From Taibaiella sp. KBW10 (GTDB lineage: Bacteria > Bacteroidota > Bacteroidia > Chitinophagales > Chitinophagaceae): a stretch of DNA of 64,000 bases. A program made the position numbers and the translations under genes. Positions 1-64,000 of the stretch are shown one piece after another (positions within the stretch are counted from its first letter, which is position 1; each line of letters begins with the position of its first letter). The notes below the pieces were generated by a model that was given only the letters and a program-made list of their open reading frames with translations, was not told where the DNA came from and did not search any database. The stretch is from positions 272,497 through 336,496 of the forward strand of contig NZ_QAJI01000003.1 of the NCBI RefSeq assembly GCF_003852495.1, in the 5' to 3' direction.

Positions 1-39
1 TTTCGGCGCTTTATTTTATTGATAATCTTAATTATTGTT

Positions 40-1308
40 TTAGAAAAATTTCATCAGGTTGTCCCTACCGGTACCATTAGATACATATTGTACTTTCGTG
101 CCCAAATAGGTTTCAATGAATTGACAATAGTCCGTAAAAGTCTTTGGCAATTGATCCAAAGTAGTACAGTCACTGATTCTTTGCTCAGTCCAACCCTTAA
201 AAGATTGATATACCGGCTCAATAGCCATGTCACAAATATCAAAAGGCATTTCGGAAGTTTCCTCTCCGGCAACCTTATATGCAGTGGCCATTTTGATTTC
301 GTCAAACTCATCCATTACATCGGCCTTCGTGATGATCAACCTTGTTACGCCGCTCAACATAATCGTATAACGTAAAGCAACCAGATCAATCCAACCGCAA
401 CGTCTCGGGCGTTTGGTAACCGCGCCAAATTCGTTTCCGGCTTTACGCAAGGCTTCTCCGGTCTCGTCATGCAGCTCCGTAGGGAACGGTCCGCTACCAA
501 CCCTGGTACAATAAGCCTTCGTAATCCCGTATACTTCACCTATCATAGAAGGTGCAATACCTAAACCGGTACATACGCCTGCTGTGATCGTATTGGAAGA
601 GGTTACAAAAGGATAAGTACCATAATCCACATCAAGCATAGAGCCTTGTGCCCCTTCGGCCAATACTCTTTTGCCGTTCGCAATATGATTGTTCAGCCAA
701 TATTCTCCGTTCACCACATTTAATTGCTGTAAATAAGCAATGGCTTCAAAGAAATCCTGCTCCCATTCCTGCCAGGCAAGCTCCATATTATATAAACGAA
801 GCATTTCAATATGTTTCGTTTTCAATTTTTCATAACGCTGCATCCAATCGGCCGCCATTACATCACCTACTCTAAGGCCATTTCTACCGGTCTTATCCAT
901 ATAAGCCGGTCCGATACCTTTTAGCGTAGACCCTATTTTATCAGACCCTTTTGCCTGCTCAGAAGCGGCATCCAAAGCCCTGTGTGTCGGTAAGATGATA
1001 TGTGCTTTATGAGAAATGAACAGGTTTTCCGCTACCGGCACCCCTAAAGCTTTTAAGCCCTCGATTTCTTCTTTTAAAGTCACCGGGTCAATCACGACCC
1101 CATTTCCGATCAGGTTCAGTTTATTTTCCTGAAAAACACCGGAAGGTATGGTACGTAGTACAACCTTTTGACCATTTACGTAAAGAGTATGACCCGCATT
1201 AGGGCCACCTTGAAAGCGTGCAATGATCTCGTACTGAGCGGCAAGATAATCTACAATTTTACCTTTACCCTCGTCTCCCCATTGCAAACCTATTAATACA
1301 TCTACCAT
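40..1308 (-). CDS. purA: Adenylosuccinate synthetase
   Basis: Joins IMP and aspartate using GTP to give adenylosuccinate, the first committed step from IMP to AMP, in the cytosol. The 422-residue length is normal for the family. The N-terminal phosphate-binding motif GDEGKGK is at residues 11-17, with the catalytic Asp12 and His40 (in NAGH) in place, and the IMP/GTP-site blocks VAxxxGAQGxxLD-like (here LAEGAQGSMLDVDYGTYP) and TKRPRRCGW are intact. The start is a clear ATG opening MVDVLIGLQWG. A -7 box (TAATTTTG on the minus strand) lies just upstream at 1328-1335. The gene is alone on its strand apart from the tRNA-Glu pair upstream, which has its own terminator. Identity is very secure. Confidence 0.98.
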   Translation of the reverse strand: MVDVLIGLQWGDEGKGKIVDYLAAQYEIIARFQGGPNAGHTLYVNGQKVVLRTIPSGVFQENKLNLIGNGVVIDPVTLKEEIEGLKALGVPVAENLFISHKAHIILPTHRALDAASEQAKGSDKIGSTLKGIGPAYMDKTGRNGLRVGDVMAADWMQRYEKLKTKHIEMLRLYNMELAWQEWEQDFFEAIAYLQQLNVVNGEYWLNNHIANGKRVLAEGAQGSMLDVDYGTYPFVTSSNTITAGVCTGLGIAPSMIGEVYGITKAYCTRVGSGPFPTELHDETGEALRKAGNEFGAVTKRPRRCGWIDLVALRYTIMLSGVTRLIITKADVMDEFDEIKMATAYKVAGEETSEMPFDICDMAIEPVYQSFKGWTEQRISDCTTLDQLPKTFTDYCQFIETYLGTKVQYVSNGTGRDNLMKFF

Positions 1309-1327
1309 AGCTTATTGAAGTAAAGCG

Positions 1328-1335
1328 CAAAATTA
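1328..1335 (-). promoter_or_regulatory. -7 promoter box of purA
   Basis: TAATTTTG on the minus strand fits the Bacteroidota -7 consensus TAnnTTTG and lies 20 bases before the purA ATG. I see no good -33 TTTG at the usual 19-base spacing, so strength is uncertain. Confidence 0.5.
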
Positions 1336-1385
1336 AGGAATCTTTTGGGCTAAAAAAGTATTTTTATCAACAAGGGGAAAATAAA

Positions 1386-1420
1386 AAAAGCCTTCTATCA
1401 AAAAATGATAAAAGGCTTTT
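1386..1420 (-). terminator. Terminator after the tRNA-Glu pair
   Basis: A 15-base inverted repeat with one mismatch and a five-base loop. Read on the minus strand it is followed by a run of T, so it should end transcription of the two tRNA-Glu genes before purA. Confidence 0.75.
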
Positions 1421-1427
1421 GTAAGGG

Positions 1428-1499
1428 TACCACGTACGGGAATCGAACCCGTGATTCCTCCGTGAAAGGGAGGCGTCTTAACCCCTTGACCAACGCGGC
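1428..1499 (-). tRNA. tRNA-Glu (anticodon TTC), copy 1
   Basis: Folds as a 72-base tRNA on the minus strand: acceptor GCCGCGT pairs with ACGTGGT, the anticodon stem CCTCC/GGAGG encloses loop CTTTCAC with anticodon TTC, and the T arm has the normal TTCGATT loop. The CCA end is not encoded. It is identical in sequence to the copy 29 bases upstream, with which it is surely co-transcribed. Confidence 0.96.
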
Positions 1500-1528
1500 T
1501 AAAAAACGACTATTTTAAAATTACTCTG

Positions 1529-1600
1529 TACCACGTACGGGAATCGAACCCGTGATTCCTCCGTGAAAGGGAGGCGTCTTAACCCCTTGACCAACGCGGC
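1529..1600 (-). tRNA. tRNA-Glu (anticodon TTC), copy 2
   Basis: The second, identical 72-base tRNA-Glu with the same anticodon loop CTTTCAC. It lies first in the transcript on the minus strand, 29 bases before copy 1. Both start with G1 facing U72, a wobble pair at the top of the acceptor stem. Confidence 0.96.
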
Positions 1601-1657
1601 AGTCGTTTCTTGTTTTGGGATTGCAAAGGTAAACACTTCTTTTTTAAAAACAAAATT

Positions 1658-2329
1658 TTATTTTATTAAAGATTTTTTTGAGCTGGAATGCCCTGTATTC
1701 CACCCTTTATGTGCCCCTCCTTCATGTGGTAATTTGGGTCGTTCGGTCGCCGGCAACCCTATGGGTTGGGCATAATTGATTTCTTTCAGTAAAATATCGA
1801 CCTGATACTCGGCCTCCCTGACCAAATGGCCCGTCACCGGATTATAATAGCGCCAGTTTCCATGTTTCGTATATCCCTGTTCTGAAGGTGTGGCCACCAA
1901 AGTATCGATCAGGGTAATGGGATTGGTCACCAAAAAGGTATCATAAGCGTATTTAGAATAGATACCCCTATAGTTTCCGATGCAATACAATTTTCCATTT
2001 TCGAAATATTGTGCCTGCCCGTTGAGTACATTCTGCTTATAATTTTCTATAGCGATTAACTGCTGCTCTTTACTCAGCTTATACCACAAACCCGTCTTCT
2101 GATCATCTTTATAAGCCCCGAACTCCATATAAGCCGGATCTCCAAACTGTCCAGGTACATTATAAAACCACATACCCTGCTTGCGGTTTTGCTTGTCCTT
2201 TTTATTCAGGTTTTCGTCTGCAGCAGACTTCACCTCTTTGCTATTCTGCGCCAATACGGGTATTATCCCTAACCCAAAAGACACACAACTCAACCCTACA
2301 CAAAGCATTATGCTCTTTATTCTTTTCAT
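1658..2329 (-). CDS. Secreted protein with YwqK/MORN-like repeats
   Basis: A 223-residue protein that I cannot assign to a pathway. It starts with a signal peptide (MKRIKSIMLCVGL..., cleaved near VLAQ, about residue 28). The body has short tandem units of the kind QGMWFYN, TGLWYKL, NGQAQYFENGKL and HGNWRYYNPVTG, which look like the toothpaste-tube-like YwqK/MORN_2 repeats found in many exported Bacteroidota proteins. Two TTG codons lie directly before the ATG at 2329; I take the ATG as the start because it gives a compact signal peptide. The C-terminal 40 residues are polar and Ser/Lys-rich. It is a single gene, divergent from the gene at 2433. Confidence 0.7.
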   Translation of the reverse strand: MKRIKSIMLCVGLSCVSFGLGIIPVLAQNSKEVKSAADENLNKKDKQNRKQGMWFYNVPGQFGDPAYMEFGAYKDDQKTGLWYKLSKEQQLIAIENYKQNVLNGQAQYFENGKLYCIGNYRGIYSKYAYDTFLVTNPITLIDTLVATPSEQGYTKHGNWRYYNPVTGHLVREAEYQVDILLKEINYAQPIGLPATERPKLPHEGGAHKGWNTGHSSSKKSLIK

Positions 2330-2410
2330 CAACAATTTAATTTCAATATTAATTCTATGTCAAAATAACGTAATTTTAGCTTATTACGTGTGTAAGCCAT
2401 ATTTTAATAT

Positions 2411-2418
2411 TAATTTTG
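2411..2418 (+). promoter_or_regulatory. -7 promoter box for the 2433-4315 operon
   Basis: TAATTTTG matches TAnnTTTG and ends 14 bases before the ATG at 2433. It supports that ATG over the far upstream in-frame start at 2181, which lies inside the divergent gene. Confidence 0.5.
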
Positions 2419-2432
2419 CCTCATATTCTTCT

Positions 2433-3233
2433 ATGCGATTCTTCTTCCTGCTTTTATTCCTCTATTGTTTATCCCCTTCAAGGGAGCTAAAGGCGCAGGA
2501 ATTATTACAGCAAAAAGTTCTGGCCAATGCGGTAAATATGACGACCGACGAGCTCGGTAATATTTATATTACCTTTTCCGATAATAGCCTGGTCAAATAT
2601 AACAGCAACGGGGACAGCCTGGGGAACTTCCGAAGTATCCAAAATGGCCCTTTACAAATTGTCGATGCCAGTAACCCGCTCAAATTGCTGTTGTTTTATC
2701 CCGATTATTCCAAAGTTGTCTTTCTTGACCGGATGATGAGCTTTAAGAATGAGCTGGATTTAAAAAAGCTGAAACTCTACCAAACTACCGCGATCGGTAT
2801 GGCCCGTGACGGGAATATCTGGGTTTTCGATGCCAATACGATCCGTTTATTGAAAATAGATGATAACCTTAGCCTGTTGCAACAAAGTGATGATCTCCGT
2901 TCTGCTTTGGGCGATGTGTTACAGGCCACCCAAATCATTGATAAAGACCGGAAAATCTATGTTTTAGACAGTCTTAAGGGCTTATATGTGTTCGATCAGT
3001 TTGCCAGTATTTTAAATAATATAAATTTGTTCCATGTGAAACATATACAGGTATTTAACAACACACTGATATATAATACTGCAGATAGTTTAGTGAGTTA
3101 TGACTTCAATAGCCTTCAGGAAAAGAAAATACCCCTACCCCAAACAACCGGTTTTATTTGTGCCCGGATCGAAAAAGAACGTTTATTCTACCTGTATAAA
3201 GACAAGCTGGAAATATACCGGCTGAACAATTAA
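2433..3233 (+). CDS. Exported propeller-like protein of unknown function
   Basis: 266 residues starting MRFFFLLLFLYCL, a signal peptide ending near LKAQ (about residue 22). The rest has about six repeated strand patterns (for example GNIYITFSDNSLVKYNSNGDSLGNF, IWVFDANTIRLLKIDDN, IYVLDSLKGLYVFDQF), consistent with a six-bladed beta-propeller that is soluble in the periplasm or lipid-free at the surface. No catalytic motif is visible. The longer open frame from 2181 overlaps the divergent gene and puts the signal peptide in the interior, so I reject it. It is followed after 23 bases by a MarC gene, so the three genes to 4315 are probably one operon. Confidence 0.7.
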   Translation: MRFFFLLLFLYCLSPSRELKAQELLQQKVLANAVNMTTDELGNIYITFSDNSLVKYNSNGDSLGNFRSIQNGPLQIVDASNPLKLLLFYPDYSKVVFLDRMMSFKNELDLKKLKLYQTTAIGMARDGNIWVFDANTIRLLKIDDNLSLLQQSDDLRSALGDVLQATQIIDKDRKIYVLDSLKGLYVFDQFASILNNINLFHVKHIQVFNNTLIYNTADSLVSYDFNSLQEKKIPLPQTTGFICARIEKERLFYLYKDKLEIYRLNN

Positions 3234-3256
3234 TTCACCTTAAGACATTATAGTTT

Positions 3257-3841
3257 ATGAACGAACTGAGCCATATCAATTTCAATGAGATTGTAACAAT
3301 CTCCCTCACCCTTTTTGCCGTAATCGACATTTTGGGTTCCATACCGGTGCTGATCGGTATTAAGAAAAAAATGGGGGATATCAGTGCCCTGACCGCTACG
3401 GTAGTATCCGGTGCCTTAATGATTCTGTTCTTTATGGCAGGTAATGATATCTTAAAGTTTATGGGCCTGGATGTATCTTCCTTCGCCATAGCCGGTTCGA
3501 TTATTATCTTTATTTTGGGACTGGAGATGATCCTGGGCATGGAATTTTTCAAACCGGATGGTGGCTCTGCCAAAACCGGCAGCATTGTCCCCATCGCTTT
3601 CCCACTGATTGCCGGTTCGGGTACGCTGACTACAGTATTATCTTTAAAATCGGCTTATCACCAGTATAATGTATTGATTGGTATCATCATTAACCTGATC
3701 ATTATTTTCATCTGTATTCGCTCGCTGAATGCGCTGGAGAAATTACTGGGTCCTGCGGGTATCCTAGTGATCCGCAAATTTTTCGGGGTAATCCTGATTG
3801 CCATTGCTGTGAAAATATTCAAGGAAAATATCAAATTATAA
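3257..3841 (+). CDS. MarC family integral membrane protein
   Basis: 194 residues with six predicted membrane segments, in the usual MarC (UPF0056) size range. Family hallmarks are visible: the start FAVIDILGSIPVLIGI, the central GxxILxFxG-like helix, and the conserved IVPIAFPLIAGSGTLTTVL segment. MarC proteins were once thought to confer multiple antibiotic resistance, but that role was not supported; their substrate remains unknown. It is the middle gene of a probable operon with the propeller-like protein (23 bases upstream) and a small membrane protein (30 bases downstream). Confidence 0.9.
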   Translation: MNELSHINFNEIVTISLTLFAVIDILGSIPVLIGIKKKMGDISALTATVVSGALMILFFMAGNDILKFMGLDVSSFAIAGSIIIFILGLEMILGMEFFKPDGGSAKTGSIVPIAFPLIAGSGTLTTVLSLKSAYHQYNVLIGIIINLIIIFICIRSLNALEKLLGPAGILVIRKFFGVILIAIAVKIFKENIKL

Positions 3842-3871
3842 AACGCTTTACCCCCTGTCATTCCAATCTTT

Positions 3872-4315
3872 ATGGAAGAAACCAACTACGCTAACCGGAA
3901 AATCATTATCCTCGCTTCGGGACTAATTGTACTGAACTGGATCATGAGTTTTTTGCTGACATATATTACGATTGCCGTAACGCCTTTTCTGTATATTATC
4001 GTTGCGGCGATGATCTGTATTCTTACCCAGCAACTCAATCTAGTATATAAATCGCTGATTATTGCTTTGCTGATTATCATTAATGACCTGGTACTGAAAT
4101 GGACAACCCAAGCCTACAAGCTGCCTGAAAACATGGAATTCATTAATTTAATGCGCCTGCTGGGCATGATTCCGGCTTATCTTACTGTGCTGATCGATGC
4201 CTTAGTTACCAAAAAACGCAGCATTGGGGAGAAGGTATTGGCTATTGTACTCTTCCCTGCACTGATAGCTGCTTATATTTTTGGTACGGCCTTGATTGTT
4301 AATAACATACCATAA
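3872..4315 (+). CDS. Small integral membrane protein, unknown function
   Basis: 147 residues, most of them hydrophobic, with about four to five membrane segments (roughly residues 10-30, 33-52, 57-75, 88-107 and 122-143) and short charged loops (KKRSIGEK). I recognise no family. It lies 30 bases after the MarC gene on the same strand, so it is likely co-transcribed and may work with it. No terminator is visible directly downstream. Confidence 0.65.
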   Translation: MEETNYANRKIIILASGLIVLNWIMSFLLTYITIAVTPFLYIIVAAMICILTQQLNLVYKSLIIALLIIINDLVLKWTTQAYKLPENMEFINLMRLLGMIPAYLTVLIDALVTKKRSIGEKVLAIVLFPALIAAYIFGTALIVNNIP

Positions 4316-4655
4316 ATCAATTGTATCCCGACCCGATTATAAATATTACTTGGAGTTTGGGCGGTATTACAACCCTTCATTTGAGCAAATCTAGATCGGC
4401 TGCGCCGGTTTTATGGAATCGTACGTAAAACGGCTCCAAAACGGATACCTATTTCCGGCAAAAAGCCGTTATGATGAACAAAGTCGCTTTTCAAGCCATT
4501 TTCCATAAGAAGTTAGTAAACAAGGAACTTGTATTGGGCGTAAGTTTAAGTTGCTCTTAGGATTTCTAATTTTAAAATCCTGATCATTTAGCCTAATTTT
4601 GAGCCACTTTTACTGCGGCAACGCGGTTACCCTAATCTTTATAAAAATCTAAATA
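4316..4655 (+). other. Gene-free stretch before the cystathionine enzyme
   Basis: 340 bases with no credible coding frame. The only recognisable parts are the promoter at 4571-4601 and a short leader hairpin at 4615-4628. The remainder shows no tRNA, repeat or terminator that I can see. Confidence 0.6.
4571..4601 (+). promoter_or_regulatory. Promoter of the cystathionine gamma-synthase/lyase gene
   Basis: TTTA at 4571-4574, a 19-base spacer, then TAATTTTG at 4594-4601. This is close to the Bacteroidota pattern TTTG-N19-TAnnTTTG. It implies a leader of about 45-50 bases containing a five-base-pair hairpin closed by a GCAA tetraloop. Confidence 0.6.
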
Positions 4656-5813
4656 ATGAGTGCAGACAAAAAATACGGCATTGGTACTACGTTAATTCAT
4701 GCAGGTGTAACACCGGATCCGAGTACAGGGGCCATTATGACCCCTATTTTCCAAACCTCTACTTATGTACAGGATGCCCCGGACGAGCATAAAGGATATG
4801 ATTATTCCCGTGCCGGCAACCCGACCCGTACTGCTTTGGAAAATGCTTTGGCCGGTATCGAACATGGCGCGTATGGCCTGGCTTTTAGCAGCGGTGTAGC
4901 GGCTACAGATGCCATTATTCGCTTGCTTCATCCCGGAGACGAAGTAATTGCGGCTAATGATATGTATGGTGGTACTTATCGCTTGTTTGAAAAATTGTTT
5001 GTAAAATTCGGCATCCGCTTTCAATATGTAGATATGAAAGATCCCGAAAACATTCGAAAAGCCATTAATCCAAATACGAAACTGATCTGGACGGAAACCC
5101 CGACCAATCCCCTGATTAACATTACTGATATTGAGGCGGTAGCTGCTATTACCAAGGAAGCTAAGGTGCTTTTATGTGTTGACAATACCTTTGCCTCTCC
5201 CTATTTGCAAAATCCATTAGATCTGGGTGCGGATATAGTGATGCACTCGGCAACCAAATACTTGGGCGGACATAGCGATGTGATCTTAGGCGCGGTAATT
5301 GTGAATGACAAACAACTGAGAGACGATCTGTTTTTTATTCAGAAAAGCAGTGGTGCCGTACCGGGACCTCAGGACTGTTTCCTGGTCTTAAGAGGGATCA
5401 AAACCCTGCACGTACGTATGGACAGGCATTGTGAAAACGGCGAAAAAGTAGCCCATTTCCTGCGCAACCATGATAAAGTAGCTAAAGTGCACTGGGCAGG
5501 TTTTGAAGACCATCCCGGCCATGCTGTGGCCAAAAAGCAGATGCGCGGTTTTGGCGGTATGATCAGTTTTGAACTGAAAGATGACAGCCCCGAAAATGTA
5601 AAAAGAATGCTGATGTCCACTAAATTGATTGCCCTGGCAGAAAGTTTAGGTGGTGTAGAATCCCTGATCAATCATCCGGCAACGATGACACATGCATCCA
5701 TTCCTCGTGAAGAACGCCTCAAAAATGGTCTTTCTGATGGCCTGATCCGTCTGAGCACGGGTATTGAAGACGTAGCTGATATTATCAACGATTTAAACCA
5801 GGCTATCGGATAG
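4656..5813 (+). CDS. Cystathionine gamma-synthase or gamma-lyase (PLP enzyme)
   Basis: A 385-residue member of the Cys/Met-metabolism PLP enzyme family, cytosolic. The PLP-binding lysine is Lys201 in SATKYLGGHSD; the substrate and cofactor contacts YSRAGNPTR (residues 50-58), SSGVAAT and DNTFASPYLQNP are intact. It either makes cystathionine from an activated homoserine and cysteine (gamma-synthase) or splits cystathionine (gamma-lyase). Sequence alone does not separate the two, so I give no gene symbol. It is preceded by a promoter and short leader and followed after 46 bases by the OstA-like gene, which may be co-transcribed by chance. No sulfur-metabolism partner lies next to it. Confidence 0.93.
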   Translation: MSADKKYGIGTTLIHAGVTPDPSTGAIMTPIFQTSTYVQDAPDEHKGYDYSRAGNPTRTALENALAGIEHGAYGLAFSSGVAATDAIIRLLHPGDEVIAANDMYGGTYRLFEKLFVKFGIRFQYVDMKDPENIRKAINPNTKLIWTETPTNPLINITDIEAVAAITKEAKVLLCVDNTFASPYLQNPLDLGADIVMHSATKYLGGHSDVILGAVIVNDKQLRDDLFFIQKSSGAVPGPQDCFLVLRGIKTLHVRMDRHCENGEKVAHFLRNHDKVAKVHWAGFEDHPGHAVAKKQMRGFGGMISFELKDDSPENVKRMLMSTKLIALAESLGGVESLINHPATMTHASIPREERLKNGLSDGLIRLSTGIEDVADIINDLNQAIG

Positions 5814-5859
5814 CAGGTCACTCTTATATCCTTTTATACAGAGTACCTTAAACCTAAAT

Positions 5860-8010
5860 ATGAAGGTTGTAACACAAATAGCCCTATACTGTTTTATACT
5901 ACTGCTTGCTGCTGTGCCGGGTATGGCGCAGCAGCAAGTTCCTGTTGTGGCTAATGATACGGCCAAAAACAGCAATACCTCCTTTATTGAAATCCTGAAT
6001 TCTGAGTATACAGACATCGTTAAGGTGGGTACTGAACAGGTAACTAAGATCGTGGGCAATGTAAAGCTGCGCAATGGTACAGATATGTTGTACTGCGACA
6101 GTGCGGTCTTATACCAGAATAAAAAAGTAGCCGAGGCCTTTGGTAATGTCTCCATAGAGCAGGCCGATGGCACGGAAGCCTTTGCCGACTACCTTAAATA
6201 TACCGGTGGCAGCAAAACGGTATATATGAAGGGAGATGTGATTCTTACCGATAATAAAGGCAATGAATTATGGTCTGATGAAGTGGATTATAACCTGAGC
6301 ACTAAAGTGGGTAAGTTTTACAAAACAGGTACTTTAAAAAATGAATCCACCCTACTCTCCAGTAAATACGGAGAATATAATCTTAAATCAAAAGATGCCC
6401 GTTTTAAGGGTGATGTGGTGGTGAATGACCCTGAGTATACCGTCACTTCTGAAGATATTGGCTATAATACAGACACGAAACTGGTTCGTTTTTATGCTCC
6501 TGCAGTGGTTCAGAATGAAAGTACCTATCTGGTAGCCAAGGCGGGAACCTATGATGCCAAAAATAAGATTGCAAAGTTTCTGGGACGCTCTAATATGATC
6601 CATAATGCGCAATTTATAGAGGCCGATGATATTAAATATAATAAAGTGTCGGGCTGGGCGGTCGCAAAAGGCAATGTTGTGGCGATTGATACGGCGATGA
6701 AAACAACCTTATACAGTGGCTTTGCGGTATATAATGAGATTTCGGAGAAAATGACAGCGACGGATCATCCCATTATGAAACGAAAAGACGGAAAGGATAG
6801 CCTGTTTATCTTTTCGGACACCGTATTCAGTGAGCCGGTTGCTAACCTGAAACGTCCGGATGCCGGACCGATCGATACGGCTAAAGTACAGCTGGACAAG
6901 CTGATTAATGAATTACAATCCGGGATTGAAGTGGACAGCACTAAAATCCCTTTACAAGTTCCTGCGGCCAGGGATTCTTTGGGCGCTAAGTTGCCTAAAG
7001 ATAGCATTGCTCATCCTGCTGACAGCCTTATTCATGTTCAAGCGACAGACACCCCGATCACTGCGGCCGATAGCCTCAACCTACCGGAAGAAGCGCCTTT
7101 GGACCTTCCTCAGATGAATATTGCAGGCAGCGATAGCCTTGCAGACCATAACAATACCGATACCATACGGCATGCCGTAGACCTGAACCCGGCAGATAGC
7201 CTGGAAGCGACAGGTGATCGCCCACAACGGCCAAAGCATGGCATCGGAGAAAACCCGGAGCAAAAAATCTTTGAAAAAGGAACACAAGGCACTAAAGAGG
7301 GGGAACAAAAACCCCGGTATTTCATTGCCTATCATAATGTAAAAGTGTATGCCGATTCGGCACAGGCTAAATGTGATAGCCTTCGCTATTCTCAGCTGGA
7401 CTCCCTGATGATTCTGTATAAAAATCCGGTGATCTGGGGCAGACAAAGCCAGATATTAGGCGATACGATCTATGCGCTGTTGGACAGCAGTAAGATACAG
7501 GAAGTATATGTTCCGAAAAATGCGATTGTCATTCAGCAGAATGGCCCCGCAAAAGCAGGTATGTTCGACCAGATACAAGGGAGCCGGATTCATGCTTTCT
7601 TTGTTAATAATGAATTGGATTCTGCTGTAGCCTACCCTAATGCAGAAACGATTTATTTTGCTAAGGATGACGATGACGCTTACCTTGGGGCTTCCCAGGC
7701 TTCCAGCACGCGTTTACGGATTCAGTTTAAAAACCGTAAGATTAAGAAAATCCATTACCTTTTGGATTTCAAACAAACCATGACCCCCATGAGGAATGCG
7801 GATCCGGAAGCGCTAAGGCTCAGCCGCTTTAAATGGCGGGAAGCGGAAAGACCTAAATCATTGGAGGAACTTATGAAAGACGCTACCCCTTTTCAAAGAC
7901 TACAAATTTTAGATCAACCAGAACCCGCTGTAGCCGACAAAGAAGCGCCGAAAGAAGATCAGAAAAAGGAGCCAAAACAAAAGAAAAAGGGTAAGCAGAA
8001 AAAGAAATAA
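5860..8010 (+). CDS. OstA/LptA-like periplasmic protein
   Basis: 716 residues. A signal peptide ends near GMAQ (residue 24). Residues about 40-340 repeat a beta-strand pattern (NVKLRNGTDMLYCDSAVLY, GDVILTDNKGNELWSDEVDYNL, GDVVVNDPEYTVTSEDIGYN) typical of the OstA_2/LptA-like fold that in other bacteria carries lipopolysaccharide across the periplasm. A low-complexity Asp/Ser/Pro linker follows (about 340-470), then a second OstA-like part (about 480-630) and a strongly basic KKKGKQKKK tail. It is far longer than Escherichia coli LptA (about 185 residues) but has the usual layout for Bacteroidota. A role in envelope lipid transport is likely but inferred. A strong terminator follows. Confidence 0.85.
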   Translation: MKVVTQIALYCFILLLAAVPGMAQQQVPVVANDTAKNSNTSFIEILNSEYTDIVKVGTEQVTKIVGNVKLRNGTDMLYCDSAVLYQNKKVAEAFGNVSIEQADGTEAFADYLKYTGGSKTVYMKGDVILTDNKGNELWSDEVDYNLSTKVGKFYKTGTLKNESTLLSSKYGEYNLKSKDARFKGDVVVNDPEYTVTSEDIGYNTDTKLVRFYAPAVVQNESTYLVAKAGTYDAKNKIAKFLGRSNMIHNAQFIEADDIKYNKVSGWAVAKGNVVAIDTAMKTTLYSGFAVYNEISEKMTATDHPIMKRKDGKDSLFIFSDTVFSEPVANLKRPDAGPIDTAKVQLDKLINELQSGIEVDSTKIPLQVPAARDSLGAKLPKDSIAHPADSLIHVQATDTPITAADSLNLPEEAPLDLPQMNIAGSDSLADHNNTDTIRHAVDLNPADSLEATGDRPQRPKHGIGENPEQKIFEKGTQGTKEGEQKPRYFIAYHNVKVYADSAQAKCDSLRYSQLDSLMILYKNPVIWGRQSQILGDTIYALLDSSKIQEVYVPKNAIVIQQNGPAKAGMFDQIQGSRIHAFFVNNELDSAVAYPNAETIYFAKDDDDAYLGASQASSTRLRIQFKNRKIKKIHYLLDFKQTMTPMRNADPEALRLSRFKWREAERPKSLEELMKDATPFQRLQILDQPEPAVADKEAPKEDQKKEPKQKKKGKQKKK

Positions 8011-8022
8011 GCTGAAAATAGG

Positions 8023-8073
8023 ATATAAAAAAAAGTTGCGCGCCGCTATGCGGCGCGCAACTTTTTTTTATAT
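8023..8073. terminator. Bidirectional terminator with a 24-bp perfect stem
   Basis: A perfect 24-base inverted repeat around the three-base loop TAT. The core is GC-rich (GTTGCGCGCCGC) and flanked by eight A on one side and eight T on the other, so it works in both directions. It separates the convergent genes ending at 8010 and 8084. Confidence 0.95.
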
Positions 8074-8083
8074 AAAGTCCGCT

Positions 8084-11000
8084 TTACTGTTTTTGTACTT
8101 TTACCGTACCGGTTCTTGCGCCATCTGTATATTTTATGAAGTAAGCACCTGCAGGTAAGGCCTGCATATCAATCACGGTATTGTTGCTGTTGGTTTTTAG
8201 TTGCTGTTGCACCTTACCTTCAATACTTAATACCTGGATCGTAGCCTGTTTCACTATTCCTTCTACCAGCAAATTTACGGTTGCCGTAGCCGGATTCGGG
8301 AACGCATAACAGAAAGTATGTTGGTCTACCCCTTCTGTAGCCGTCGGTGTGGCTATTGGCTTGATCTCAAAAATACTCAGGCTGGAAGAAACCTCATTGG
8401 CCAGAATCACATAAGGTTTTCCGGTAGGTGAACTTGCAGAATCAATGTATAAAACACCTTCGGCACCATTGTCCCCACCATAAGTCGCTATGGTACGGCT
8501 ATTTTTATAATCTACGTATGCAGGCATAGCCGGATTAGTAATATCATAGACCATACAACCACCTATTCTTTCCAAAGCGACAAAGGCATATACTTTGGCA
8601 CCGATTTTAGCCACTACGATACCTTCGGGTTCGGGACCTTTATCATCGCTTCTGTTTTTAAGGGTATTATTGGTATTGCTGGCATTAAAAATTGCTGCAA
8701 GCTCCGGATGTTTGGCGATCAGCAATTCAAAATCCTGCCCGTTATCCGATACCAAAGCGCCGGTCGTTGCATTCCAGATGGAGAAGGAACGGGCACCAAA
8801 AGTATGAATTTCATCAAAATCACCATCTCCATCTGTATCTCCAGAGGCTGTGGTTACATTTAACCTGCCCAGGTTAGCTTTAAGAAATGCCGCATTCGGA
8901 AAGGCAACAGGATCTAAGACATAAGCAGATGATCCTAAACGCAGCACTTCAGCATAAGCATCGTATTCACGAGCATCCCCTTCATTGGCGGTAACCAGAT
9001 AGGTTTGTCCGTTCACACGGTAAGAACCAATCGCATCCGGCATATACAAGCCTTTAACCGGCCAGTTTGCTAATACGACATTTGTTCCCTGGTCGCTGAC
9101 ATCTAAAGCATTGGCAGGCGCCATATGGTCTTTGGTACCCAAAGGAAAGATGTCGGTAATACTATTGGTCACCAGGTCTATTACGGCAATAGCATTGTTT
9201 TCCTGGCAGGTAACCCATGCCTTACTGTTATCTTCTGCCACAGTAATATATTCCGGTTCCATATCCTGCGCTACGCTTGCATTAGGCCCGAAAATACGTA
9301 CCCCGGCAGTTCTTAAAGCAGCAATCTGGCTGTTAAAAGATTGAAAGCCAGCTGTAGCCACATTTGTTTGTGCCAAACCGGCAATACCGCCACTGATATC
9401 AATGATCGAAACAGAACCTTCCGGATCGATGGAATAATCTGTTTTCGGTTGGCCTTCATTTGCCACCAATACTTTTGCACCGTCATGTGTAAAGGTGATC
9501 ATATCGGGCATAGCGCCTACCGTTACCTGGTTTTTAAAGACCCCATTGGTATCGAAGAATACTACTTTTCCCGGGTTTTCAGGCACCAGGTCTTCTACAG
9601 CTGCCGCAACAATCCCGTTTCTAACCGCAATGGAATTGATATTACCATAAGTAGGATTAATATCAATGGAAGAAATCATAGACGGGCTGGCAGGATTATG
9701 AAAATCGACAATATCAATTTTACCGCCAATAGAGTTGGCAATAAATAAGCGTTTTGATTGTTTATCAAAAGCAACGATCTCCGCAGAATTGGTTCCAGCA
9801 GGGTGGTTTTGATAAGAACTGATATACGTCAGAAAATCTGATTTTAAAGCTACCGGCGCTTGTTTATCATCATCTAAGATGAAGGCTGTAAATACATTAG
9901 CCGCAGCATTAGGTAAGGTTACATTTACCGGATTAGTAAATTTAAAGGCAAAGTATTCTGCATTTTCCGCAATATTATCATTGTTGATTACAATGGTGAT
10001 GGTATCATTTACATTATTGGCTAAAGCCGGCCATTCAAAGCTCAGGTTAGTCGGTAAGGTATAATCAGAACCACTGGTCGCCGTTCCGTTTGGCAATAGC
10101 TCGATCGCTACAGAAGCGGGATTGGCAATACCGCCTACCAGGTTGGCTACTATTTTTAATTCCAGTTGGTTTTCATTTACGGCAACCGAACTGCCCACAA
10201 AACTTACAGAAGCATTGGTCGGCACAATAACCGGTGGCGGATAAATACCGGCAGTGGAACGGATGACACCGACACTCGGTTGAGGAGTAATCTCATTTAT
10301 CGGTACGATCCAGTTGGTGCCTACATTATTATCCAGATTGGCCGCCATCAACTCATAGGAATACCCATAAATACCGACCGGAGGTGTAGGCCAGTTATTG
10401 GTACCCACAAAATAATGTACCGAGTCAATGACTTGGTTCAGTGAGTTACGCACCACCAAAATATCATCCGTAGAACTCAAACCGGCATTCAACATATATA
10501 TAGTCGGTACGTGCAACAGGGTATCCGCAACAGCAGGGCTTGTAGAAAACACTACATTTCCACCTGCGGCTAAAGACATCACCGGGAAATTTCCGCTTGT
10601 GCCGTCGGTCCATTTCAAACCACCTAAATTCACAGCAGTCGTTCCGGCATTATACACCTCGATCATTTCTATCGTATTCGGACTGTGAATGATCTCGGTA
10701 ATCACCAGATTCGGTGTTCCTTGGTTCCATAATAAATCCACGGTATCTGCCACATTATTAGCACCACCTGCATTTTGCACGCCATTTATGGCTAAAGTAT
10801 AGGCAACCCCATTGGCTAGCGGTGCATGCGTCAACACAACCGAATCATTACCGGCCGTTAATACCGCACTGCTCACCGCAATCGAAGGACTGATCACATA
10901 ATGACTGGTATTGATCGCCGAAGCATTGGTCACCGTCTGATTAAATTTAACAGAGGTACTCGTAGCACTGTTTTGTTTAAATGAAGTAACGATGGGTGCC

Positions 11001-12169
11001 GGATTAGGCACCGGAGGCGGATAAACACCCGGAGTGGCCCATATCGGTCCCGAAGCAGAAGAAATAATATTCTGTGTAGTTGCCGTCCAGTTAGCACCTA
11101 CATTATTATCTAAAGCCGCATTATTCAGTTCAATTGAAGCACCATAGTAGGTACCTGCAGGTGCGGCCGGCCAACCGGCTGTACCTACCTGATAGGCTAC
11201 AGAATCGATGATATTACCTGCCGCATTCTTGATCACCAGGATATCGGAAGTCGCTCCTAAACCGCCGGTAAGGCTATAATAGGTACCTCCCATTAAGCTA
11301 TTGGCGCTAGTCGGATTGGTTGAAAACAAAACGGTAGCACCGGCTGCCAGCATCTGGGCAGGAAAGTTTCCGCTTGTACCATTACTCAGGTATAAGCCCG
11401 TCATATCCACCGCGGTAGTACCGGCATTATACACTTCGACCATCTCTATATTATTAGGCGTATGGAGGATTTCTGTAATCACCAGATTGGGCAATACTGG
11501 TGTGGTGGAGATTACATCTCCTTTTACGGTCAACATATCGAAACGCCAGGTACCGCTCACGCCATAACTGGACGCAGGATTACTAGGGGCATAGTTACCG
11601 CCCGGAGCAAAGGCCGAAACGACCCGGAATCCGGCATTGGGATTATTATTCAAACCCGTAACTGCCGACAAATTGAAGGATCTGCTGTTCCAGATATCTC
11701 CGGATGGAGCGGATGCCGTATCAACATCAACCCATACCGGATTACTCACCGTCGCGTTCAGCGTATACTGTAACTGCATATGTGCCGGACCGGTATTACT
11801 ATGGCGTTGATCAAAGGATATTTTAATGTTTTGATAACCGGAAGTACCCGCAATGAATTGGATGCCCGCTGTTTTATTTGCAGTTCCCTGCGCAGGAAAG
11901 GTAGACAAACCCAATCCTGTATTATCTGTAGTCGCAGGATCAGAAGACCCTCCGTTTGAGGTACCACTGGCAAAAGAGCTGATGGTTCCACCTACGGCTG
12001 TTATGGTACCCACACCCAGTGATGACGCCATGCTGCCCGTGGTGCTTGAAGCATCGGGCGGTACGGAATTAAAATTCCACTGGGTGATGGTCGTTTGTGC
12101 CAAAGACACCTGCGCCCAAAAGCATCCCAGAGAAACCAGTAATGCCGATTTCGTAAAAATCTTATTCAT
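8084..12169 (-). CDS. Giant T9SS cargo: lamin-tail, Calx-beta and choice-of-anchor I domains
   Basis: 1361 residues. Signal peptide to about residue 25 (VSLAQ). A jelly-roll-like region (26-216) is followed by two lamin-tail domains (about 229-345 and 485-600) that share LVITEI..HxPN.IEMxEVYNAGTTAV, with an SbsA-type Ig domain (about 393-480) between them. A Calx-beta-like domain (about 650-755, ending in the DNIAENAEYFAFKF style) comes next, then a long choice-of-anchor I propeller (about 780-1265) and a C-terminal type A sorting domain (YAFPNPATATVNLLV ... GAYFIKYTDGARTGTVKV) in the last 75 residues. The protein should cross the outer membrane by the type IX system and stay on or leave the cell surface. 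Substrate unknown; the propeller resembles phosphatase/esterase-like proteins but I see no catalytic residues. Confidence 0.88.
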   Translation of the reverse strand: MNKIFTKSALLVSLGCFWAQVSLAQTTITQWNFNSVPPDASSTTGSMASSLGVGTITAVGGTISSFASGTSNGGSSDPATTDNTGLGLSTFPAQGTANKTAGIQFIAGTSGYQNIKISFDQRHSNTGPAHMQLQYTLNATVSNPVWVDVDTASAPSGDIWNSRSFNLSAVTGLNNNPNAGFRVVSAFAPGGNYAPSNPASSYGVSGTWRFDMLTVKGDVISTTPVLPNLVITEILHTPNNIEMVEVYNAGTTAVDMTGLYLSNGTSGNFPAQMLAAGATVLFSTNPTSANSLMGGTYYSLTGGLGATSDILVIKNAAGNIIDSVAYQVGTAGWPAAPAGTYYGASIELNNAALDNNVGANWTATTQNIISSASGPIWATPGVYPPPVPNPAPIVTSFKQNSATSTSVKFNQTVTNASAINTSHYVISPSIAVSSAVLTAGNDSVVLTHAPLANGVAYTLAINGVQNAGGANNVADTVDLLWNQGTPNLVITEIIHSPNTIEMIEVYNAGTTAVNLGGLKWTDGTSGNFPVMSLAAGGNVVFSTSPAVADTLLHVPTIYMLNAGLSSTDDILVVRNSLNQVIDSVHYFVGTNNWPTPPVGIYGYSYELMAANLDNNVGTNWIVPINEITPQPSVGVIRSTAGIYPPPVIVPTNASVSFVGSSVAVNENQLELKIVANLVGGIANPASVAIELLPNGTATSGSDYTLPTNLSFEWPALANNVNDTITIVINNDNIAENAEYFAFKFTNPVNVTLPNAAANVFTAFILDDDKQAPVALKSDFLTYISSYQNHPAGTNSAEIVAFDKQSKRLFIANSIGGKIDIVDFHNPASPSMISSIDINPTYGNINSIAVRNGIVAAAVEDLVPENPGKVVFFDTNGVFKNQVTVGAMPDMITFTHDGAKVLVANEGQPKTDYSIDPEGSVSIIDISGGIAGLAQTNVATAGFQSFNSQIAALRTAGVRIFGPNASVAQDMEPEYITVAEDNSKAWVTCQENNAIAVIDLVTNSITDIFPLGTKDHMAPANALDVSDQGTNVVLANWPVKGLYMPDAIGSYRVNGQTYLVTANEGDAREYDAYAEVLRLGSSAYVLDPVAFPNAAFLKANLGRLNVTTASGDTDGDGDFDEIHTFGARSFSIWNATTGALVSDNGQDFELLIAKHPELAAIFNASNTNNTLKNRSDDKGPEPEGIVVAKIGAKVYAFVALERIGGCMVYDITNPAMPAYVDYKNSRTIATYGGDNGAEGVLYIDSASSPTGKPYVILANEVSSSLSIFEIKPIATPTATEGVDQHTFCYAFPNPATATVNLLVEGIVKQATIQVLSIEGKVQQQLKTNSNNTVIDMQALPAGAYFIKYTDGARTGTVKVQKQ

Positions 12170-12797
12170 TGCTAAAAAATTGATAAGCTACAAATTTGAT
12201 TCATGCATATTACCCCTGCCTTTATCCTGTATTATATTTATGTGAATTGCTTCAAAAAGGCGTTTCTTCAAAAGAGTAAATATTGACCCCTTAAATTGGC
12301 TTTTAGGAGCAAAAAGTACTGTTATTTACTGTTTTACACTATAACAAAAAACAATGTATGTTATTTATTTAATATTGTTATTATTTTGAATAACATAAAA
12401 TTAACAAGCGCAAATACAAGACCTAAAACCAATACCACAAAGCATTACAGCAGATACCATTTCCCAAAAAGAAGCGAAATCATAGACTTAACCGATGTCA
12501 AAAACATTTGCTTTATATCTTTGCTGGGTATAATAAGGGCATCACAACGCACACAAGCCCTTATGGCTCACCGTCTTTTGACGCCAGGCCATAATTAGTT
12601 TGTTTGGGAGCGGTTTCCCTGACTGAAGGAGCATTACATTGATAATCAATCAATTAATTATTCACATGTATCAAAAGGTTTTTACACCTTTTTTGATTGA
12701 TTGGCGGCATATACCGCCGCATAGAAATACATAAAACCTATTTGTAACAATTACCGTACTTATATATAATAATTACTGTACTTATATAATAAATAAA
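12170..12797 (+). other. Long divergent intergenic region with structured elements
   Basis: 628 bases between two divergent T9SS cargo genes. It contains a -7 box at 12516, overlapping hairpins at 12533-12594, a terminator-like hairpin at 12673-12694 and a short GGCGG/CCGCC hairpin at 12703-12718. A 100-codon open frame at 12296-12598 has no protein-like composition and I do not call it. Near the end, two similar AT-rich blocks (TTACCGTACTTATATA and TTACTGTACTTATATA) lie about 26 bases apart before the ATG at 12798. Confidence 0.55.
12516..12694 (+). ncRNA. Candidate small RNA or structured leader
   Basis: A -7 box TATCTTTG at 12516-12523 is followed, where transcription should begin, by hairpin ATAAGGGC/GCCCTTAT (12533-12564). 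Its right arm overlaps the left arm of a second hairpin TTATGGC/GCCATAA (12561-12594), so only one can form at a time. At 12673-12694 AAAAGGT/ACCTTTT followed by six T looks like an intrinsic terminator. Together they would give a transcript of about 160 bases, or a switchable leader for the T9SS gene at 12798. No known RNA family is recognised. The -33 box is poor, so this remains a candidate. Confidence 0.35.
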
Positions 12798-15700
12798 ATG
12801 ATCAATAAAGTATACTTTTTTATTTTACTGGGCTTGATATCTGTTTTTCGCTCCTATAGCCAGACTTATACAAAACATTACATTGCCCCGGCTCCCTGGC
12901 AATACTGGTCACAAGCCAATGAACTGGTGGTGACAACCAACTCAGCCAGTACAACGGTAACCGTAAAGAAGAGTGATGGTACATTGGTAACCACTCTTAC
13001 CCCTACCCCAACAGTACCTTCTGTGTACCGTTTTGTAGGGGCGCCTAATAGCATTGCCCTCAATCCACTGAATACTATTGTATCTGATCAGGGTATGATT
13101 GTGGAAGGCAATAACCCCATTACGGTAAATGTAAGGAATGTAGCCTCTGATCAATATAATGATGCCAATATTAAAGGAAATTCGGCCCTGTTTTCTTTTG
13201 GAAATGCAGCGATTGGTACGATTTTCAGAGTTGGATATTATCGGGACGGCATTCTTCAAGGCACGACACAAAAACCTATCTATAGCATTATGGCTATAGA
13301 AAACAATACAACCATAAGGCTGAATGGCTCTGCCATCGTAACCCTTAATGCAGGGCAGAGTTATTTATTCCAAACAGCAATTGGTAGCCTGGTAGAATCT
13401 TCTGCATCTGCTGTGATGAACTCAGCGGCTCATATTGATGCACCTGCAGGTTGCGGAGATGGTGTGTATAATCCTGTACCCCCTGTTAACTCTTTGGGAA
13501 GCGAATATATTATTATCCGGAGTGCGGGGAATAGTACGGCAGAACAAACCACTATAGTTGCTACCCAACCCAATACAACCTTAAGCATTACCAATTTTAA
13601 TGTTAATGGCTCTATTGCGTCTACCAGTACACAAACGCTTGTTGGTGCAGGTAGTTTTACAACAATACCCAACGGAAACGGAACCAATCAATATAGTGCG
13701 ACACGCGTTCTGAGTTCGAAGAATGTGGTTACCTATTCCGGAACCGCTAATACCTGTGAAGTAGATATGCTTACCCTTGCTCCGGTATCCAGTTGCGGAG
13801 GAAGCTTGATTGCCAAAACCTATAAATTCAGGAACAGCAGTGGCGCAGACCTTCCGTACTTTGCCTACATTACGACGACAAGTCCTACGGAGAAGATATT
13901 TTTAACCACAACAGGAGGCACTACAAACTACACTAATACTGATATTGAATCGATTAGCGGCGTTGGTGTAAGAAGGCAGCTCGGCAGCACCGGCGTGTAC
14001 CTGATCGATTTTACAAATAGCAATATCGGTACACCGGCAGCCATAACGCTCAACAGTGCTTCAAGAATAAATGCCGTAATGGTACAAAGCGGGGCCGGTT
14101 ACTCGATGTCTAACTTTATCACGCCTCTTCCGGAACAAGCGGTGACTCCTACTGCTACACAAACAAGCTGCGCTAATGTGACGCTCACGGCTGCGCCTTC
14201 AGCTACCGGACCCTATCAATGGTATTTAAACGGGATTGCGCTTGCGGGTGCCACCAATAATACTTATACCCCTACAGAATCAGGGTCCTATTCGCTCACG
14301 ACCATGTTGCCCTGCGGGATCAGCGCACAATCGGTACCGGTTACGGTTGCACTTTGCAATATTGAGCGTTCTATCGTAAAAACAGTCGATATGGCTACTC
14401 CGGCGGTCAATGGTACGGTTCAGTTTACCTTAACGGCCAGCAATCTGGGTGTGGGTACGGCTTTAGGTGTTTCTGTGACTGATTTATTAAAATCGGGCTA
14501 TACCTATTTGAGCAGCAATGCTGCTCCGGGAACAACGTACAGCAGCACCACAGGAATCTGGAATATTGGTTCTTTAGGTCCGGGTGCAACAGCCACATTG
14601 ACGATTTCGGCTAAAGTAAAATCGACGGGTGATTATAGTAATACAGCCACCATTACCGGATCACAAATAGATCCGGTGAGTACAAATGATACCAGTACTG
14701 TTAGCACAACCCCTTCATCGACGATTACCCTTACCTCAGTATCCCCGCCCCCCTCAGATGCACAAACGGTATGCATCAATACCCCAATTGTAAACATTTC
14801 TTATTCCATTGGCGGTTCGGCCACAGGTGCTATTGTGACCGGTTTACCGACCGGGATCAGCTATAGTTACAACAATACTACGAGGGAAGTGACCATTACC
14901 GGTACCCCTACAGTAGCTACAGCAGGGCCACAAACCTATACGGTTACAACTACCGGAGGTAGCCCCAATGCCAGCACGACGGGAACCATACAGGTTAATG
15001 GTATCGTGGGTACGCCTACCTTCGCTGCAGGAAGCACTTCTACAAGATGCCAGGGACCTGGCACCCAAACGTATACCGCAACTGCTGCCAATGCCAGCAG
15101 CATAAGGTATAGCATCAACACAACGAGTACACAAGCCATTATTGATTCGATAACGGGTACGGTAACCTTTTCTTCTTTATATACAGGCACTGCCGTGATT
15201 ACGGTCACAGCTGCGGGTTGTACACCCAAGACAGCAACACATACGATTACAGTAACCTCTACCGGTACGGTGACCGGTGCCACACCGGTATGTAGCGGTG
15301 CCAATGGTACGTTGACACTGGCCGGCACGACCGCAACGGTGGTACGATGGGAACAGTCGATCGATAACGGAACTACCTGGACGACCTTTTTACCCAACAA
15401 TGCAACAAACACTTTAAATTATACAAATCTCAATACGAGCACGATGTTTCGTGCTGTAGTGAGCGGCGGTGGCTGTTCTAATGCCGCTTCCAGCCCGGTG
15501 TCTATCAATGTGACCCAACGCCCCGACCTTGCCAGCCAAAGCTACCGTATCTGTACCAGCGATTCGTTTAATTACGCACCGGTTACGGCACCTGCGGGTA
15601 CCACATATACTTGGTCTGCCCCAACAATTACCGGCGGCACAGTTACCGGCGCTACTGCGGGAAATACATTGGCATCGGTACGCCAAACCTTGACCAATAC

Positions 15701-17195
15701 CGGAACCACTACGGCTACGGTAGTCTATAATGTCACTGCAACCAATGCCAGTTGTGTAGGTACGCCCTTTACCATAACCACGACAGTGGTACCGGCGCTC
15801 TCTGCATCGGCAACCAATCCACCGGTGGTTTGTAACAGTGGCCTGTTCTCCGTAACACCAAGCACGACAATCAGCAACCTAAAATATACTTGGACAGCGG
15901 CGCTGCAAAGTGGTTCAGGACTCAGCGGATTCAGCAATCAGACTAGCCCGGTTTCCGGCCCCATAAGCCAGACCTTAACCAATAGTTCTACAGCCATTGC
16001 GACGGTACGCTATACGGTGACACCGGTGATGGATAGCTGTAGCGGCAGTCCCTTTACGTTTGACGTTACGGTACAAAAATCACCCGTAGCGCCTACCCTG
16101 AGCATCACACAACCGACCTGTTCGGTCACAACGGGCAGTATTACGGTAACGACACCGACCGGATCAGGACTGACCTATAGCATCAATGGTACCAGCTATC
16201 AATCTTCCCCCAATTTTACGACGGTAGCGACCGGCACCTATAATGTTACGGTGCGCAATACTGAGGGCTGCACTTCTACATCCTCCCCTGCCACAATCAG
16301 CGCAGTAATAGGATGTGAACCGCCTGAATCGTACAGCGTCACCAATACCCAAACCGGAGCACCAAGAGTGACCAACCTGGGTGGTTCACCCCTACAAGGC
16401 AGCGATCCGACAGATCAGCCGGTGCAAGGATCCTGGTCGGGCAGAACAATCGTCATCACTACACTGCCCACAAATGGTTATGTTTTGAGGTATAACGGAT
16501 CTGTGGTAACAACGAATCAGGTAATTCCCAATTACAATCCTACACTACTGACGATCGAACCGGGGCCGACTTCTTTTGGTACTTTATCTACAATATTTTA
16601 TTATGCTACGAGGGATGGTTTGGATATTCAGGACAATACACCTGCTGCCTATACAATCAACTGGCAAGTTCCTTTACCGCTACAATTATTGTCTTTTACC
16701 GGCCAACAAGATAAAGACTGTGGTATTTATCTGTCCTGGACAACCGGGCTGGAAGATAACGTGAGCCATATCATACTTGAGCGTGGTAGCAATGGACAAA
16801 CATTTAGCAACATACAAACATTTGCGCCCAAAGGTTCTGATAGCCGATATGTGTATACAGATGAAACACCGCTGAACAGCAGTAATTATTACCGTTTAAA
16901 AATAACGGATGCGGACCGGAGCACTGCTTACAGCGCAGTGATTAAAATCGATAATGACTGTAAGGATGCGATAGCGATCTATCCTAATCCGGGCACGGAC
17001 CACGTCTCTGTCAAAGGGATCAAGGAAGGGAAGACCACGATTCGTATTTATACACAGGATGGGAAACAGGTTTATCAAAACCGGTTCATCGGTGTGATCC
17101 CGAAAATTGATATCAGCCATCTTGCTGCAGGGGTATACCAATTTACCATTACAACCGATTCAGACAGCAAAACCATTAAACTGATCAAGCAATAA
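12798..17195 (+). CDS. Giant T9SS cargo: IgGFc-binding, DUF11, Ig-like and SprB-like repeats
   Basis: 1465 residues. Signal peptide ends near SYSQ (residue 22). The N-terminal part (about 30-440) resembles the IgGFc-binding-protein N-terminal domain ([46 protein letters not shown]). A DUF11-type domain covers about 525-640 ([20 protein letters not shown]), then several Thr/Ser-rich Ig/PKD-like units with a SprB-like repeat near 1125-1185 ([15 protein letters not shown] ... [14 protein letters not shown]). The last 75 residues are a type A sorting domain ([16 protein letters not shown] ... [21 protein letters not shown]). It is probably a cell-surface adhesin carried by the type IX system. The very high Thr/Ser content is typical for these proteins. 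Its own structured leader lies upstream. Confidence 0.88.
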
Positions 17196-17351
17196 GACAG
17201 GCATGAAAAAGTCACCAGCTTGGAGCGAGCCGATACTAAAATAGCCTGAGCGCAGTATGTGTTTTAGCTAGGAATAATTATTACATAATTATTGTAAACG
17301 GCTATTTAAAAAATTTGTGGTATTCTTATACCGGGATGAGCAGTACCCATA

Positions 17352-17383
17352 AAATAAGGTGGTCCGTTTGGACCACCTTATTT
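17352..17383. terminator. Bidirectional terminator
   Basis: A perfect 14-bp stem (AAATAAGGTGGTCC with its complement) around the loop GTTT, between the convergent genes ending at 17195 and 17410. A/T runs lie on both sides. Confidence 0.9.
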
Positions 17384-17409
17384 ATTAAAATCAACCTGTA
17401 TAGTATCTC

Positions 17410-18720
17410 TTATTGCTTACCTATTCTTAAGGTTTGCACTGCATCTCCTTCCGTTATTTTTAATACATAAACACCTTTGGCCAAATGATGCAAATCGATT
17501 GTCGTAACCGGTTTTGTAGCACTATATACCTCTTCTCCAATAATAGTATACATTTTTACGGTTACTTCTTTCACTTGTTTTTTCCAATTGATATTCAGTT
17601 TATCGGTCACCGGATTTGGATATACACCCACTAATTCCACGTTTACTTTATTTATTGCAGTAGGGCTATTGGGTTTAACTTTTGTAGCGGTTTGGGTAAA
17701 ATCTCTCGTGTTACTGCTCGGATTTGTGTTCCCTAAAGTGATATGCTCATCCGCTATGGTTTCAAAATTAAGCGCATCGGGAAACACCGTATACGTTCCT
17801 AAAGGTAAATTAGCGAATGCATAGTGACCTTGCATATCTGTTGTCGTATATCCTACGATAGAACCTGTCGCGTCATCTTTCAAATAAATATCCATATTAC
17901 TTACCGGATCACCTATGGCAAGCGTTCCTGCTCCGGCAGGGCGATTAGCACCTTGGGTAACATCTCCTCCTATAAAACCAGGACCTGTAGTTTGTGCGCC
18001 ACCCATCATCATTACATTCCTATTATAAAAAGGCCCAACAAGGTTACTATGATTAATTGTGCTTGCATTGTACCAATATATATCATCCATGTGATAGGTA
18101 GGAACCATATAAGTACTATTATAAGTAAGGCCTAACATATCTTTAGCTTTAACTAAATAACTACCATCTGGTTTATTATGAAAGGCGTAGGGTACCATAT
18201 AAGTATTGGTGCCATTTACAATTTGTGAGTCCACAGCACTTAACATGTTGGTGGCCGCATTATACTGAATGAGCCATACTTTAAAGGAGAGGTTAGGATA
18301 AGTGTACGTGGCAGGATTATTGATACTGTCATGGAGCGCAATAATAGTTCCTTGAATAGGATTGTTGATCACTACAGTTTGTGTATCGTATGCGTGACAG
18401 TAACCAAGTGCCGATGAATCATCCATGGCAAGTACAACCTTATAGATCCCCGGACCACTAAATGTATGTTGCGCCGTAGATCCGTTGCCGCCAATAGAAG
18501 CCAATGATGTTAAGTAAAGATTATTGTTCAGCAAATAAAGTGTATAGCTTTGATAAGAGCTGCTGCTGGCAACTGTCGTGTTTGTAAATGCGTATGTAAG
18601 ATAGTTGGAACCCGTTTGTGCATAAGAAAAATCCGGGTTACAGGTAACTTGTGCTGTCGCAGCATCGCATAACAGCGATGCACATACGAAACTGGCAAGG
18701 GTGATAAAGTTGTTTTTCAT
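17410..18720 (-). CDS. T9SS type A cargo with PKD-like and SdrD B-like domains
   Basis: 436 residues. The signal peptide ends near ATAQ (residue 24). The N-terminal half (about 25-125) is PKD-like (HTFSGPGIYKVVLAMDDSS), and around residues 260-335 a segment YTTTDMQGHYAFANLPLGTYTVFP looks like an SdrD B-like or carboxypeptidase-regulatory beta-sandwich. The C-terminal 75 residues form a type A sorting domain (VGVYPNPVTDKLNINWKK ... GVYVLKITEGDAVQTLRIGKQ). Exported across the outer membrane by the type IX system; its binding partner is unknown. It is the third type A cargo gene in a row and is expressed separately, with terminators on its 3' side and a long repeat-bearing upstream region. Confidence 0.85.
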   Translation of the reverse strand: MKNNFITLASFVCASLLCDAATAQVTCNPDFSYAQTGSNYLTYAFTNTTVASSSSYQSYTLYLLNNNLYLTSLASIGGNGSTAQHTFSGPGIYKVVLAMDDSSALGYCHAYDTQTVVINNPIQGTIIALHDSINNPATYTYPNLSFKVWLIQYNAATNMLSAVDSQIVNGTNTYMVPYAFHNKPDGSYLVKAKDMLGLTYNSTYMVPTYHMDDIYWYNASTINHSNLVGPFYNRNVMMMGGAQTTGPGFIGGDVTQGANRPAGAGTLAIGDPVSNMDIYLKDDATGSIVGYTTTDMQGHYAFANLPLGTYTVFPDALNFETIADEHITLGNTNPSSNTRDFTQTATKVKPNSPTAINKVNVELVGVYPNPVTDKLNINWKKQVKEVTVKMYTIIGEEVYSATKPVTTIDLHHLAKGVYVLKITEGDAVQTLRIGKQ

Positions 18721-19184
18721 AAAAGATAATTTTTTGGGGTTAACAATTTGGCATTATTATCTGCCACTATATATAACGATACTGCTATACCGTTCGTTAG
18801 TAAAAAGAAAATTATTTTTATTGAGTATCTGCTTTTAAGAAACAAAGACTTAATTATTCTTTTGGTTTCCGTTTATCACTATGCTACCTTTTGCCTTGAG
18901 GCAAAAGGTAGCGCCAAAAAATCAGGGCTGTATAAATCCATGGCTAAAAATCAATGTGTCGGTCGGTCGCCAACCAAACTCGCTGCGCTCAGATAGTGGT
19001 TTGCACCTTTATCGACCGAGCCAATTATTTTCTTGACGCCGGATTTATAAGGCAGGACCTAAGCAATCTGTTCTGTACGGATCGCTTATTGTTTTCACCA
19101 CAGCGATAACAATTTTGTGAGTGAAGTTGCGATGCACAGCAATCGCCTTGATAAAAACAGGGTCGCCTATATGCGGATTTCATA
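18721..19184 (-). other. Gene-free stretch holding repeat copy A
   Basis: 464 bases between the start of the gene ending at 17410 and the stop of the gene at 19185. About half is the dispersed repeat at 18823-19053. A small hairpin (GCGAT/ATCGC) follows near 19130. The 82-codon open frame at 18748-18996 runs through the repeat and is not a real gene in my view. Confidence 0.6.
18823..19053. repeat. Dispersed palindromic repeat, copy A
   Basis: About 230 bases that match 51954-52154 almost throughout, apart from an insertion of roughly 30 bases here (near 18922-18952). Internal palindromes are conserved: CTACCTTTTGCC with its exact complement at 18884-18911 (loop TTGA), and an outer pair GTCGGTCG / CGACCGAGC that would close a larger stem. 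The shared, structured and non-coding nature suggests a mobile, MITE-like or REP-like element. I cannot name a family. Confidence 0.85.
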
Positions 19185-21110
19185 TTATTTTTTACCTAGA
19201 CGGAAGAGTGTATACCCCAAGGATAGTCGGATATAGGTTTGCGAAAATATTTGACGCAAATCAGGTTCCGCAATGCGATTATAACCCGATAGATTTTGTT
19301 GTATTAACACATCAAGCATCAGCTTCTCTCTGAAAGTATAACTAAGCCCTAAACTATACCCGAAGCATACTGGGCTTTGGTTTTGGGGTATCAGGGATGG
19401 CTTATAGTTATAGAAGGGATTGCTTCCCGGGTGCAAAAACTTACCTGAGGCCGCAGGTGCTGTGGTATCGATACTATTTAATACGGTATCAGTAATCGTA
19501 AGACCAGATAATGTGCGTAGTTTATTATTCCACAAAACGATCTTACCAAAAGTCAAATTGACTCCTGCCGTGGCAGAAAAATGCCGGCTTATTTTATATT
19601 GGAATAGGAAAGGCAGTTCCAGTTCTACAAAATTTCTTTTCGCTTCTATTGAAGTAATGATAGAGTCATAGGTTTGCCTGTATGCAAAATCATATCTATT
19701 TCCGAGTAAGCTATCTTGTCTGATATTAAATAGTTCCGCTATGGTTGGCCCCGCCTGATAAAAATTACCGGTCATACGTGTATAGGAGCGGTTTAACCGC
19801 GCTACTTTAATACTTGGCTGGAACAAGAAATTCCAGCGGTTTGAAAACTGCAGCGCTCCAAATATAGAACCCACATACTTTCCGGCAGTAAAACTATTGA
19901 ATCCATTTTCATAGCCGGCCTTGATGCCCATAGATACATTTAGCGGTTTCTTGATCTTCTTTTCTTCTGTAACATTAAGGGTTTTGGTTTTTGATATGCT
20001 CTCTTTAGGGAACGTATTATTTTTATCTTGTTCTTTCTTTACAACAGCTGATTTTCCGGTATGCGGAACAATTGTATGCTCTACTGTGTTCTTGGTGCTT
20101 TCCTCCGCTTTTATGGATATATCAGGATTAGCAGCTATCGTTTGCAAGCCCGGTTCCGGAGTATTATTTTGCTCCTTTAGGGTTCCGATTCGACCCACCT
20201 CGGCATTGGTTTTTTTATGGGCCGGTGCGTCTGTCGGATCTTTAAATTGCGCGCTATGCACGATTATCGAATTTGACTCATTTTTCGCTGCACTTTTCGG
20301 AGCAGGCTTATTGTACTTCTGCCTTTTCGATTTGCTGCTTACCGCAATATCCTTTTTATATGGTTGCTTTATGGCGTTCTGATCGCTTGTTACTTCGGTA
20401 TTTGATTCTTCCATACCCACTGTAGTACTCGACTTTTGTGCTGATTTTTTAGATTTCGTCAAAGTATTTTCAACCACGCGTCCTTTTAAGACCGTATTTT
20501 CTGCCGGGGAAGCCTCATCCGTAATACGATTTACGTGATGTGCTTCGATTTGCCGATCCTGATGCGGCAATGTGTGCTCATTTTGTGCTACAGTCCTTTG
20601 TGCCACATTAGGGGTTGCCTTCCTTTTTTGATGAAGCAATTGTACTTCCTCTTTTGTAACCACACCTCTAACAGCATCCGATTTAGCCCTATGATTGCGC
20701 TTACCCGGATTACGCTCCGGTTTATTTTTAGTTAACGGATGCTTGCTTACCGACATCGCTATGTCATTTATATTGACCCGCTCCTGCGTTTTTTGTTTCG
20801 TATTTATTTTGGGGCTATACTGTTGTGCTACATTTGTCTTATTTCTTTGAGACACAATAGACTGGCTCACTGCATGCTTAATCAAAGAGAATGAGGACTT
20901 GGACCGGGTGGCATAATATGCCGCAATAGCGACCCCAATCAGTAACACCGCTAGTGAGATCTGAAACCACCATCCGAATATACGGCGATCCGCACGATCG
21001 TCATCTAATCTCTTTTCCAATGCCTCCCATACCAATAAGGGAGGTGTCTCGGTAGCATTACCGAGCTCTTCTTGAAAAAATTGGTCAATATTTCTTTTGT
21101 TATTATTCAT
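19185..21110 (-). CDS. Sigma-linked membrane protein with C-terminal outer-membrane barrel
   Basis: 641 residues with an odd layout. Residues 1-45 are cytosolic (MNNNKRNIDQFFQEEL, LLVWEALEKRLDD) and resemble the short anti-sigma-like heads seen next to Bacteroidota sigma factors. Residues 47-66 form one membrane helix. About 67-390 is a long, highly charged, low-complexity stretch rich in Lys, Asn, Gln, Thr and Ser. From about 393 to the end there is an outer-membrane beta-barrel (SMGIKAGYENGFNSFTAGKY, LELPFLFQYKISRHFSATAGVN, YIRLSLGYTLF), ending with a barrel-type strand and GKK. One chain could therefore bridge both membranes. It starts four bases after the stop of the sigma factor gene, so the two are co-expressed. 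Function as anti-sigma factor and envelope sensor is inferred. Confidence 0.75.
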   Translation of the reverse strand: MNNNKRNIDQFFQEELGNATETPPLLVWEALEKRLDDDRADRRIFGWWFQISLAVLLIGVAIAAYYATRSKSSFSLIKHAVSQSIVSQRNKTNVAQQYSPKINTKQKTQERVNINDIAMSVSKHPLTKNKPERNPGKRNHRAKSDAVRGVVTKEEVQLLHQKRKATPNVAQRTVAQNEHTLPHQDRQIEAHHVNRITDEASPAENTVLKGRVVENTLTKSKKSAQKSSTTVGMEESNTEVTSDQNAIKQPYKKDIAVSSKSKRQKYNKPAPKSAAKNESNSIIVHSAQFKDPTDAPAHKKTNAEVGRIGTLKEQNNTPEPGLQTIAANPDISIKAEESTKNTVEHTIVPHTGKSAVVKKEQDKNNTFPKESISKTKTLNVTEEKKIKKPLNVSMGIKAGYENGFNSFTAGKYVGSIFGALQFSNRWNFLFQPSIKVARLNRSYTRMTGNFYQAGPTIAELFNIRQDSLLGNRYDFAYRQTYDSIITSIEAKRNFVELELPFLFQYKISRHFSATAGVNLTFGKIVLWNNKLRTLSGLTITDTVLNSIDTTAPAASGKFLHPGSNPFYNYKPSLIPQNQSPVCFGYSLGLSYTFREKLMLDVLIQQNLSGYNRIAEPDLRQIFSQTYIRLSLGYTLFRLGKK

Positions 21111-21114
21111 TGCT

Positions 21115-21702
21115 TTACGTTAAAGCGTCAATCTTTTCTTTTAATCGGCGTCTGGCATCATTTAAATGCCATCGACTATTGTTTTCTGTAATACCCAATA
21201 AACCTGCAATTTCTTTATGCGAAAAATCGTCAAATACAAACAAATTGAAGACACTCCGCTGCATATCGGGTAAACCATGAACTAATGTGATCAATTCATT
21301 GTAGGCTAATTTTGCTATACTTGTTTCGGGGATGGAGATCTCTTGTCCTTTGACTTCTGTCTTTACAATCTGATCTTGTTTTATTTTTTTACGCAGAAAG
21401 TCCATCGTGGTATTGATCGTAATTCTATGCATCCAGCCTTCAAAAGAACCGGAATGAGCATATTTTTCGATATGCGTCAAAATTTTAAAAAAACTTTCGT
21501 TCAGGATTTCTCCGGCATGATTTACATCATATACATATCTACGGATTTTGGCATAGAGGGCAGGCGAAAAATGGTCATACAGCGTTTTTTGCGCACGTTT
21601 ATCTTTGGCAATACACTGTTGAATAAGCAAAAACAACCCTTCAACGCCTGAAAAGGCTCTGTCTTTTTTCAAAGGGGCGGTTTGTGTTTCTTCTATTCTC
21701 AA
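21115..21702 (-). CDS. ECF-type RNA polymerase sigma-70 factor
   Basis: 195 residues. Region 2 (about 30-95: LYDHFSPALYAKIRRYVYDVNHAGEILNESFFKIL ... GWMHRITINTTMDFLRKK) and region 4 (about 130-190: LPDMQRSVFNLFVFDDFSHKEIAGLLGITENNSRWHLNDARRRLKEKI) are both clear; the helix-turn-helix is FSHKEIAGLLGITENNSRW. It should direct RNA polymerase to envelope-related promoters when released by the membrane protein encoded just downstream. The first codon is TTG at 21702; no ATG occurs early enough, so this unusual start is likely. The target genes may include the neighbouring T9SS cargo, but that is only suggested by position. Confidence 0.93.
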   Translation of the reverse strand: MRIEETQTAPLKKDRAFSGVEGLFLLIQQCIAKDKRAQKTLYDHFSPALYAKIRRYVYDVNHAGEILNESFFKILTHIEKYAHSGSFEGWMHRITINTTMDFLRKKIKQDQIVKTEVKGQEISIPETSIAKLAYNELITLVHGLPDMQRSVFNLFVFDDFSHKEIAGLLGITENNSRWHLNDARRRLKEKIDALT

Positions 21703-22127
21703 AATATTTAGCGGGATCTATTAGGTCATTACGAAGCATACTTCCATAAGCATGACGTATGGAAATCATAAAGCGTTAGTACTTAATCATATTTTATTTT
21801 CAATCATATCATTCATCATCCCCGACTGAACTTACCGATAACCGTTTGCTACACGAAAAGCGGGTACAGTACTTTAAAAGATAAAGAACAATCTGTTTAT
21901 AAAAAACAGGGTTTGATAATATTTCAATACGCATCTATTTGCATCATGGTGGCAACCATCCTATTGGCACAAACAGGCATTTTGGTCGGGTTGTTGTCTG
22001 GTAAAAAACGGAAAAGCACCTGTCACTTTGAATCATCAAAATCGCTTAGCCGGAGAAAGAATAGAACAACATTTCGATTGCCTAAAAATAGTCAAATAAA
22101 ATTGTATATTTAACCCGTTGAATAAAA
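21703..22127 (+). other. Gene-free divergent region between sigma gene and T9SS cargo
   Basis: 425 bases. Apart from the promoter-like AAAATTGTATATT at 22098-22110 I see no strong signals. A 66-codon open frame at 21913-22113 starts with TTG and has one hydrophobic segment, but its basic tail has no protein-like pattern and I do not call it. Confidence 0.5.
22098..22110 (+). promoter_or_regulatory. Shared upstream motif, first paralogue
   Basis: AAAATTGTATATT lies 17 bases before the ATG at 22128. The same 13 bases recur 22 bases before the paralogous gene at 24519. TATATT resembles the -7 box with a changed end. Their retention suggests that both genes are read from the same kind of promoter. 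Confidence 0.45.
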
Positions 22128-24197
22128 ATGAATAACATGAGTAAAATATATGTAACCCACTTAACCATATTGCTACTATTATTTAACGCCTTAGCCGCAC
22201 TAGGTCAGGGAGAGAATAATCAATGGCATTTTGGAAGGGGTCATCATATGGATTTCAATAATAGTCCGCCCACTTATGATACGAACTCAAATATAGTTAC
22301 TTCGGAGGGCAGCGCTACGGTTTCCGATGCTCAGGGTAATCTAATCTTCTATACGATGGGTTGTCGTATCTGGGATCGGAACGGCAATGAAATGCCTAAT
22401 GCCACCGGCCTCTTGGGCAATGGACCGGCCAATAGTGGATTTGTGGGTTCCGGACGGGAAAGTGTTCAAATCCTTCCCAACCCCGGCAATGCCAATCAGT
22501 TTTATGTTTTTTCGGCCAGCGATGCGGAAGACGGCCTGGATACACTTTTCTACCACATTGTGGATATGAGTCTGAATGGCGGTTTGGGCGATGTGATACC
22601 CGCTTCTAAAAACACGGTATTATTTGATGCCGGCTATTTCGGACTTACGGAAATAACCGCTACAGCTTACGGAGATTGTAATACCTATTGGTATATTGTC
22701 GCTACCGGCACACCTCAAAATGGCGATATCCTTGCCTTCAAAGTAGATGAGGACGGCGTATCTACTACTCCGGTCAGGTCTATAGTGGGTATAAACTATA
22801 TGGCTGATATGTACATATCAAACATGAGTCCGATAGCCTATTTTGCAGTACATCAGGGTGTAGTACGTTCCTCATTCAATAAAAGTACCGGGGTATTCAA
22901 TAATTTCGAGATGCTCATTAATAATTTTGGCGATAGCCACATTGCATTGTCGCCTAATGAGCAGGTTTTATACCGTGCTACTCCTTATTCCTTAACGCAA
23001 TATAATCTGCAACCCTATCCCGATACGACAGCCATTGCAGCCTCTGTAGTCACGCTTCTGCCATTAGCCAATTTAGGAGATATCCGGCTGGGTCCCGACA
23101 ACAAAATCTATATGCCGCAGGCTTTTCTAAACGCATATATGTCCCGGATAGAACAGCCCAATGTATTAGGTACAGGCTGTATGTTTATCCCACAGTACAT
23201 GTCGATCCCCAACCAAATATCCTATTATGCTTCTTTCGGTCCACCCGCGAGAATCCGGACACACCGGGATACTATTTTCAGCAAAACCATGCCCGCGTTT
23301 CCCTGTTCCAGTAGTGGTCTGCAGTTAAGTAGTACACATCCCAATATCACTTCATATCGTTGGAATAATGGAAATACCAGTTCACAGCAGACCGTTTCCC
23401 AACCAGGAATTTACTGGGTCGAGGCCCGATCCAGCGATTGCAAACTCTACATCGACAGCTTTATTGTACAGTACCCGAATATGACTTCATTTCTTGGCGC
23501 CGATACGCTAATCTGCACGGGACAACCTTTAATATTGAATGCATATCCCCCGGATGCAGATGCTTATACCTGGAGCGATGCCAGTACTGGCGCTACACTT
23601 GCGGTAACTGCCGCCGGCACCTATTATGTGACCGCAAAAGAGGGCAATTGCACTTTTTACGATACGATAAAGGTCGACATGGTGAGCCCGGCAATAGCCA
23701 TCCTGCAGGCAGATACAACTATTTGTTCCGGAAGCAGCATAATGGTAACGGCCGCTACGAATATGAATAGCACCATATATTGGAACACAGGACAGACTGG
23801 TTCTTCTGTGTCAGCAACCAAAGCCGGGCCTTATATTGCTGCTACGCAAAATATATGTGGTATACAGTCCGATACTCTGCTCCTTACAGAAGTAAACTGC
23901 GACTGTCTACCTATGGTGCCTAATACCTTTACCCCAAACAAGGATGGCCGTAATGATGTCTTTATGCCCTTATTCCGCGGCACTTGTGAGACAAAGTTCT
24001 ATGAACTGCATATCTATAACCGTTACGGACAGCTGGTCTTCTCTTCTTTTCAGAAAGACAAAGGTTGGGATGGGAATTACCAGAATAACAAATCAGCAGA
24101 TCCAGGGGTCTATTTCTATATGGTTAAGGTGATCAGCCGCTATGGAGCTGAGGACAAATCGCTTATATTTAAAGGGGATATTACTCTGATACGATAA
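22128..24197 (+). CDS. T9SS type B cargo protein, paralogue 1
   Basis: 689 residues. Signal peptide to about residue 27 (LAALGQ). Residues about 28-395 form a repeat-rich, propeller-like part beginning GENNQWHFGRGHHMDFN and including SDAQGNLIFYTMGCRIWDRNGNEMP and GPDNKIYMPQA. Two to three Ig-like units follow (about 400-600: YRWNNGNTSSQQTVSQPGIYWV, YTWSDASTGATLAVTAAGTYYV). The last 90 residues are a type B (gliding-motility-associated) sorting domain: NTFTPNKDGRNDVF, YNRYGQLVFSS, GWDGNYQ, DPGVYFYMV, ending KGDITLIR. It is secreted by the type IX system. It is a paralogue of the next gene. MSKIY at 22134 is an alternative start. Confidence 0.88.
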   Translation: MNNMSKIYVTHLTILLLLFNALAALGQGENNQWHFGRGHHMDFNNSPPTYDTNSNIVTSEGSATVSDAQGNLIFYTMGCRIWDRNGNEMPNATGLLGNGPANSGFVGSGRESVQILPNPGNANQFYVFSASDAEDGLDTLFYHIVDMSLNGGLGDVIPASKNTVLFDAGYFGLTEITATAYGDCNTYWYIVATGTPQNGDILAFKVDEDGVSTTPVRSIVGINYMADMYISNMSPIAYFAVHQGVVRSSFNKSTGVFNNFEMLINNFGDSHIALSPNEQVLYRATPYSLTQYNLQPYPDTTAIAASVVTLLPLANLGDIRLGPDNKIYMPQAFLNAYMSRIEQPNVLGTGCMFIPQYMSIPNQISYYASFGPPARIRTHRDTIFSKTMPAFPCSSSGLQLSSTHPNITSYRWNNGNTSSQQTVSQPGIYWVEARSSDCKLYIDSFIVQYPNMTSFLGADTLICTGQPLILNAYPPDADAYTWSDASTGATLAVTAAGTYYVTAKEGNCTFYDTIKVDMVSPAIAILQADTTICSGSSIMVTAATNMNSTIYWNTGQTGSSVSATKAGPYIAATQNICGIQSDTLLLTEVNCDCLPMVPNTFTPNKDGRNDVFMPLFRGTCETKFYELHIYNRYGQLVFSSFQKDKGWDGNYQNNKSADPGVYFYMVKVISRYGAEDKSLIFKGDITLIR

Positions 24198-24254
24198 GAC
24201 TCCCATTTAATGCACGGATAAAATTCTTTATTACTATCCGCATATAAGCAACTA

Positions 24255-24275
24255 TTTCATTCGTCCTTTTGTGGC
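24255..24275 (-). repeat. 21-base fragment of the dispersed repeat
   Basis: Exact reverse complement of 52153-52173, the right edge of repeat copy B. The flanks on both sides do not match, so this may be a remnant or a separate module of the same repeat family. Confidence 0.5.
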
Positions 24276-24483
24276 AATGGTCATTACCGTTTAGCTTACA
24301 AATAACTTGGGTAGAAAACCCCGCGAAATAAAAGCAATAAACACGGGCCGTAAAAGCGCATTAAAAAAATAAAAAGGGGTGCCTGCGCATCTCTTTTTTA
24401 TTGATCTTGCTTGTTTTAGCTGAAGTTTGTTCAAGGAGATTGGCCCATAAATAAAGCAGTCTTCCAGCTCACATAAAAGAAAA

Positions 24484-24496
24484 AAAATTGTATATT
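24484..24496 (+). promoter_or_regulatory. Shared upstream motif, second paralogue
   Basis: AAAATTGTATATT, identical to 22098-22110, 22 bases before the ATG at 24519. It argues against the upstream TTG at 24495 as start codon, because that codon would lie inside the motif. Confidence 0.45.
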
Positions 24497-24518
24497 GAGG
24501 GGGTATAATCAGATTCAC

Positions 24519-26585
24519 ATGAAGAAAATATACCGTATCTGGCTACCGCTATTATTTATGTTGCTGTCAGGGAGCATGGTGGCACTGGCGCAGGGAGAGA
24601 ATAAGCAATGGCACTTCGGAATGGGTCATCATATCAACTTTAATACCACGCCACCCAGCTATAACCAGAATTCTAATATGGCTACTTTTGAAAGCAGTGC
24701 TGCCGTAAGTGATGCTCAGGGCAACCTGCTTTTTTATACCATAGGCTGCCGCATCTGGGACCGCAATGGCAACCAGATGCCCAATGCTACCGGCCTGTTG
24801 GGCAATGGGCCATCCTGGGGTACCGTGCAAGGTTCGGGCCAGGAAAGTGTGCAGATATTGCCCAACCCGGCAAATTCCAATCAGTATTACGTGTTCTCTG
24901 CCAATGCCAGCGAGGACGGTATGGATAAAGTATATTACCATATCGTGGATATGAGCCTGAATGGAGGCTTGGGAGATGTGATACCGGCTTCAAAAAACAC
25001 CTTGTTGCTGGATGCAGGGCTGTATGGTATCACCGAGAATACCGGTACTGCTTATGGCGATTGTAATAATTACTGGTATATTGTATTAACAAAGGCCCCT
25101 TGTCAATATTATGCTTTTAAAGTAGATGCCAACGGTGTATCAACCACTCCTGTTATCTCCACGCCTAATATTCCGGTTGCTGAAGGATCTTTTAAGGTCT
25201 CGAATCTCCGGCAGGCTTCCTATACCGCCTCGAATAGCGGCGATATGATACGTTCCTCATTTAATAAAACCACCGGGATATTCAGTAATTTCGGAACTAT
25301 TCCGAATACGGCGACCTGGCATTTTGAACTGTCTCCTGATGAGCAAATCCTATACACTTCTGATGCCGCAACCATAAAGCAATTTAACTTACAGCTCTAC
25401 CCTAACCTAACGGCGATCGGGGCTTCGGTAACAACTGTTGGCACAGGTGGCCCTCATTTTGATTTTCGACTCGCTCCTGACGGTAAAATCTATGTGTCCA
25501 GCATCGGCAACTATATCGGCCGGATTGAACAGCCCAATCTCATCGGCCCGGCCTGTACCTTTACACCTCAGTTTTTCACCGTCACCGGAACTGCAAGCTC
25601 TTTACTCTTGGCCAGATTGGGGCCCAATAATTTAAAGCCGCCACATAACTCTTCAGATACAATCCGCAGCCACACCTCAGCAATGCTTCTTTGCGAGGAA
25701 GACAGTGTAGTGCTCGAAAACCTGCACCCGGGCAATACTACTTTTTACTGGTATGACGGCAGTAATGCTGATCACCATACGATAACGCAGCCTGGGACTT
25801 ATTGGGTACGCTCCTCCCATAATGCCTGCACGCTCTATATAGACACTTTTACCGTCAGCAGGTCTCCCGCTCCCCTGATCCTGGGCAAGGACACCATGAT
25901 CTGTAAAGGCCATGAAGCCATCTTAAATGCTTTCGATCCCAGGTTCGATCATTATGAATGGAGCGACGGCAGCACCGGAACAACACTTACAGTAAATACG
26001 CCGGGCACTTATTATGTGACCGTACAAGCAGGGCCATGCACTTTCTCCGATTCGATTAAGTTAGGTATCACGGAACCGGAAATAAATATCCTTCAAGCGG
26101 ATACATCAATTTGCAGCGGAAGCACAATATATGTAAGCGCCAGCACCAATATGAACAGTGCTATCTACTGGAATTCCGGGCAAAGCGGGCCGTCCATTCC
26201 CATAAGCAAGCCGGGGACTTATGTGGCTTCCACGCAAAATATGTGCGGTATACAGTCGGATACTCTGCTGCTCACAGAAATCAATTGTGACTGTGTACCC
26301 ATCATCCCTAATAGCTTTACCCCCAACAGGGATGGTCGTAATGATGTATTTATGCCGGTATTTCCAGGCAGTTGTGATGCAAAGTTTTATGAGTTGCATA
26401 TCTATAACCGCTATGGCCAGCTGGTTTTCTCCTCCTTTCAGAGAGACAGGGGCTGGGACGGAACCTATCAGGGCAATACACCCGCAGATCCCGGCACCTA
26501 TTTCTATATCGTTAAGGTCATCAATCGTTATGGCGCGGAGGACAAACCGCTTACGCTCAAAGGAGATATTAGCCTGATACGGTAA
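24519..26585 (+). CDS. T9SS type B cargo protein, paralogue 2
   Basis: 688 residues, co-linear with the preceding gene along its whole length. A signal peptide ends near ALAQ (residue 25), then GENKQWHFGMGHHINFN, SDAQGNLLFYTIGCRIWDRNG and VDMSLNGGLGDVIPASKNT match the first paralogue nearly word for word. Ig-like repeats (ITQPGTYWVRSS, GSTGTTLTVNTPGTYYVTV) and the type B sorting domain (IPNSFTPNRDGRNDVFMP, YNRYGQLVFSS, KGDISLIR) follow. The N-terminal half has drifted most in the middle (about 190-330). I prefer the ATG at 24519 to the TTG eight codons upstream, which sits in the promoter motif. Probably a surface protein of unknown ligand, arisen by tandem duplication. Confidence 0.88.
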   Translation: MKKIYRIWLPLLFMLLSGSMVALAQGENKQWHFGMGHHINFNTTPPSYNQNSNMATFESSAAVSDAQGNLLFYTIGCRIWDRNGNQMPNATGLLGNGPSWGTVQGSGQESVQILPNPANSNQYYVFSANASEDGMDKVYYHIVDMSLNGGLGDVIPASKNTLLLDAGLYGITENTGTAYGDCNNYWYIVLTKAPCQYYAFKVDANGVSTTPVISTPNIPVAEGSFKVSNLRQASYTASNSGDMIRSSFNKTTGIFSNFGTIPNTATWHFELSPDEQILYTSDAATIKQFNLQLYPNLTAIGASVTTVGTGGPHFDFRLAPDGKIYVSSIGNYIGRIEQPNLIGPACTFTPQFFTVTGTASSLLLARLGPNNLKPPHNSSDTIRSHTSAMLLCEEDSVVLENLHPGNTTFYWYDGSNADHHTITQPGTYWVRSSHNACTLYIDTFTVSRSPAPLILGKDTMICKGHEAILNAFDPRFDHYEWSDGSTGTTLTVNTPGTYYVTVQAGPCTFSDSIKLGITEPEINILQADTSICSGSTIYVSASTNMNSAIYWNSGQSGPSIPISKPGTYVASTQNMCGIQSDTLLLTEINCDCVPIIPNSFTPNRDGRNDVFMPVFPGSCDAKFYELHIYNRYGQLVFSSFQRDRGWDGTYQGNTPADPGTYFYIVKVINRYGAEDKPLTLKGDISLIR

Positions 26586-26630
26586 TATTTATACCGGGTA
26601 AAATGCATAACTGAAAACATATTCGCAAAA

Positions 26631-26664
26631 AAAATCCCCCGAAACCAAGGTTCCGGGGGATTTT
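26631..26664. terminator. Bidirectional terminator
   Basis: An 11-bp stem AAAATCCCCCG with its complement, and an inner AACC/GGTT, between the convergent T9SS gene and hppD. A-rich on the left, T-rich on the right. Confidence 0.88.
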
Positions 26665-26688
26665 AATATAATAATCGTACAGACAAAC

Positions 26689-27822
26689 TTAGAGATTACC
26701 TCTTTTCGCTTGTTCTCTCTCGATACTTTCAAACAATGCTTTAAAATTACCCGCGCCAAAACTTTGGGCACCATGTCTTTCGATAATTTCAAAGAACAAG
26801 GTCGGACGATCTTCTACCGGTTTGGTAAAGATCTGTAACAAATAACCTTCTTCATCGCGATCTACGAGGATGCCTAAAGCCTGCAGCTTTTTCATATCTT
26901 CATCGATCTTGCCTACCCTTTCAGGCAACATATCATAGTAAGCTTCCGGTGGTGCACTTAAAAATTCTACGCCTCTGCTTTTCAGATCTGTAACGGTTTT
27001 TACGATGTCTTTAGTCGCTACGGCAATATGCTGTACGCCTTCACCTTCATAATACTCCAGGTATTCTTCAATCTGGGATTTCTTCTTTCCTTCTGCGGGT
27101 TCGTTGATCGGGAATTTAGAGAATCCGTTACCATTACTCATTACCTTACTCATTAAGGCAGAATATTCGGTATTGATTTGCTTATCATCAAAAGAAAGGA
27201 TGTTTACAAATCCCATCACGTCTTCATACCATTTTACGGTCGGCAACATTCTGTTCCAGCCTACATTACCCACACAGTGATCTACATATAACAATCCGGC
27301 CTCTGCAGGTTGATAATCACTTTCCGATTTTTCATAACCCGGCATAAATGCACCATTGTAGTTTTTACGCTCAATGAACATATGTACCGTTTCTCCATAA
27401 GTAAAGATACCACTCATGCGTACCTCTCCGTTCTCGTCACTAATCGTCACCGGCTCCATATAAGGCTTACCACCTCTTTTCGTTGTTTCTTCAAATGCGC
27501 TATAGGCATCATCTACCCATAAAGCCAGTATTTTCACTCCATCTCCATGTTTTTTCACGTGCTCCGCAATGGGATGATCTGAATGCAAGGCGGTCGTTAA
27601 TACTAAACGGATCTTACCTTGTTGTAACACGTAAGAAGCTCTGTCGCGCACACCCGTTTCAGGACCGGCATAAGCAACCGATTGAAAGCCAAACGCCGTT
27701 TTATAGTAGTGTGCCGCCTGCTTGGCATTACCTACGTAAAACTCGATATAATCTGTACCATTAATTGGTAAAAAATCCTGCGCTTTGGCAATTTTCTGTG
27801 CAAATGTTTCTGTAGTTGACAT
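26689..27822 (-). CDS. hppD: 4-Hydroxyphenylpyruvate dioxygenase
   Basis: 377 residues. Converts 4-hydroxyphenylpyruvate, from tyrosine, to homogentisate with Fe(II) and oxygen in the cytosol; the second step of tyrosine breakdown. Two vicinal-oxygen-chelate domains are visible (about 18-155 and 175-350). The three iron ligands are in place: His182 (YVDHCVGNV), His265 (GVQHIAVAT) and Glu345 (LFFEIIERHG). The C-terminal FGAGNFKALFESIEREQ helix that closes the active site is also present. A -7 box TACATTTG lies upstream at 27863-27870. No other tyrosine-degradation gene sits beside it. Confidence 0.97.
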   Translation of the reverse strand: MSTTETFAQKIAKAQDFLPINGTDYIEFYVGNAKQAAHYYKTAFGFQSVAYAGPETGVRDRASYVLQQGKIRLVLTTALHSDHPIAEHVKKHGDGVKILALWVDDAYSAFEETTKRGGKPYMEPVTISDENGEVRMSGIFTYGETVHMFIERKNYNGAFMPGYEKSESDYQPAEAGLLYVDHCVGNVGWNRMLPTVKWYEDVMGFVNILSFDDKQINTEYSALMSKVMSNGNGFSKFPINEPAEGKKKSQIEEYLEYYEGEGVQHIAVATKDIVKTVTDLKSRGVEFLSAPPEAYYDMLPERVGKIDEDMKKLQALGILVDRDEEGYLLQIFTKPVEDRPTLFFEIIERHGAQSFGAGNFKALFESIEREQAKRGNL

Positions 27823-27862
27823 GATATATTTTTAATTAATTATGTAAATAGTTTTTGCCGTT

Positions 27863-27870
27863 CAAATGTA
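27863..27870 (-). promoter_or_regulatory. -7 promoter box of hppD
   Basis: TACATTTG on the minus strand, 40 bases before the ATG. It lies in an AT-rich gap after the gene at 27890, so hppD can be expressed on its own. The -33 element is not convincing. Confidence 0.5.
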
Positions 27871-27889
27871 ATATTTTTTTTACAAACAC

Positions 27890-28399
27890 TTACGCAAGAT
27901 ATTGCTGCATTTGCTGTATTTGCGGCATCAGCTGGGGCTGTACTTTTAGTCCCTTCATACGCTGCAAATAGCTCCTGGCCACTTCTTTTTCCCCCTTAAT
28001 CACCGCAATATCAGCCAAAGACAGTAAAGCAATGGCCTTATCCTGTTCAACACGCAGACCTTCATCCAATGCCAGTTCAAACAGGTTTTTAGCCGTACTA
28101 AAATCATCTTTTTCCCTGGCGAGGTATGCTTTAATATAATAGAAATAGGCCCTGCGGTTTTTCATTAATCGCTCCGGCTTCGTATTAAGGTTGATGATGG
28201 TCTCCGCTTCTTCCAACTGATTTCTACGCAGTTTGCCCAATGCAAGGTAAACAGTACCCAATTTATAGTATCCCCATAGCAAAGACACGGAAAGTAATGT
28301 CGCTAAGACCAGCAGGATCTTCAGATTCAAAACAGAGGCAACAATGGCGATGATAATACATAAGACCATTAAAGCAAAACGAACAATCGGAGTAAACAA
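27890..28399 (-). CDS. Membrane-anchored TPR-like protein
   Basis: 169 residues with two N-terminal membrane helices (about 7-24 and 27-47), then a helical part with paired-helix repeats (YYKLGTVYLALGKLRRNQLEEAE, YFYYIKAYLAREKDDFSTAKNLFELAL, AIALLSLADIAVIKGEKEVARSYLQRM) typical of tetratricopeptide folds. TPR units usually mediate protein contacts; the partner is not clear. The first codon is TTG at 28399; an ATG ten codons later (28369) is an alternative start that would shorten the first helix. A -7 box at 28419-28426 serves it. It lies between hppD and a carboxypeptidase-regulatory-domain gene on the same strand. Confidence 0.7.
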   Translation of the reverse strand: MFTPIVRFALMVLCIIIAIVASVLNLKILLVLATLLSVSLLWGYYKLGTVYLALGKLRRNQLEEAETIINLNTKPERLMKNRRAYFYYIKAYLAREKDDFSTAKNLFELALDEGLRVEQDKAIALLSLADIAVIKGEKEVARSYLQRMKGLKVQPQLMPQIQQMQQYLA

Positions 28400-28418
28400 A
28401 ATAAAAAATTTAGAGCAA

Positions 28419-28426
28419 CAAAGATA
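28419..28426 (-). promoter_or_regulatory. -7 promoter box of the TPR-like gene
   Basis: TATCTTTG on the minus strand, 20 bases before the TTG start and 50 before the ATG. No clear TTTG at -33. Confidence 0.45.
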
Positions 28427-28482
28427 AACATATTTATGTAGTCTGAAATTGCCTTTTTAATACCCCCTTGCCATAATGATAA

Positions 28483-29961
28483 TCAAGGCTTGTAATCAAG
28501 CGGCAGCTGTTTATCGAGTTTTTCATAAGACCAATAGCCTTCCAGAAACAGGTCATAAAAATTTAGATAATTACCATCTTCCAAAACGGGTATTTCATTG
28601 TCATTGAGGATTGTAATGATGCTTGTCTGCTGTTTTGCCGGGATGTGTTTATAGGGTGACAAGCGTTTCAAATAAGCTGCTTCTTCCAATTCGCGGGTAT
28701 AGGTAACATGCAAATACCCCTTAAAGGCAAGTATGATCGCTCCCGCTTCACTGACCCGAAAAGAATCGGAAGGTAGTATATCGGTATATAATATATCCAT
28801 ATAACGCACCCGATTGTACGGCATACGATCTGCCTGTTCTGGTTTTCCGGAAAAAGATATGTTTTTCATCGCTGCCGCTGTAATACTATCCTGTGGACTT
28901 AAGCGGTTGTGATCATAATAGGTAACAATCAGCGCCGTATCCTTTGCCGTTTTTTCAAAAGAATAGTAATCATGTGCTGTTTGCATGCTATCCTTCATAG
29001 GCAATGCCAGTTGAGATACCCTACTACCTGTATCGCTGCTGAGCCAGGCCTTTAAAGCCAAAAAAGCAGGAATAAGTTTCGCTGTATCCACTCCTGGTCT
29101 TTCGGTCATTCGGGTTACCAGGCGGCTTAAGTCTTCTTTCCGGGATAAGTTCAGGGTATCAACCCATACCGGCATATACTTCCCATATTCAGTACTCCGG
29201 ATTCTTTGCAAAACCCGCACTTCAAATCCTTCCGGAAGGATACTATTCTTATATACCGAGCGGATAAAATGATTTAAGGAACCGTCATAAGCCGATTTCC
29301 GGTTCTGCGACACAGTATTGATGCGCTTTTTCTGCTTTATTTGATCAATTACATATCTGGAATAGCCCGAGTAAAAAGCTTTCTGTGCTGCATAATCTTT
29401 GGTGAAATCAATAAGATCGTAGTAAATGGTATAACCCAATTGTTTGTGCCTGATCCTAATCGGCTCCTTGGCCTGTACATATAATATCTGTTTCAGGTTG
29501 TCGAACCGGAAAACAATGGCCTTTTTATTCACGATCTCACAGTCTTTTGCCCAATCGGAATAACCGATAAAATTCTCCATAAAATCCTGTCCGTATTGTG
29601 CCCAACCATTTTTAAGGGGAGACAATACATTTACTTCCGACAATTCCTCTGTCCTCACCTGAAGCACTACTTGTAAGGGTTCAAGGGGCTCCTCTTTTAG
29701 ATTCATGCTTTTCAGTTCATAGCCTAGTGACTGGAATACAAGATTGACAGGAAGTGGTTGCGCATAAGATAAGGTGAAATAGCCTTTTTCATCTGTAGTG
29801 GTGCCAATCGTTGTATTATTAATATATACTGCACAAGCGCTTATAGGAACTTGTGTCGCCTGATCGATTACCCTTCCTGTCACCGTTTTTCCCCAAGCAG
29901 CAGGCCATACGAATAATATGCATAGGATGGTGCACAGACCGGTTGTTTTTATATCCTTCAT
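28483..29961 (-). CDS. Exported protein with carboxypeptidase-regulatory-like domain
   Basis: 492 residues. Signal peptide to about residue 24 (AAWGK). Residues 25-100 form a carboxypeptidase-regulatory-like beta-sandwich (VTGRVIDQATQVPISACAVYINNTTIGTTTDEKGYFTLSY), as found at the N-terminus of many outer-membrane proteins. The remaining 390 residues contain no TonB plug or barrel pattern and no motif I can name; they hold long mixed alpha/beta stretches (IFRYDNLKQ-like, YGKYMPVWVDTL). Proteins of this layout are common in Bacteroidota and probably sit in the periplasm or outer membrane. The start ATG is preceded by a promoter box at 29985-29992, divergent from ddl. Confidence 0.75.
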   Translation of the reverse strand: MKDIKTTGLCTILCILFVWPAAWGKTVTGRVIDQATQVPISACAVYINNTTIGTTTDEKGYFTLSYAQPLPVNLVFQSLGYELKSMNLKEEPLEPLQVVLQVRTEELSEVNVLSPLKNGWAQYGQDFMENFIGYSDWAKDCEIVNKKAIVFRFDNLKQILYVQAKEPIRIRHKQLGYTIYYDLIDFTKDYAAQKAFYSGYSRYVIDQIKQKKRINTVSQNRKSAYDGSLNHFIRSVYKNSILPEGFEVRVLQRIRSTEYGKYMPVWVDTLNLSRKEDLSRLVTRMTERPGVDTAKLIPAFLALKAWLSSDTGSRVSQLALPMKDSMQTAHDYYSFEKTAKDTALIVTYYDHNRLSPQDSITAAAMKNISFSGKPEQADRMPYNRVRYMDILYTDILPSDSFRVSEAGAIILAFKGYLHVTYTRELEEAAYLKRLSPYKHIPAKQQTSIITILNDNEIPVLEDGNYLNFYDLFLEGYWSYEKLDKQLPLDYKP

Positions 29962-29984
29962 ACTAAATCTACGAATATTTCGTA

Positions 29985-29992
29985 CAAATATA
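29985..29992 (-). promoter_or_regulatory. -7 promoter box, divergent from ddl
   Basis: TATATTTG on the minus strand with GTTG about 18 bases further upstream (30011-30014 on the plus strand). Both fit a Bacteroidota promoter for the gene at 28483-29961. Confidence 0.6.
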
Positions 29993-30043
29993 ATTCATAA
30001 ATTCTTTTTACAACATTAGCCCCAAAAAGTATGCTCATTTTAT

Positions 30044-30051
30044 TACCTTTG
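30044..30051 (+). promoter_or_regulatory. -7 promoter box of ddl
   Basis: TACCTTTG, 42 bases before the ATG at 30094. It lies inside the extended open frame and so rules out the upstream start at 30031. Confidence 0.55.
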
Positions 30052-30093
30052 GCGTTCTTTTATAATACATACATCTCATTACATATCATAATA

Positions 30094-31083
30094 ATGAAAA
30101 AAAATATCGCCTTAGTAGCTGGTGGTTACAGCGAAGAACATATTATCTCTATCGGTTCAGCTAAAACAATAGAAAAAAATTTAGATGCCGATAAATATTC
30201 CGTCTATAAGATTATCATTACAAAAGAGAGTTGGTATTATGAATACCAGGATAGCAGGATTGAGGTTGATAAGAATGATTTTTCCATTATAGTAGCCGGT
30301 AATAAAATCAATTTTGAAGCGGTATTCATCGCGATTCATGGTACTCCGGGTGAAGATGGGAAACTGCAGGGCTATTTTGATATGATCGGTATGCCTTATA
30401 CCACCTGTAATGCGATTGTATCGGCAGTGACGTTCAACAAAAGTTTCTGTAACAAAGTAGTGAACGACTTTGGCGTCGTCAATATTGCCAAATCGGTACA
30501 CTTGTTCAAGGAAGATCCTTATTCCCTGGGATCGGTACTGGACAAAATACAGTTACCCGTATTCGTAAAGCCCAATGAAGGAGGTTCCAGCATTGCGACT
30601 ACAAAGGTTTCTAAAGTAGAAGATTTACACGGTGCAATCGAAGCGGTATTTGCCGTGGATACGCAGGCTTTAATCGAAGAATTTATTGAAGGCAGGGAAC
30701 TGACTATGGGTGTTTACCGTATCGGCGGAGAGATCAATACGCTCCCCCCGACGGAGATTATCTCTAAAAATGAGTTTTTTGATTATGCAGCAAAGTATAA
30801 TAATGAAAGCGAAGAAGTAACCCCGGCGCAAATTCCGGACAATATCTTAAGGGATCTGCAAGACAAAGCAAAAGTGATCTTTTTAAGACTCAATTGTAAG
30901 GGTTTTGTGCGCATGGACTTTATCCTGAATAAACACAATAACGAATTATACTTTTTGGAAGTCAATACCATGCCGGGACAAAGTGAGCAAAGTCTGATCC
31001 CGCAACAGGTAAGGGCCGCAGGTATGCAACTAAATGCTTTCTACGAGCAAATGCTTGAAGAATGTTTACGCAATAAAAAATAA
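30094..31083 (+). CDS. ddl: D-alanine--D-alanine ligase
   Basis: 329 residues, normal for the ATP-grasp ligase that makes the D-Ala-D-Ala ending of peptidoglycan precursors in the cytosol. Visible blocks: the N-terminal AGGYSEEHIISIGSA (substrate loop), AIHGTPGEDGKLQGYFDMIGMPYT, VFVKPNEGGSSIATTKV (ATP loop), and FVRMDFILNKHNNELYFLEVNTMPGQSEQS (metal and product site with the conserved Asp, Glu and Asn). I chose the ATG at 30094 because it begins MKKNIALVAGGYSEE, like the family, and follows the promoter box at 30044. The PASTA-domain gene begins 43 bases later and is likely in the same transcript, joining wall precursor synthesis and a wall-binding protein. Confidence 0.95.
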   Translation: MKKNIALVAGGYSEEHIISIGSAKTIEKNLDADKYSVYKIIITKESWYYEYQDSRIEVDKNDFSIIVAGNKINFEAVFIAIHGTPGEDGKLQGYFDMIGMPYTTCNAIVSAVTFNKSFCNKVVNDFGVVNIAKSVHLFKEDPYSLGSVLDKIQLPVFVKPNEGGSSIATTKVSKVEDLHGAIEAVFAVDTQALIEEFIEGRELTMGVYRIGGEINTLPPTEIISKNEFFDYAAKYNNESEEVTPAQIPDNILRDLQDKAKVIFLRLNCKGFVRMDFILNKHNNELYFLEVNTMPGQSEQSLIPQQVRAAGMQLNAFYEQMLEECLRNKK

Positions 31084-31126
31084 AAATTACCTTAGCACTT
31101 GATTTAAGGATCAAAATATTCATTTG

Positions 31127-31918
31127 ATGAAAAAACTTTTTCGCTCGTTCTGGTTTAACGTACTCTTTATTGTAACCATTTGTTTTGCCTTGTATTTTGC
31201 TTTTTTTGCATCATTAAGCATGCTGACTAATCATGGTAAATCGACCAATGTGCCGCAACTGAAGGGCAAAAAACTGGATATTGCCTTAAAAGAACTGGAA
31301 AAGCAAGGCTTTAAAGTGAGTGTGGACTCTGTATTTGACCCTACCAAAAAAGGAATGGAGGTGATTGATGTGCAACCACAGGAAGGATCTATCGTAAAAC
31401 AGGGCCGTACCATATTTTTAATTGTCAATAAAATGTATCCGCCAGAAGTGGATATGCCCAATCTCGTCAACCTTTCGTTTAGAAGTGCTCAGCTGATTCT
31501 GGAGAGTAATAAACTGGTGTTGGGTGATACTATTTTCAAACCGGATATGGCCAAAGGAGCTGTTTTACAACAACTGTTGAATGGCGTACCTATTCGCCCC
31601 GGTCAGAAAATCAAACAAGGCACGCGTATTGATCTCGTAGTTGGTGATGGCTTAAGTAATGTAAGTGTAAATGTACCTAACCTGATCAATTTACCTTATC
31701 GGGAGGCCATTAAACTACTCAACGCGAGCAATATATTCATTACAGAGGTTTGGGATGGGTCTATTAGCGATTCCAGCACGGCGGTGGTCTACTTTCAGAT
31801 GCCTGCAGCCAGAAATGAACAAGGCTACCCTAATACGATATTAGAAGGCGAAAATATGGATATCCGTATCCGCCAGCAACCTTTGTCTGTAGAAGAAACA
31901 AATGAAAATCCGCAATAA
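31127..31918 (+). CDS. Membrane-anchored protein with three PASTA domains
   Basis: 263 residues: a short cytosolic head, one membrane helix (about 8-33), then three PASTA domains facing the periplasm (about 40-105, 108-175 and 182-250). Each has the typical VPxLxxxxxxxAxxxLxxxGF pattern, for example NVPQLKGKKLDIALKELEKQGF and VDMPNLVNLSFRSAQLIL. PASTA domains bind unlinked peptidoglycan stems, which fits the co-transcribed ddl gene just upstream. Unlike the Ser/Thr kinases and penicillin-binding proteins that often carry PASTA, this protein has no catalytic part. The TTG at 31124 gives one extra residue; the ATG at 31127 is preferred. Confidence 0.88.
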   Translation: MKKLFRSFWFNVLFIVTICFALYFAFFASLSMLTNHGKSTNVPQLKGKKLDIALKELEKQGFKVSVDSVFDPTKKGMEVIDVQPQEGSIVKQGRTIFLIVNKMYPPEVDMPNLVNLSFRSAQLILESNKLVLGDTIFKPDMAKGAVLQQLLNGVPIRPGQKIKQGTRIDLVVGDGLSNVSVNVPNLINLPYREAIKLLNASNIFITEVWDGSISDSSTAVVYFQMPAARNEQGYPNTILEGENMDIRIRQQPLSVEETNENPQ

Positions 31919-31972
31919 TGTAGGATTGCTCAAAATTATTTTTATATTTACACTATTAATTATTATTTAGAT

Positions 31973-32458
31973 ATGAAAAAGGTATTACTTGCCGTATTGT
32001 GTTCCACGCTACTCTTCACTTCTTGTAAAGAAGAAGCCAAAATTGACATCTCTTACGAAAAAACATTAATGGATAAACATTGGGTATTGACAGATCTCAA
32101 AAACAATCCTAATGTAAATGTGAGTACCAATACCTGGACAAGTACCTTCGGTAGTGTTGCCCCATGTCTTAAGGATAACAGATGGTTTTTCAAATCGACT
32201 TCTGATTTATCCATTGACGAGTACTGGACAAAATGTACTAGTTCTGCTCCCGATGTCGCTAATGTATTTTACGTGATACAAAGCGAGAATTATATCAAAA
32301 TATATACCAATAAGAGTAATGTAGATGGTTCTATTTTGGTAAAAGGCGATTTCAAAATGGTGGATGTCAACACCTTTACTATTGATGAGCGGAAACAGGG
32401 CACCACAGCCGCTATTACCATCAGCAATATTTATACGTACAAAAAGCAATTACAATAA
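31973..32458 (+). CDS. Small lipoprotein of unknown function
   Basis: 161 residues. A lipoprotein signal peptide ends in LLFTSC with the lipid-bearing Cys at residue 18. The mature part is a compact, mostly beta-strand protein with Trp-rich strands (DKHWVLTDLKNNPNVNVSTNTW, NRWFFKSTSDLSIDEYW, ADVANVFYVIQS) reminiscent of the lipocalin-like lipoproteins common in this phylum; that resemblance is weak. Probably on the periplasmic side of a membrane. A 14-bp terminator follows directly, so the gene closes the ddl-PASTA group or is expressed alone. Confidence 0.65.
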   Translation: MKKVLLAVLCSTLLFTSCKEEAKIDISYEKTLMDKHWVLTDLKNNPNVNVSTNTWTSTFGSVAPCLKDNRWFFKSTSDLSIDEYWTKCTSSAPDVANVFYVIQSENYIKIYTNKSNVDGSILVKGDFKMVDVNTFTIDERKQGTTAAITISNIYTYKKQLQ

Positions 32459-32477
32459 GAGCATACAGCTTATTTTC

Positions 32478-32514
32478 AATAAGGGTTTATCTGGCAAAAA
32501 GATAAACCCTTATT
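32478..32514 (+). terminator. Terminator after the lipoprotein gene
   Basis: AATAAGGGTTTATC pairs perfectly with its complement over 14 bases around a nine-base loop, followed by TTTT. Confidence 0.85.
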
Positions 32515-32538
32515 TTGTATCATACCATAAAAAACATC

Positions 32539-33426
32539 ATGAGTCCAGATTACACAGCATTATACCCTTATCCGATACAATACCAGAAAGTATTATTTGG
32601 CTCGGTCGAAATTGCCTATTGTGACGAAGGGCCTAAAGATGCTCCCGTACTGCTGTTCATTCATGGGCTTGGGCATACGATGATCGCTTGGCAAAAATGT
32701 ATTGATCTGTTGAAAAAAGACTATCGGTGTATTGCCATAGACTTACCGGGCAACGGCATGTCATCCCAGGATATGGCCTATCCCTACAGCATGCATTTTT
32801 TTGCAGATGCAATAAAAGATTTCATCTTGCAACTACACTTAGAAAGGGTCTATTTATGTGGTCATTCTATGGGCGGGCAAATAGCCTTCACACTGGCCGC
32901 TCAGAACCAGCCGAATGTAAGCGGGTTAATCCAATGTGCCCCTGCAGGTATCGAAACCTTTAATGAATGGGAGAAATCGTTATACAAAAACACAATGTTA
33001 TTTGTTGATATGCTGAGTACTGAAGAAAACAGCCTTCGGAAAGCCATCAACAATAGCTTCTATATTTTGCCGGCGAGTGCGCAAACGCTCATCAAAGACC
33101 TGATTACGCTCATGCAGTTACAAACAAAAGAGCATTACCGGTTAATGATGGATAAGTGCATTTCTGCCATGCTGGAAGAACCTGTAGATACGCAATTTGC
33201 TCATATTCACGTTCCGGTATTGGTGCTCTTTGGAGAAAAAGATACCCTGATCCCCAATAAGTTTATCCATCCAACAAGCCTTAAACAGATGATGATGGCC
33301 GTACAACCCAAGTTTAGCGACCTGCAATTTGCCTTAATTGCCCAATGCGGTCATTTTCTGCAATGGGAAAAACCACAGGATGTGTCTTATTATATACGCA
33401 GCTTTATTAAAGAAAAGCAGGCCTGA
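32539..33426 (+). CDS. Alpha/beta hydrolase
   Basis: 295 residues with the full alpha/beta-hydrolase fold. Oxyanion-hole motif HGLGH at 42-46; nucleophile Ser110 in GHSMGG; acid Asp235 in FGEKDTLIP; base His272 in CGHFLQWEKP. No signal peptide, so cytosolic. Substrate unknown; the fold covers esterases, C-C hydrolases and haloperoxidase-like enzymes. The ATG at 32539 begins MSPDYTALYPYPIQY; the ORF extends eight codons upstream but those overlap the terminator. It precedes an ABC ATPase gene by 52 bases, but that gene has its own promoter box, so a shared role is not shown. Confidence 0.88.
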   Translation: MSPDYTALYPYPIQYQKVLFGSVEIAYCDEGPKDAPVLLFIHGLGHTMIAWQKCIDLLKKDYRCIAIDLPGNGMSSQDMAYPYSMHFFADAIKDFILQLHLERVYLCGHSMGGQIAFTLAAQNQPNVSGLIQCAPAGIETFNEWEKSLYKNTMLFVDMLSTEENSLRKAINNSFYILPASAQTLIKDLITLMQLQTKEHYRLMMDKCISAMLEEPVDTQFAHIHVPVLVLFGEKDTLIPNKFIHPTSLKQMMMAVQPKFSDLQFALIAQCGHFLQWEKPQDVSYYIRSFIKEKQA

Positions 33427-33440
33427 TTTGAAATAAGCAG

Positions 33441-33448
33441 TACCTTTG
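33441..33448 (+). promoter_or_regulatory. -7 promoter box of the ABC ATPase gene
   Basis: TACCTTTG, 30 bases before the ATG at 33479. It overlaps the upstream TTG at 33446 and so supports the later ATG as start. Confidence 0.5.
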
Positions 33449-33478
33449 CTAACTTCGAAAAATGCAGGATTGAGTACC

Positions 33479-34225
33479 ATGGAATATGCCATAAACATCA
33501 CAAATCTTTACAAAAAGTATCCCCATGCAGAGTTTAACTCTGTAGATGGCCTGAACTTACAATTTCCTAAAGGAAAGATATCCGGGCTTTTAGGTCCTAA
33601 TGGCGCCGGAAAAACAACAACGATTTCCATTATGTGCGGCTTGGTCGCAGCCGATTCCGGCTCCGTAAAAGTGTTAGGCCTGGATGCCCAAACAGATATC
33701 CATAAAATCTTACAAAAAACGGGTATTGTAACCCAACATGTGGCCTTATATCCCCTGTTATCCGCCTGGGAGAACCTTGTTTACATAGGCGGCCTGTACA
33801 ATATCCCTCAGAAAGCACTGCACGATAAAATCTCCTTTCTGCTGGAGCGCTTTGGCCTCCAAAACAGCGCAAAAAAACAGGTAAAGCATTTTAGCGGTGG
33901 TATGAAAAGACGCTGTAATATTATTGCCTCTCTGCTACACGACCCCGAATTACTAATTCTTGATGAGCCTACTGCCGGAGTAGACATTCATTCGCGTGCG
34001 ATGATCCTTGACTTTTTAAGCGCCTATAATGAAGAGGGCCATACCATATTGTATACCTCACATCTGCTGGACGAAGCGGAACGCCTTTGTACAGAGGTCG
34101 CGATTATAGATGATGGAAAACAAGTGGTACAGGGCAGTATCCAGGATTTAAAAGCCCAGGTAGCTGGTGTAAATACCCTGGAGGAATTATTTTTACACTA
34201 TACCGGACGCTCCTTAAGAGAGTAA
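33479..34225 (+). CDS. ABC-2 type transporter ATP-binding subunit (orphan)
   Basis: 248 residues of a normal ABC ATPase: Walker A GPNGAGKT (39-46), signature FSGGMKRR (138-145), Walker B LLILDEP (158-164), then D and H loops. The best match in style is the ATPase of ABC-2 type exporters (drug, polysaccharide or lantibiotic transport; DrrA/CcmA-like). It needs a separate membrane partner, yet none is next to it: upstream is a hydrolase, downstream a Crp-like regulator whose gene starts nine bases later. The partner may lie elsewhere. ATG at 33479 chosen over the TTG at 33446. Confidence 0.9.
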   Translation: MEYAINITNLYKKYPHAEFNSVDGLNLQFPKGKISGLLGPNGAGKTTTISIMCGLVAADSGSVKVLGLDAQTDIHKILQKTGIVTQHVALYPLLSAWENLVYIGGLYNIPQKALHDKISFLLERFGLQNSAKKQVKHFSGGMKRRCNIIASLLHDPELLILDEPTAGVDIHSRAMILDFLSAYNEEGHTILYTSHLLDEAERLCTEVAIIDDGKQVVQGSIQDLKAQVAGVNTLEELFLHYTGRSLRE

Positions 34226-34234
34226 TTTCATGCA

Positions 34235-34798
34235 ATGAGCATCACAGCCATCATACAAAAAACATATGTACTCCCCGACAGTGCCCTTCATAAGGTGGAA
34301 CGACTGGCGGAGCATATGCTGCTCCCCAAAGGCCACCTCTTGTTAAGGGCCGATAAAATAGAACATCAGATGTATTTTATCGAGAAAGGCATTGTAAGAG
34401 CTTATGCTAATCCCGATGATACAGATATAACCTTTTGGTTCGGGAAGGAACAGGATATTATTATCTCGATGAAAAGCTATGTAGACGGTGCGGCCGGTTA
34501 TGAACATATTGAACTATTGGAAGACTGTAGTTTATACCGGATACATACCAGTTCACTACAACAACTGTTCGAAACAGATATCCACATCAGCAATTGGGGC
34601 AGGAAATTTGCAGAACAGGAACTGATTAAAACTGAAGAACGGCTTATCTCCAGGCAGTTCAAGACCGCCAAAGAGCGTTACCAGGAACTCCTGCACAATC
34701 ACCCCGATCTGCTACAAAGGGTACAACTGGGACATATTGCCTCCTATCTGGGCATTACCCAAGTAAGCCTGAGCCGTATACGCGCCGAAATCAAATAG
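34235..34798 (+). CDS. Crp/Fnr-like regulator with cyclic-nucleotide-type domain
   Basis: 187 residues. An N-terminal beta-roll of the cyclic-nucleotide-binding type (about 18-115: KGHLLLRADKIEHQMYFIEKGIVRAY) is followed by a helix and a C-terminal helix-turn-helix (LGHIASYLGITQVSLSRIRAEIK). The canonical arginine that binds cAMP in RAxS is not seen, as is usual in Bacteroidota, so the signal is unknown. It begins nine bases after the ABC ATPase stop and is probably co-transcribed with it; the Gdx/SugE exporter follows after 65 bases. It may control either neighbour. Confidence 0.85.
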   Translation: MSITAIIQKTYVLPDSALHKVERLAEHMLLPKGHLLLRADKIEHQMYFIEKGIVRAYANPDDTDITFWFGKEQDIIISMKSYVDGAAGYEHIELLEDCSLYRIHTSSLQQLFETDIHISNWGRKFAEQELIKTEERLISRQFKTAKERYQELLHNHPDLLQRVQLGHIASYLGITQVSLSRIRAEIK

Positions 34799-34863
34799 CT
34801 TTTTTATCATTTGTAAAAAATTAATACAGAAAGAAGCCGGAACTTCGCTGTAAATTAATTTAT

Positions 34864-35190
34864 ATGAATTGGATTATCCTGATCTTTGCGGGTTTATTTG
34901 AAGTGGCCTTTACGTCTTGCTTAGGCAAAGCACAACAAACGACTGGCAGCACTGCCTACGGCTGGTACGCCGGTTTTGTGATCACTTGCTGTATCAGTAT
35001 GTTATTACTCATGAAAGCAACCCAAACCCTTCCCCTCGGAACGGCTTATGCCGTATGGACAGGAATTGGTGCGGTAGGTACCGTCCTGATCGGCATTTTC
35101 GTATTTAAAGATCCGGCAACCTTTTGGCGTGTATTCTTTATCTGTACCTTAATTGCCTCTATTATCGGACTTAAAACGGTATCACACTAA
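34864..35190 (+). CDS. sugE: SMR exporter of the Gdx/SugE type
   Basis: 108 residues with four membrane helices, the normal size for the small multidrug resistance family. The essential glutamate is Glu13 in AGLFEVAF. The segment TLPLGTAYAVWTGIGAVGTVLIGI is the hallmark of the SugE/Gdx branch, which exports guanidinium ions by proton exchange. It works as an antiparallel dimer in the inner membrane. I looked for a guanidine riboswitch in the 65 bases upstream and saw none. It stands after the Crp-like regulator and before a hairpin at 35308. Confidence 0.9.
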   Translation: MNWIILIFAGLFEVAFTSCLGKAQQTTGSTAYGWYAGFVITCCISMLLLMKATQTLPLGTAYAVWTGIGAVGTVLIGIFVFKDPATFWRVFFICTLIASIIGLKTVSH

Positions 35191-35307
35191 ATCCATACCG
35201 AAATCAAAACATTCGGCTATATCATTGCATTTTTGTGTCTTTTTTGCCGGAGCATAGGGCAAAAGCGAATATGACAAATTGTCATCCCATAAGATTGTCC
35301 CAAAATA

Positions 35308-35334
35308 ACACGGCCTCCAATTTGGAGGCCGTGT
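35308..35334 (+). terminator. Hairpin, possible weak terminator after sugE
   Basis: ACACGGCCTCC with its exact complement around the loop AATTT. It lacks a T-run on the plus strand, so termination would be weak. Confidence 0.45.
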
Positions 35335-35493
35335 CTGGTTGATGGTGGTAGAATTGTATTTATGTTGCTAATAAGCGCCCAGTTCTGGTGGCCTATTGTA
35401 TGGTTTGTCTTAATTGTATGGTGTATTGACGCAAATGGTTAATCAAGTTAACACCCTTTATAGCCATAGTTCCCTTTTAGAGAACCTATACGC

Positions 35494-35501
35494 TATATTT
35501 G
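35494..35501 (+). promoter_or_regulatory. Orphan -7 promoter box
   Basis: TATATTTG, a full match to TAnnTTTG, followed by GCGCCC. The -33 position is occupied by GTTCCC...GAGAAC, an imperfect inverted repeat (35469-35485) that could be an operator. No gene starts within 300 bases. Confidence 0.5.
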
Positions 35502-35799
35502 CGCCCACTCTATATATAGACGGTCGTCTTCTAAAAAACGTTTGAAAAAACCTGAAAAAGATTTCATTTATCCGTGAGGGATACGAAATTGTCGTATAAA
35601 AAATATGTGATAGATACTGCAGCTGAGGGTAGAGCAACATAGATATCATACCAAAATGCCGATAAAGAATCGGCCGCCACTAGGCTACATAAGGACAGGC
35701 GCTAAAAAACGTAAGCTGTTACTTAAATATTGAGGGAAACATAATATATATCTTTATACTTTATAGGAACCGATCACACATAGAATTTCAAAAATGTAT

Positions 35800-35807
35800 T
35801 ACATTTG
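35800..35807 (+). promoter_or_regulatory. -7 promoter box of the YihY-like gene
   Basis: TACATTTG. Transcription from here would start after 35812, which excludes the TTG at 35805 as start codon and points to the TTG at 35850. Confidence 0.5.
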
Positions 35808-35849
35808 GGCTGTGACACAATATTGTGCCTGTTCCGAATAATCATTTTC

Positions 35850-36773
35850 TTGAAAGCTAAAGTATCAATCCCAACCAATAATCAACCTGAAACGCAAAAA
35901 AGATGGCACACCTGGACCCTACCCGGATTCGAAGGATTCCCTGTTTATGTGATCTTAGGGGATATTGTAAAAGGTAATCGGGATCTGAGGCTTTTTGAAC
36001 GGGCAGCAGCCATTTCCTTTAATATGCTGATGGCGATACCGCCAACTTTGATTTTCCTGGCGTCTTTAGTGCCCTTCTTGCCTTTAAATAATACAGAACC
36101 GGCAATCATTGATGCCATAAAACTCTTATCACCCAACGAAAAAATATTTGAAAACGTTTCCGCTATCGTCACCGATTTCCTGCATACCAAACGCAGAGAC
36201 CTCCTCTCTATAGGGATCCTGTTCACGATCTTCTACTCTTCCAATGGGTTAATGGGCTTGATGCGGGCATTTGACCGCGTGTCCGATGCGACAAAATTCA
36301 GAACGGGCGTTAACCGTCGGTTGAATGCGATTTGGCTAACCATCATTCTCATGCTCCTTTCGCTGATGATTGTCGCATTTTTGATCTTCCAGAGTAATAT
36401 GCTCGCCTATTTCTTCCAGTCGTTTGAGCATAATTCTACTTTAGTTACGATTATCAGCCGGCTGAGTATGCTCATTATTATGTTTTTGATGATCTGCCTC
36501 ATCTATAAATTCTGCCCCTCATTGCATGAGCGCAGCAAATTCTTTTCTCCCGGAGCTTGGTTTGCCACTGTCATGAGTATGCTGGTGTCCTATGTATTTG
36601 TATATTTTGCAACTAATATTATCCACTACAATAAGGTGTATGGTTCCCTGGGCTCTTTGCTTATGTTCTTGGCTTGGCTATCGATCAGCAGCGTGATCAT
36701 TATATTGGGTTTTGAACTCAATATTGCCATCTATTTGCGCAAAAGAAGCCTTAAGAAGGCTCCGCAACAGTAA
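35850..36773 (+). CDS. YihY/virulence factor BrkB family membrane protein
   Basis: 307 residues with six membrane helices. The family segment AAAISFNMLMAIPPTLIFLASLVPF (about 55-80) and LLSIGILFTIFYSSNGLMGLMRAFDRV (about 120-145) are clear, as is the late YGSLGSLLMFLAWLSISSVIIILGFELN. These proteins were once called ribonuclease BN in error; their true role is unknown, perhaps lipid or small-molecule transport. No ATG lies early; I take TTG at 35850 (MKAKVSIPTNN) since the TTG at 35805 overlaps the -7 box. Its 3' end overlaps the convergent symporter gene by 23 bases. Confidence 0.85.
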   Translation: MKAKVSIPTNNQPETQKRWHTWTLPGFEGFPVYVILGDIVKGNRDLRLFERAAAISFNMLMAIPPTLIFLASLVPFLPLNNTEPAIIDAIKLLSPNEKIFENVSAIVTDFLHTKRRDLLSIGILFTIFYSSNGLMGLMRAFDRVSDATKFRTGVNRRLNAIWLTIILMLLSLMIVAFLIFQSNMLAYFFQSFEHNSTLVTIISRLSMLIIMFLMICLIYKFCPSLHERSKFFSPGAWFATVMSMLVSYVFVYFATNIIHYNKVYGSLGSLLMFLAWLSISSVIIILGFELNIAIYLRKRSLKKAPQQ

Positions 36774-38136
36774 AAGCTGTATTCATTTTTTCGTCATCCA
36801 GCTCTCCTTCCCAACGGGCCACTACGGCGCTAGCCAGACAATTCCCAATCACATTAACCGAAGTCCTGGCCATATCCATCAGTTCGTCTATACCCAAAAT
36901 AGCCATTACCGGCAGCATAGGCAAATCAAAAGAAGTCACCACTCCCATTAAAATAACCAGAGAAGCCCGGGGAATACCCGCTACCCCTTTACTCGTGAGC
37001 ATCAGGGTAAGCCCGATCAATAGCTGCTCGCTAAAGGGCAGATCTTTACCGGCTACCTGTGCCACAAAGATGCTGGCAAGGGATAAATAAAGCGTTGTAC
37101 CATCCAAATTAAAGGTATATCCGGTAGGCAGTACAAAGGCCACAATTTTACGCGGAACGCCTATTTTCTCCATATTCTCCATCGCCAAAGGCAGTGCCGA
37201 TTCTGAGCTGGTAGTCGCAAAAGCAATCGAAACCGGTTCTGAAACGGCCTTGATAAACTGCCGGATATTGATCCTTGCGATGAGCGCAATCGGCACCAAA
37301 ATCACCACGATAAATACGACTAAAGTTATATATAAAGTAATCAGCAATTTCAGTAAAGAAATCAACATATCGATTCCCATATGAGCGGTCGTATAGGCGA
37401 TGGCACCACCTACTCCCAGGGGAGCAAATTTCATAATGATATTGGTAAACCGGAACATAACGTCTGCCAAACTTTCCGTAAAATTCAACAGCGGCTCTTT
37501 CTTATGAATGGGCAGTTGTGCCAGTGCGATCCCAAAAATAATGCTGAATACCACAATCGGCAATACCTCTCCATGATAAATAGATTTAATAAAATTCTCA
37601 GGGAAAATATGAATAATATGATCCTGCCAGCTCATTGCTGCAGTAGCCGGCAAGTCCTCATGTAAGCCGGCGGGAATAACCACCCCTTTACCTGCCTGGG
37701 AAATGTTGATCGCGATCAATCCAATAACCAAAGCCAAAGTCGTTACGACTTCAAAATATAAAATAGACTTCCAACCCATACGGCCCAATTGCTTCATATT
37801 GGAATGAGAGGCGATCCCCACAACGAGGGTTGCGAACAAAATCGGGGCGATGATCGTTTTGATCAGCCTTAGAAATATCTTACTTAAAAACTGAAGCTGA
37901 AAGGCGAAATCCGGGAAGTTAAGCCCGACCTGAACCCCAACGATCATCGCGAAAATAATCCAGCTTGTGAGGGATTTTTTTTGAATTGAGTAAAATAAAT
38001 ATATAATAGAAAACAGGAGCCAAATTACTTTCAAAATATCACCGTCAAAAGATAGTATATTTTTAATATATAAAAATGAAATAATACTTGAAAAGAAAAA
38101 GGAGATCAGTGTTAATAGTTGTAATTTATTTTTCAT
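36751..38136 (-). CDS. Dicarboxylate/amino-acid:cation symporter
   Basis: 461 residues of the DAACS (GltP/DctA) family: substrate/ion-binding blocks TTSSESALPLAMENMEKIGVP, VLPTGYTFNLDGTTLYLSLASIFVAQ and LTSKGVAGIPRASLVIL are intact, with about eight membrane helices plus two re-entrant loops. It takes up C4-dicarboxylates or glutamate/aspartate with protons or sodium. An extra N-terminal block of about 60 residues with two hydrophobic segments (LLTLISFFFSSIISFLYI, IWLLFSIIYLFYSI) precedes the normal start of the family. The gene overlaps the convergent YihY-like gene at their 3' ends. A very AT-rich stretch lies upstream. Confidence 0.92.
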   Translation of the reverse strand: MKNKLQLLTLISFFFSSIISFLYIKNILSFDGDILKVIWLLFSIIYLFYSIQKKSLTSWIIFAMIVGVQVGLNFPDFAFQLQFLSKIFLRLIKTIIAPILFATLVVGIASHSNMKQLGRMGWKSILYFEVVTTLALVIGLIAINISQAGKGVVIPAGLHEDLPATAAMSWQDHIIHIFPENFIKSIYHGEVLPIVVFSIIFGIALAQLPIHKKEPLLNFTESLADVMFRFTNIIMKFAPLGVGGAIAYTTAHMGIDMLISLLKLLITLYITLVVFIVVILVPIALIARINIRQFIKAVSEPVSIAFATTSSESALPLAMENMEKIGVPRKIVAFVLPTGYTFNLDGTTLYLSLASIFVAQVAGKDLPFSEQLLIGLTLMLTSKGVAGIPRASLVILMGVVTSFDLPMLPVMAILGIDELMDMARTSVNVIGNCLASAVVARWEGELDDEKMNTAFTVAEPS

Positions 38137-39022
38137 GTATATAATATATATATTATTAAATTATTGCAAGAGATATCATGTAAATATACTAAATATTAGC
38201 CTTTTAACAAATAATATTATAGCACTTGTATTTATGAATAATAAAATTTATTAATCTGATACAACTTTTTGAGATTAACTGCGATTTAATATAAATAAAA
38301 CATGAAGTAGACTTTATATTTTATTGAAAATCATCATTTTAAAATATAGATAATAATAAAACAAAATAAAAATTGACATAATGTCATAAAAATCATTTAA
38401 AGTATAATTAAGTACTTCATTTTATATCTATTATAAAGTTTAACTAATTTAAAATATAGAATAATTCATTTAACTTATATATTTCAATATATGATTTTTT
38501 AAGTTTTCACATGAAATATGTTACTATATATAAAAATAAAAAACGGAAGTGATACCAAAAATCCCGGCAGCATCACTATTGCTCCGATTCGATAATTAGT
38601 AAATTAATATTTATTATTGTTCATTTTTATTTAATATTAATTTACATTAATATGAATGTAAAAAAAATAATTAGCCTACCCTACTCCAAGAGCAGATGTA
38701 CCTAATTTTCATATTTAGAAGAACTGGAGCAGGAAGCAATATTTAATATTATATTTATAACACATATTAATATATTAGCATAAAAAGAAGGTGCATACCA
38801 CCCAAATAATCCGTTTTGGGTATTTTCAAATTACACAAATAATACTTATTACACATTTAAATAAACAACAATAAGAAAGAAGTAAAAACAACATATAGTG
38901 TATTGTAACAATATATAGTAGGCGCAAAAAAATAGGGCCTGGCTAACCAGACCCTATTCAAATTATACTTTTATAATATGCTATAAAATAAAAATTCAAT
39001 TAATAATTACATAAATATTAGC
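38137..39022. other. AT-rich gene-free region
   Basis: 886 bases with no plausible gene, unlike the dense coding elsewhere. Long runs are almost purely A and T, for example 38150-38500 and 38590-38700. The only structures I see are a hairpin TTTACATT/AATGTAAA near 38640-38662, a repeated AAAATATAGA (near 38340 and 38450), and the terminator at 38931-38958. It may hold regulatory sites of the symporter or be a decayed insertion; nothing decides between these. Confidence 0.6.
38931..38958 (-). terminator. Terminator of the rhomboid gene
   Basis: AATAGGG-C-CTGG pairs with CCAG-A-CCCTATT around loop CTAA. On the minus strand it is followed by seven T, as an intrinsic terminator for the gene ending at 39023. 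Confidence 0.85.
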
Positions 39023-39619
39023 CTACATATGAAAATTCATGAGTCGCTCTAAAAACAAAGCACCATGACTCGAATCAATAATAATCATATATACCAAGCC
39101 ATAGACTGAACCCAAAAAGTGTGCCGTGTGATTGATCGTTTGCTTTGCCCGCCGACTCATAATAGCGGAGTAAATAAGATAGCCTACTGCAAATAAAATA
39201 GCGGGGATACAGAGAAAGAAAAAGATACAGATCCGCTCCCAGGGAATAAAGTAAATACATGCAAAAATGACAGATGCCACCCCACCGGATGCCCCTAAGC
39301 TTGCAAACCGGGGATTATGCATATGCCGGTAAAAAGAAGGCAGGTTGGCCACAATAATCCCACTTAAATAAAGCATCAGAAACTGATCTGCACCGATAAA
39401 CCGCTCCAGCAAAGGGCCGAAAAAATACAAGGTAATCATGTTAAAAACCAGGTGTGCTGTATCCACATGAACAAAGCCGGAAGTGATCAGCCGGTAGGCC
39501 TGTAAGGGGTGGCGCATGGCAACAGGATAGAGCATCAGCTTTTGACGGATAGCTTCCTGTTTGAAACAATATAAGGAGATCAATACGGATATACCGATGA
39601 TAATATAGGTTACGGGCAT
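39023..39619 (-). CDS. Rhomboid family intramembrane serine protease
   Basis: 198 residues with six membrane helices, the basic bacterial rhomboid form. Catalytic Ser111 is in GASGG and catalytic His167 in HTAHFLG; the HVDTAHLVFNM block (about 51-61) that lines the active site is present. It cuts membrane proteins within or next to their transmembrane helix; natural substrates are unknown. The open frame extends 50 codons upstream of the ATG at 39619, but those residues are polar and do not fit the family, so I use MPVTYIIIG as start. Confidence 0.88.
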   Translation of the reverse strand: MPVTYIIIGISVLISLYCFKQEAIRQKLMLYPVAMRHPLQAYRLITSGFVHVDTAHLVFNMITLYFFGPLLERFIGADQFLMLYLSGIIVANLPSFYRHMHNPRFASLGASGGVASVIFACIYFIPWERICIFFFLCIPAILFAVGYLIYSAIMSRRAKQTINHTAHFLGSVYGLVYMIIIDSSHGALFLERLMNFHM

Positions 39620-39870
39620 AGATAGAAATACTTTTTGAACATGAATTGTAAACTTACGCAAATCAAGGCATTGACCCGCTTTATGAAACGGTAAAATTCC
39701 GCGTGCCATTTTTAATTTATCATTATGAAAGTAAAGCACATATGTCAAAACTGAAAAATCAGAAAGCACTCCCTTTCCACAGCCCGTTCAAGATTTGTCA
39801 TTATATTGTCAAAATATAGCAATCTGGATATATATGACTAATCCGCGACAGTTTCCCAACCTTGCTCTGA

Positions 39871-39878
39871 TATATTTG
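39871..39878 (+). promoter_or_regulatory. -7 promoter box of the imelysin/carboxylase operon
   Basis: TATATTTG followed by CAGCG, 29 bases before the ATG at 39908. It is the only clear promoter box in front of the five-gene operon. I see no convincing Fur box around it. Confidence 0.6.
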
Positions 39879-39907
39879 CAGCGAATCATAAAAAACCAGT
39901 TAAAAAA

Positions 39908-41080
39908 ATGAAAAAACAACTTTTACTTACCGCAGGTTCCCTTGTACTATTATTTAGTGCCTGTAAGAAAGACACCAAGAAAAATGATGAGGCCAATCTG
40001 AAGATTAAGTATAGTACCTTAACAAGCACCTCACACTACTTCAATACCTTTAAAGATGATGCCGGTGCCACAACGGTTAATTTTGACGGACAAACTACCC
40101 GCATCAAAATGTTATCTGAATTAGATGCCTATATGAAAAAGGGTACCACTTCCACCCTGGATGTTACCAAAATGGAAAATATGTTCCGCAATACCAATGC
40201 TCCGTTTACAAATGCAGCACTGAACAGCGCCACAGACAAGACAATCATTTCTAAAACCGCACAGTCATTCAGTACCGCCAATGCAGAACTGGAGCGCCAG
40301 CGCTTTCTTTCTTACTTTGCGAAACTAAAAGCGGCCAGTGAGCATTATACTCAGGTAGCGACCAGTGGTACTGCAGGTTTACTGGAAAGCAAATACCTGG
40401 TTAATGAAAAGGGTATTGAATACAATCAATTGGTACAAAAAGGACTGATCGGAGCGATGCTTTTAGACCAGATTAGTAATATTTACTTAGGCACCGAAAA
40501 GATGGCTGCCGATAATGAAGCCCTTATTGCCGGTAAAAACTATACGGCTTTGGCCCATAACTGGGATGAAGCTTATGGATACCTTACTGCAAACGAATAC
40601 TATCCTAAACCAGACCCTGCTGATGCCACTAAATGGCTGGAAGTATTCCTGGGTAGCTATGCCCGTCAGGTAGGCCCAAGTGTAGGTGGAGATCCGAGCG
40701 CGATCTATATGGCCCTGTTAAAAGGTAGAGCAGCTATCGTCAACAAAGACCTGACTACCCGTAATGCACAAATTACAGCCGTTCGCAGTTCATTGGAAAA
40801 AGCAATTGCAACGATTGCCATCAGTTACCTCAACAAAACCAAAACGGCAACCAGCAATGGCGCTAAAATGCACTCTTTAGCAGAAGGCGTGGGTTTCGTG
40901 TATTCTTTACGTTTTGCCTTTAATGCAAAAGTAAACGCTACCAAATCTCAGGAATTAATGGATGCCCTGATGAATAAGCCTAATGGATTCTGGGACCTGA
41001 CGAATGCGGATATTGATGCGGTTAGAGATCAGATTGCTACCCTGACCGGAGTAGACAAAGCTGCAGTGGTTAACCACTAA
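39908..41080 (+). CDS. DUF4856 domain lipoprotein
   Basis: 390 residues. Lipoprotein signal ending in LLFSAC with the lipidated Cys at residue 18, then KKDTKKNDE, a typical basic start for mature Bacteroidota lipoproteins. The mature part (about 30-390) matches the DUF4856 pattern as I know it: AxxxFxxLKAASEHY, LLESKYLVNEKGIEYNQLVQKGLIGAMLLDQI, NWDEAYGYL and LAEGVGFVYSLRFAFN. It is almost wholly helical. Function unknown; it is first in the operon before an imelysin-like protein, which is also helical and binds metal or substrate at the cell surface in related systems, so a partner role in uptake is inferred. Confidence 0.9.
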   Translation: MKKQLLLTAGSLVLLFSACKKDTKKNDEANLKIKYSTLTSTSHYFNTFKDDAGATTVNFDGQTTRIKMLSELDAYMKKGTTSTLDVTKMENMFRNTNAPFTNAALNSATDKTIISKTAQSFSTANAELERQRFLSYFAKLKAASEHYTQVATSGTAGLLESKYLVNEKGIEYNQLVQKGLIGAMLLDQISNIYLGTEKMAADNEALIAGKNYTALAHNWDEAYGYLTANEYYPKPDPADATKWLEVFLGSYARQVGPSVGGDPSAIYMALLKGRAAIVNKDLTTRNAQITAVRSSLEKAIATIAISYLNKTKTATSNGAKMHSLAEGVGFVYSLRFAFNAKVNATKSQELMDALMNKPNGFWDLTNADIDAVRDQIATLTGVDKAAVVNH

Positions 41081-41103
41081 ACCTTATTTTTCTTTATTTT
41101 ATA

Positions 41104-41143
41104 TAAACCAATGGGCTGTTCAATAAAACAACCCATTGGTTTA
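41104..41143 (+). terminator. Hairpin between the first two operon genes
   Basis: TAAACCAATGGG pairs with its exact complement, with an inner TGTT/AACA. The T-run after it is short, so it may lower rather than stop expression of the downstream genes, setting a higher level for the DUF4856 lipoprotein. Confidence 0.65.
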
Positions 41144-41164
41144 TTGTCAAAAAAGCAATCCCAT

Positions 41165-42283
41165 ATGTTACGTAAAATCCTTTTGTATGCAAGTCTGTCA
41201 ACGGTCTTTTTACTTTCTTTGTATGCCTGTAATAAAGGCAAGAAGAAGACAGACGATACAGCTGCCCTGGACAGGAAACCGATGCTCAGTCATTATGCAG
41301 ATCAATATGTACTGCCCGGTTATGATGCCCTCATCCGCGATCTGAATACCCTGAATACACAAGCCGCTGCTTTTACCAGTACACCGAACAACTCCAGCCT
41401 GATCGCCTTAAAAAATGCCTGGGAAACGGCCTATCTGACCTGGCAAACCGTAGATATGCTGGAATTTGGGGCAACGGAAGAAATCTCTTTGCGTTCATAT
41501 ATGAACACCTACCCGGCCACCGAATCCAAAATTGAAGCGAATATCACAGCAGGTAATTATAACCTGGAGACTTTTGGGAATAAAGATGCCCAGGGTTTTC
41601 CGGCTGTAGACTATCTGATCAATGCCCTGGACGCATCGGGCACCATCGCCCGGTTTACCACAGCCGCTAATGCCGCTGCCTATAAAACATATTTAAGCGA
41701 TGTCATTCGGAAAATGCAGGAAAAAGCAATTACGGTTAAGAACAATTGGGTATCGGGCAGAAATACGTTTGTGGATGCCACAGGAACAGATGCCGCCGGT
41801 GGGCTTTCTAAAATGACTAATGCCGTTGTCTTGTATTATGAGCGTTATTTACGTTCGGGCAAGGTCGGTTATCCTGTAGGTGCCATGACAGGTGTTGCCC
41901 TACCGGGTCATGTAGAAGCCTACTACAGCCCAGAATTATCCAAAAGACTTGCTATAAAAGCCCTGGAAAGCTTTATTGCCTTTTATGAAGGAAAAAATTA
42001 TGATGGCACAGCAAGCACCAATGGCATGAAGCAGTACCTGAGTAGTATCGGCACTAAAGATAGTGACGGTACCTTGATGGCAACCGTCCTTAGTACTTCT
42101 CTTACGAATGGATTGACTGCCTTACAAAACCTGAACGGTACCCTTAAAGATGGGGTCAATACCAACCGAGTGGCGGTGTTGTCGGTATATGATAAATTAC
42201 AATTATCCGTGGCTTTGCTAAAAGTTGATATGGTCTCTGCCTTTGGGATCTCCATAACCTATTTAGATAACGACGGGGACTAA
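41165..42283 (+). CDS. Imelysin-like lipoprotein with altered GxHxxE motif
   Basis: 372 residues. Lipobox LYAC with Cys22. The mature protein is helical with two similar halves, as in imelysin (peptidase M75/IrpA-EfeO type) proteins: LKNAWETAYLTWQTVDMLEFG (about 82-102) and LPGHVEAYYSPELSKRLAIKALESFIAFYEG (about 246-276). The classical GxHxxE metal motif appears as GFPAVD at 144-149, so both the His and the Glu are replaced; His249 and Glu251 of GHVE are another possible site. Imelysins act in iron uptake at the cell surface in other bacteria. The open frame extends 18 codons upstream, but the ATG at 41165 gives a proper signal peptide. Confidence 0.9.
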   Translation: MLRKILLYASLSTVFLLSLYACNKGKKKTDDTAALDRKPMLSHYADQYVLPGYDALIRDLNTLNTQAAAFTSTPNNSSLIALKNAWETAYLTWQTVDMLEFGATEEISLRSYMNTYPATESKIEANITAGNYNLETFGNKDAQGFPAVDYLINALDASGTIARFTTAANAAAYKTYLSDVIRKMQEKAITVKNNWVSGRNTFVDATGTDAAGGLSKMTNAVVLYYERYLRSGKVGYPVGAMTGVALPGHVEAYYSPELSKRLAIKALESFIAFYEGKNYDGTASTNGMKQYLSSIGTKDSDGTLMATVLSTSLTNGLTALQNLNGTLKDGVNTNRVAVLSVYDKLQLSVALLKVDMVSAFGISITYLDNDGD

Positions 42284-42315
42284 TATATTTGCTTAAGCCC
42301 TCAAAATATATATAC

Positions 42316-42792
42316 ATGAACCAAAAACGCATCGTATCCTATATCCATGCCCTGCTAACGCTGGCATTAGCTGCTTTTTTTATCTACAAAGGTTTTCAAA
42401 AATTTGAACCGGGAAAGCTGCGGGAAAAAAATATTAAAATAGAAAACCAGGCGGATATTGTACAAAAAATCCTTGTAGAGAAAAATTATGCCGCACCCTA
42501 TGGATATGATCTGACGATGAACACCTTTCGCCAAAGCGGATTTCTGAAGGTAATCGGTATTTTTCAAATCCTTTCGGGTTTGCTGATGCTTTTCCCTCAA
42601 ACCAGAATGGCGGGCCTGCTCACCTTACTACCGATTATACTGAACATTTTCCTGATGCATTTTGTCTTTGACAACCGGCCACATGAAAATATAGAGACCG
42701 GCCGCTATTTGGCCGCAACAATTCTTCTTTTGTCATTTTACTACAAAAGATTGCTCCCGGTCTTGTGGCACAAAAAGGTAAACCTTGCCTGA
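42316..42792 (+). CDS. DoxX-like membrane protein
   Basis: 158 residues with four membrane helices: IHALLTLALAAFFIYKGFQKF, LKVIGIFQILSGLLMLFPQT, AGLLTLLPIILNIFLMHFVF and YLAATILLLSFYY. Helix pattern, size and the N-terminal KGFQKF match the DoxX/MauE-like superfamily, which includes thiosulfate-quinone and maturation proteins; some members bind quinones. That is interesting beside a vitamin-K-type carboxylase, but is only a suggestion. The stop codon overlaps the start of the next gene by eight bases, so both should be made together. Confidence 0.75.
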   Translation: MNQKRIVSYIHALLTLALAAFFIYKGFQKFEPGKLREKNIKIENQADIVQKILVEKNYAAPYGYDLTMNTFRQSGFLKVIGIFQILSGLLMLFPQTRMAGLLTLLPIILNIFLMHFVFDNRPHENIETGRYLAATILLLSFYYKRLLPVLWHKKVNLA

Positions 42793-44161
42793 TTCTTTAC
42801 TAAAACATACGCGCATAAATCAACTAAGGAAGCCCATTTACTCGGCTTCCTTAGCTACTTTCAGGATTCTTTTCGGATTGATGATTGTAGCCAGTATGCT
42901 GCGTTTTTTTGCCAAAGGCTGGATCGAAACCCTTTATATTAACCCCGGCTTTTATTTTAAGTATTATGGATTCAACTGGGTAAGCAATTGGGGTAACTAT
43001 ACGTATTGGTTATTTGCGATTTGTGGTATCAGCGCCCTGTCATTTGCCTTAGGCTTGTTTTACCGGATTTCTGCGGTGGTACTGTTCCTGAGTTTTACCT
43101 ATATAGAACTACTCGACAAAACAAACTACCTGAACCATTATTACTTTGTGAGCCTGGTTCTGTTTCTGATGATTTTTTTACCGGCCCATAGCAACCTGGC
43201 CTTAGACAATATCCGGAAACCGGCAACGCAAAAACGACAGGTACCCTTATGGACTACTGCAAGTATCCGGCTCTTACTTGGAATAGTATATGTATATGCC
43301 GGCCTGGCGAAGTTAAATTCAGACTGGCTATTGGAGGCCATGCCCCTAAAGCTGTGGCTGCCGGCCAAAAATGATCTTCCGCTTCTGGGCAATCTGCTGA
43401 ATAAAACCTGGGTCGCCTACTTTTTCAGTTGGTTTGGTGCGGCCTACGATTTGAGCATTCCCTGGTTGCTTTTTTATAAAAGAACCCGAATACCGGCTTA
43501 TTTGACGGTTATAGCGTTTCACATTGCGACTGCAATCCTGTTTCCTATTGGTATGTTTCCTTATGTGATGATCCTGTCAACCCTTATCTTTTTTCCTTCC
43601 GCCGGTATAGATGCTTTTTGGATTAAGATAAAGGCTATACTTCCCTCCATACCTTTGGCCAAACATTATAATGTCTATCATTACCACCCGCTCGCCAAAC
43701 GGCTGACGGGTATCGTATTTATCCTTTTCTTTACGATTCAGGCGCTGCTTCCCTGGCGGTATTTATGTTATAAAGGAACATTATTCTGGACCGAAGAGGG
43801 ATATCGCTTTTCCTGGCGGGTGATGCTCATGGAGAAAATGGGTTATGCCCAATTTGTCGTTAAAGAGGAAGGCAGCGACCGGAGGGTGGGCATCAACAAT
43901 AATGAATTTTTGAGTCCTAATCAGGAAAAAATGATGAGTACACAGGCCGATTTTATCCTGCAATACGCCCATTTCCTGGCCGGGCATTACAAAAGTATGG
44001 GCTGGAAAAACCCAAAGGTCCATGCTACGATTCATGTTAGTGTCAATGGCAGAAGAAGCGTGCTGTATATTGATCCGAACAGGGATCTGGCACAGGAAAA
44101 AGATAATTTTACACATAAAGACTGGATCACTCCATTCAACGATATTATTTATGGCTTATAA
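42785..44161 (+). CDS. HTTM / vitamin-K-dependent gamma-carboxylase-like protein
   Basis: 458 residues. The N-terminal 300 residues are the horizontally transferred transmembrane (HTTM) domain. Signatures of gamma-carboxylases are present: LDKTNYLNHYY (110-120) and YVYAGLAKLNSDWL (169-182), where Lys176 aligns with the catalytic lysine of human gamma-glutamyl carboxylase. The soluble C-terminal part has WTEEGYRFSWRVMLMEKMGYAQF (about 335-357) and ends near 458, much shorter than the human enzyme of 758 residues. The animal enzyme turns Glu into gamma-carboxyglutamate, a calcium ligand, using reduced vitamin K; bacterial forms are barely characterised. TTG start overlaps the DoxX-like stop; its end overlaps the receptor gene. 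Confidence 0.88.
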   Translation: MPDSLLKHTRINQLRKPIYSASLATFRILFGLMIVASMLRFFAKGWIETLYINPGFYFKYYGFNWVSNWGNYTYWLFAICGISALSFALGLFYRISAVVLFLSFTYIELLDKTNYLNHYYFVSLVLFLMIFLPAHSNLALDNIRKPATQKRQVPLWTTASIRLLLGIVYVYAGLAKLNSDWLLEAMPLKLWLPAKNDLPLLGNLLNKTWVAYFFSWFGAAYDLSIPWLLFYKRTRIPAYLTVIAFHIATAILFPIGMFPYVMILSTLIFFPSAGIDAFWIKIKAILPSIPLAKHYNVYHYHPLAKRLTGIVFILFFTIQALLPWRYLCYKGTLFWTEEGYRFSWRVMLMEKMGYAQFVVKEEGSDRRVGINNNEFLSPNQEKMMSTQADFILQYAHFLAGHYKSMGWKNPKVHATIHVSVNGRRSVLYIDPNRDLAQEKDNFTHKDWITPFNDIIYGL

Positions 44162-46352
44162 ATACGTGCTATTATTTGCATGCTTCCTTATTGCTACTCC
44201 AAGAATCTTTGCGCAAACGGACTCCCTGCGGCAAGCCAGGGTTTTAGATGAAGTACAGGTTAACGATAAGGCATCAAGCGATTTTGACAACCTGCGCAAG
44301 ATTGATGGGATGAAAATTACTGTAGGAAAGAAAACGGAGGTAATCAATGTGGAGCAACTCACGGTAAACAAATCTAACAATAATACTCGGCAGCTATATG
44401 CCAAGGTCACGGGGCTGAATATTTTTGAAAATGATGGTTCCGGATTACAGCTCAGTATTGGTGGCAGGGGCTTGGATCCTAACCGCACCGCAAATTTCAA
44501 TGTACGCCAAAACGGGTATGATATCAGCGCCGATGCACTGGGTTATCCGGAAAGTTACTATACCCCACCCGCCGATGCCCTGCAAAGGATCGAGATCATA
44601 AAGGGCGCGGCCAGTCTTCAGTTCGGTACCCAATTTGGCGGTCTGGTCAACTTCAAAATGAAACCGGCAGGGGGCAATAAACCTTTCGAACTGACCTCTA
44701 AACAAACCCTGGGTTCCTGGAATTTCTTTGGTTCGTTCAACCGCATTAATGGCCATATCGGCAAAAAAATAGATTATATCGCTTATGCGCATTATAAACG
44801 TGGGGATGGCTGGCGCCCCAACAGTGGTTTTAATGCGATCAATGCTTATACCGAAATTACCTATAGGGTGAATGATCAGCATAAGATCAGCTTCCAATAT
44901 ACCCTTCTTAAATACCTGGCGCAACAACCAGGCGGTCTTGATGACCGAATGTATGCTCAAGATCCGCGTCAAAGCAACCGCGCACGCAACTGGTTTGATG
45001 TTAGCTGGAACTTGTTCAGCATCGAATGGCTGAGCCAAATCAGCCCGAACACGAGCTTACAAACTACTGCTTATGGTCTTATGGCGCACCGGAAAGCACT
45101 TGGGTTCCGACCAAATCGACCTGCACAGACCGATCCCGGAGGAAAGCGTGACCTGCTGATCGGTACTTTTCAGAATTATGCACTTGAATCCCGTTTGCTG
45201 CATCATTATCAATTATTCGGAAAAAGACAAAGTGCCTTAATCGGAGTAAGGATTTACAAGGGCAATACTTTAAGTAAACAAGGCAATGTAGACAATGGCA
45301 GCGGTGCTGATTTTACGTTCCACAAAGAAGTTGATGAGCTGATCAGCGATTATCGCTTCCCAAATCTGAATATGGCAGCTTTTGCAGAACAGGTTTTTCG
45401 CTTGTCGGATCGATGGAGCATTACGCCCGGTCTTCGCTTTGAATTTATACAAACACGCTCGACGGGTACGTTTAATGAAATCATCTATGACCTGAGGGAT
45501 AGTATCATTAGCAAAACGGCGACTCCGGAATCACGGTCTTTAGCCCGCAGCTTTCTTATAGGCGGGCTTGGCAGCAGCTACCAATTCCGGCAAGACCTGG
45601 AACTGTATGGCAATATTTCACAAAATTATCGTTCGGTGACTTTTAGTGATATACAATTGGTGAATGCCTCTCTGGAAATTGACCCCAATATCCGCGATGA
45701 GAAAGGATGGAGTGCCGATTTGGGCTTAAGGGGTAACTTAGGAACAAGCCTTCGTTTTGACATCAGTGGTTTTCATTTATACTATGGTAATAAGATTGGC
45801 GAGTACTTTTTTGCCCGGACAAACGGGCAGGTGATTCGCAGAAGGGGCAATATCGGGGTCGCCCAAATTTCGGGATTGGAAAGTTTTCTCGAACTCAATA
45901 TCCTTCATGCCCTGGCAAAGCAGGAAAAACAATTCAAACTATCGGTATATTCTAATCTTGCCCTCACCCATTCGCGCATCAGCAAAAGCAAGCTTCCGAA
46001 TGTACTGCATAAACAGGTAGAGTATGTACCTGAAGTAAACTGGAAAACAGGTATACAAAGCCAGTATAAACAGCTGAAAGTATCGGTACAACTCAGTCAT
46101 TTAAGCCAACAGTACACCGATGCCACCAATGCCACTTCGGGCAATTTCAGTGGAGTAATCGGTTTGTTACCGGCTTATACCTTAATCGATCTCTCGGCCG
46201 CCTGGCGCTGGAAATACCTTTTGATTGAGCTATCCCTTAATAACCTGGGTAATGCTACGTACACCACCAGAAGAGCAACCGGATATCCGGGACCGGGCAT
46301 CATTCCGGGAGAGGGCCGGGCCATTTATGCCACTTTGGGGGTGCAGTTGTAA
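44151..46352 (+). CDS. TonB-dependent outer-membrane receptor
   Basis: 733 residues. Signal peptide to about residue 21 (RIFAQ). Plug domain about 40-190 with LSIGGRGLDPNRTANFNVRQNG and IEIIKGAASLQFGTQFGGLVNF, as in FecA-type siderophore receptors. A 22-strand barrel fills the rest (LTSKQTLGSWNFFGSFNRINGH ... AIYATLGVQL, ending in a barrel-type strand). There is no carboxypeptidase-regulatory head and no SusD partner, so a metal chelate rather than a glycan is the likely cargo. The ATG at 44151 overlaps the carboxylase-like gene by 11 bases; the open frame upstream of it lies inside that gene. A terminator follows. Confidence 0.93.
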   Translation: MAYKYVLLFACFLIATPRIFAQTDSLRQARVLDEVQVNDKASSDFDNLRKIDGMKITVGKKTEVINVEQLTVNKSNNNTRQLYAKVTGLNIFENDGSGLQLSIGGRGLDPNRTANFNVRQNGYDISADALGYPESYYTPPADALQRIEIIKGAASLQFGTQFGGLVNFKMKPAGGNKPFELTSKQTLGSWNFFGSFNRINGHIGKKIDYIAYAHYKRGDGWRPNSGFNAINAYTEITYRVNDQHKISFQYTLLKYLAQQPGGLDDRMYAQDPRQSNRARNWFDVSWNLFSIEWLSQISPNTSLQTTAYGLMAHRKALGFRPNRPAQTDPGGKRDLLIGTFQNYALESRLLHHYQLFGKRQSALIGVRIYKGNTLSKQGNVDNGSGADFTFHKEVDELISDYRFPNLNMAAFAEQVFRLSDRWSITPGLRFEFIQTRSTGTFNEIIYDLRDSIISKTATPESRSLARSFLIGGLGSSYQFRQDLELYGNISQNYRSVTFSDIQLVNASLEIDPNIRDEKGWSADLGLRGNLGTSLRFDISGFHLYYGNKIGEYFFARTNGQVIRRRGNIGVAQISGLESFLELNILHALAKQEKQFKLSVYSNLALTHSRISKSKLPNVLHKQVEYVPEVNWKTGIQSQYKQLKVSVQLSHLSQQYTDATNATSGNFSGVIGLLPAYTLIDLSAAWRWKYLLIELSLNNLGNATYTTRRATGYPGPGIIPGEGRAIYATLGVQL

Positions 46353-46366
46353 GCTATTTATAAAAA

Positions 46367-46394
46367 AGCCACCCGACGAGAACGTCGGGCGGCT
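46367..46394. terminator. Terminator between receptor and PspC operon
   Basis: AGCC-A-CCCGAC pairs with GTCGGG-C-GGCT, with six A on the left, which read as T on the minus strand. It serves the PspC operon best and lies between convergent genes. Confidence 0.85.
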
Positions 46395-46420
46395 ACCGTA
46401 AACAAACTATAGACTAATAG

Positions 46421-48220
46421 TTAAGGTAATGGGCTGATGCTGCCATCATTTTCCATTTTATATAAGGTATTGGCTTTCCAGTTTGGATGATCATTTACAT
46501 TGATTGTATAGCCTCTGTGTCCTTTAATTCTCCAGGATTTGGAAAAAGATTTAGGGATATCACCCATACGGAATACTTTGCCTTTGGGAATCTGCACTTC
46601 TGCGGTCAGCAACTGGCCTCTGTATACTTTTGGTCCTCCGAGAGAGATGTACCTTGGAAAGCTCAGCCCGCTGCTATCCTGGGCAAAGCGGAAAGGCATG
46701 GCCGTGGCATATTGTTGTGCCGTAGCGACATTTTTCCCGTTACTTTGCCTGATCAGGTTTAAATGATAGAGGCTATCGGCGCTGGGCACTACTTTTACAC
46801 TCATGGCTTCAAATTCATAGCCTCCGGCAACGGTTTCCCTCACAAAAGTAAAGTCCTCTGCACTGGTTGATATTGAATCCCTGATCTGTCCGATAGTGAG
46901 TGTATCCTTTGGTTGGACCATAGACAGCCTTTCTTCAAGAATAAATTCTTTTTTTACATCTGAAAAAAGATCGCTCCCAACATAAAATAGGGTAAAAATA
47001 CTCAGCATGAAGGTGATGCCTAAACCATAACCCACCCATTTGTTGGTCTTTTTGGGCTTTTTGATCAGGTGTATCAACCATCTGATGATCGCCACGATAG
47101 GAATGACAGCTGCTAAAATAGCCGATATATATAATAAACTTGACTGCCACGAATGCTCAAAGATGATATTGGAGAAGGGCATGACGGCGACACCCAAAGT
47201 CGAGAAACCAAAGAGCAGGGCCAGTAAACCGATCAGAATGGCAATAAGCACCAGTGCCAGGGTACCCAGCACAAAGAATAAGATCGTATAAGCAAATATT
47301 TTCAGCAAGACCACGAAAAAGTTGCTTCCGGAATTGCGTACCGGTGTAGGAACCGCACTATTTTCTGTTTTCAAGGCCGCACTGAGGTTTTGCACATCAA
47401 TTTTTTCGCCGCGTAAATCCATTTTATCAGTCAGGGTTGATGCTTTTGGCAAAATAGCCCAAAGGACAATATACAAAAGGGATAACGTTGGAAATGCCGC
47501 TGTCGAAAAGGAGGCCAGCTCATTTTCATTAATGATATTGAAAAAGATAATCCCTAAGAGCGGAAAGGCAAAGAATAAGCGCAGCCAATTAACGGATACG
47601 TTCATATATGCGGACAGTCCTTTACAGACGCCTCCTAATATTTTACCATCCAGATCGCGGTATAATCTTCTTTTTAATTGGGTTGTGGGGATAAAGTAAG
47701 CCGGTAAAGCGATCCACAGTAAGAAGTACAACAGTACACCGCTTCCATAAAGCAAGGTTAAGAGCACAAAGGCAATCCGCACTACGGCAACATCTACATT
47801 CAGGTAAGATGCGACACCACTACAAACCCCTCCGAGTATTTTATCGTTGGCGTTACGCACCAGTTTTTTTCCTGATGGCTGTGCCAGATTGCTCTGAGGC
47901 AGGCCTTGTGCCGGGCGCAGCTGTTCTATTTCCGGTTCTATAAATTCGTCGGAAGTTTCCATCACGATTTGTTCCGGGCTGCCCATTATTTTAATGACCG
48001 ATTGTACATCTTCTTTTGCGATGGACACATTGTCTTTTTTCAGCTTGTCATGAAAAAGTTCTGCAATACGGTCTTCCATATCGCTATAGATTTCCATGCC
48101 GCCTTTTTCTTTTCCAAAATGTTGTTTTAACCAATTGAGGTACGTGGTGAGTTGACTATACGCTTCATCATCGATGGGCAACAAACGCCCGGCTAAGTTG
48201 ATATTGATTACCTTATTCAT
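46421..48220 (-). CDS. Membrane protein with two PspC domains
   Basis: 599 residues. A cytosolic head of about 100 residues (MNKVININLAGRLLPID) precedes two PspC domains (about 113-170 and 183-245), each with the DGKILGGVCxGLxxYxNV pattern and a membrane helix. Five or so more membrane helices follow (about 310-420), then a periplasmic C-terminal domain to residue 599 (KGKVFRMGDIPKSFSKSW). PspC in proteobacteria senses membrane stress with PspB; here the double form suggests a stress sensor or effector of its own. It overlaps the PadR gene by eight bases and is last in the operon. Confidence 0.9.
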   Translation of the reverse strand: MNKVININLAGRLLPIDDEAYSQLTTYLNWLKQHFGKEKGGMEIYSDMEDRIAELFHDKLKKDNVSIAKEDVQSVIKIMGSPEQIVMETSDEFIEPEIEQLRPAQGLPQSNLAQPSGKKLVRNANDKILGGVCSGVASYLNVDVAVVRIAFVLLTLLYGSGVLLYFLLWIALPAYFIPTTQLKRRLYRDLDGKILGGVCKGLSAYMNVSVNWLRLFFAFPLLGIIFFNIINENELASFSTAAFPTLSLLYIVLWAILPKASTLTDKMDLRGEKIDVQNLSAALKTENSAVPTPVRNSGSNFFVVLLKIFAYTILFFVLGTLALVLIAILIGLLALLFGFSTLGVAVMPFSNIIFEHSWQSSLLYISAILAAVIPIVAIIRWLIHLIKKPKKTNKWVGYGLGITFMLSIFTLFYVGSDLFSDVKKEFILEERLSMVQPKDTLTIGQIRDSISTSAEDFTFVRETVAGGYEFEAMSVKVVPSADSLYHLNLIRQSNGKNVATAQQYATAMPFRFAQDSSGLSFPRYISLGGPKVYRGQLLTAEVQIPKGKVFRMGDIPKSFSKSWRIKGHRGYTINVNDHPNWKANTLYKMENDGSISPLP

Positions 48221-48557
48221 AATCTATGGCATTAGCGTTAATAATATTGTTTACGGCATTACTGAGCTGATCCCAGGTGGTGGCGAGTTCCTGATAAAAC
48301 TTTTCCCCTTCTTCTGTGAGGGAAAAGTATTTTCTTGGCGGACCGGACTGGCTTTCTTCCCAACGATAATTCAATAAAGTTGCATTTTTGAGTCTTGTCA
48401 GTAAAGGATACAAGGTACCCTCCAGTATGTTAAGGCCGGCTTGCTTCATTTTATCTAAAATCTCTGAGGGATAAACTTCCCCATTACGGATAATCGACAA
48501 GATGCAAAACTCCAACACGCCTTTTCGCATTTGCGACTGTGTGTTATCTACATTCAT
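48213..48557 (-). CDS. PadR family transcriptional regulator
   Basis: 114 residues with a winged helix-turn-helix (about 8-85): QMRKGVLEFCILSIIRNGEVYPSEILDKMKQAGLNILEGTLYPLLTRLKNATLL, the standard PadR N-terminal pattern, and the wing YRWEESQSGPPRKYFSLTEEGEKF. A short C-terminal helix (about 88-110) serves for dimerisation, as in the small PadR-s2 type. It is the third gene of the operon and overlaps both neighbours (eight bases with PspC, four with DUF2752). It probably represses its own operon through the palindrome at 49253-49268. Confidence 0.93.
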   Translation of the reverse strand: MNVDNTQSQMRKGVLEFCILSIIRNGEVYPSEILDKMKQAGLNILEGTLYPLLTRLKNATLLNYRWEESQSGPPRKYFSLTEEGEKFYQELATTWDQLSNAVNNIINANAIDYE

Positions 48558-48904
48558 GGCACTTTTTTTGTGTGAACAATTTTATTATATATGTTGATCC
48601 ATTGTTGCAACAGACTGTATCCTAAAACAGGTATCAGTAAAAACAGAAGGGCGTTATGATGCCAGGCCAGCGTAATATCTCCTTGCAGCAAAGCGCTTAC
48701 CGCTCTTGAAAGGCCACAACCCGGGCAATCGACCCCAAATGCTTTTTTGAACAAACAAGGAATACTTATATCCAAACTGGTATATTGGTTCAATAGAAGG
48801 GTTGCGATATAAAGCAATCCAAATCCTATATACCATTTGTTCCGTTCCAAAAAAAGGATTGTTGCTTGCTTACAGCCCTTTATTGGTGATATAGTTTCCG
48901 TCAT
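48554..48904 (-). CDS. DUF2752 membrane protein
   Basis: 116 residues with three membrane helices. The DUF2752 signature PCLFKKAFGVDCPGCGLSRAVSALLQGDITLAWHHNALLFLLIP is present in full (about 50-93), including the CPGCGLSRA cysteines. Function unknown; the Cys pair could bind metal or form a disulfide. Its start lies 35 bases inside the TM2 gene in another frame, and its stop overlaps the PadR start by ATGA, so all four genes form one tight translational chain. Confidence 0.88.
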   Translation of the reverse strand: MTETISPIKGCKQATILFLERNKWYIGFGLLYIATLLLNQYTSLDISIPCLFKKAFGVDCPGCGLSRAVSALLQGDITLAWHHNALLFLLIPVLGYSLLQQWINIYNKIVHTKKVP

Positions 48905-49211
48905 TGTCCTTAAAATTGTTGGTAATGATCATGATCAGGTCTACCAAAGCCCAGATACCACAACCACCTAAGGTTAATAACTGCACTACCCCGATACCGA
49001 TCTTACGGTTGTAAAAACTGTGCAATCCAAGGGTACCCCCAAAGAAACACAAGAGCAGGGTTACCAACCATCTGTTTCCTTCTTCATTATTAACCAATCC
49101 GGAGGTGCCCGGAGCAGCCATTTGTCTTACGCCACATTTAGGGCATATTTCTGCATTTACATTGATCACTGCACCGCAGTCATTACAATACTTTTCTGTT
49201 ACGTTAGTCAT
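48870..49211 (-). CDS. Zinc-ribbon TM2 domain protein
   Basis: 113 residues. An N-terminal zinc ribbon (CNDCG at 9-13 and CPKCG at 23-27) is followed by a TM2 domain (about 47-100: RWLVTLLLCFFGGTLGLHSFYNRKIGIGVVQLLTLGGCGIWALVDLIMI), two helices with a short turn. TM2 proteins occur beside many signalling genes but have no settled role. It is the first gene of the PadR-PspC operon, just after the promoter and operator. Confidence 0.92.
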   Translation of the reverse strand: MTNVTEKYCNDCGAVINVNAEICPKCGVRQMAAPGTSGLVNNEEGNRWLVTLLLCFFGGTLGLHSFYNRKIGIGVVQLLTLGGCGIWALVDLIMIITNNFKDNDGNYITNKGL

Positions 49212-49243
49212 ATACTTTGTTTTTTAGGTTATTGTTTACATTG

Positions 49244-49251
49244 CAAAGATA
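49244..49251 (-). promoter_or_regulatory. -7 promoter box of the TM2-DUF2752-PadR-PspC operon
   Basis: TATCTTTG on the minus strand, followed by GCAATG. An ATTG at 49273-49276 on the opposite reading gives the -33 box with a 21-base spacer, which is filled by the palindrome. Confidence 0.65.
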
Positions 49252-49252
49252 T

Positions 49253-49268
49253 GTACTTAATTAGGTAC
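49253..49268. promoter_or_regulatory. Palindromic operator, probable PadR site
   Basis: GTACTTAATTAGGTAC is a 16-base palindrome with a single mismatched pair. It sits exactly between the -33 and -7 boxes, where a bound repressor blocks RNA polymerase. PadR proteins usually bind such AT-rich palindromes in their own promoter. Confidence 0.6.
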
Positions 49269-49325
49269 TTTACAATACATAATACTATATTTAGCACTTA
49301 TTTAACAATTAAGGTATAAAACAAA

Positions 49326-49356
49326 AAAAGACGGCTTTCGATGAAAGCCGTCTTTT
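49326..49356 (-). terminator. Terminator of the E2 gene
   Basis: AAAAGACGGCTTTC pairs perfectly with its complement over 14 bases around loop GAT. On the minus strand the stem is followed by a long T-run (from AAAAAAA). It lies 20 bases after the E2 stop. Confidence 0.92.
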
Positions 49357-49376
49357 GGTACTAAAATTAAGTAAGA

Positions 49377-50684
49377 TTATATAGATCTGTTAGGGTCAAA
49401 TGCTTCTAATTCATTGGCTACAGCCGTTAAGAAACTGGCTCCCAAAGAACCATCTACGATTCTGTGATCATAACTTAAGGACAAGTACATCATCTGGCGA
49501 ATGGCAATCACATCACCTTGTGGTGTTTCCAAAACCATAGGACGCTTTTTAATGCTTCCTACAGCCAATATAGCTACCTGAGGTTGGTTAATGATTGGTG
49601 TTCCCATCAAGCTTCCGAAAGTACCTACATTCGTCAGGGTAAAGGTACCGCCTTGTGTATCGTCAACTTTTAATTTATTGATTCTTGCTGCATTGGCCAA
49701 ACCGTTTACATCTTTAACGATGCCCAAAAGGTTTTTTACTTCTGCATTTTTGATTACCGGCACAATCAGGTTACCACTTGGCAAAGCCGTAGCCATACCG
49801 ATGTTGATGTCCTTTTTGATGATAATTCTATCCCCATCAATACTGCTATTGATCATTGGGAATTTCTTTATACAATTTACAATGGCTTCAATGAAAATCG
49901 GTGTAAAGGTGATTTTCTCTCCGTATTGTTTGAGGAATGCATTTTTGTTTTTATCTCTCCACTGTACCAGATTGGTTACATCACATTCTGTAAAGCTGGT
50001 TACGTGTGGTGAAGTAGATTTACTACGCACCATGTGTTCTGCAATCAGCTTACGCATCCTGTCCATTTCCACAATCTCTACATTACCACCCGGATTGGTT
50101 GTGGCAGGAGCAGGTGTTGTGGCAACAGGAGCAGCTACAGTAGCTGCTGCCGGAGCAGGGGCCGCTATAACAGCAGGTGCTGCACCTCTGTTGGATACAT
50201 ATGTTAAGATATCTTTTTTCGTTACACGGCCTTCATTGCCGGTACCCGGTATATTTTCCAATTCGGTCATGCCAATGCCCTCTTTAGCAGCGATATTCAA
50301 TACTAAAGGAGAGTAAAAGCGATTACCGCCAGTTGTTCCGCTCACTACGGGTGCTGCTGTTGCAACCGGCGCTGCCGTTACTGCAGGAGCCGCTTGTGCA
50401 AGGGGTGCTGCAGCTTGCTGTGGAGCAGGTGTTACCGCGCCATCACCAGATTGGATACGGGCTATAACCGTACCAATAGGTACCACATCATTTTCTTTAA
50501 ATAAAATTTCAACAATAGTACCGGCTGCAGTAGAAGGCACTTCACTATCCACCTTATCTGTGGCAATCTCCAGTACTGTTTCGTCCATCTTAACAGCATC
50601 TCCCGGTTGTTTGTGCCATTTCAATACAGTGGCTTCCATTATACTTTCGCCCATTTTAGGCATGATCAAATCTACTACAGACAT
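49377..50684 (-). CDS. 2-Oxoacid dehydrogenase E2 (dihydrolipoyl acyltransferase)
   Basis: 435 residues. Lipoyl domain (1-80) with the lipoylated Lys44 in TDKVDSE; an Ala/Pro-rich linker (about 85-130); a peripheral-subunit-binding domain (about 140-178: YSPLVLNIAAKEGIGMTELENIPGTGNEGRVTKKDILTYV); a second linker; and the acyltransferase core (about 210-435) with catalytic His407 in SYDHRIVDG. It passes an acyl group from E1 to CoA. The type is closest to branched-chain 2-oxoacid or 2-oxoglutarate complexes; which one is unclear since no E1 or E3 gene is next to it. A near-perfect promoter at 50715-50745 fixes the ATG at 50684 as start rather than the one 20 codons upstream. Confidence 0.94.
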   Translation of the reverse strand: MSVVDLIMPKMGESIMEATVLKWHKQPGDAVKMDETVLEIATDKVDSEVPSTAAGTIVEILFKENDVVPIGTVIARIQSGDGAVTPAPQQAAAPLAQAAPAVTAAPVATAAPVVSGTTGGNRFYSPLVLNIAAKEGIGMTELENIPGTGNEGRVTKKDILTYVSNRGAAPAVIAAPAPAAATVAAPVATTPAPATTNPGGNVEIVEMDRMRKLIAEHMVRSKSTSPHVTSFTECDVTNLVQWRDKNKNAFLKQYGEKITFTPIFIEAIVNCIKKFPMINSSIDGDRIIIKKDINIGMATALPSGNLIVPVIKNAEVKNLLGIVKDVNGLANAARINKLKVDDTQGGTFTLTNVGTFGSLMGTPIINQPQVAILAVGSIKKRPMVLETPQGDVIAIRQMMYLSLSYDHRIVDGSLGASFLTAVANELEAFDPNRSI

Positions 50685-50714
50685 ATTTTTGATTTTATAT
50701 AAAAAATTTCTCGG

Positions 50715-50745
50715 CAAATGTAAATCATTGCCGCTTAGTTTCAAA
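50715..50745 (-). promoter_or_regulatory. Promoter of the E2 gene
   Basis: TTTG, a 19-base spacer, then TACATTTG on the minus strand: an exact match to the Bacteroidota housekeeping promoter. It overlaps the upstream in-frame ATG at 50744, which therefore cannot be the start. Confidence 0.85.
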
Positions 50746-50875
50746 AAAAATAGCGATTATTCTATAGCCAACTCCCGACTATAATATAAAATACAGTCTT
50801 GGTGAGGACGCGCTCCCCTTGGCTGTGGAACAGGCGATAAAATACCTATAAAAGCGAGATTCGTTATAAATGCTT

Positions 50876-51736
50876 CTAAGCCTGTTTATTAATAATGACG
50901 TGGGTAGGTGTAGGACCAGCGATTCCATTGGCTTCAAAAGCCTTTTTGACCAGTTCTGTTACCCCAAAATAAACTTCCCAGTAATCAGCCTGTGTGGTGT
51001 AAGGCCTTACGGCAATTTTGGTCATAAAATCAGAAACACTGCTGACGACAAATTCCGGTGCCGGTGTTTGCATCACTTTAGGATGTGATTTCACCGCCGC
51101 TAAAGCGATCATTCTGGCCTTATCGACGTCCTGATCATTGGCAATGGCCATATTAATGTCTACCCTTAAATTACCATGTGTATTAAAATTGGTGATCACA
51201 CCGGTGGATAAAGGCCCGTTGGGCAGGATAACCGTTTTGTTTTCGGGGGTAAGGATTACCGTGCTGAAAATACCCAGCTCTTTAACCACACCGGCACTGC
51301 CTTGTGCTTCTATAATATCGCCAACTTTGAACGGACGGAAGATCATCAACATGACGCCCCCGGCAAGATTGCCCAACGATCCGTTTAATGCGGCACCAAT
51401 ACCTACAGCCGCACCGGCAAGAATGGCCGAAAAGCCCATGATATTAATACCCAGAATACCGGCGATAGAGAGGAATAAAACGAGTAAAAGGGTGACTTTT
51501 AGGAGAGATAATAAAAACCCGGACAGAGAGGCATCAAATTTTTTATGAGCAATGGATCTGCGCAGCAGCGCAACCACACGATTGATGATCCATTGGCCAA
51601 TGAGGTAGACCACAATGGCACCCAGTATATTAGGGCCGTAATCAAATAAAAGGTCTTTTGCCTTTGAAGCCCAGGTAGAACCAATTTTAATAGCCTGGTC
51701 GGTAGGGATAGAGACACTTTGTAAAAAGATGTTCAT
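50876..51736 (-). CDS. Small-conductance mechanosensitive channel (MscS type)
   Basis: 286 residues with three membrane helices (about 33-52, 70-92 and 98-130). The third, pore-lining helix and the start of the beta domain are typical of MscS: ILAGAAVGIGAALNGSLGNLAGGVMLMIFRPFKVGDIIE. A beta domain (about 135-185, GTVILTPENKTVILPNGPLSTGVITNF-like) and a C-terminal alpha/beta domain follow. It opens when the membrane stretches, saving cells from osmotic shock. It is a single gene with a -7 box at 51766-51773. Confidence 0.94.
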   Translation of the reverse strand: MNIFLQSVSIPTDQAIKIGSTWASKAKDLLFDYGPNILGAIVVYLIGQWIINRVVALLRRSIAHKKFDASLSGFLLSLLKVTLLLVLFLSIAGILGINIMGFSAILAGAAVGIGAALNGSLGNLAGGVMLMIFRPFKVGDIIEAQGSAGVVKELGIFSTVILTPENKTVILPNGPLSTGVITNFNTHGNLRVDINMAIANDQDVDKARMIALAAVKSHPKVMQTPAPEFVVSSVSDFMTKIAVRPYTTQADYWEVYFGVTELVKKAFEANGIAGPTPTHVIINKQA

Positions 51737-51765
51737 AACATTGTTTTTTAAAAATGAATAAAAAT

Positions 51766-51773
51766 CAAATGTA
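51766..51773 (-). promoter_or_regulatory. -7 promoter box of the MscS gene
   Basis: TACATTTG on the minus strand, 29 bases before the ATG. -33 box not clear. Confidence 0.5.
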
Positions 51774-51953
51774 TAACAATAAGGATATTAAAAATATTTT
51801 TAGTGGAGGATTTACATTTCATTAAATATGTGCGCTTAACAAACGTATTTCGAATGATGTTATCGTTTGCGGGAAATCATGAGCTGTATTTTTTGTGGTA
51901 TTGGGGTATATTATATAATCGTCCGGCGCAAATATGCTCCCAAAAGAGAAAAT

Positions 51954-52154
51954 GAGTATGCTCTTTTAGGAAACAAAGACATACTTTCTTCTTTTGGTTT
52001 CCATTTATCACTATGCTACCTTTTGCCTTGATGCAAAAGGTAGCGCCAAAAAATCAAGGTGTCGGTCGGTAGTCAAACTCACTGCGCTCGGACAGTGGTT
52101 TACGCCTTTAGCGACCGAGCCAATGTAATTTTCTTAACGCCGGATTTATAAGGC
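51954..52154. repeat. Dispersed palindromic repeat, copy B
   Basis: Matches copy A (18823-19053) over about 200 bases, including the palindrome CTACCTTTTGC with its complement (about 52015-52042) and the CACTGCGCTCGGACAGTGG segment. It lacks roughly 30 bases found in copy A. It is bounded by the inverted ten-mers CTCTTTTAGG (51961-51970) and CCTAAAAGAG (52196-52205), which would fit the ends of a small mobile element of about 245 bases. Confidence 0.85.
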
Positions 52155-52290
52155 CACAAAAGGACGAATGAAAGGGTTGTCTATATATGGATCGTCCTAA
52201 AAGAGAAATCACCCTAGCTTTAATTAAAGGACAGGTCATTATACACATTCAAAATATGTTGGTGGTAAAATTTTAAGCAAAAAAAAAAGC

Positions 52291-52319
52291 GGACAATCGA
52301 AAATAATTTTCAATTGTCC
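52291..52319 (-). terminator. Terminator of tRNA-Leu
   Basis: GGACAAT-C-GAAAAT pairs with ATTTTC-A-ATTGTCC. On the minus strand the stem is followed by ten T. Lies directly after the tRNA-Leu 3' end. Confidence 0.85.
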
Positions 52320-52325
52320 ACTAGG

Positions 52326-52409
52326 TGCGGCAGAGGAGATTCGAACTCCCAAGTCCTTGCGAACACAACGACCTCAACGTTGCGCGTCTACCAGTTTCGC
52401 CACCGCCGC
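52326..52409 (-). tRNA. tRNA-Leu (anticodon GAG)
   Basis: 84 bases with the long variable arm of leucine tRNAs. Acceptor GCGGCGG faces CTGCCGC; anticodon stem CAACG/CGTTG encloses loop TTGAGGT with anticodon GAG, reading CTC and CTT codons. The T arm has TTCGAAT. The CCA end is not encoded in full. It is a single tRNA gene with its own terminator. Confidence 0.95.
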
Positions 52410-52497
52410 ATGTTTTTCAGAAGTGTGCAAATATATATACAATTTTGGAGAGTTTATACGTTTTTATCATAAATTAATATCTTTAATTAAAAAATCG

Positions 52498-52505
52498 TAT
52501 TTTTG
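52498..52505 (+). promoter_or_regulatory. -7 promoter box of bamD
   Basis: TATTTTTG, followed by CAAAC and the ATG ten bases later, so the leader is extremely short. This favours the ATG at 52515 over earlier codons. Confidence 0.55.
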
Positions 52506-52514
52506 CAAACTATT

Positions 52515-53327
52515 ATGCGCAAACTTTTAATCATTGCATCCCTTTTCACAATACTCCTTTCTTCTTGCGGAGGCGTGGAGTCTTATTTAAAGAATAAGGA
52601 TGCCAATTTCAGATTGACAAAGGCCAATGAATACTACGAGAAGAAATCGTGGTATAAAGCAAATGCTTTATACGCTTCTCTGATCCCGGTTGTACGTGGT
52701 ACAAAGAACTATGAAGAGCTGGTATACCGCTATGCTTATTCTTTCTACAATATGAAAGACTACCTGAGTTCTTCATACCAGTTCCGGACTTTTGTAGACA
52801 ACTTTCCTTCCAGTAAAAGAGCGGAAGAATGTGAATATATGTATGCCATGAGTTTGTATAGTGATGCGCCCAAACCTAGTTTGGATCAATCCAGTACGAT
52901 TAAGGCAATGGCGGCTTTACATACCTTCACTTCTTTGTATAAGAATTCAAAATACACTTCAGACGCTAATAAGTACCTGGATATTTGCCGTGCAAAATTA
53001 GAACTGAAAGAAGCGAACGCCGCAAAATTGTATTTTGATATGGAGCAGTTCCAATCCGCAAAAGTCGCCTACAAAGCAGCTTTGGATGAATATCCGGAAT
53101 CGCAGAATGCCGATTATTATCATTATATGATTGTGCGTGCCAATTACCGCTACGCCCTGCGCAGCAGACTTGAAAAACAGGAAGAACGCTTTGCAGAAGT
53201 AGTATCAACTTATAATACTTTGAAAGAATTATATCCTCAATCAACTTATCTTAAAAACGCAGAAAGTATTAATGTGGCTGCGACTTCTCAAATTAATAAA
53301 TTACGTAAAAATAATGAGCACAACTAA
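52515..53327 (+). CDS. bamD: Outer-membrane protein assembly factor BamD
   Basis: 270 residues. Lipobox LLSSC with Cys18, then a series of TPR helices (about 35-240): LTKANEYYEKKSWYKANALYASLIPVVRG, YRYAYSFYNMKDYLSSSYQFRTFVDNFPSS, LYFDMEQFQSAKVAYKAALDEYPES. BamD is a periplasmic lipoprotein that helps BamA fold outer-membrane barrels such as the receptor and barrel proteins in this window. The spacing YxxGLxxY found in proteobacteria is modified, as usual here. The 3' end overlaps the omega-like gene by 14 bases, an arrangement common in Bacteroidota, so envelope assembly and RNA polymerase synthesis share a transcript. Confidence 0.92.
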   Translation: MRKLLIIASLFTILLSSCGGVESYLKNKDANFRLTKANEYYEKKSWYKANALYASLIPVVRGTKNYEELVYRYAYSFYNMKDYLSSSYQFRTFVDNFPSSKRAEECEYMYAMSLYSDAPKPSLDQSSTIKAMAALHTFTSLYKNSKYTSDANKYLDICRAKLELKEANAAKLYFDMEQFQSAKVAYKAALDEYPESQNADYYHYMIVRANYRYALRSRLEKQEERFAEVVSTYNTLKELYPQSTYLKNAESINVAATSQINKLRKNNEHN

Positions 53328-53640
53328 AAAACTCGTTTCGTCTTTAAACCCATTGATCGAAACTCGCGACGTAGCCGCAATGAAAGAAAAAACGGGCAAT
53401 ATTTATGAAACTATTGCTGTTATTGGCAGACGTGCAAATCAAATCAACGTTACGATGAAAGAAGAATTACATCGTAAATTAGAAGATTTCGCAAACCATA
53501 CGGATACTTTGGAAGAAGTTCATGAGAATAAAGAGCAAATCGAAATTTCTCGTTTTTATGAGCGTATGGCCAATCCGGTACTGCAATCAATCAACGAATT
53601 CAATAACGATAAAATTTATCATCGCAAAAAGGATCAATAA
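53314..53640 (+). CDS. rpoZ: RNA polymerase omega-like (Rpb6) subunit
   Basis: 108 residues. The omega/Rpb6 core is clear (about 27-70): GNIYETIAVIGRRANQINVTMKEELHRKLEDFA, where IAVIGRRANQI is the Bacteroidota equivalent of the omega helix that wraps the beta-prime C-terminus. It supports assembly of RNA polymerase. A tail of about 40 residues (EVHENKEQIEISRFYERMANPVLQSINEF) is normal for this phylum. The ATG at 53314 gives MSTTKKLVSSLNPL, with a 14-base overlap with bamD; the frame continues upstream without a start that fits. Confidence 0.9.
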   Translation: MSTTKKLVSSLNPLIETRDVAAMKEKTGNIYETIAVIGRRANQINVTMKEELHRKLEDFANHTDTLEEVHENKEQIEISRFYERMANPVLQSINEFNNDKIYHRKKDQ

Positions 53641-53660
53641 ACTCCTTTATGCTACTATAA

Positions 53661-53700
53661 AAGACAAGGCGCTATCTGCAACAGATAGCGCCTTATCTTT
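53661..53700. terminator. Terminator between omega-like gene and anti-sigma gene
   Basis: AAGACAAGGCGCTATCTG pairs with its complement over 18 bases with a single mismatch around loop CAA, followed by TTTTT. Between convergent genes, so it may act on both. Confidence 0.9.
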
Positions 53701-53734
53701 TTATGATCAATCGAAAATTATATTTATAACACTC

Positions 53735-54085
53735 CTATCGTTTGACCCCAAAATGGAAAAACAAATAGCAGATCACTATAAGCAAGAGCAACAATACGGT
53801 AATAACCATACCCTGCCAATGCCCCTGAATGCCTTTCTTTTTCTTCCCTTTTGAAGCCGTCTGTTTTCGGATTTGCTGTTGCAGCTGTACCGTGATGTTT
53901 TTTATTTTTTGTTTATCCTCCAGCTGCTCTAAACCTTCTACCGCATCATTCCAAAAAGGATCGTCCAGCTTATCCGATTCTGTATCATGTGCCTTATCAG
54001 GCGGCATGCTGCCCGAAACATAATTCCATAGCTGCTCCTCCTCATTAAGGCGCTCTTTCTGATATGGTATTTTATGCTTAGACAT
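53735..54085 (-). CDS. Minimal anti-sigma-like membrane protein
   Basis: 116 residues. The cytosolic part (1-90) is acidic to basic and helical (LNEEEQLWNYVSGSMPPDKAHD, DPFWNDAVEGLEQLED), with a KGKKKK patch just before one C-terminal membrane helix (about 92-112: MVITVLLLLLIVICYLFFHFG). Only a few residues reach the periplasm, so it has no FecR-type sensor domain. It overlaps the sigma factor gene by eight bases. By position and layout it is probably an anti-sigma factor that holds the sigma at the membrane; how it senses a signal is unclear. Confidence 0.7.
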   Translation of the reverse strand: MSKHKIPYQKERLNEEEQLWNYVSGSMPPDKAHDTESDKLDDPFWNDAVEGLEQLEDKQKIKNITVQLQQQIRKQTASKGKKKKGIQGHWQGMVITVLLLLLIVICYLFFHFGVKR

Positions 54086-54650
54086 ATTTGGCGTCTTTTT
54101 TAATTTGTTCTATCAGTATTTTCAGGTTTCGTTTCCCATTCTGAATATTACTTTTTACCTCTTTTATAGTATATGGACTTTCTGCGACGATCTGCTGATA
54201 GCTTTTCTTCTGCAGGTAAAATAATTCAATGCAATGACGCTGATCTTCTTTTAATAAAGCGATCGCCTGATGTAAGTAGTGAATATTTTGCTCTTCCTTC
54301 CAAAATTCGGCATCGGCGACTTCTGTTTCAGAGTGTACGTATTTCAAGGCTGTATCTTCTACAAAGTTTTTCTTTGTTCTGATCTGCGAGATACAGGCAT
54401 TTTGAGCAATCCGGTATAACCAGCCTCCAAAATTATCGATTTTATATTTCCCTATTTCCTGCAATGCTTTTACAAATACCTGCTGCACCATATCTTTCGC
54501 TTCATCTTCGTCTTTCAGGTATTTCATGCTTACCCCGAAGAGTCTCATGGTATACCGGCTCAACAACTCTCCCACATACACATTATTGCCTTCTTTATAG
54601 TAAAGAGCGAGCAGCGTTTCTTCGGAGATATGTTGTACGTTTTCTTGCAA
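54078..54650 (-). CDS. ECF-type RNA polymerase sigma-70 factor
   Basis: 190 residues. Region 2 (about 25-90: YTMRLFGVSMKYLKDEDEAKDMVQQVFVKALQEIGKYKIDNFGGWLYRIAQNACISQIRTKK) and region 4 (about 125-180: LKEDQRHCIELFYLQKKSYQQIVAESPYTIKEVKSNIQNGKRNLKILI) are clear. It is a second extracytoplasmic-type sigma in this window, distinct from the one at 21115. The start is TTG at 54650 (MQENVQHISEETLL), with no usable ATG. It is coupled by overlap to the anti-sigma-like gene. Confidence 0.92.
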   Translation of the reverse strand: MQENVQHISEETLLALYYKEGNNVYVGELLSRYTMRLFGVSMKYLKDEDEAKDMVQQVFVKALQEIGKYKIDNFGGWLYRIAQNACISQIRTKKNFVEDTALKYVHSETEVADAEFWKEEQNIHYLHQAIALLKEDQRHCIELFYLQKKSYQQIVAESPYTIKEVKSNIQNGKRNLKILIEQIKKDAKYV

Positions 54651-54709
54651 TGTTTCTTGAATTGAAGGCTTATATCAAAGATGCAGCCGCTGATAAGATT
54701 CCATAAATA

Positions 54710-55291
54710 TTATACCAGATCAGCCAATTCATCCTGGGTCTGGCTTCCTTTATCTTTGGTATACCATTGATGCATTTCCAATTCAAAGGCTTCAAAATCC
54801 CTACCCTTAGGATCGGCTTTCCAATCGTTCATTAGGGCTTGTGCCCCTTCTGGTCTTGGCCCCCAACGAAACAACATTTCATCCTGATCGTTAAAACAGA
54901 CTAATACCGGAATACTTTTAGTGCCATTTGTCAAGTATTGATTGATAATGGCTTCATTTTCGTCTCTTAATACAATAGTCAACGGAATAGCCGCCGCTTC
55001 GGCCAATGCCGCAATTACGGGCAGGTTTTGCGCACTATCGCCACACCAGGCTTCTGTAATAAGCCACCAGTTTTGTCCCGGTTTTGCTTTAAGCTTTGTG
55101 ATCAGATCTTCGCGGGGTACAAACGTTTTGTTCCAGCGCTTCATGCGTTGATAATTCAGCTTGGTATAGAAGGCATATTTTTCATCTTCCGCCTTTTCAT
55201 CTTTTGCTTCATTATGAGTGATCACCTCTTCGGCGTACTGCATAAAGGCCGTGTAATCAAAATTGCGTAATGCCGTCTTAAAGATATTCAT
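54710..55291 (-). CDS. Thioredoxin-fold protein with a single active-site cysteine
   Basis: 193 residues, no signal peptide. The core (about 72-170) is a thioredoxin fold: NWWLITEAWCGDSAQNLPVIAALAEAAA, with Cys83 as first cysteine but Asp-Ser instead of Pro-Cys after it, so only one of the two redox cysteines is present. The cis-proline loop appears in GTKSIPVLVCF. Such WCGDS proteins are frequent in Bacteroidota and may act through mixed disulfides, glutathione-like thiols or as chaperones. It is a single gene with a -7 box at 55319-55326. Confidence 0.82.
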   Translation of the reverse strand: MNIFKTALRNFDYTAFMQYAEEVITHNEAKDEKAEDEKYAFYTKLNYQRMKRWNKTFVPREDLITKLKAKPGQNWWLITEAWCGDSAQNLPVIAALAEAAAIPLTIVLRDENEAIINQYLTNGTKSIPVLVCFNDQDEMLFRWGPRPEGAQALMNDWKADPKGRDFEAFELEMHQWYTKDKGSQTQDELADLV

Positions 55292-55318
55292 ATCCGTGCT
55301 TGTTCTGTTTTAAGTTGT

Positions 55319-55326
55319 CAAAGATA
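55319..55326 (-). promoter_or_regulatory. -7 promoter box of the thioredoxin-fold gene
   Basis: TATCTTTG on the minus strand, 27 bases before the ATG, with TTTC at the -33 position and a 19-base spacer. Confidence 0.55.
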
Positions 55327-55348
55327 ATATTTTTATGCTTGACGCGAA

Positions 55349-55381
55349 AAAGGAGCTGAAAGGTTTCCCTTCAGCTCCTTT
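55349..55381 (-). terminator. Terminator of the propeller lipoprotein gene
   Basis: AAAGGAGCTGAA pairs perfectly with its complement over 12 bases, with an inner AGG/CCC, and a T-run on the minus strand. Confidence 0.88.
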
Positions 55382-55400
55382 CTAATAATACTTTTTTATT

Positions 55401-56549
55401 TTAGTACGGATAATTACCGCTAATGGAGGGTACAACACTACCAGAAATAGTATCTAAGATCATAGATGCATTCATGGTTGCATTGGTATTGTAAGTCCAT
55501 TTTTGGGCTCCGGTTTCGCTATTTAAAGCATATAAATTTTTATCGTAAGAATTGAAATACAATGTATTTCCATAGGCCAAAGGAGAACTGGTGATCACGC
55601 TGAAGCTTAAGAATTTCCATTTCAGGGTTCCGTCAATGATATTTAAAGCATACAAGTTGTAATCATTAGACCCGAAATATACATTTTGATCATATACAAA
55701 AGGGGAAGAAGAAATACGATCGGCTGCGGTATATTTCCAACGTAATAAACCCGTAGCAGAATCAACAGAATACAATTGACGGTCATTGCTACCCACAATT
55801 ACATTACCACCGATAGAGATCGGAGAGCTCTTAATTGCAGCACCGGTAGGGTATGTCCAATAAGTACTACCATCATTAGAATTGAAGGCATATAACTGAC
55901 CATCGTCATTACCGGCATACAGGTAATTGCTGTTTGCGGCACATATAGAAGAGTTAAAAATACCGGCACCGGTTACACCTTTTTTCCATACCTGGGCACC
56001 TGTAGCGGCTTTAAGCGCATATACATTTGTATCTGCTACAAAAAATACTGTTTTGTCCGTTCCTGTTTTAATCACATTTATTGTCGGTGTCGTTAATACC
56101 GGAACACCGGCTGTGTAACTCCAAACGGCGTTAAAATTATCATTAGGATCGATCAGCTTAACGGTACTTCCTATTGGAATTACTAATTTATTGTCATACA
56201 CCAAAGGCGTACCAAATACAGGCCCACCCAAAGATTTTGTTCCCTCAATGGCACCATTTTTAGGATTGATCTTATAGATCATACCGGCAACATCTACAAC
56301 ATAGAGCTTCCTGGAGATCACCACAGGCGTCGCGTAAACATCATTATTGACTTTAGCTTCCCAACGTTTTGTACCAGTTCCCGGCTCTAAAGCATATACC
56401 GTTTTATTACTATTTACGGCATATACAGACGCCACATAAGGGATTGCCAAGGCATCATCTGTACTATAGGTTTTCTTACAGGATTGTAAAGAATACATCA
56501 TAGAAAGCAAAGCAGCACTACCTAAAACTATTTTCTTCAGAGTTGTCAT
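55401..56549 (-). CDS. PQQ-type beta-propeller lipoprotein (BamB-like)
   Basis: 382 residues. Lipobox SLQSC with Cys24, then about eight repeats of the PQQ-propeller type, each near 40 residues, with the motifs VYALEPGTGTKRWEAKV, YAFNSNDGSTYWTYPTGAAIKSSPI, LYSVDSATGLLRWKYTAADRISSSPFVY and LYALNSETGAQKWTY. The same fold is found in BamB, which aids outer-membrane assembly, and in PQQ dehydrogenases; no PQQ- or metal-binding residues are visible, so it is more likely a structural or binding protein anchored in a membrane. The gene is followed by a terminator and preceded by a GC-rich hairpin. Confidence 0.85.
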   Translation of the reverse strand: MTTLKKIVLGSAALLSMMYSLQSCKKTYSTDDALAIPYVASVYAVNSNKTVYALEPGTGTKRWEAKVNNDVYATPVVISRKLYVVDVAGMIYKINPKNGAIEGTKSLGGPVFGTPLVYDNKLVIPIGSTVKLIDPNDNFNAVWSYTAGVPVLTTPTINVIKTGTDKTVFFVADTNVYALKAATGAQVWKKGVTGAGIFNSSICAANSNYLYAGNDDGQLYAFNSNDGSTYWTYPTGAAIKSSPISIGGNVIVGSNDRQLYSVDSATGLLRWKYTAADRISSSPFVYDQNVYFGSNDYNLYALNIIDGTLKWKFLSFSVITSSPLAYGNTLYFNSYDKNLYALNSETGAQKWTYNTNATMNASMILDTISGSVVPSISGNYPY

Positions 56550-56590
56550 TAATATCTATTTTCTTATGTTTTGTTACTTGTTATAATACC

Positions 56591-56619
56591 TGATGCGCGC
56601 GCCTTCGGCGCGCGCATCA
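56591..56619. terminator. GC-rich hairpin between two envelope genes
   Basis: TGATGCGCGCGCC pairs perfectly with its complement over 13 bases around loop TTC. It lacks a clear T-run on either side, so its role as terminator for the gene at 56635 is uncertain. Confidence 0.6.
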
Positions 56620-56634
56620 GCATCAGTGCTGTAT

Positions 56635-59124
56635 TTATCTGATTAAGGTTACATTTCCTTGATAGCGTTCTTCAAGGCCATCTTTGAACTTAACATTAAT
56701 GATATATACATATACACCTCCAGGTTGTTCTTTACTGTTTAAGGTACCATCCCAACCTCTACCATCGGTTTTGGTTGTATAGAATACTTTCTCTCCCCAA
56801 CGGTTAAATACGGTCATTTCAAAACTAGTAACGCCTCTGGACAATAAGCTTCTTGGTAAGAAGAAATCACTATTACCATCTCCGTTTGGTGTAAAGGCAT
56901 TTGGAATATCGATATAACAATCTTTCTTGATGGACACACTATCCGTAGTAGAACAATCTGCGCCATTAGTAGCAGTGAGGCTATATACTCCAGGACCTTT
57001 AGCAGCAATAGCAGATGTCGTTTCACCAGTATTCCATTTATAAGTTACACCTGTATTAGTTGCTTTATTTTTAAGGGTGATTGGTACACCACGATAACAC
57101 AGTGTAGTATCTCCACCTAAATCAACCACAGGGAAATTATTAATCGTAATATTTTTTGTATAACTCACATCCGGACAACTTCTGTATGATACCGTCATTT
57201 TAACGGCATAACCACCAGGAGTAGGATAAGCATAACTGATACCTGGCAAAGCAGCTGTTTGTAAGGTTCCGCCATCTCCAAAATCCCATGATACACCTGT
57301 CGGATTAAATCCATAGTCGGTAGTCACATTAATTTTTTCTCCGGCACAGATATTCGTGCGATCAATAATAAACTCAGGTGTCATTACAGAATCGACAGTT
57401 ACCCATTGCTGTGTAGAGTCAATACAACCAAATTGGTTCACTGCTTTTAACTTGATTAAATAGCGACCGCTTATAGGATATTGATGGGTTGGCGTTTGCA
57501 TGATAGAAGTTACACCATTACCAAAATCCCAATGCCAGCTTACAAATTCGTTATTCGTATAGTTCGGGTTAAATACAAGATTTGTATTCACACAAGTAAT
57601 AGAATCGGTTTCAAAGCGTGCTTTATAAGTAGGCGAGTCTACAACTACGTCAAACTTACGTTTACATCCTCTGCGGTTTTCCACTTCAACAATGTAATTA
57701 CCGGCAGCAATATTTTTGAAGGTATCTCCCAGATTTGTAAAGTTCACAGATTTCAACACATTGAAAGCAGGATCCATCCAGGTAATTTTGAATTTCGAAG
57801 TATCATTTAGTGGTTGCTTAATCCAAGCCAGGCCATTAATCTGATCACGGCAAGGTGGCTGAGAGCCAACTGTAAAGTTGCCGTTAAACTGTAATACATA
57901 TACGGTATAGGTTACTGTTTTAATGCTGGAAATCGGACAACCATCATCTCTATACGTAATAAAGAACTGATAAGTACCGGCAGCAACCGTATTCAATATC
58001 CAGGAAAAATGTGCCGTAGGATTAGGAGTACCGTTATTGGTTACATTAAAGGTAGCACCGGTAGGAATATTCGTAGCGGTAATGGTTACATTATCACCTT
58101 GCTGATCGGTTACCGGTACATCAAAGGCGAAAGTTGCCGTTTGCGCTTCACAAGTTTCAAACTGAACACTGCTTGGAGTGCTTGGTAATAAGTCGCCGTT
58201 TTGCGCGCCGGATACTGGTGTGGAAGGTGCCGTATTGGTACAATTTTGTAAAATTACGAATAACATTTCACGGGAAGTTGTACCGACAATCACTCCATTT
58301 CTAGTCTCCGTTACTTTGGTAACTACAACACTATTAACCAGTGCATTAGGTGTAAAGTCTGTTTGACCTGTTGTTCCGGAGAAGATAAACGTGCCCGGAG
58401 CGGCAGGTAAAGGTTGTACTGCCGTATAAGGAGCTGTATAAGTAACATTAGCAGTACCCAATGGGTTGGTAATAGCAGACACCATGCTAAAACTCATTAC
58501 ATCACCTTCTGTTTCTACCGCACCAAGGCTAAAAGACTGAGGTTGGTTCAGACAGAAAAATGGAGAAGGGTCTGAGGTAAAGGTTGGTGAGCTGTTTTGG
58601 CCGGCCACATTATTCAACGTAGCAGCAATATACATCGTACCTACGTTTGAGGCATTTTGAATAATATTACTTCTACCAGCCGAGGTAGTTACTAAATCAC
58701 TGTTAAAGGCAAAACGCCAATCCGCAGAGGTTCCGTTCAGAACAATATTACCGCGGAAGGTAAATTTCTTGATCCCAACAATGGTTCCGCCAGGACTACA
58801 AGTAGTGCTCGTCAGCTGAGTGGCACATACGGGAGAAATAAGGATATCACTTTCTGCATTCACTCTTGGAATGTTTACCGTTGAGATCAAAGCGCCTGCA
58901 TTATAAATATTTAAGCCTGCAGAACTTGCCCCGGTAAAAGAACCGAAGGCAGCACCACTACAATCCCCATAGATAACTATCTGTACCTGATAGGTATGGT
59001 TTGTTCCTGTAGAAGAAACATATTTATAGGTTACCTCTCCGCCTACAACATGGGATGCAAATGCATTATTGCCAAACAGGAAGCATAACACGGTACACAA
59101 CAATAGGGAATAAATTTTTCTCAT
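56635..59124 (-). CDS. T9SS type B cargo with PKD domains
   Basis: 829 residues. Signal peptide ends near NNAFA (about residue 23). The N-terminal 350 residues (SHVVGGEVTYKYVSSTGTNHTYQVQIVIYGDCS) form a region seen in many gliding-motility-type proteins of the phylum. Two or more PKD domains follow (about 500-690: WHWDFGNGVTSIMQTPTHQYPISGRYLIKLKAVN and VSWDFGDGGTLQTAALPGISYAYPTPGGYAVKM). An Ig-like unit (about 695-745) and a type B sorting domain close the protein: IPNAFTPNGDGNSDFFLP, FNRWGEKVFYTT, GWDGTLN, ending QGNVTLIR. Exported by the type IX system, likely to the cell surface. The TTG at 59130 is ignored in favour of the ATG at 59124. Confidence 0.88.
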   Translation of the reverse strand: MRKIYSLLLCTVLCFLFGNNAFASHVVGGEVTYKYVSSTGTNHTYQVQIVIYGDCSGAAFGSFTGASSAGLNIYNAGALISTVNIPRVNAESDILISPVCATQLTSTTCSPGGTIVGIKKFTFRGNIVLNGTSADWRFAFNSDLVTTSAGRSNIIQNASNVGTMYIAATLNNVAGQNSSPTFTSDPSPFFCLNQPQSFSLGAVETEGDVMSFSMVSAITNPLGTANVTYTAPYTAVQPLPAAPGTFIFSGTTGQTDFTPNALVNSVVVTKVTETRNGVIVGTTSREMLFVILQNCTNTAPSTPVSGAQNGDLLPSTPSSVQFETCEAQTATFAFDVPVTDQQGDNVTITATNIPTGATFNVTNNGTPNPTAHFSWILNTVAAGTYQFFITYRDDGCPISSIKTVTYTVYVLQFNGNFTVGSQPPCRDQINGLAWIKQPLNDTSKFKITWMDPAFNVLKSVNFTNLGDTFKNIAAGNYIVEVENRRGCKRKFDVVVDSPTYKARFETDSITCVNTNLVFNPNYTNNEFVSWHWDFGNGVTSIMQTPTHQYPISGRYLIKLKAVNQFGCIDSTQQWVTVDSVMTPEFIIDRTNICAGEKINVTTDYGFNPTGVSWDFGDGGTLQTAALPGISYAYPTPGGYAVKMTVSYRSCPDVSYTKNITINNFPVVDLGGDTTLCYRGVPITLKNKATNTGVTYKWNTGETTSAIAAKGPGVYSLTATNGADCSTTDSVSIKKDCYIDIPNAFTPNGDGNSDFFLPRSLLSRGVTSFEMTVFNRWGEKVFYTTKTDGRGWDGTLNSKEQPGGVYVYIINVKFKDGLEERYQGNVTLIR

Positions 59125-59330
59125 AATCAAAATTTATATTTTTTTAAGTTTTGAAACCTCATGGTAAAGTGTAAAAAACCCAATATGATGAGTAAAAGTA
59201 AAAAAAATGTTTCTCAAATCATAATATTGAGTCCTTTTTTTTTAACATTTCGATAATTACACTCTTCCCATACCCATAAGACGGCTTCCCTAAAATATTG
59301 GTTGGAAAAACATTACGATATTTTAAAATA

Positions 59331-59361
59331 TTGATATCTCCATCTAAATCGCTTATTTTTG
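59331..59361 (+). promoter_or_regulatory. Promoter of the thioredoxin-peroxidase pair
   Basis: TTG at 59331-59333, a 20-base spacer, then TATTTTTG at 59354-59361. A very short leader of a few bases remains before the ATG at 59366. Confidence 0.7.
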
Positions 59362-59365
59362 TAGT

Positions 59366-59965
59366 ATGACAAAGTATGTTTTCTATATTACCTTTATATG
59401 GGCTACCCTAGCCTGTTTCGGCAGCTTTGCGCAGGAATATGAACAAAAAGAGGAAGACCATACCCATAATTTTTCTATTCCCGAATCTTTTATTTACAAT
59501 ACTAAAAACTGGACCAATACAAACATACTAAACCAGCAGGAAGTTGTGCTTTGGAATATGTTGGATAGTGGCTATGTCATTATTCATGAATATTTTATGA
59601 TTGACTGCCGCCCTTGCATCACTGCAGGGAAAGGTTTGGAAAAAGTTGTCGCTTCCCTCAAAGAAAAATTTCCAGGAAAGATCAAATACTACCAAACCGT
59701 TTACGAGAACGAATCTACGGAGAAAATGGCCAAAAAATGGGTCAAGGAAAATAAATTTACCCCCGATGCTTTATTTATCAAAGGAGCAGAAGAAGTAGCT
59801 TTTTACGGAGGAATGGGCATGCCCACTATTGTGGTCGTAGGTGATGGACCAAGACATAAGGGTTTCTATAAACGCCAAGGCTATACGCCCTTAGAAAACG
59901 GCAAAATCATTAAAGCAGTACGACATGCGGCAGAAGTATCTAAGAGTAAATTTGTAGCAGAATGA
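59366..59965 (+). CDS. Secreted thioredoxin-fold protein
   Basis: 199 residues. Signal peptide to about residue 23 (GSFAQ). The mature part is a thioredoxin fold with the active site DCRPC (Cys81, Cys84) instead of WCGPC, and a cis-proline in GMPTIVVVG. It should act in the periplasm, most likely as a reductase. The stop overlaps the ATG of the cytochrome c peroxidase gene (ATGA), so the two are translated together; it may keep the haem-binding cysteines of that peroxidase reduced. This role is inferred from position. Confidence 0.82.
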   Translation: MTKYVFYITFIWATLACFGSFAQEYEQKEEDHTHNFSIPESFIYNTKNWTNTNILNQQEVVLWNMLDSGYVIIHEYFMIDCRPCITAGKGLEKVVASLKEKFPGKIKYYQTVYENESTEKMAKKWVKENKFTPDALFIKGAEEVAFYGGMGMPTIVVVGDGPRHKGFYKRQGYTPLENGKIIKAVRHAAEVSKSKFVAE

Positions 59966-61044
59966 AATTAAGTAAAACATGGCTGGCCGTTATTGGACTG
60001 GCTGGCCTTTCGATTATCCTCAGTGCTGCTCAAAAAGAAAAAGCAATTACTTACAAGCCTACACCGTATAAGCTTTCCCTCCCTGAGTTTGTGTATGATT
60101 ATTTTGAACCGATGCCTATGCCGGCCAATAACCCTATGACCCAGGAAGGAGTCGCGCTTGGCAGGTATCTATTTTATGATGGGATCCTAAGTGAAAACAG
60201 AACTATGAGTTGCGGAGGCTGCCACCGGCAGGCCAATGCCTTTTCTGATCCCCGCCAATTTAGCTTTGGCGTACGCGGCGACCTTGGTATTAAACAATCG
60301 ATGAGCCTGGTCAATTTGGGCTGGAGTCATTTTTTATTTTGGGACGGACGTGCCAAATCGCTCGAAGCACAGGGCCATGATCCTATTACCAATCCCATCG
60401 AAATGGCCAGTAACTGGAAACTGATCCTGCCAAGGTTACAGACGCATGCCGATTACCCGAAAATGTTTTATAAAGCTTTTGGAACGACAAAGATTGACAG
60501 TAGCCTGGTTTTAAAGGCACTTTCTCAGTTCCAAAGGAGTATCGTTTCTTTCAATTCAAGATTTGATGCCTATTTTTTCGGTGGGGATGCCAGTGTATTT
60601 ACCAAAGAAGAAGAGCGGGGCATGGATTTGTTTTTCAGCGAAGGCGCCTCCTGTAACCACTGCCACAGTGATGTATTGTTGACCGATAATTTTTTCCGTA
60701 ATAACGGCTTAGATCTCAAACCGGATTCCGGTATGGCCAAAAATACACTGTTGGCAAAAGATATTGGCAAAATGAGGGTACCTACCCTGCGCAATATTGC
60801 CCTTACCGCCCCGTATATGCATGATGGCCGTTTTAAGACGCTGGAAGAAGTGGTTAATTTTTATTTTGATAAGGTGAATGCACAATCACCCAATCTGGAT
60901 GAGCACATGACGATGCTCACCAATCGTGTGTATGTTCCGGAAAGCGACCGTAAGGCTTTGGTGGCCTTTTTAAAAACCTTTACCGACTCTACACTGATAC
61001 AAAACAAGGCCTATAGCGATCCTTTTGCTTTTGATGCAGACTAA
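59962..61044 (+). CDS. Di-haem cytochrome c peroxidase
   Basis: 360 residues. Signal peptide to about residue 23. Two haem c sites: CGGCH (Cys84, Cys87, His88) and CNHCH (Cys231, Cys234, His235). Family blocks GVALGRYLFYDGILSENRTMSCGGCH, SLVNLGWSHFLFWDGRAKSLEAQ and MRVPTLRNIALTAPYMHDGRFKTLEEVVNFY match the MauG/cytochrome c peroxidase family. It reduces hydrogen peroxide with electrons from a cytochrome in the periplasm. The 3' end overlaps the convergent potassium channel gene by four bases. Confidence 0.94.
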   Translation: MKLSKTWLAVIGLAGLSIILSAAQKEKAITYKPTPYKLSLPEFVYDYFEPMPMPANNPMTQEGVALGRYLFYDGILSENRTMSCGGCHRQANAFSDPRQFSFGVRGDLGIKQSMSLVNLGWSHFLFWDGRAKSLEAQGHDPITNPIEMASNWKLILPRLQTHADYPKMFYKAFGTTKIDSSLVLKALSQFQRSIVSFNSRFDAYFFGGDASVFTKEEERGMDLFFSEGASCNHCHSDVLLTDNFFRNNGLDLKPDSGMAKNTLLAKDIGKMRVPTLRNIALTAPYMHDGRFKTLEEVVNFYFDKVNAQSPNLDEHMTMLTNRVYVPESDRKALVAFLKTFTDSTLIQNKAYSDPFAFDAD

Positions 61045-61853
61045 GCTTCTTGCTGTATTTTCTCCCCGCAGACTTTGCAGTACCGCGCATCGGCATCATT
61101 ATCCTGGTTGCCGCACCGGTCACAATCTTTAGCGCCTTTCTTTATTTTTTTAAATTCCTGACCTACAATGCCGGTGGGCACCGCAATAATGCTATAACCA
61201 CAAAGCATGAGGATCACAGCAAAGAACTTCCCGATGGCTGTACCCGGAGATATATCGCCATATCCTACCGTCGTAATGGTTACAATAGCCCAATAGATGC
61301 TTTCAGGAATGCTATGAAACCCGTTTCGGCCGTCTTCGATTACATACATCAAAGCCCCGACCACTACAGAGATCACGCTAATAAAGAAAAGGAAAATAAA
61401 GATCTTACGATAACTATTCCGGAGTGCATTGAGGATATAAGCTGCGTCTTTCAGATAAGCCATTAACCTGAAAATACGGAATACCCGCAGGAGCCGCAAT
61501 AAGCGAATAATCATTAAAAAGTGGGCACCCGGGAAAACAAGGCTCAAATAGAAGGGCAATAAAGCCAGCAGGTCAATAATCCCGAGTGTACTCAGTACAT
61601 AAGCCCGGTTGTTCTTGATACAAAGCAGGCGCAGCATATATTCCAGCGTAAAGAATATCGTGAGTATCCATTCCGAAATATAAAAGGCATTAAAATGCTT
61701 ACTGTAATTGCCAGGTAAAGATTCCATTATGATCAATACCGCACTTAATACAATTGCACCCAATAAAATAATATCGAATAACTTACCAGCCGGTGTGTCC
61801 GAGTAGTAAATTATTCGATAAACTTGCTTACGCCATCCCTCTTCAGGGATCAT
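61041..61853 (-). CDS. Voltage-gated-like potassium channel with C-terminal zinc ribbon
   Basis: 270 residues from the ATG at 61853. Six membrane helices of the voltage-gated ion channel family: an arginine-rich S4 (RLLRLLRVFRIFR, about 117-129), a pore with selectivity filter TVGYGD (195-200), and S6 (FFAVILMLCGYSIIAVPTGIVG). The last 35 residues hold CDRCGNQDNDADARYCKVCGEK, a zinc ribbon of two CxxC pairs. The open frame runs back six codons to a GTG at 61871, but the -7 box at 61876-61883 makes this unlikely. It follows hemE by 41 bases and overlaps the peroxidase 3' end. Confidence 0.9.
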   Translation of the reverse strand: MIPEEGWRKQVYRIIYYSDTPAGKLFDIILLGAIVLSAVLIIMESLPGNYSKHFNAFYISEWILTIFFTLEYMLRLLCIKNNRAYVLSTLGIIDLLALLPFYLSLVFPGAHFLMIIRLLRLLRVFRIFRLMAYLKDAAYILNALRNSYRKIFIFLFFISVISVVVGALMYVIEDGRNGFHSIPESIYWAIVTITTVGYGDISPGTAIGKFFAVILMLCGYSIIAVPTGIVGQEFKKIKKGAKDCDRCGNQDNDADARYCKVCGEKIQQEA

Positions 61854-61875
61854 TTTTTCCTTTGTCAACACAAGA

Positions 61876-61883
61876 CAAATATA
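61876..61883 (-). promoter_or_regulatory. -7 promoter box of the potassium channel gene
   Basis: TATATTTG on the minus strand within the 41-base gap after hemE. Transcription from it would start at about 61870, making the ATG at 61853 the start. Confidence 0.5.
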
Positions 61884-61894
61884 TTATTTATCTC

Positions 61895-62938
61895 TTATTG
61901 GTGTTTAAAGTTTTTCACGGTATCTACAAAAGCCTTGGCGTGTGCCACCGGTACATTCGGTAAAATACCGTGCCCAAGGTTCGCGATATGTCTGCCCGGG
62001 CCAAAGGCTTGCAGCATGTCCTTGGTTTCGGACTCGATCACGCTGATTGGCGACAATAACCTTGCAGGATCAAAATTGCCCTGAAGGGTAATGTTGCTAC
62101 CGGCAAACTGGCGCGCCATATGCGGCTCTATACACCAATCTATACCTAAGCCATGTGCTCCGGTATCGGCCATTTCCTGCAAAGAACCCCATGCGCCTTT
62201 GGCAAACACAATTGTAGGTACTTCGTCTTTTAAAGCAGCTACGATCTGGCGTATATATTGTAAAGAGAACAGCTCAAAATCTTTTTTGCTCAACAAACCA
62301 CCCCAGCTGTCAAATACCTGCAAAGTATCTGCACCGGCAGCCACCTGCCCTTTTAAATAGGCGATAGTCGTATCGGTAATCATTTGCAGTAATTGATGTG
62401 CCAGTTCGGGTTGTTGATAACAGAAGGCTTTAGCCTCATCAAAGGTTTTGCTTCCCTTGCCTTGCACCATATAACACAAGAGTGTCCAGGGCGCTCCGGC
62501 AAAACCGATTAAAGGCACGCGGCCATTCAGTTCCTGTTTGATCAGTTTGATCGCGTCAAATACGTATGACAGGGTTTCATCCACATTCGCCACGCGTATG
62601 CGCTCCATATCTTTCGCCGTTTTGATCGGATCTGGCAATAAAGGACCTTGCTTTTCAATCAATTGTACTTCCAGACCCATTGCCTGGGGAACCACCAAAA
62701 TATCAGAAAATAAAATCGCTGCATCTACCCCCACAATATCTACGGGCTGCAAGGTGATCTCACAGGCCAGTTCAGGGTTTTGACAACGTTCAAAAAAAGA
62801 ATACTTATTACGCAAAGCAATGTATTCAGGAAGGTAGCGGCCTGCCTGGCGCATCATCCATACCGGTGTGCGTTCTGTAGGTTCTCCCAAAAGGGTACGA
62901 ATAATTAGATCGTTCTTTAAAGTAGTATCTCTTCTCAT
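61895..62938 (-). CDS. hemE: Uroporphyrinogen decarboxylase
   Basis: 347 residues, normal for HemE, which removes four carboxyl groups from uroporphyrinogen III to give coproporphyrinogen III on the way to haem, in the cytosol. Signatures: [15 protein letters not shown] (near residues 21-35) with the substrate-contacting arginines, [45 protein letters not shown] and [20 protein letters not shown] near the end. It follows hemD by 22 bases, so both are co-transcribed; haem is also needed by the peroxidase nearby. Confidence 0.97.
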
Positions 62939-62960
62939 TTATAAATGATTATTATAATAT

Positions 62961-63647
62961 TTATTGTTCAAAATATTCCATTGCAAATTGCAGTAAGGAC
63001 GCCTCTCTGGGCCGGTCACAAACCATCACTTTATCCACAAGCCCTTCAAGCGCGCGCGCGGTCGTGTGCCCAATCGCAAAAACAGTTGTTTTTTCCGCTA
63101 TCGTATTTGTTCTAAAAAAGCTACTGACGGCACTAGGGCTAAAAAACAAGAGCGCATCGTATTGCTTTTTTACGGGGGCCGTTTGCAAGATCGTTTTATA
63201 CAAGCCTATCTCTTCAAATGCAATGCCCAGCTTGGTTAATCCATCCGGAATCGTCGACAGGCGCTGATCGCCGGAAAAAAAGTATAAAGGCTCCTGCATA
63301 TGCTGCGCTACGATATGTAGCAAGAGTTCTACTGCATAAGGACTGGTTGCAAGCAACGTAGCCTCTGGTAATAAAGCCTGCACGGCTTCAGAAGTCGCCC
63401 CCTCGATACAATATACGCAATCAATCTCCGGAAGGTTTGCCCGACCGGACACATAAGCATTTACGGCATTTACACTGGTGAAAATTCCTGTGCCTTTTGG
63501 CCTGGGCTTCTGTGCCAGCGCCTCCATTGCGACAAACTCAATCCTGATAAAGGGAATACAGGTAATGTCAAAACGGGTACCCTCCGCTGCCGCTAAGGTA
63601 TCGGCTTTCAGTTCCTTTGTACTCAATATCGAAAATCGTTTCTGCAT
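62961..63647 (-). CDS. hemD: Uroporphyrinogen-III synthase
   Basis: 228 residues. HemD closes hydroxymethylbilane to uroporphyrinogen III. The family is poorly conserved, but the two-lobed layout is visible: GIFTSVNAVNAYVSG in lobe 1, YFFSGDQRLSTIPDGLTKLGIAFEEIGLYKT at the hinge, and DALLFFSPSAVSSFFRTN and VFAIGHTTARAL in lobe 2, which fit HemD well. It is the first gene of a hemD-hemE unit, 22 bases before hemE, and this context strengthens the call. No promoter box is clear upstream. Confidence 0.88.
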   Translation of the reverse strand: MQKRFSILSTKELKADTLAAAEGTRFDITCIPFIRIEFVAMEALAQKPRPKGTGIFTSVNAVNAYVSGRANLPEIDCVYCIEGATSEAVQALLPEATLLATSPYAVELLLHIVAQHMQEPLYFFSGDQRLSTIPDGLTKLGIAFEEIGLYKTILQTAPVKKQYDALLFFSPSAVSSFFRTNTIAEKTTVFAIGHTTARALEGLVDKVMVCDRPREASLLQFAMEYFEQ

Positions 63648-63736
63648 GCGGCTTAATTGCCTGCGAATTTACAATAAATTATGAAGGAGGGTTTTAAAAG
63701 AATATGTAATTTTAGTGTAAAATAAAAGAAACACAA

Positions 63737-64000
63737 ATGGCAAATAAGAAAACACTCGTGATTGGTGCTTCCGAAAATCCGGATCGGTATAGCAATAAAG
63801 CGATCCATATGTTGCGTCGTTTCGGTCATGAGGTGGTTGCGATCGGCGCCAGAGCCGGCGAGGTGGAAGATGTATCATTCGAAAAAGAAATGAAGCCTTT
63901 TGAAGCGATTGATACCATAACGCTTTACCTGAATCCTCAAAATCAAAAAGCATATTACGATTATATCCTGTCGCTGAAGCCTAAACGGATTGTCTTCAAT
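63737..64000 (+). CDS. CoA-binding protein, cut off by the window end
   Basis: The first 88 codons of a gene that runs past the end of the window. It begins MANKKTLVIGASENPDRYSN, the Rossmann-type glycine-rich loop of the CoA-binding domain (YccU-like), followed by AIHMLRRFGHEVVAIGARAGEVEDV and DTITLYLNPQNQKAYYDYIL. The whole protein is usually about 120-140 residues. It is divergent from hemD. Its function is unknown beyond binding a nucleotide-like cofactor. The ATG at 63737 is preceded by an AT-rich stretch. Confidence 0.85.
   Translation, partial: MANKKTLVIGASENPDRYSNKAIHMLRRFGHEVVAIGARAGEVEDVSFEKEMKPFEAIDTITLYLNPQNQKAYYDYILSLKPKRIVFN

Follow-up and report, generated by a model that had tools for sequence, protein, structure and literature searches.

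What does a homologue (VKGC) of the human vitamin K-dependent clotting-factor carboxylase GGCX do in a bacterial operon that also encodes an imelysin and a TonB-dependent receptor? Bacterial relatives of this carboxylase are known, and no role assigned to a bacterial VKGC was found in the literature searched. In this study, such an operon was analysed in a stretch of 64,000 nucleotides, here called the window, and was compared with related loci of the phylum.

Gene order in the window and in related loci

All five genes lie on the + strand as placed before, and the gaps of 84 and 32 bases and overlaps of 8 and 11 bases given in the original prediction follow from the gene ends. Gene 1 (39908-41080) encodes a DUF4856 lipoprotein (PF16148, 1.3e-65) and gene 2 (41165-42283) an imelysin-like lipoprotein (PF09375, 2.9e-23, 83.3 bits against a cut-off of 23.5, in a scan run from the longer start at 41111). 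The start at 41165 is preferred over 41111 because of the lipoprotein signal. A gene for a DoxX-like membrane protein (42316-42792; DoxX_2 17.2 bits, cut-off 26.3) is followed by gene 3 (42785-44161), which encodes the VKGC/GGCX homologue with an HTTM and a VKGC lumenal domain (PF05090, 3e-77; PF22777, 7.2e-55; 260.1 and 185.5 bits, both against a cut-off of 27.7), and by gene 4 (44151-46352), the TonB-dependent receptor with plug and barrel (PF00593, PF07715). The receptor had been called FecA-like, which applies only loosely, as the NCBIfam FecA equivalog scored 81.2 bits against a cut-off of 1100. Between genes 1 and 2, an RNA hairpin at 41103-41144 on the + strand (-22 kcal/mol for 41080-41165, z -5.2, computed from the window sequence alone) is a possible processing or attenuation element. 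Past the end of the unit, a hairpin with a T-run on the - strand (46367-46394) is terminator-like for the PspC gene (46421-48220), which converges on the operon. The previously given start of the unit, 39871, corresponds to the TATATTTG box and the previously given end, 46394, to the edge of this hairpin.

Four of these genes form the conserved unit. A scan with the VKGC protein recovered DUF4856 lipoprotein, imelysin-like lipoprotein, VKGC and TonB receptor in the same order and on the same strand in 76 of 80 loci, and the remaining four (L007, L015, L020 and L080) are interrupted by a contig end. This gene order is far beyond chance, and the expectation that it would recur in other Bacteroidota was borne out, as was the presence of a gamma-carboxylase homologue within a metal-uptake operon. 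Among 296 genomes of the phylum, VKGC was found in 69, DUF4856 in 50 and both in 46 (Fisher 9e-32); in all 46 the two matches lie 2.5-4.0 kb apart. Close relatives of the imelysin (>200 bits) are found at most 4 kb from a VKGC in 60 of 64 cases. Mean pairwise identity over the 36 shared loci is highest for VKGC (54%), followed by the receptor (50%), the imelysin (39%) and DUF4856 (38%). Overlaps between genes in the relatives are upper bounds, because starts were placed at the earliest start codon following a stop. The locus rows of alignments A1-A4 are without the last residue, and L021, in which DUF4856, VKGC and receptor are split in frame and the 'upstream' region is intragenic, was kept in the totals. 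The tree is a quick one, with L133 and the human protein on very long branches. Outside the cassette the surroundings vary: the commonest flanking cluster occurs in 14 of 105 loci, and no biosynthetic gene lies regularly beside the cassette. Of six flanking clusters that were typed, five gave HMG-CoA lyase-like, IMP dehydrogenase, dihydroorotate dehydrogenase, LysE and DUF2231, and the sixth had no match. Plasmids gave four records; the two examined, Paracoccus albus (33.6%) and Bernardetia (33.5%), are without the cassette.

The DoxX-like gene lies outside this unit. It is present in one of 81 loci, its own, and had no match in the 80 related loci (phmmer, E 1e-5, ORFs of at least 70 residues). 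Thus, it is a local insertion. With imelysin and VKGC at most 299 bases apart in 78 of the 80 related loci, DoxX is rejected as a cassette partner, and its proposed part as supplier of electrons is not supported; the operon of five genes itself is real. Matches at E 0.01 in 55 of 296 genomes are distant and located elsewhere; the best beyond the own genome (46% over 87 residues, in G105) is on a contig other than that of its VKGC.

Probable iron control at the operon head

A Fur-box matrix was built from published Riemerella boxes and applied with a threshold score of at least 12. Such boxes were detected at 49 of 75 operon heads, against 13 of 666 for the remaining genes of these loci, and before none of 236 genes in positions 2-4, although four internal sites pass as well at the looser threshold of at least 10. 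Outside the window's subgroup, 49 of 58 loci have the box ahead of gene 1 and nine lack it; within the subgroup (L002-L022) it is absent in 17 of 17 loci. The best score of the window promoter against this Riemerella-based matrix is 3.1, with no recognisable Fur box.

The subgroup has another motif at its operon heads. TTTCCC[AG] occurs at 14 of 18 subgroup heads versus 1 of 155 other genes, and its form in the window is TTTCCCAACCTTG (39852-39864, +). The long form, TTTCCC[AG]A followed by 2-4 bases and TG, has a single occurrence in the 64 kb window. Seven exact long-form sites were counted in five genomes: four at operon heads, two before a lipoprotein-like gene pair and one with no gene directly downstream. 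A reading of the motif as an iron operator was not retained. Nearby, TATATTTGC (39871-39879, +), read from the sequence, is a probable Bacteroidota -7 promoter box (consensus TAnnTTTG).

Published expression data are available for one relative. In Riemerella anatipestifer, RAYM_09779-09794 (TonB receptor, VKGC, imelysin and a hypothetical gene) showed ratios above 2 without iron, and the four genes were 2.11-3.07-fold up (PMC5609570). In the fur mutant the iron-limitation ratios (2.70-3.07) were as high as in the wild type, and the Fur-box table does not list these four genes (PMC5609570). Since the ratios are equally high in the mutant, the dependence on Fur in Riemerella is weak. This species carries the cassette (L029), with which the RAYM genes were equated from their names and order rather than their sequences; unlike in the window, its cassette lies downstream of SusC/SusD-type genes and contains one additional gene. 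The metal-uptake function proposed earlier can thus be narrowed to iron, given the Fur boxes heading most relatives' operons and the Riemerella ratios. The four genes very probably constitute an iron-uptake cassette.

The carboxylase homologue and its probable quinone

How far does the third protein resemble the animal enzyme? A PDB profile match to GGCX (E 1.7e-66) covered nearly the full length of VKGC, its model matched 9wfc (Foldseek E 1.6e-20, TMq 0.83), and all 16 Foldseek matches at E <0.001 are GGCX entries. At 458 residues, VKGC is shorter than human GGCX (758 residues); 121 of 434 aligned residues are identical, over human residues about 51-505. LDKTNYLNHYY and Lys176 in AGLAKL, both pointed out in the original prediction, are present, and in the human alignment Lys176, His118 and Asn117 are equivalent to Lys218, His160 and Asn159. 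Equivalents of these three, and of Trp223, Phe286, Phe299, Ser398 and Met402, occur in all 60 VKGC sequences, that of Phe294 in 59 and that of Val210 in 53; Tyr395 has its equivalent in 52 and is replaced by Phe in the other eight. The three pocket Phe of GGCX are retained. The carboxylase pocket with its active-site lysine is therefore kept in the alignment, and the model has the GGCX fold, as had been anticipated; the stretch 333-340, which includes the Tyr395 equivalent, was modelled at pLDDT <50. Not kept are Lys217 (Ala in the homologue), Asn158, Met401 (Val in 60 of 60 sequences), Tyr425, Arg436, Cys99 and Cys450. Because VKGC ends near human residue 505, it lacks the further propeptide-binding part and the Arch domain. 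The propeptide exosite of animal-type GGCX, with both domains in full, Tyr425 and the Cys99-Cys450 pair, is thus absent. The conserved residues nevertheless suggest, with fair confidence, that the homologue is an active quinol-dependent enzyme.

Unlike human GGCX, the homologue is located in an iron operon, and its genome has no match to VKOR. In the sample of 296 genomes VKOR was not linked with VKGC (16 of 69 versus 56 of 227, p 0.87). VKOR recycling is consequently ruled out for this genome and shows no association in the phylum sample. There was no match to menA in this genome and only a match below the cut-off to menB, and two genes of the PF02621 (MqnA/MqnD) family were found. Based on this gene content, menaquinone is likely made by the futalosine route.

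Candidate substrates and possible role of the enzyme

If the enzyme is active, its substrate might be found among its partners. Cys19 of the DUF4856 lipoprotein is conserved in 98% of 58 sequences, and E171, K178, H217, D220, E221, R274, H322 and E326 are conserved as well; the family's Glu216 is replaced by Ala in the window and in two of the 57 other sequences, and by Gln in one. Four DUF4856 proteins whose genomes have no VKGC keep several of the conserved residues, and L146 among them keeps all but position 216. Foldseek found no PDB fold for the AF2 model (pLDDT 93.5), the best E being 0.39. A second structure search gave at best an alpha-catenin-type bundle with Z 7.5, 4.1 A over 174 residues, within the tool's stated background for helical models, and no imelysin among the 50 rows listed. 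Imelysin 3pf0 came up in the Foldseek search at E 3.3 and TMq 0.20, and profile comparison of DUF4856 with imelysin aligned the signal peptides alone.

The imelysin carries the M75 domain of its superfamily and has PDB profile matches to 3n8u, 4ecg and 3pf0. Its GxHxxE motif reads GFPAVD in the window (consensus of 48 sequences GFPALD), and a C-terminal ITYxDNDG is conserved. It lacks the canonical GxHxxE of the ICMP/IrpA type and is close to the IPPA variant, the equivalent of PA4372, in which Pro likewise replaces the motif His. The receptor plug has many invariant residues. Invariant Glu are few in the lipoproteins (E326 of DUF4856, E251 of the imelysin) and more numerous in the receptor, e.g., E63, E134 and E346. 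No clear flexible conserved Glu target was found in DUF4856 or imelysin, nor among the receptor's conserved Glu as seen in the alignment.

Part of this arrangement has precedents. In the case of the MbnP/MbnH copper proteins, the gene of the modifying enzyme lies next to that of the metal-binding protein on which the enzyme acts to mature it; there it is a di-haem enzyme and the product is kynurenine. The likeness to the cassette lies in the gene pairing, and no homology is claimed. Imelysin-like proteins adjoin an oxidative enzyme in an iron-uptake operon described in PMC3143127. There that enzyme is an EfeB homologue, whereas the window has a VKGC homologue, DUF4856 and a TonB receptor, and the motif Glu of the imelysin is Asp in the window. 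Leptospira also has a bacterial VKGC, and PMC4555120 mentions a glutamyl carboxylase homologue that is presumed to have been gained by transfer. Apart from the gene list in PMC5609570, no paper on the combination was found, and none joining imelysin with HTTM or DUF4856, or HTTM with TonB-dependent, in a library with few of the subscription journals.

On balance, we slightly favour an uptake cassette that responds to iron and whose carboxylase-like enzyme, dependent on menaquinol, matures a partner's iron site. Iron shortage would switch the cassette on, in most relatives through a Fur box. The TonB receptor would move a ferric complex across the outer membrane, and the DUF4856 and IPPA-like imelysin lipoproteins would take up or hold the metal. 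By homology with GGCX, the VKGC homologue would sit in the inner membrane with its active site toward the periplasm, and would use the organism's own menaquinol and O2 to generate a strong base; we infer quinol and O2 use, the periplasmic face and iron as the metal in this strain. Most likely it would then carboxylate a partner's Glu, so that the iron site is matured. That VKGC gamma-carboxylates an operon partner is nevertheless a tentative conjecture. Its full form, in which menaquinol, O2 and CO2 are consumed in the periplasm so that a cassette lipoprotein or the receptor gains gamma-carboxyglutamate, or a related group, as an iron ligand without propeptide or VKOR, is somewhat more doubtful.

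Other reactions must be weighed against this one. The homologue might activate O2 with menaquinol without carboxylating, giving a quinone epoxide or a base that drives hydroxylation, deprotonation or redox help in freeing chelated iron. We consider this rather unlikely overall, although neither the base nor most of the quinone pocket varies, the holders of the Gla backbone and propeptide (Asn158, Arg436, Tyr425) are lost together with the C-terminal part, and a VKOR match is absent from this genome. Leptospira VKGC, moreover, reportedly epoxidises without carboxylating. However, the homologue retains the residues that in GGCX hold the side chain of the Glu, namely Asn159, His160 and, in 52 of 60 sequences, Tyr395. 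The better conservation of enzyme and receptor than of the two lipoproteins, and a plug rich in invariant residues, as for one fixed ligand, could instead point to a small molecule as substrate, either the receptor's imported ligand or a peptide chelator; the want of a regular biosynthetic neighbour speaks against it, and we hold it improbable. A catalytically dead protein, serving the uptake system as a membrane scaffold or as a quinone sensor, might account for the shorter length compared with GGCX, but with the base and most quinone residues invariant in 60 sequences this is very hard to credit.

The strict gene partnership and the iron-type promoter give bacterial VKGC a testable role, and the cassette provides candidate substrates for it. 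If carboxylation by the VKGC homologue does serve iron acquisition, it would assign a physiological role to bacterial VKGC, with vitamin K chemistry that proceeds without VKOR or propeptide, and the cassette would perhaps be the setting in which the chemistry of the animal clotting enzyme originated.

Gene order and distribution of the cassette

The five co-directional genes of the original prediction (plus strand, 39908-46352) were reproduced in the window in order, strand, gaps and overlaps, and were typed by Pfam as DUF4856, imelysin, DoxX_2 (a match below threshold), HTTM with a vitamin K-dependent gamma-carboxylase (VKGC) lumenal domain, and TonB receptor. The lumenal match (PF22777, 7.2e-55) is the chief addition to that observation, since it makes the protein homologous to the human carboxylase GGCX past its HTTM part. 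For the imelysin gene the most probable start is 41165, at a lipoprotein signal. A stable RNA hairpin (41103-41144; -22 kcal/mol, z -5.2) lies between the DUF4856 and imelysin genes. A second imelysin is encoded about 150 kb away (G000:C6:468338-469237), with no VKGC match beside it.

Genome contigs were scanned with the window VKGC protein, the best 80 of 380 relatives were kept, and genes were typed with profiles built from these loci, using the window proteins as seeds. Conservation of gene order in other Bacteroidota, the check suggested with the prediction, was borne out for four genes without DoxX: DUF4856, imelysin, VKGC and receptor (genes 1 to 4) follow each other on one strand in 76/80 loci, including L021 with split frames, and the remaining four start or stop within the unit. 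None of these 80 loci gave a match to the DoxX gene. Hosts include Edaphocola, Taibaiella, Hymenobacter, Larkinella, Pontibacter, Cellulophaga, Riemerella, Bizionia, Gelidibacter, Fulvivirga, Mucilaginibacter and Fodinibius; in the same-genus locus L153 imelysin and VKGC almost adjoin. Median spacings were 77.5, 14 and -15.5 bases (76, 78 and 78 loci), and VKGC and receptor overlapped in 57/78 pairs, gene starts being first-start calls. Few flanking genes recur, and those typed are mostly housekeeping. In the Riemerella locus L029, DUF4856 and imelysin are separated by a gene (6070-6828) whose product has a type IX secretion tail, and SusC/SusD-type genes lie upstream of the unit.

Among 296 genomes of the phylum, VKGC was detected in 69 and DUF4856 in 50. 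They occur together in 46 genomes (Fisher 9e-32), always 2.5 to 4.0 kb apart (46/46). Imelysins scoring >200 bits with the cassette profile lay within 4 kb of VKGC in 60/64 cases, the other four being in G288, G187, G282 and G108; conversely, 61/79 VKGC places had an imelysin match at <=4 kb. We read 52 fetched regions, most of them picked as having VKGC or DUF4856 without the other by Pfam, and 12 for comparison. Three kinds of locus emerged: cassette loci, in some of which DUF4856 has diverged beyond recognition by Pfam; four with DUF4856 but no VKGC; and loci of a second VKGC type lacking the DUF4856, imelysin and receptor genes. In ten loci (L112-L118, L121-L123) the second type lies directly 3' of members of one protein cluster, the L121 member being a riboflavin kinase/FAD synthetase. 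In a quick tree of 98 sequences, all 80 cassette-type rows fall on one side of a support-100 branch and human GGCX across it, its own branch being long and its placement unsure. L150 is an orphan VKGC of the cassette clade: a PhoH-like and a PEPCK gene flank it, and the other three cassette genes are missing. A VKGC homologue adjoining a DUF393 protein was also seen on a Paracoccus albus plasmid (L168, 7956-9347), with no cassette genes within the 17 kb shown.

The carboxylase homologue and its partners

In cryo-EM of GGCX, the quinol is deprotonated by Lys218, the Glu side chain is held by Asn159, His160 and Tyr395, and the quinone pocket is lined by Phe286, Phe294, Phe299, His160, Val210, Met401 and Trp223 (PMC12589487). 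Human numbering was checked (36/36 residues looked up carry the expected letter). In keeping with the carboxylase likeness first proposed, the active-site lysine, Lys218, has its equivalent in 60/60 aligned cassette proteins, and His160, Asn159, Trp223, Phe286, Phe299, Ser398 and Met402 are likewise invariant; Phe294 is kept in 59/60, Val210 in 53/60 and Tyr395 in 52/60 (Phe in 8/60), and Met401 is Val in 60/60. Unlike human GGCX, these proteins lack Lys217 (Ala in 55/60), Asn158 (Leu in 60/60) and Asn290 (Thr in 60/60), and Arg436, Tyr425, Cys99 and Cys450 are lost. The second type has Asn290 and Met401 in 15/15, Asn158 in 10/15 and His for Tyr395 in 15/15. Across both types, the pattern indicates that the chemistry core is retained and the substrate grip is type-specific. 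The AlphaFold model of the window VKGC (pLDDT 89.9; <50 at residues 1-7 and 333-340, the latter including the Tyr395 equivalent) matched GGCX entries exclusively at E <0.001, as the prediction would have it.

The own genome holds two genes of PF02621, a family of the futalosine menaquinone route; it gave no match for menA or VKOR, and nothing above cut-off for menB. In DUF4856 a conserved Cys comes after the signal, and conserved His and acidic residues (E171, E216, H217, D220, E221, H322, E326) could hold a metal; the protein's confident predicted structure had no PDB match. The window imelysin is IPPA-like, with Pro in place of the motif His, as in IPPA (PMC3143127).

Regulation and iron response

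With a Fur matrix made from eleven published Riemerella boxes (PMC5609570), near-perfect palindromes, e.g. ATTTAAAATTATTCTAAAT, were detected upstream of gene 1 in relatives, and 54/76 upstream regions outscored at least 99 of 100 shuffles. Scores >=12 occurred at 49/75 operon heads vs 13/666 further genes from these loci; upstream of genes 2, 3 and 4 there were none (0/78, 0/79 and 0/79). At >=10 the counts were 54/75, 23/666 and 3, 1 and 0; at >=14 they were 43/75, 12/666 and 0, 0 and 0. All 49 heads lie among the 58 outside the window's subgroup (L002-L022, several titled Taibaiella, Flavipsychrobacter or Chitinophagaceae), compared with 0/17 inside; the window head scores 3.1 on this Riemerella-derived matrix. 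In the subgroup, a motif of uncertain role, TTTCCC[AG] (long form TTTTCCCGATTTTGAAA), stands in place of the Fur box at 14/18 heads vs 1/155 other genes; it lies at 39852 in the window and at heads in L004-L022. The exact long form has 0-3 copies per genome in five genomes, in two of them also upstream of a lipoprotein-like pair.

In Riemerella anatipestifer, printed iron-free/iron RNA-seq ratios are 2.11 (receptor), 2.64 (VKGC), 3.07 (imelysin) and 2.41 (neighbour); for the fur mutant they are 2.70, 2.77, 2.92 and 3.07 (PMC5609570). Thus, as printed, the iron response is clear and direct Fur dependence is not. Gene order in L029 suggests that a longer Riemerella operon may be headed by RAYM_09824; gel shift showed Fur binding to the promoter of this gene (PMC5609570). 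Bizionia argentinensis carries the cassette (L043); there an imelysin-like gene is lowered in an mliR mutant, and ferric citrate raises expression of RS03625, a TonB receptor (PMC9478572). If these are the cassette genes, a rise with iron would argue against simple Fur repression.

Proposed function

Our best reading is an iron-acquisition cassette matured or assisted by the VKGC homologue, which would use menaquinol and oxygen. Because the residues holding the Glu side chain are kept, carboxylation of a cassette protein would be the most economical guess, though still a guess. Alternatively, the enzyme might perform epoxidation-type chemistry without carboxylation, or act on a small ligand. 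That it has lost catalysis altogether is unlikely, given the invariance of the key residues.

VKGC genes are already known in bacteria. Fur-controlled imelysin operons are known as well (PMC3143127). Apart from a gene list (PMC5609570), no description of imelysin, VKGC, DUF4856 and TonB receptor together was found in the literature searched. What appears new is the constant pairing of an imelysin with VKGC, together with DUF4856 and a TonB receptor, which places a surprising and testable enzyme in a putative iron-acquisition cassette.
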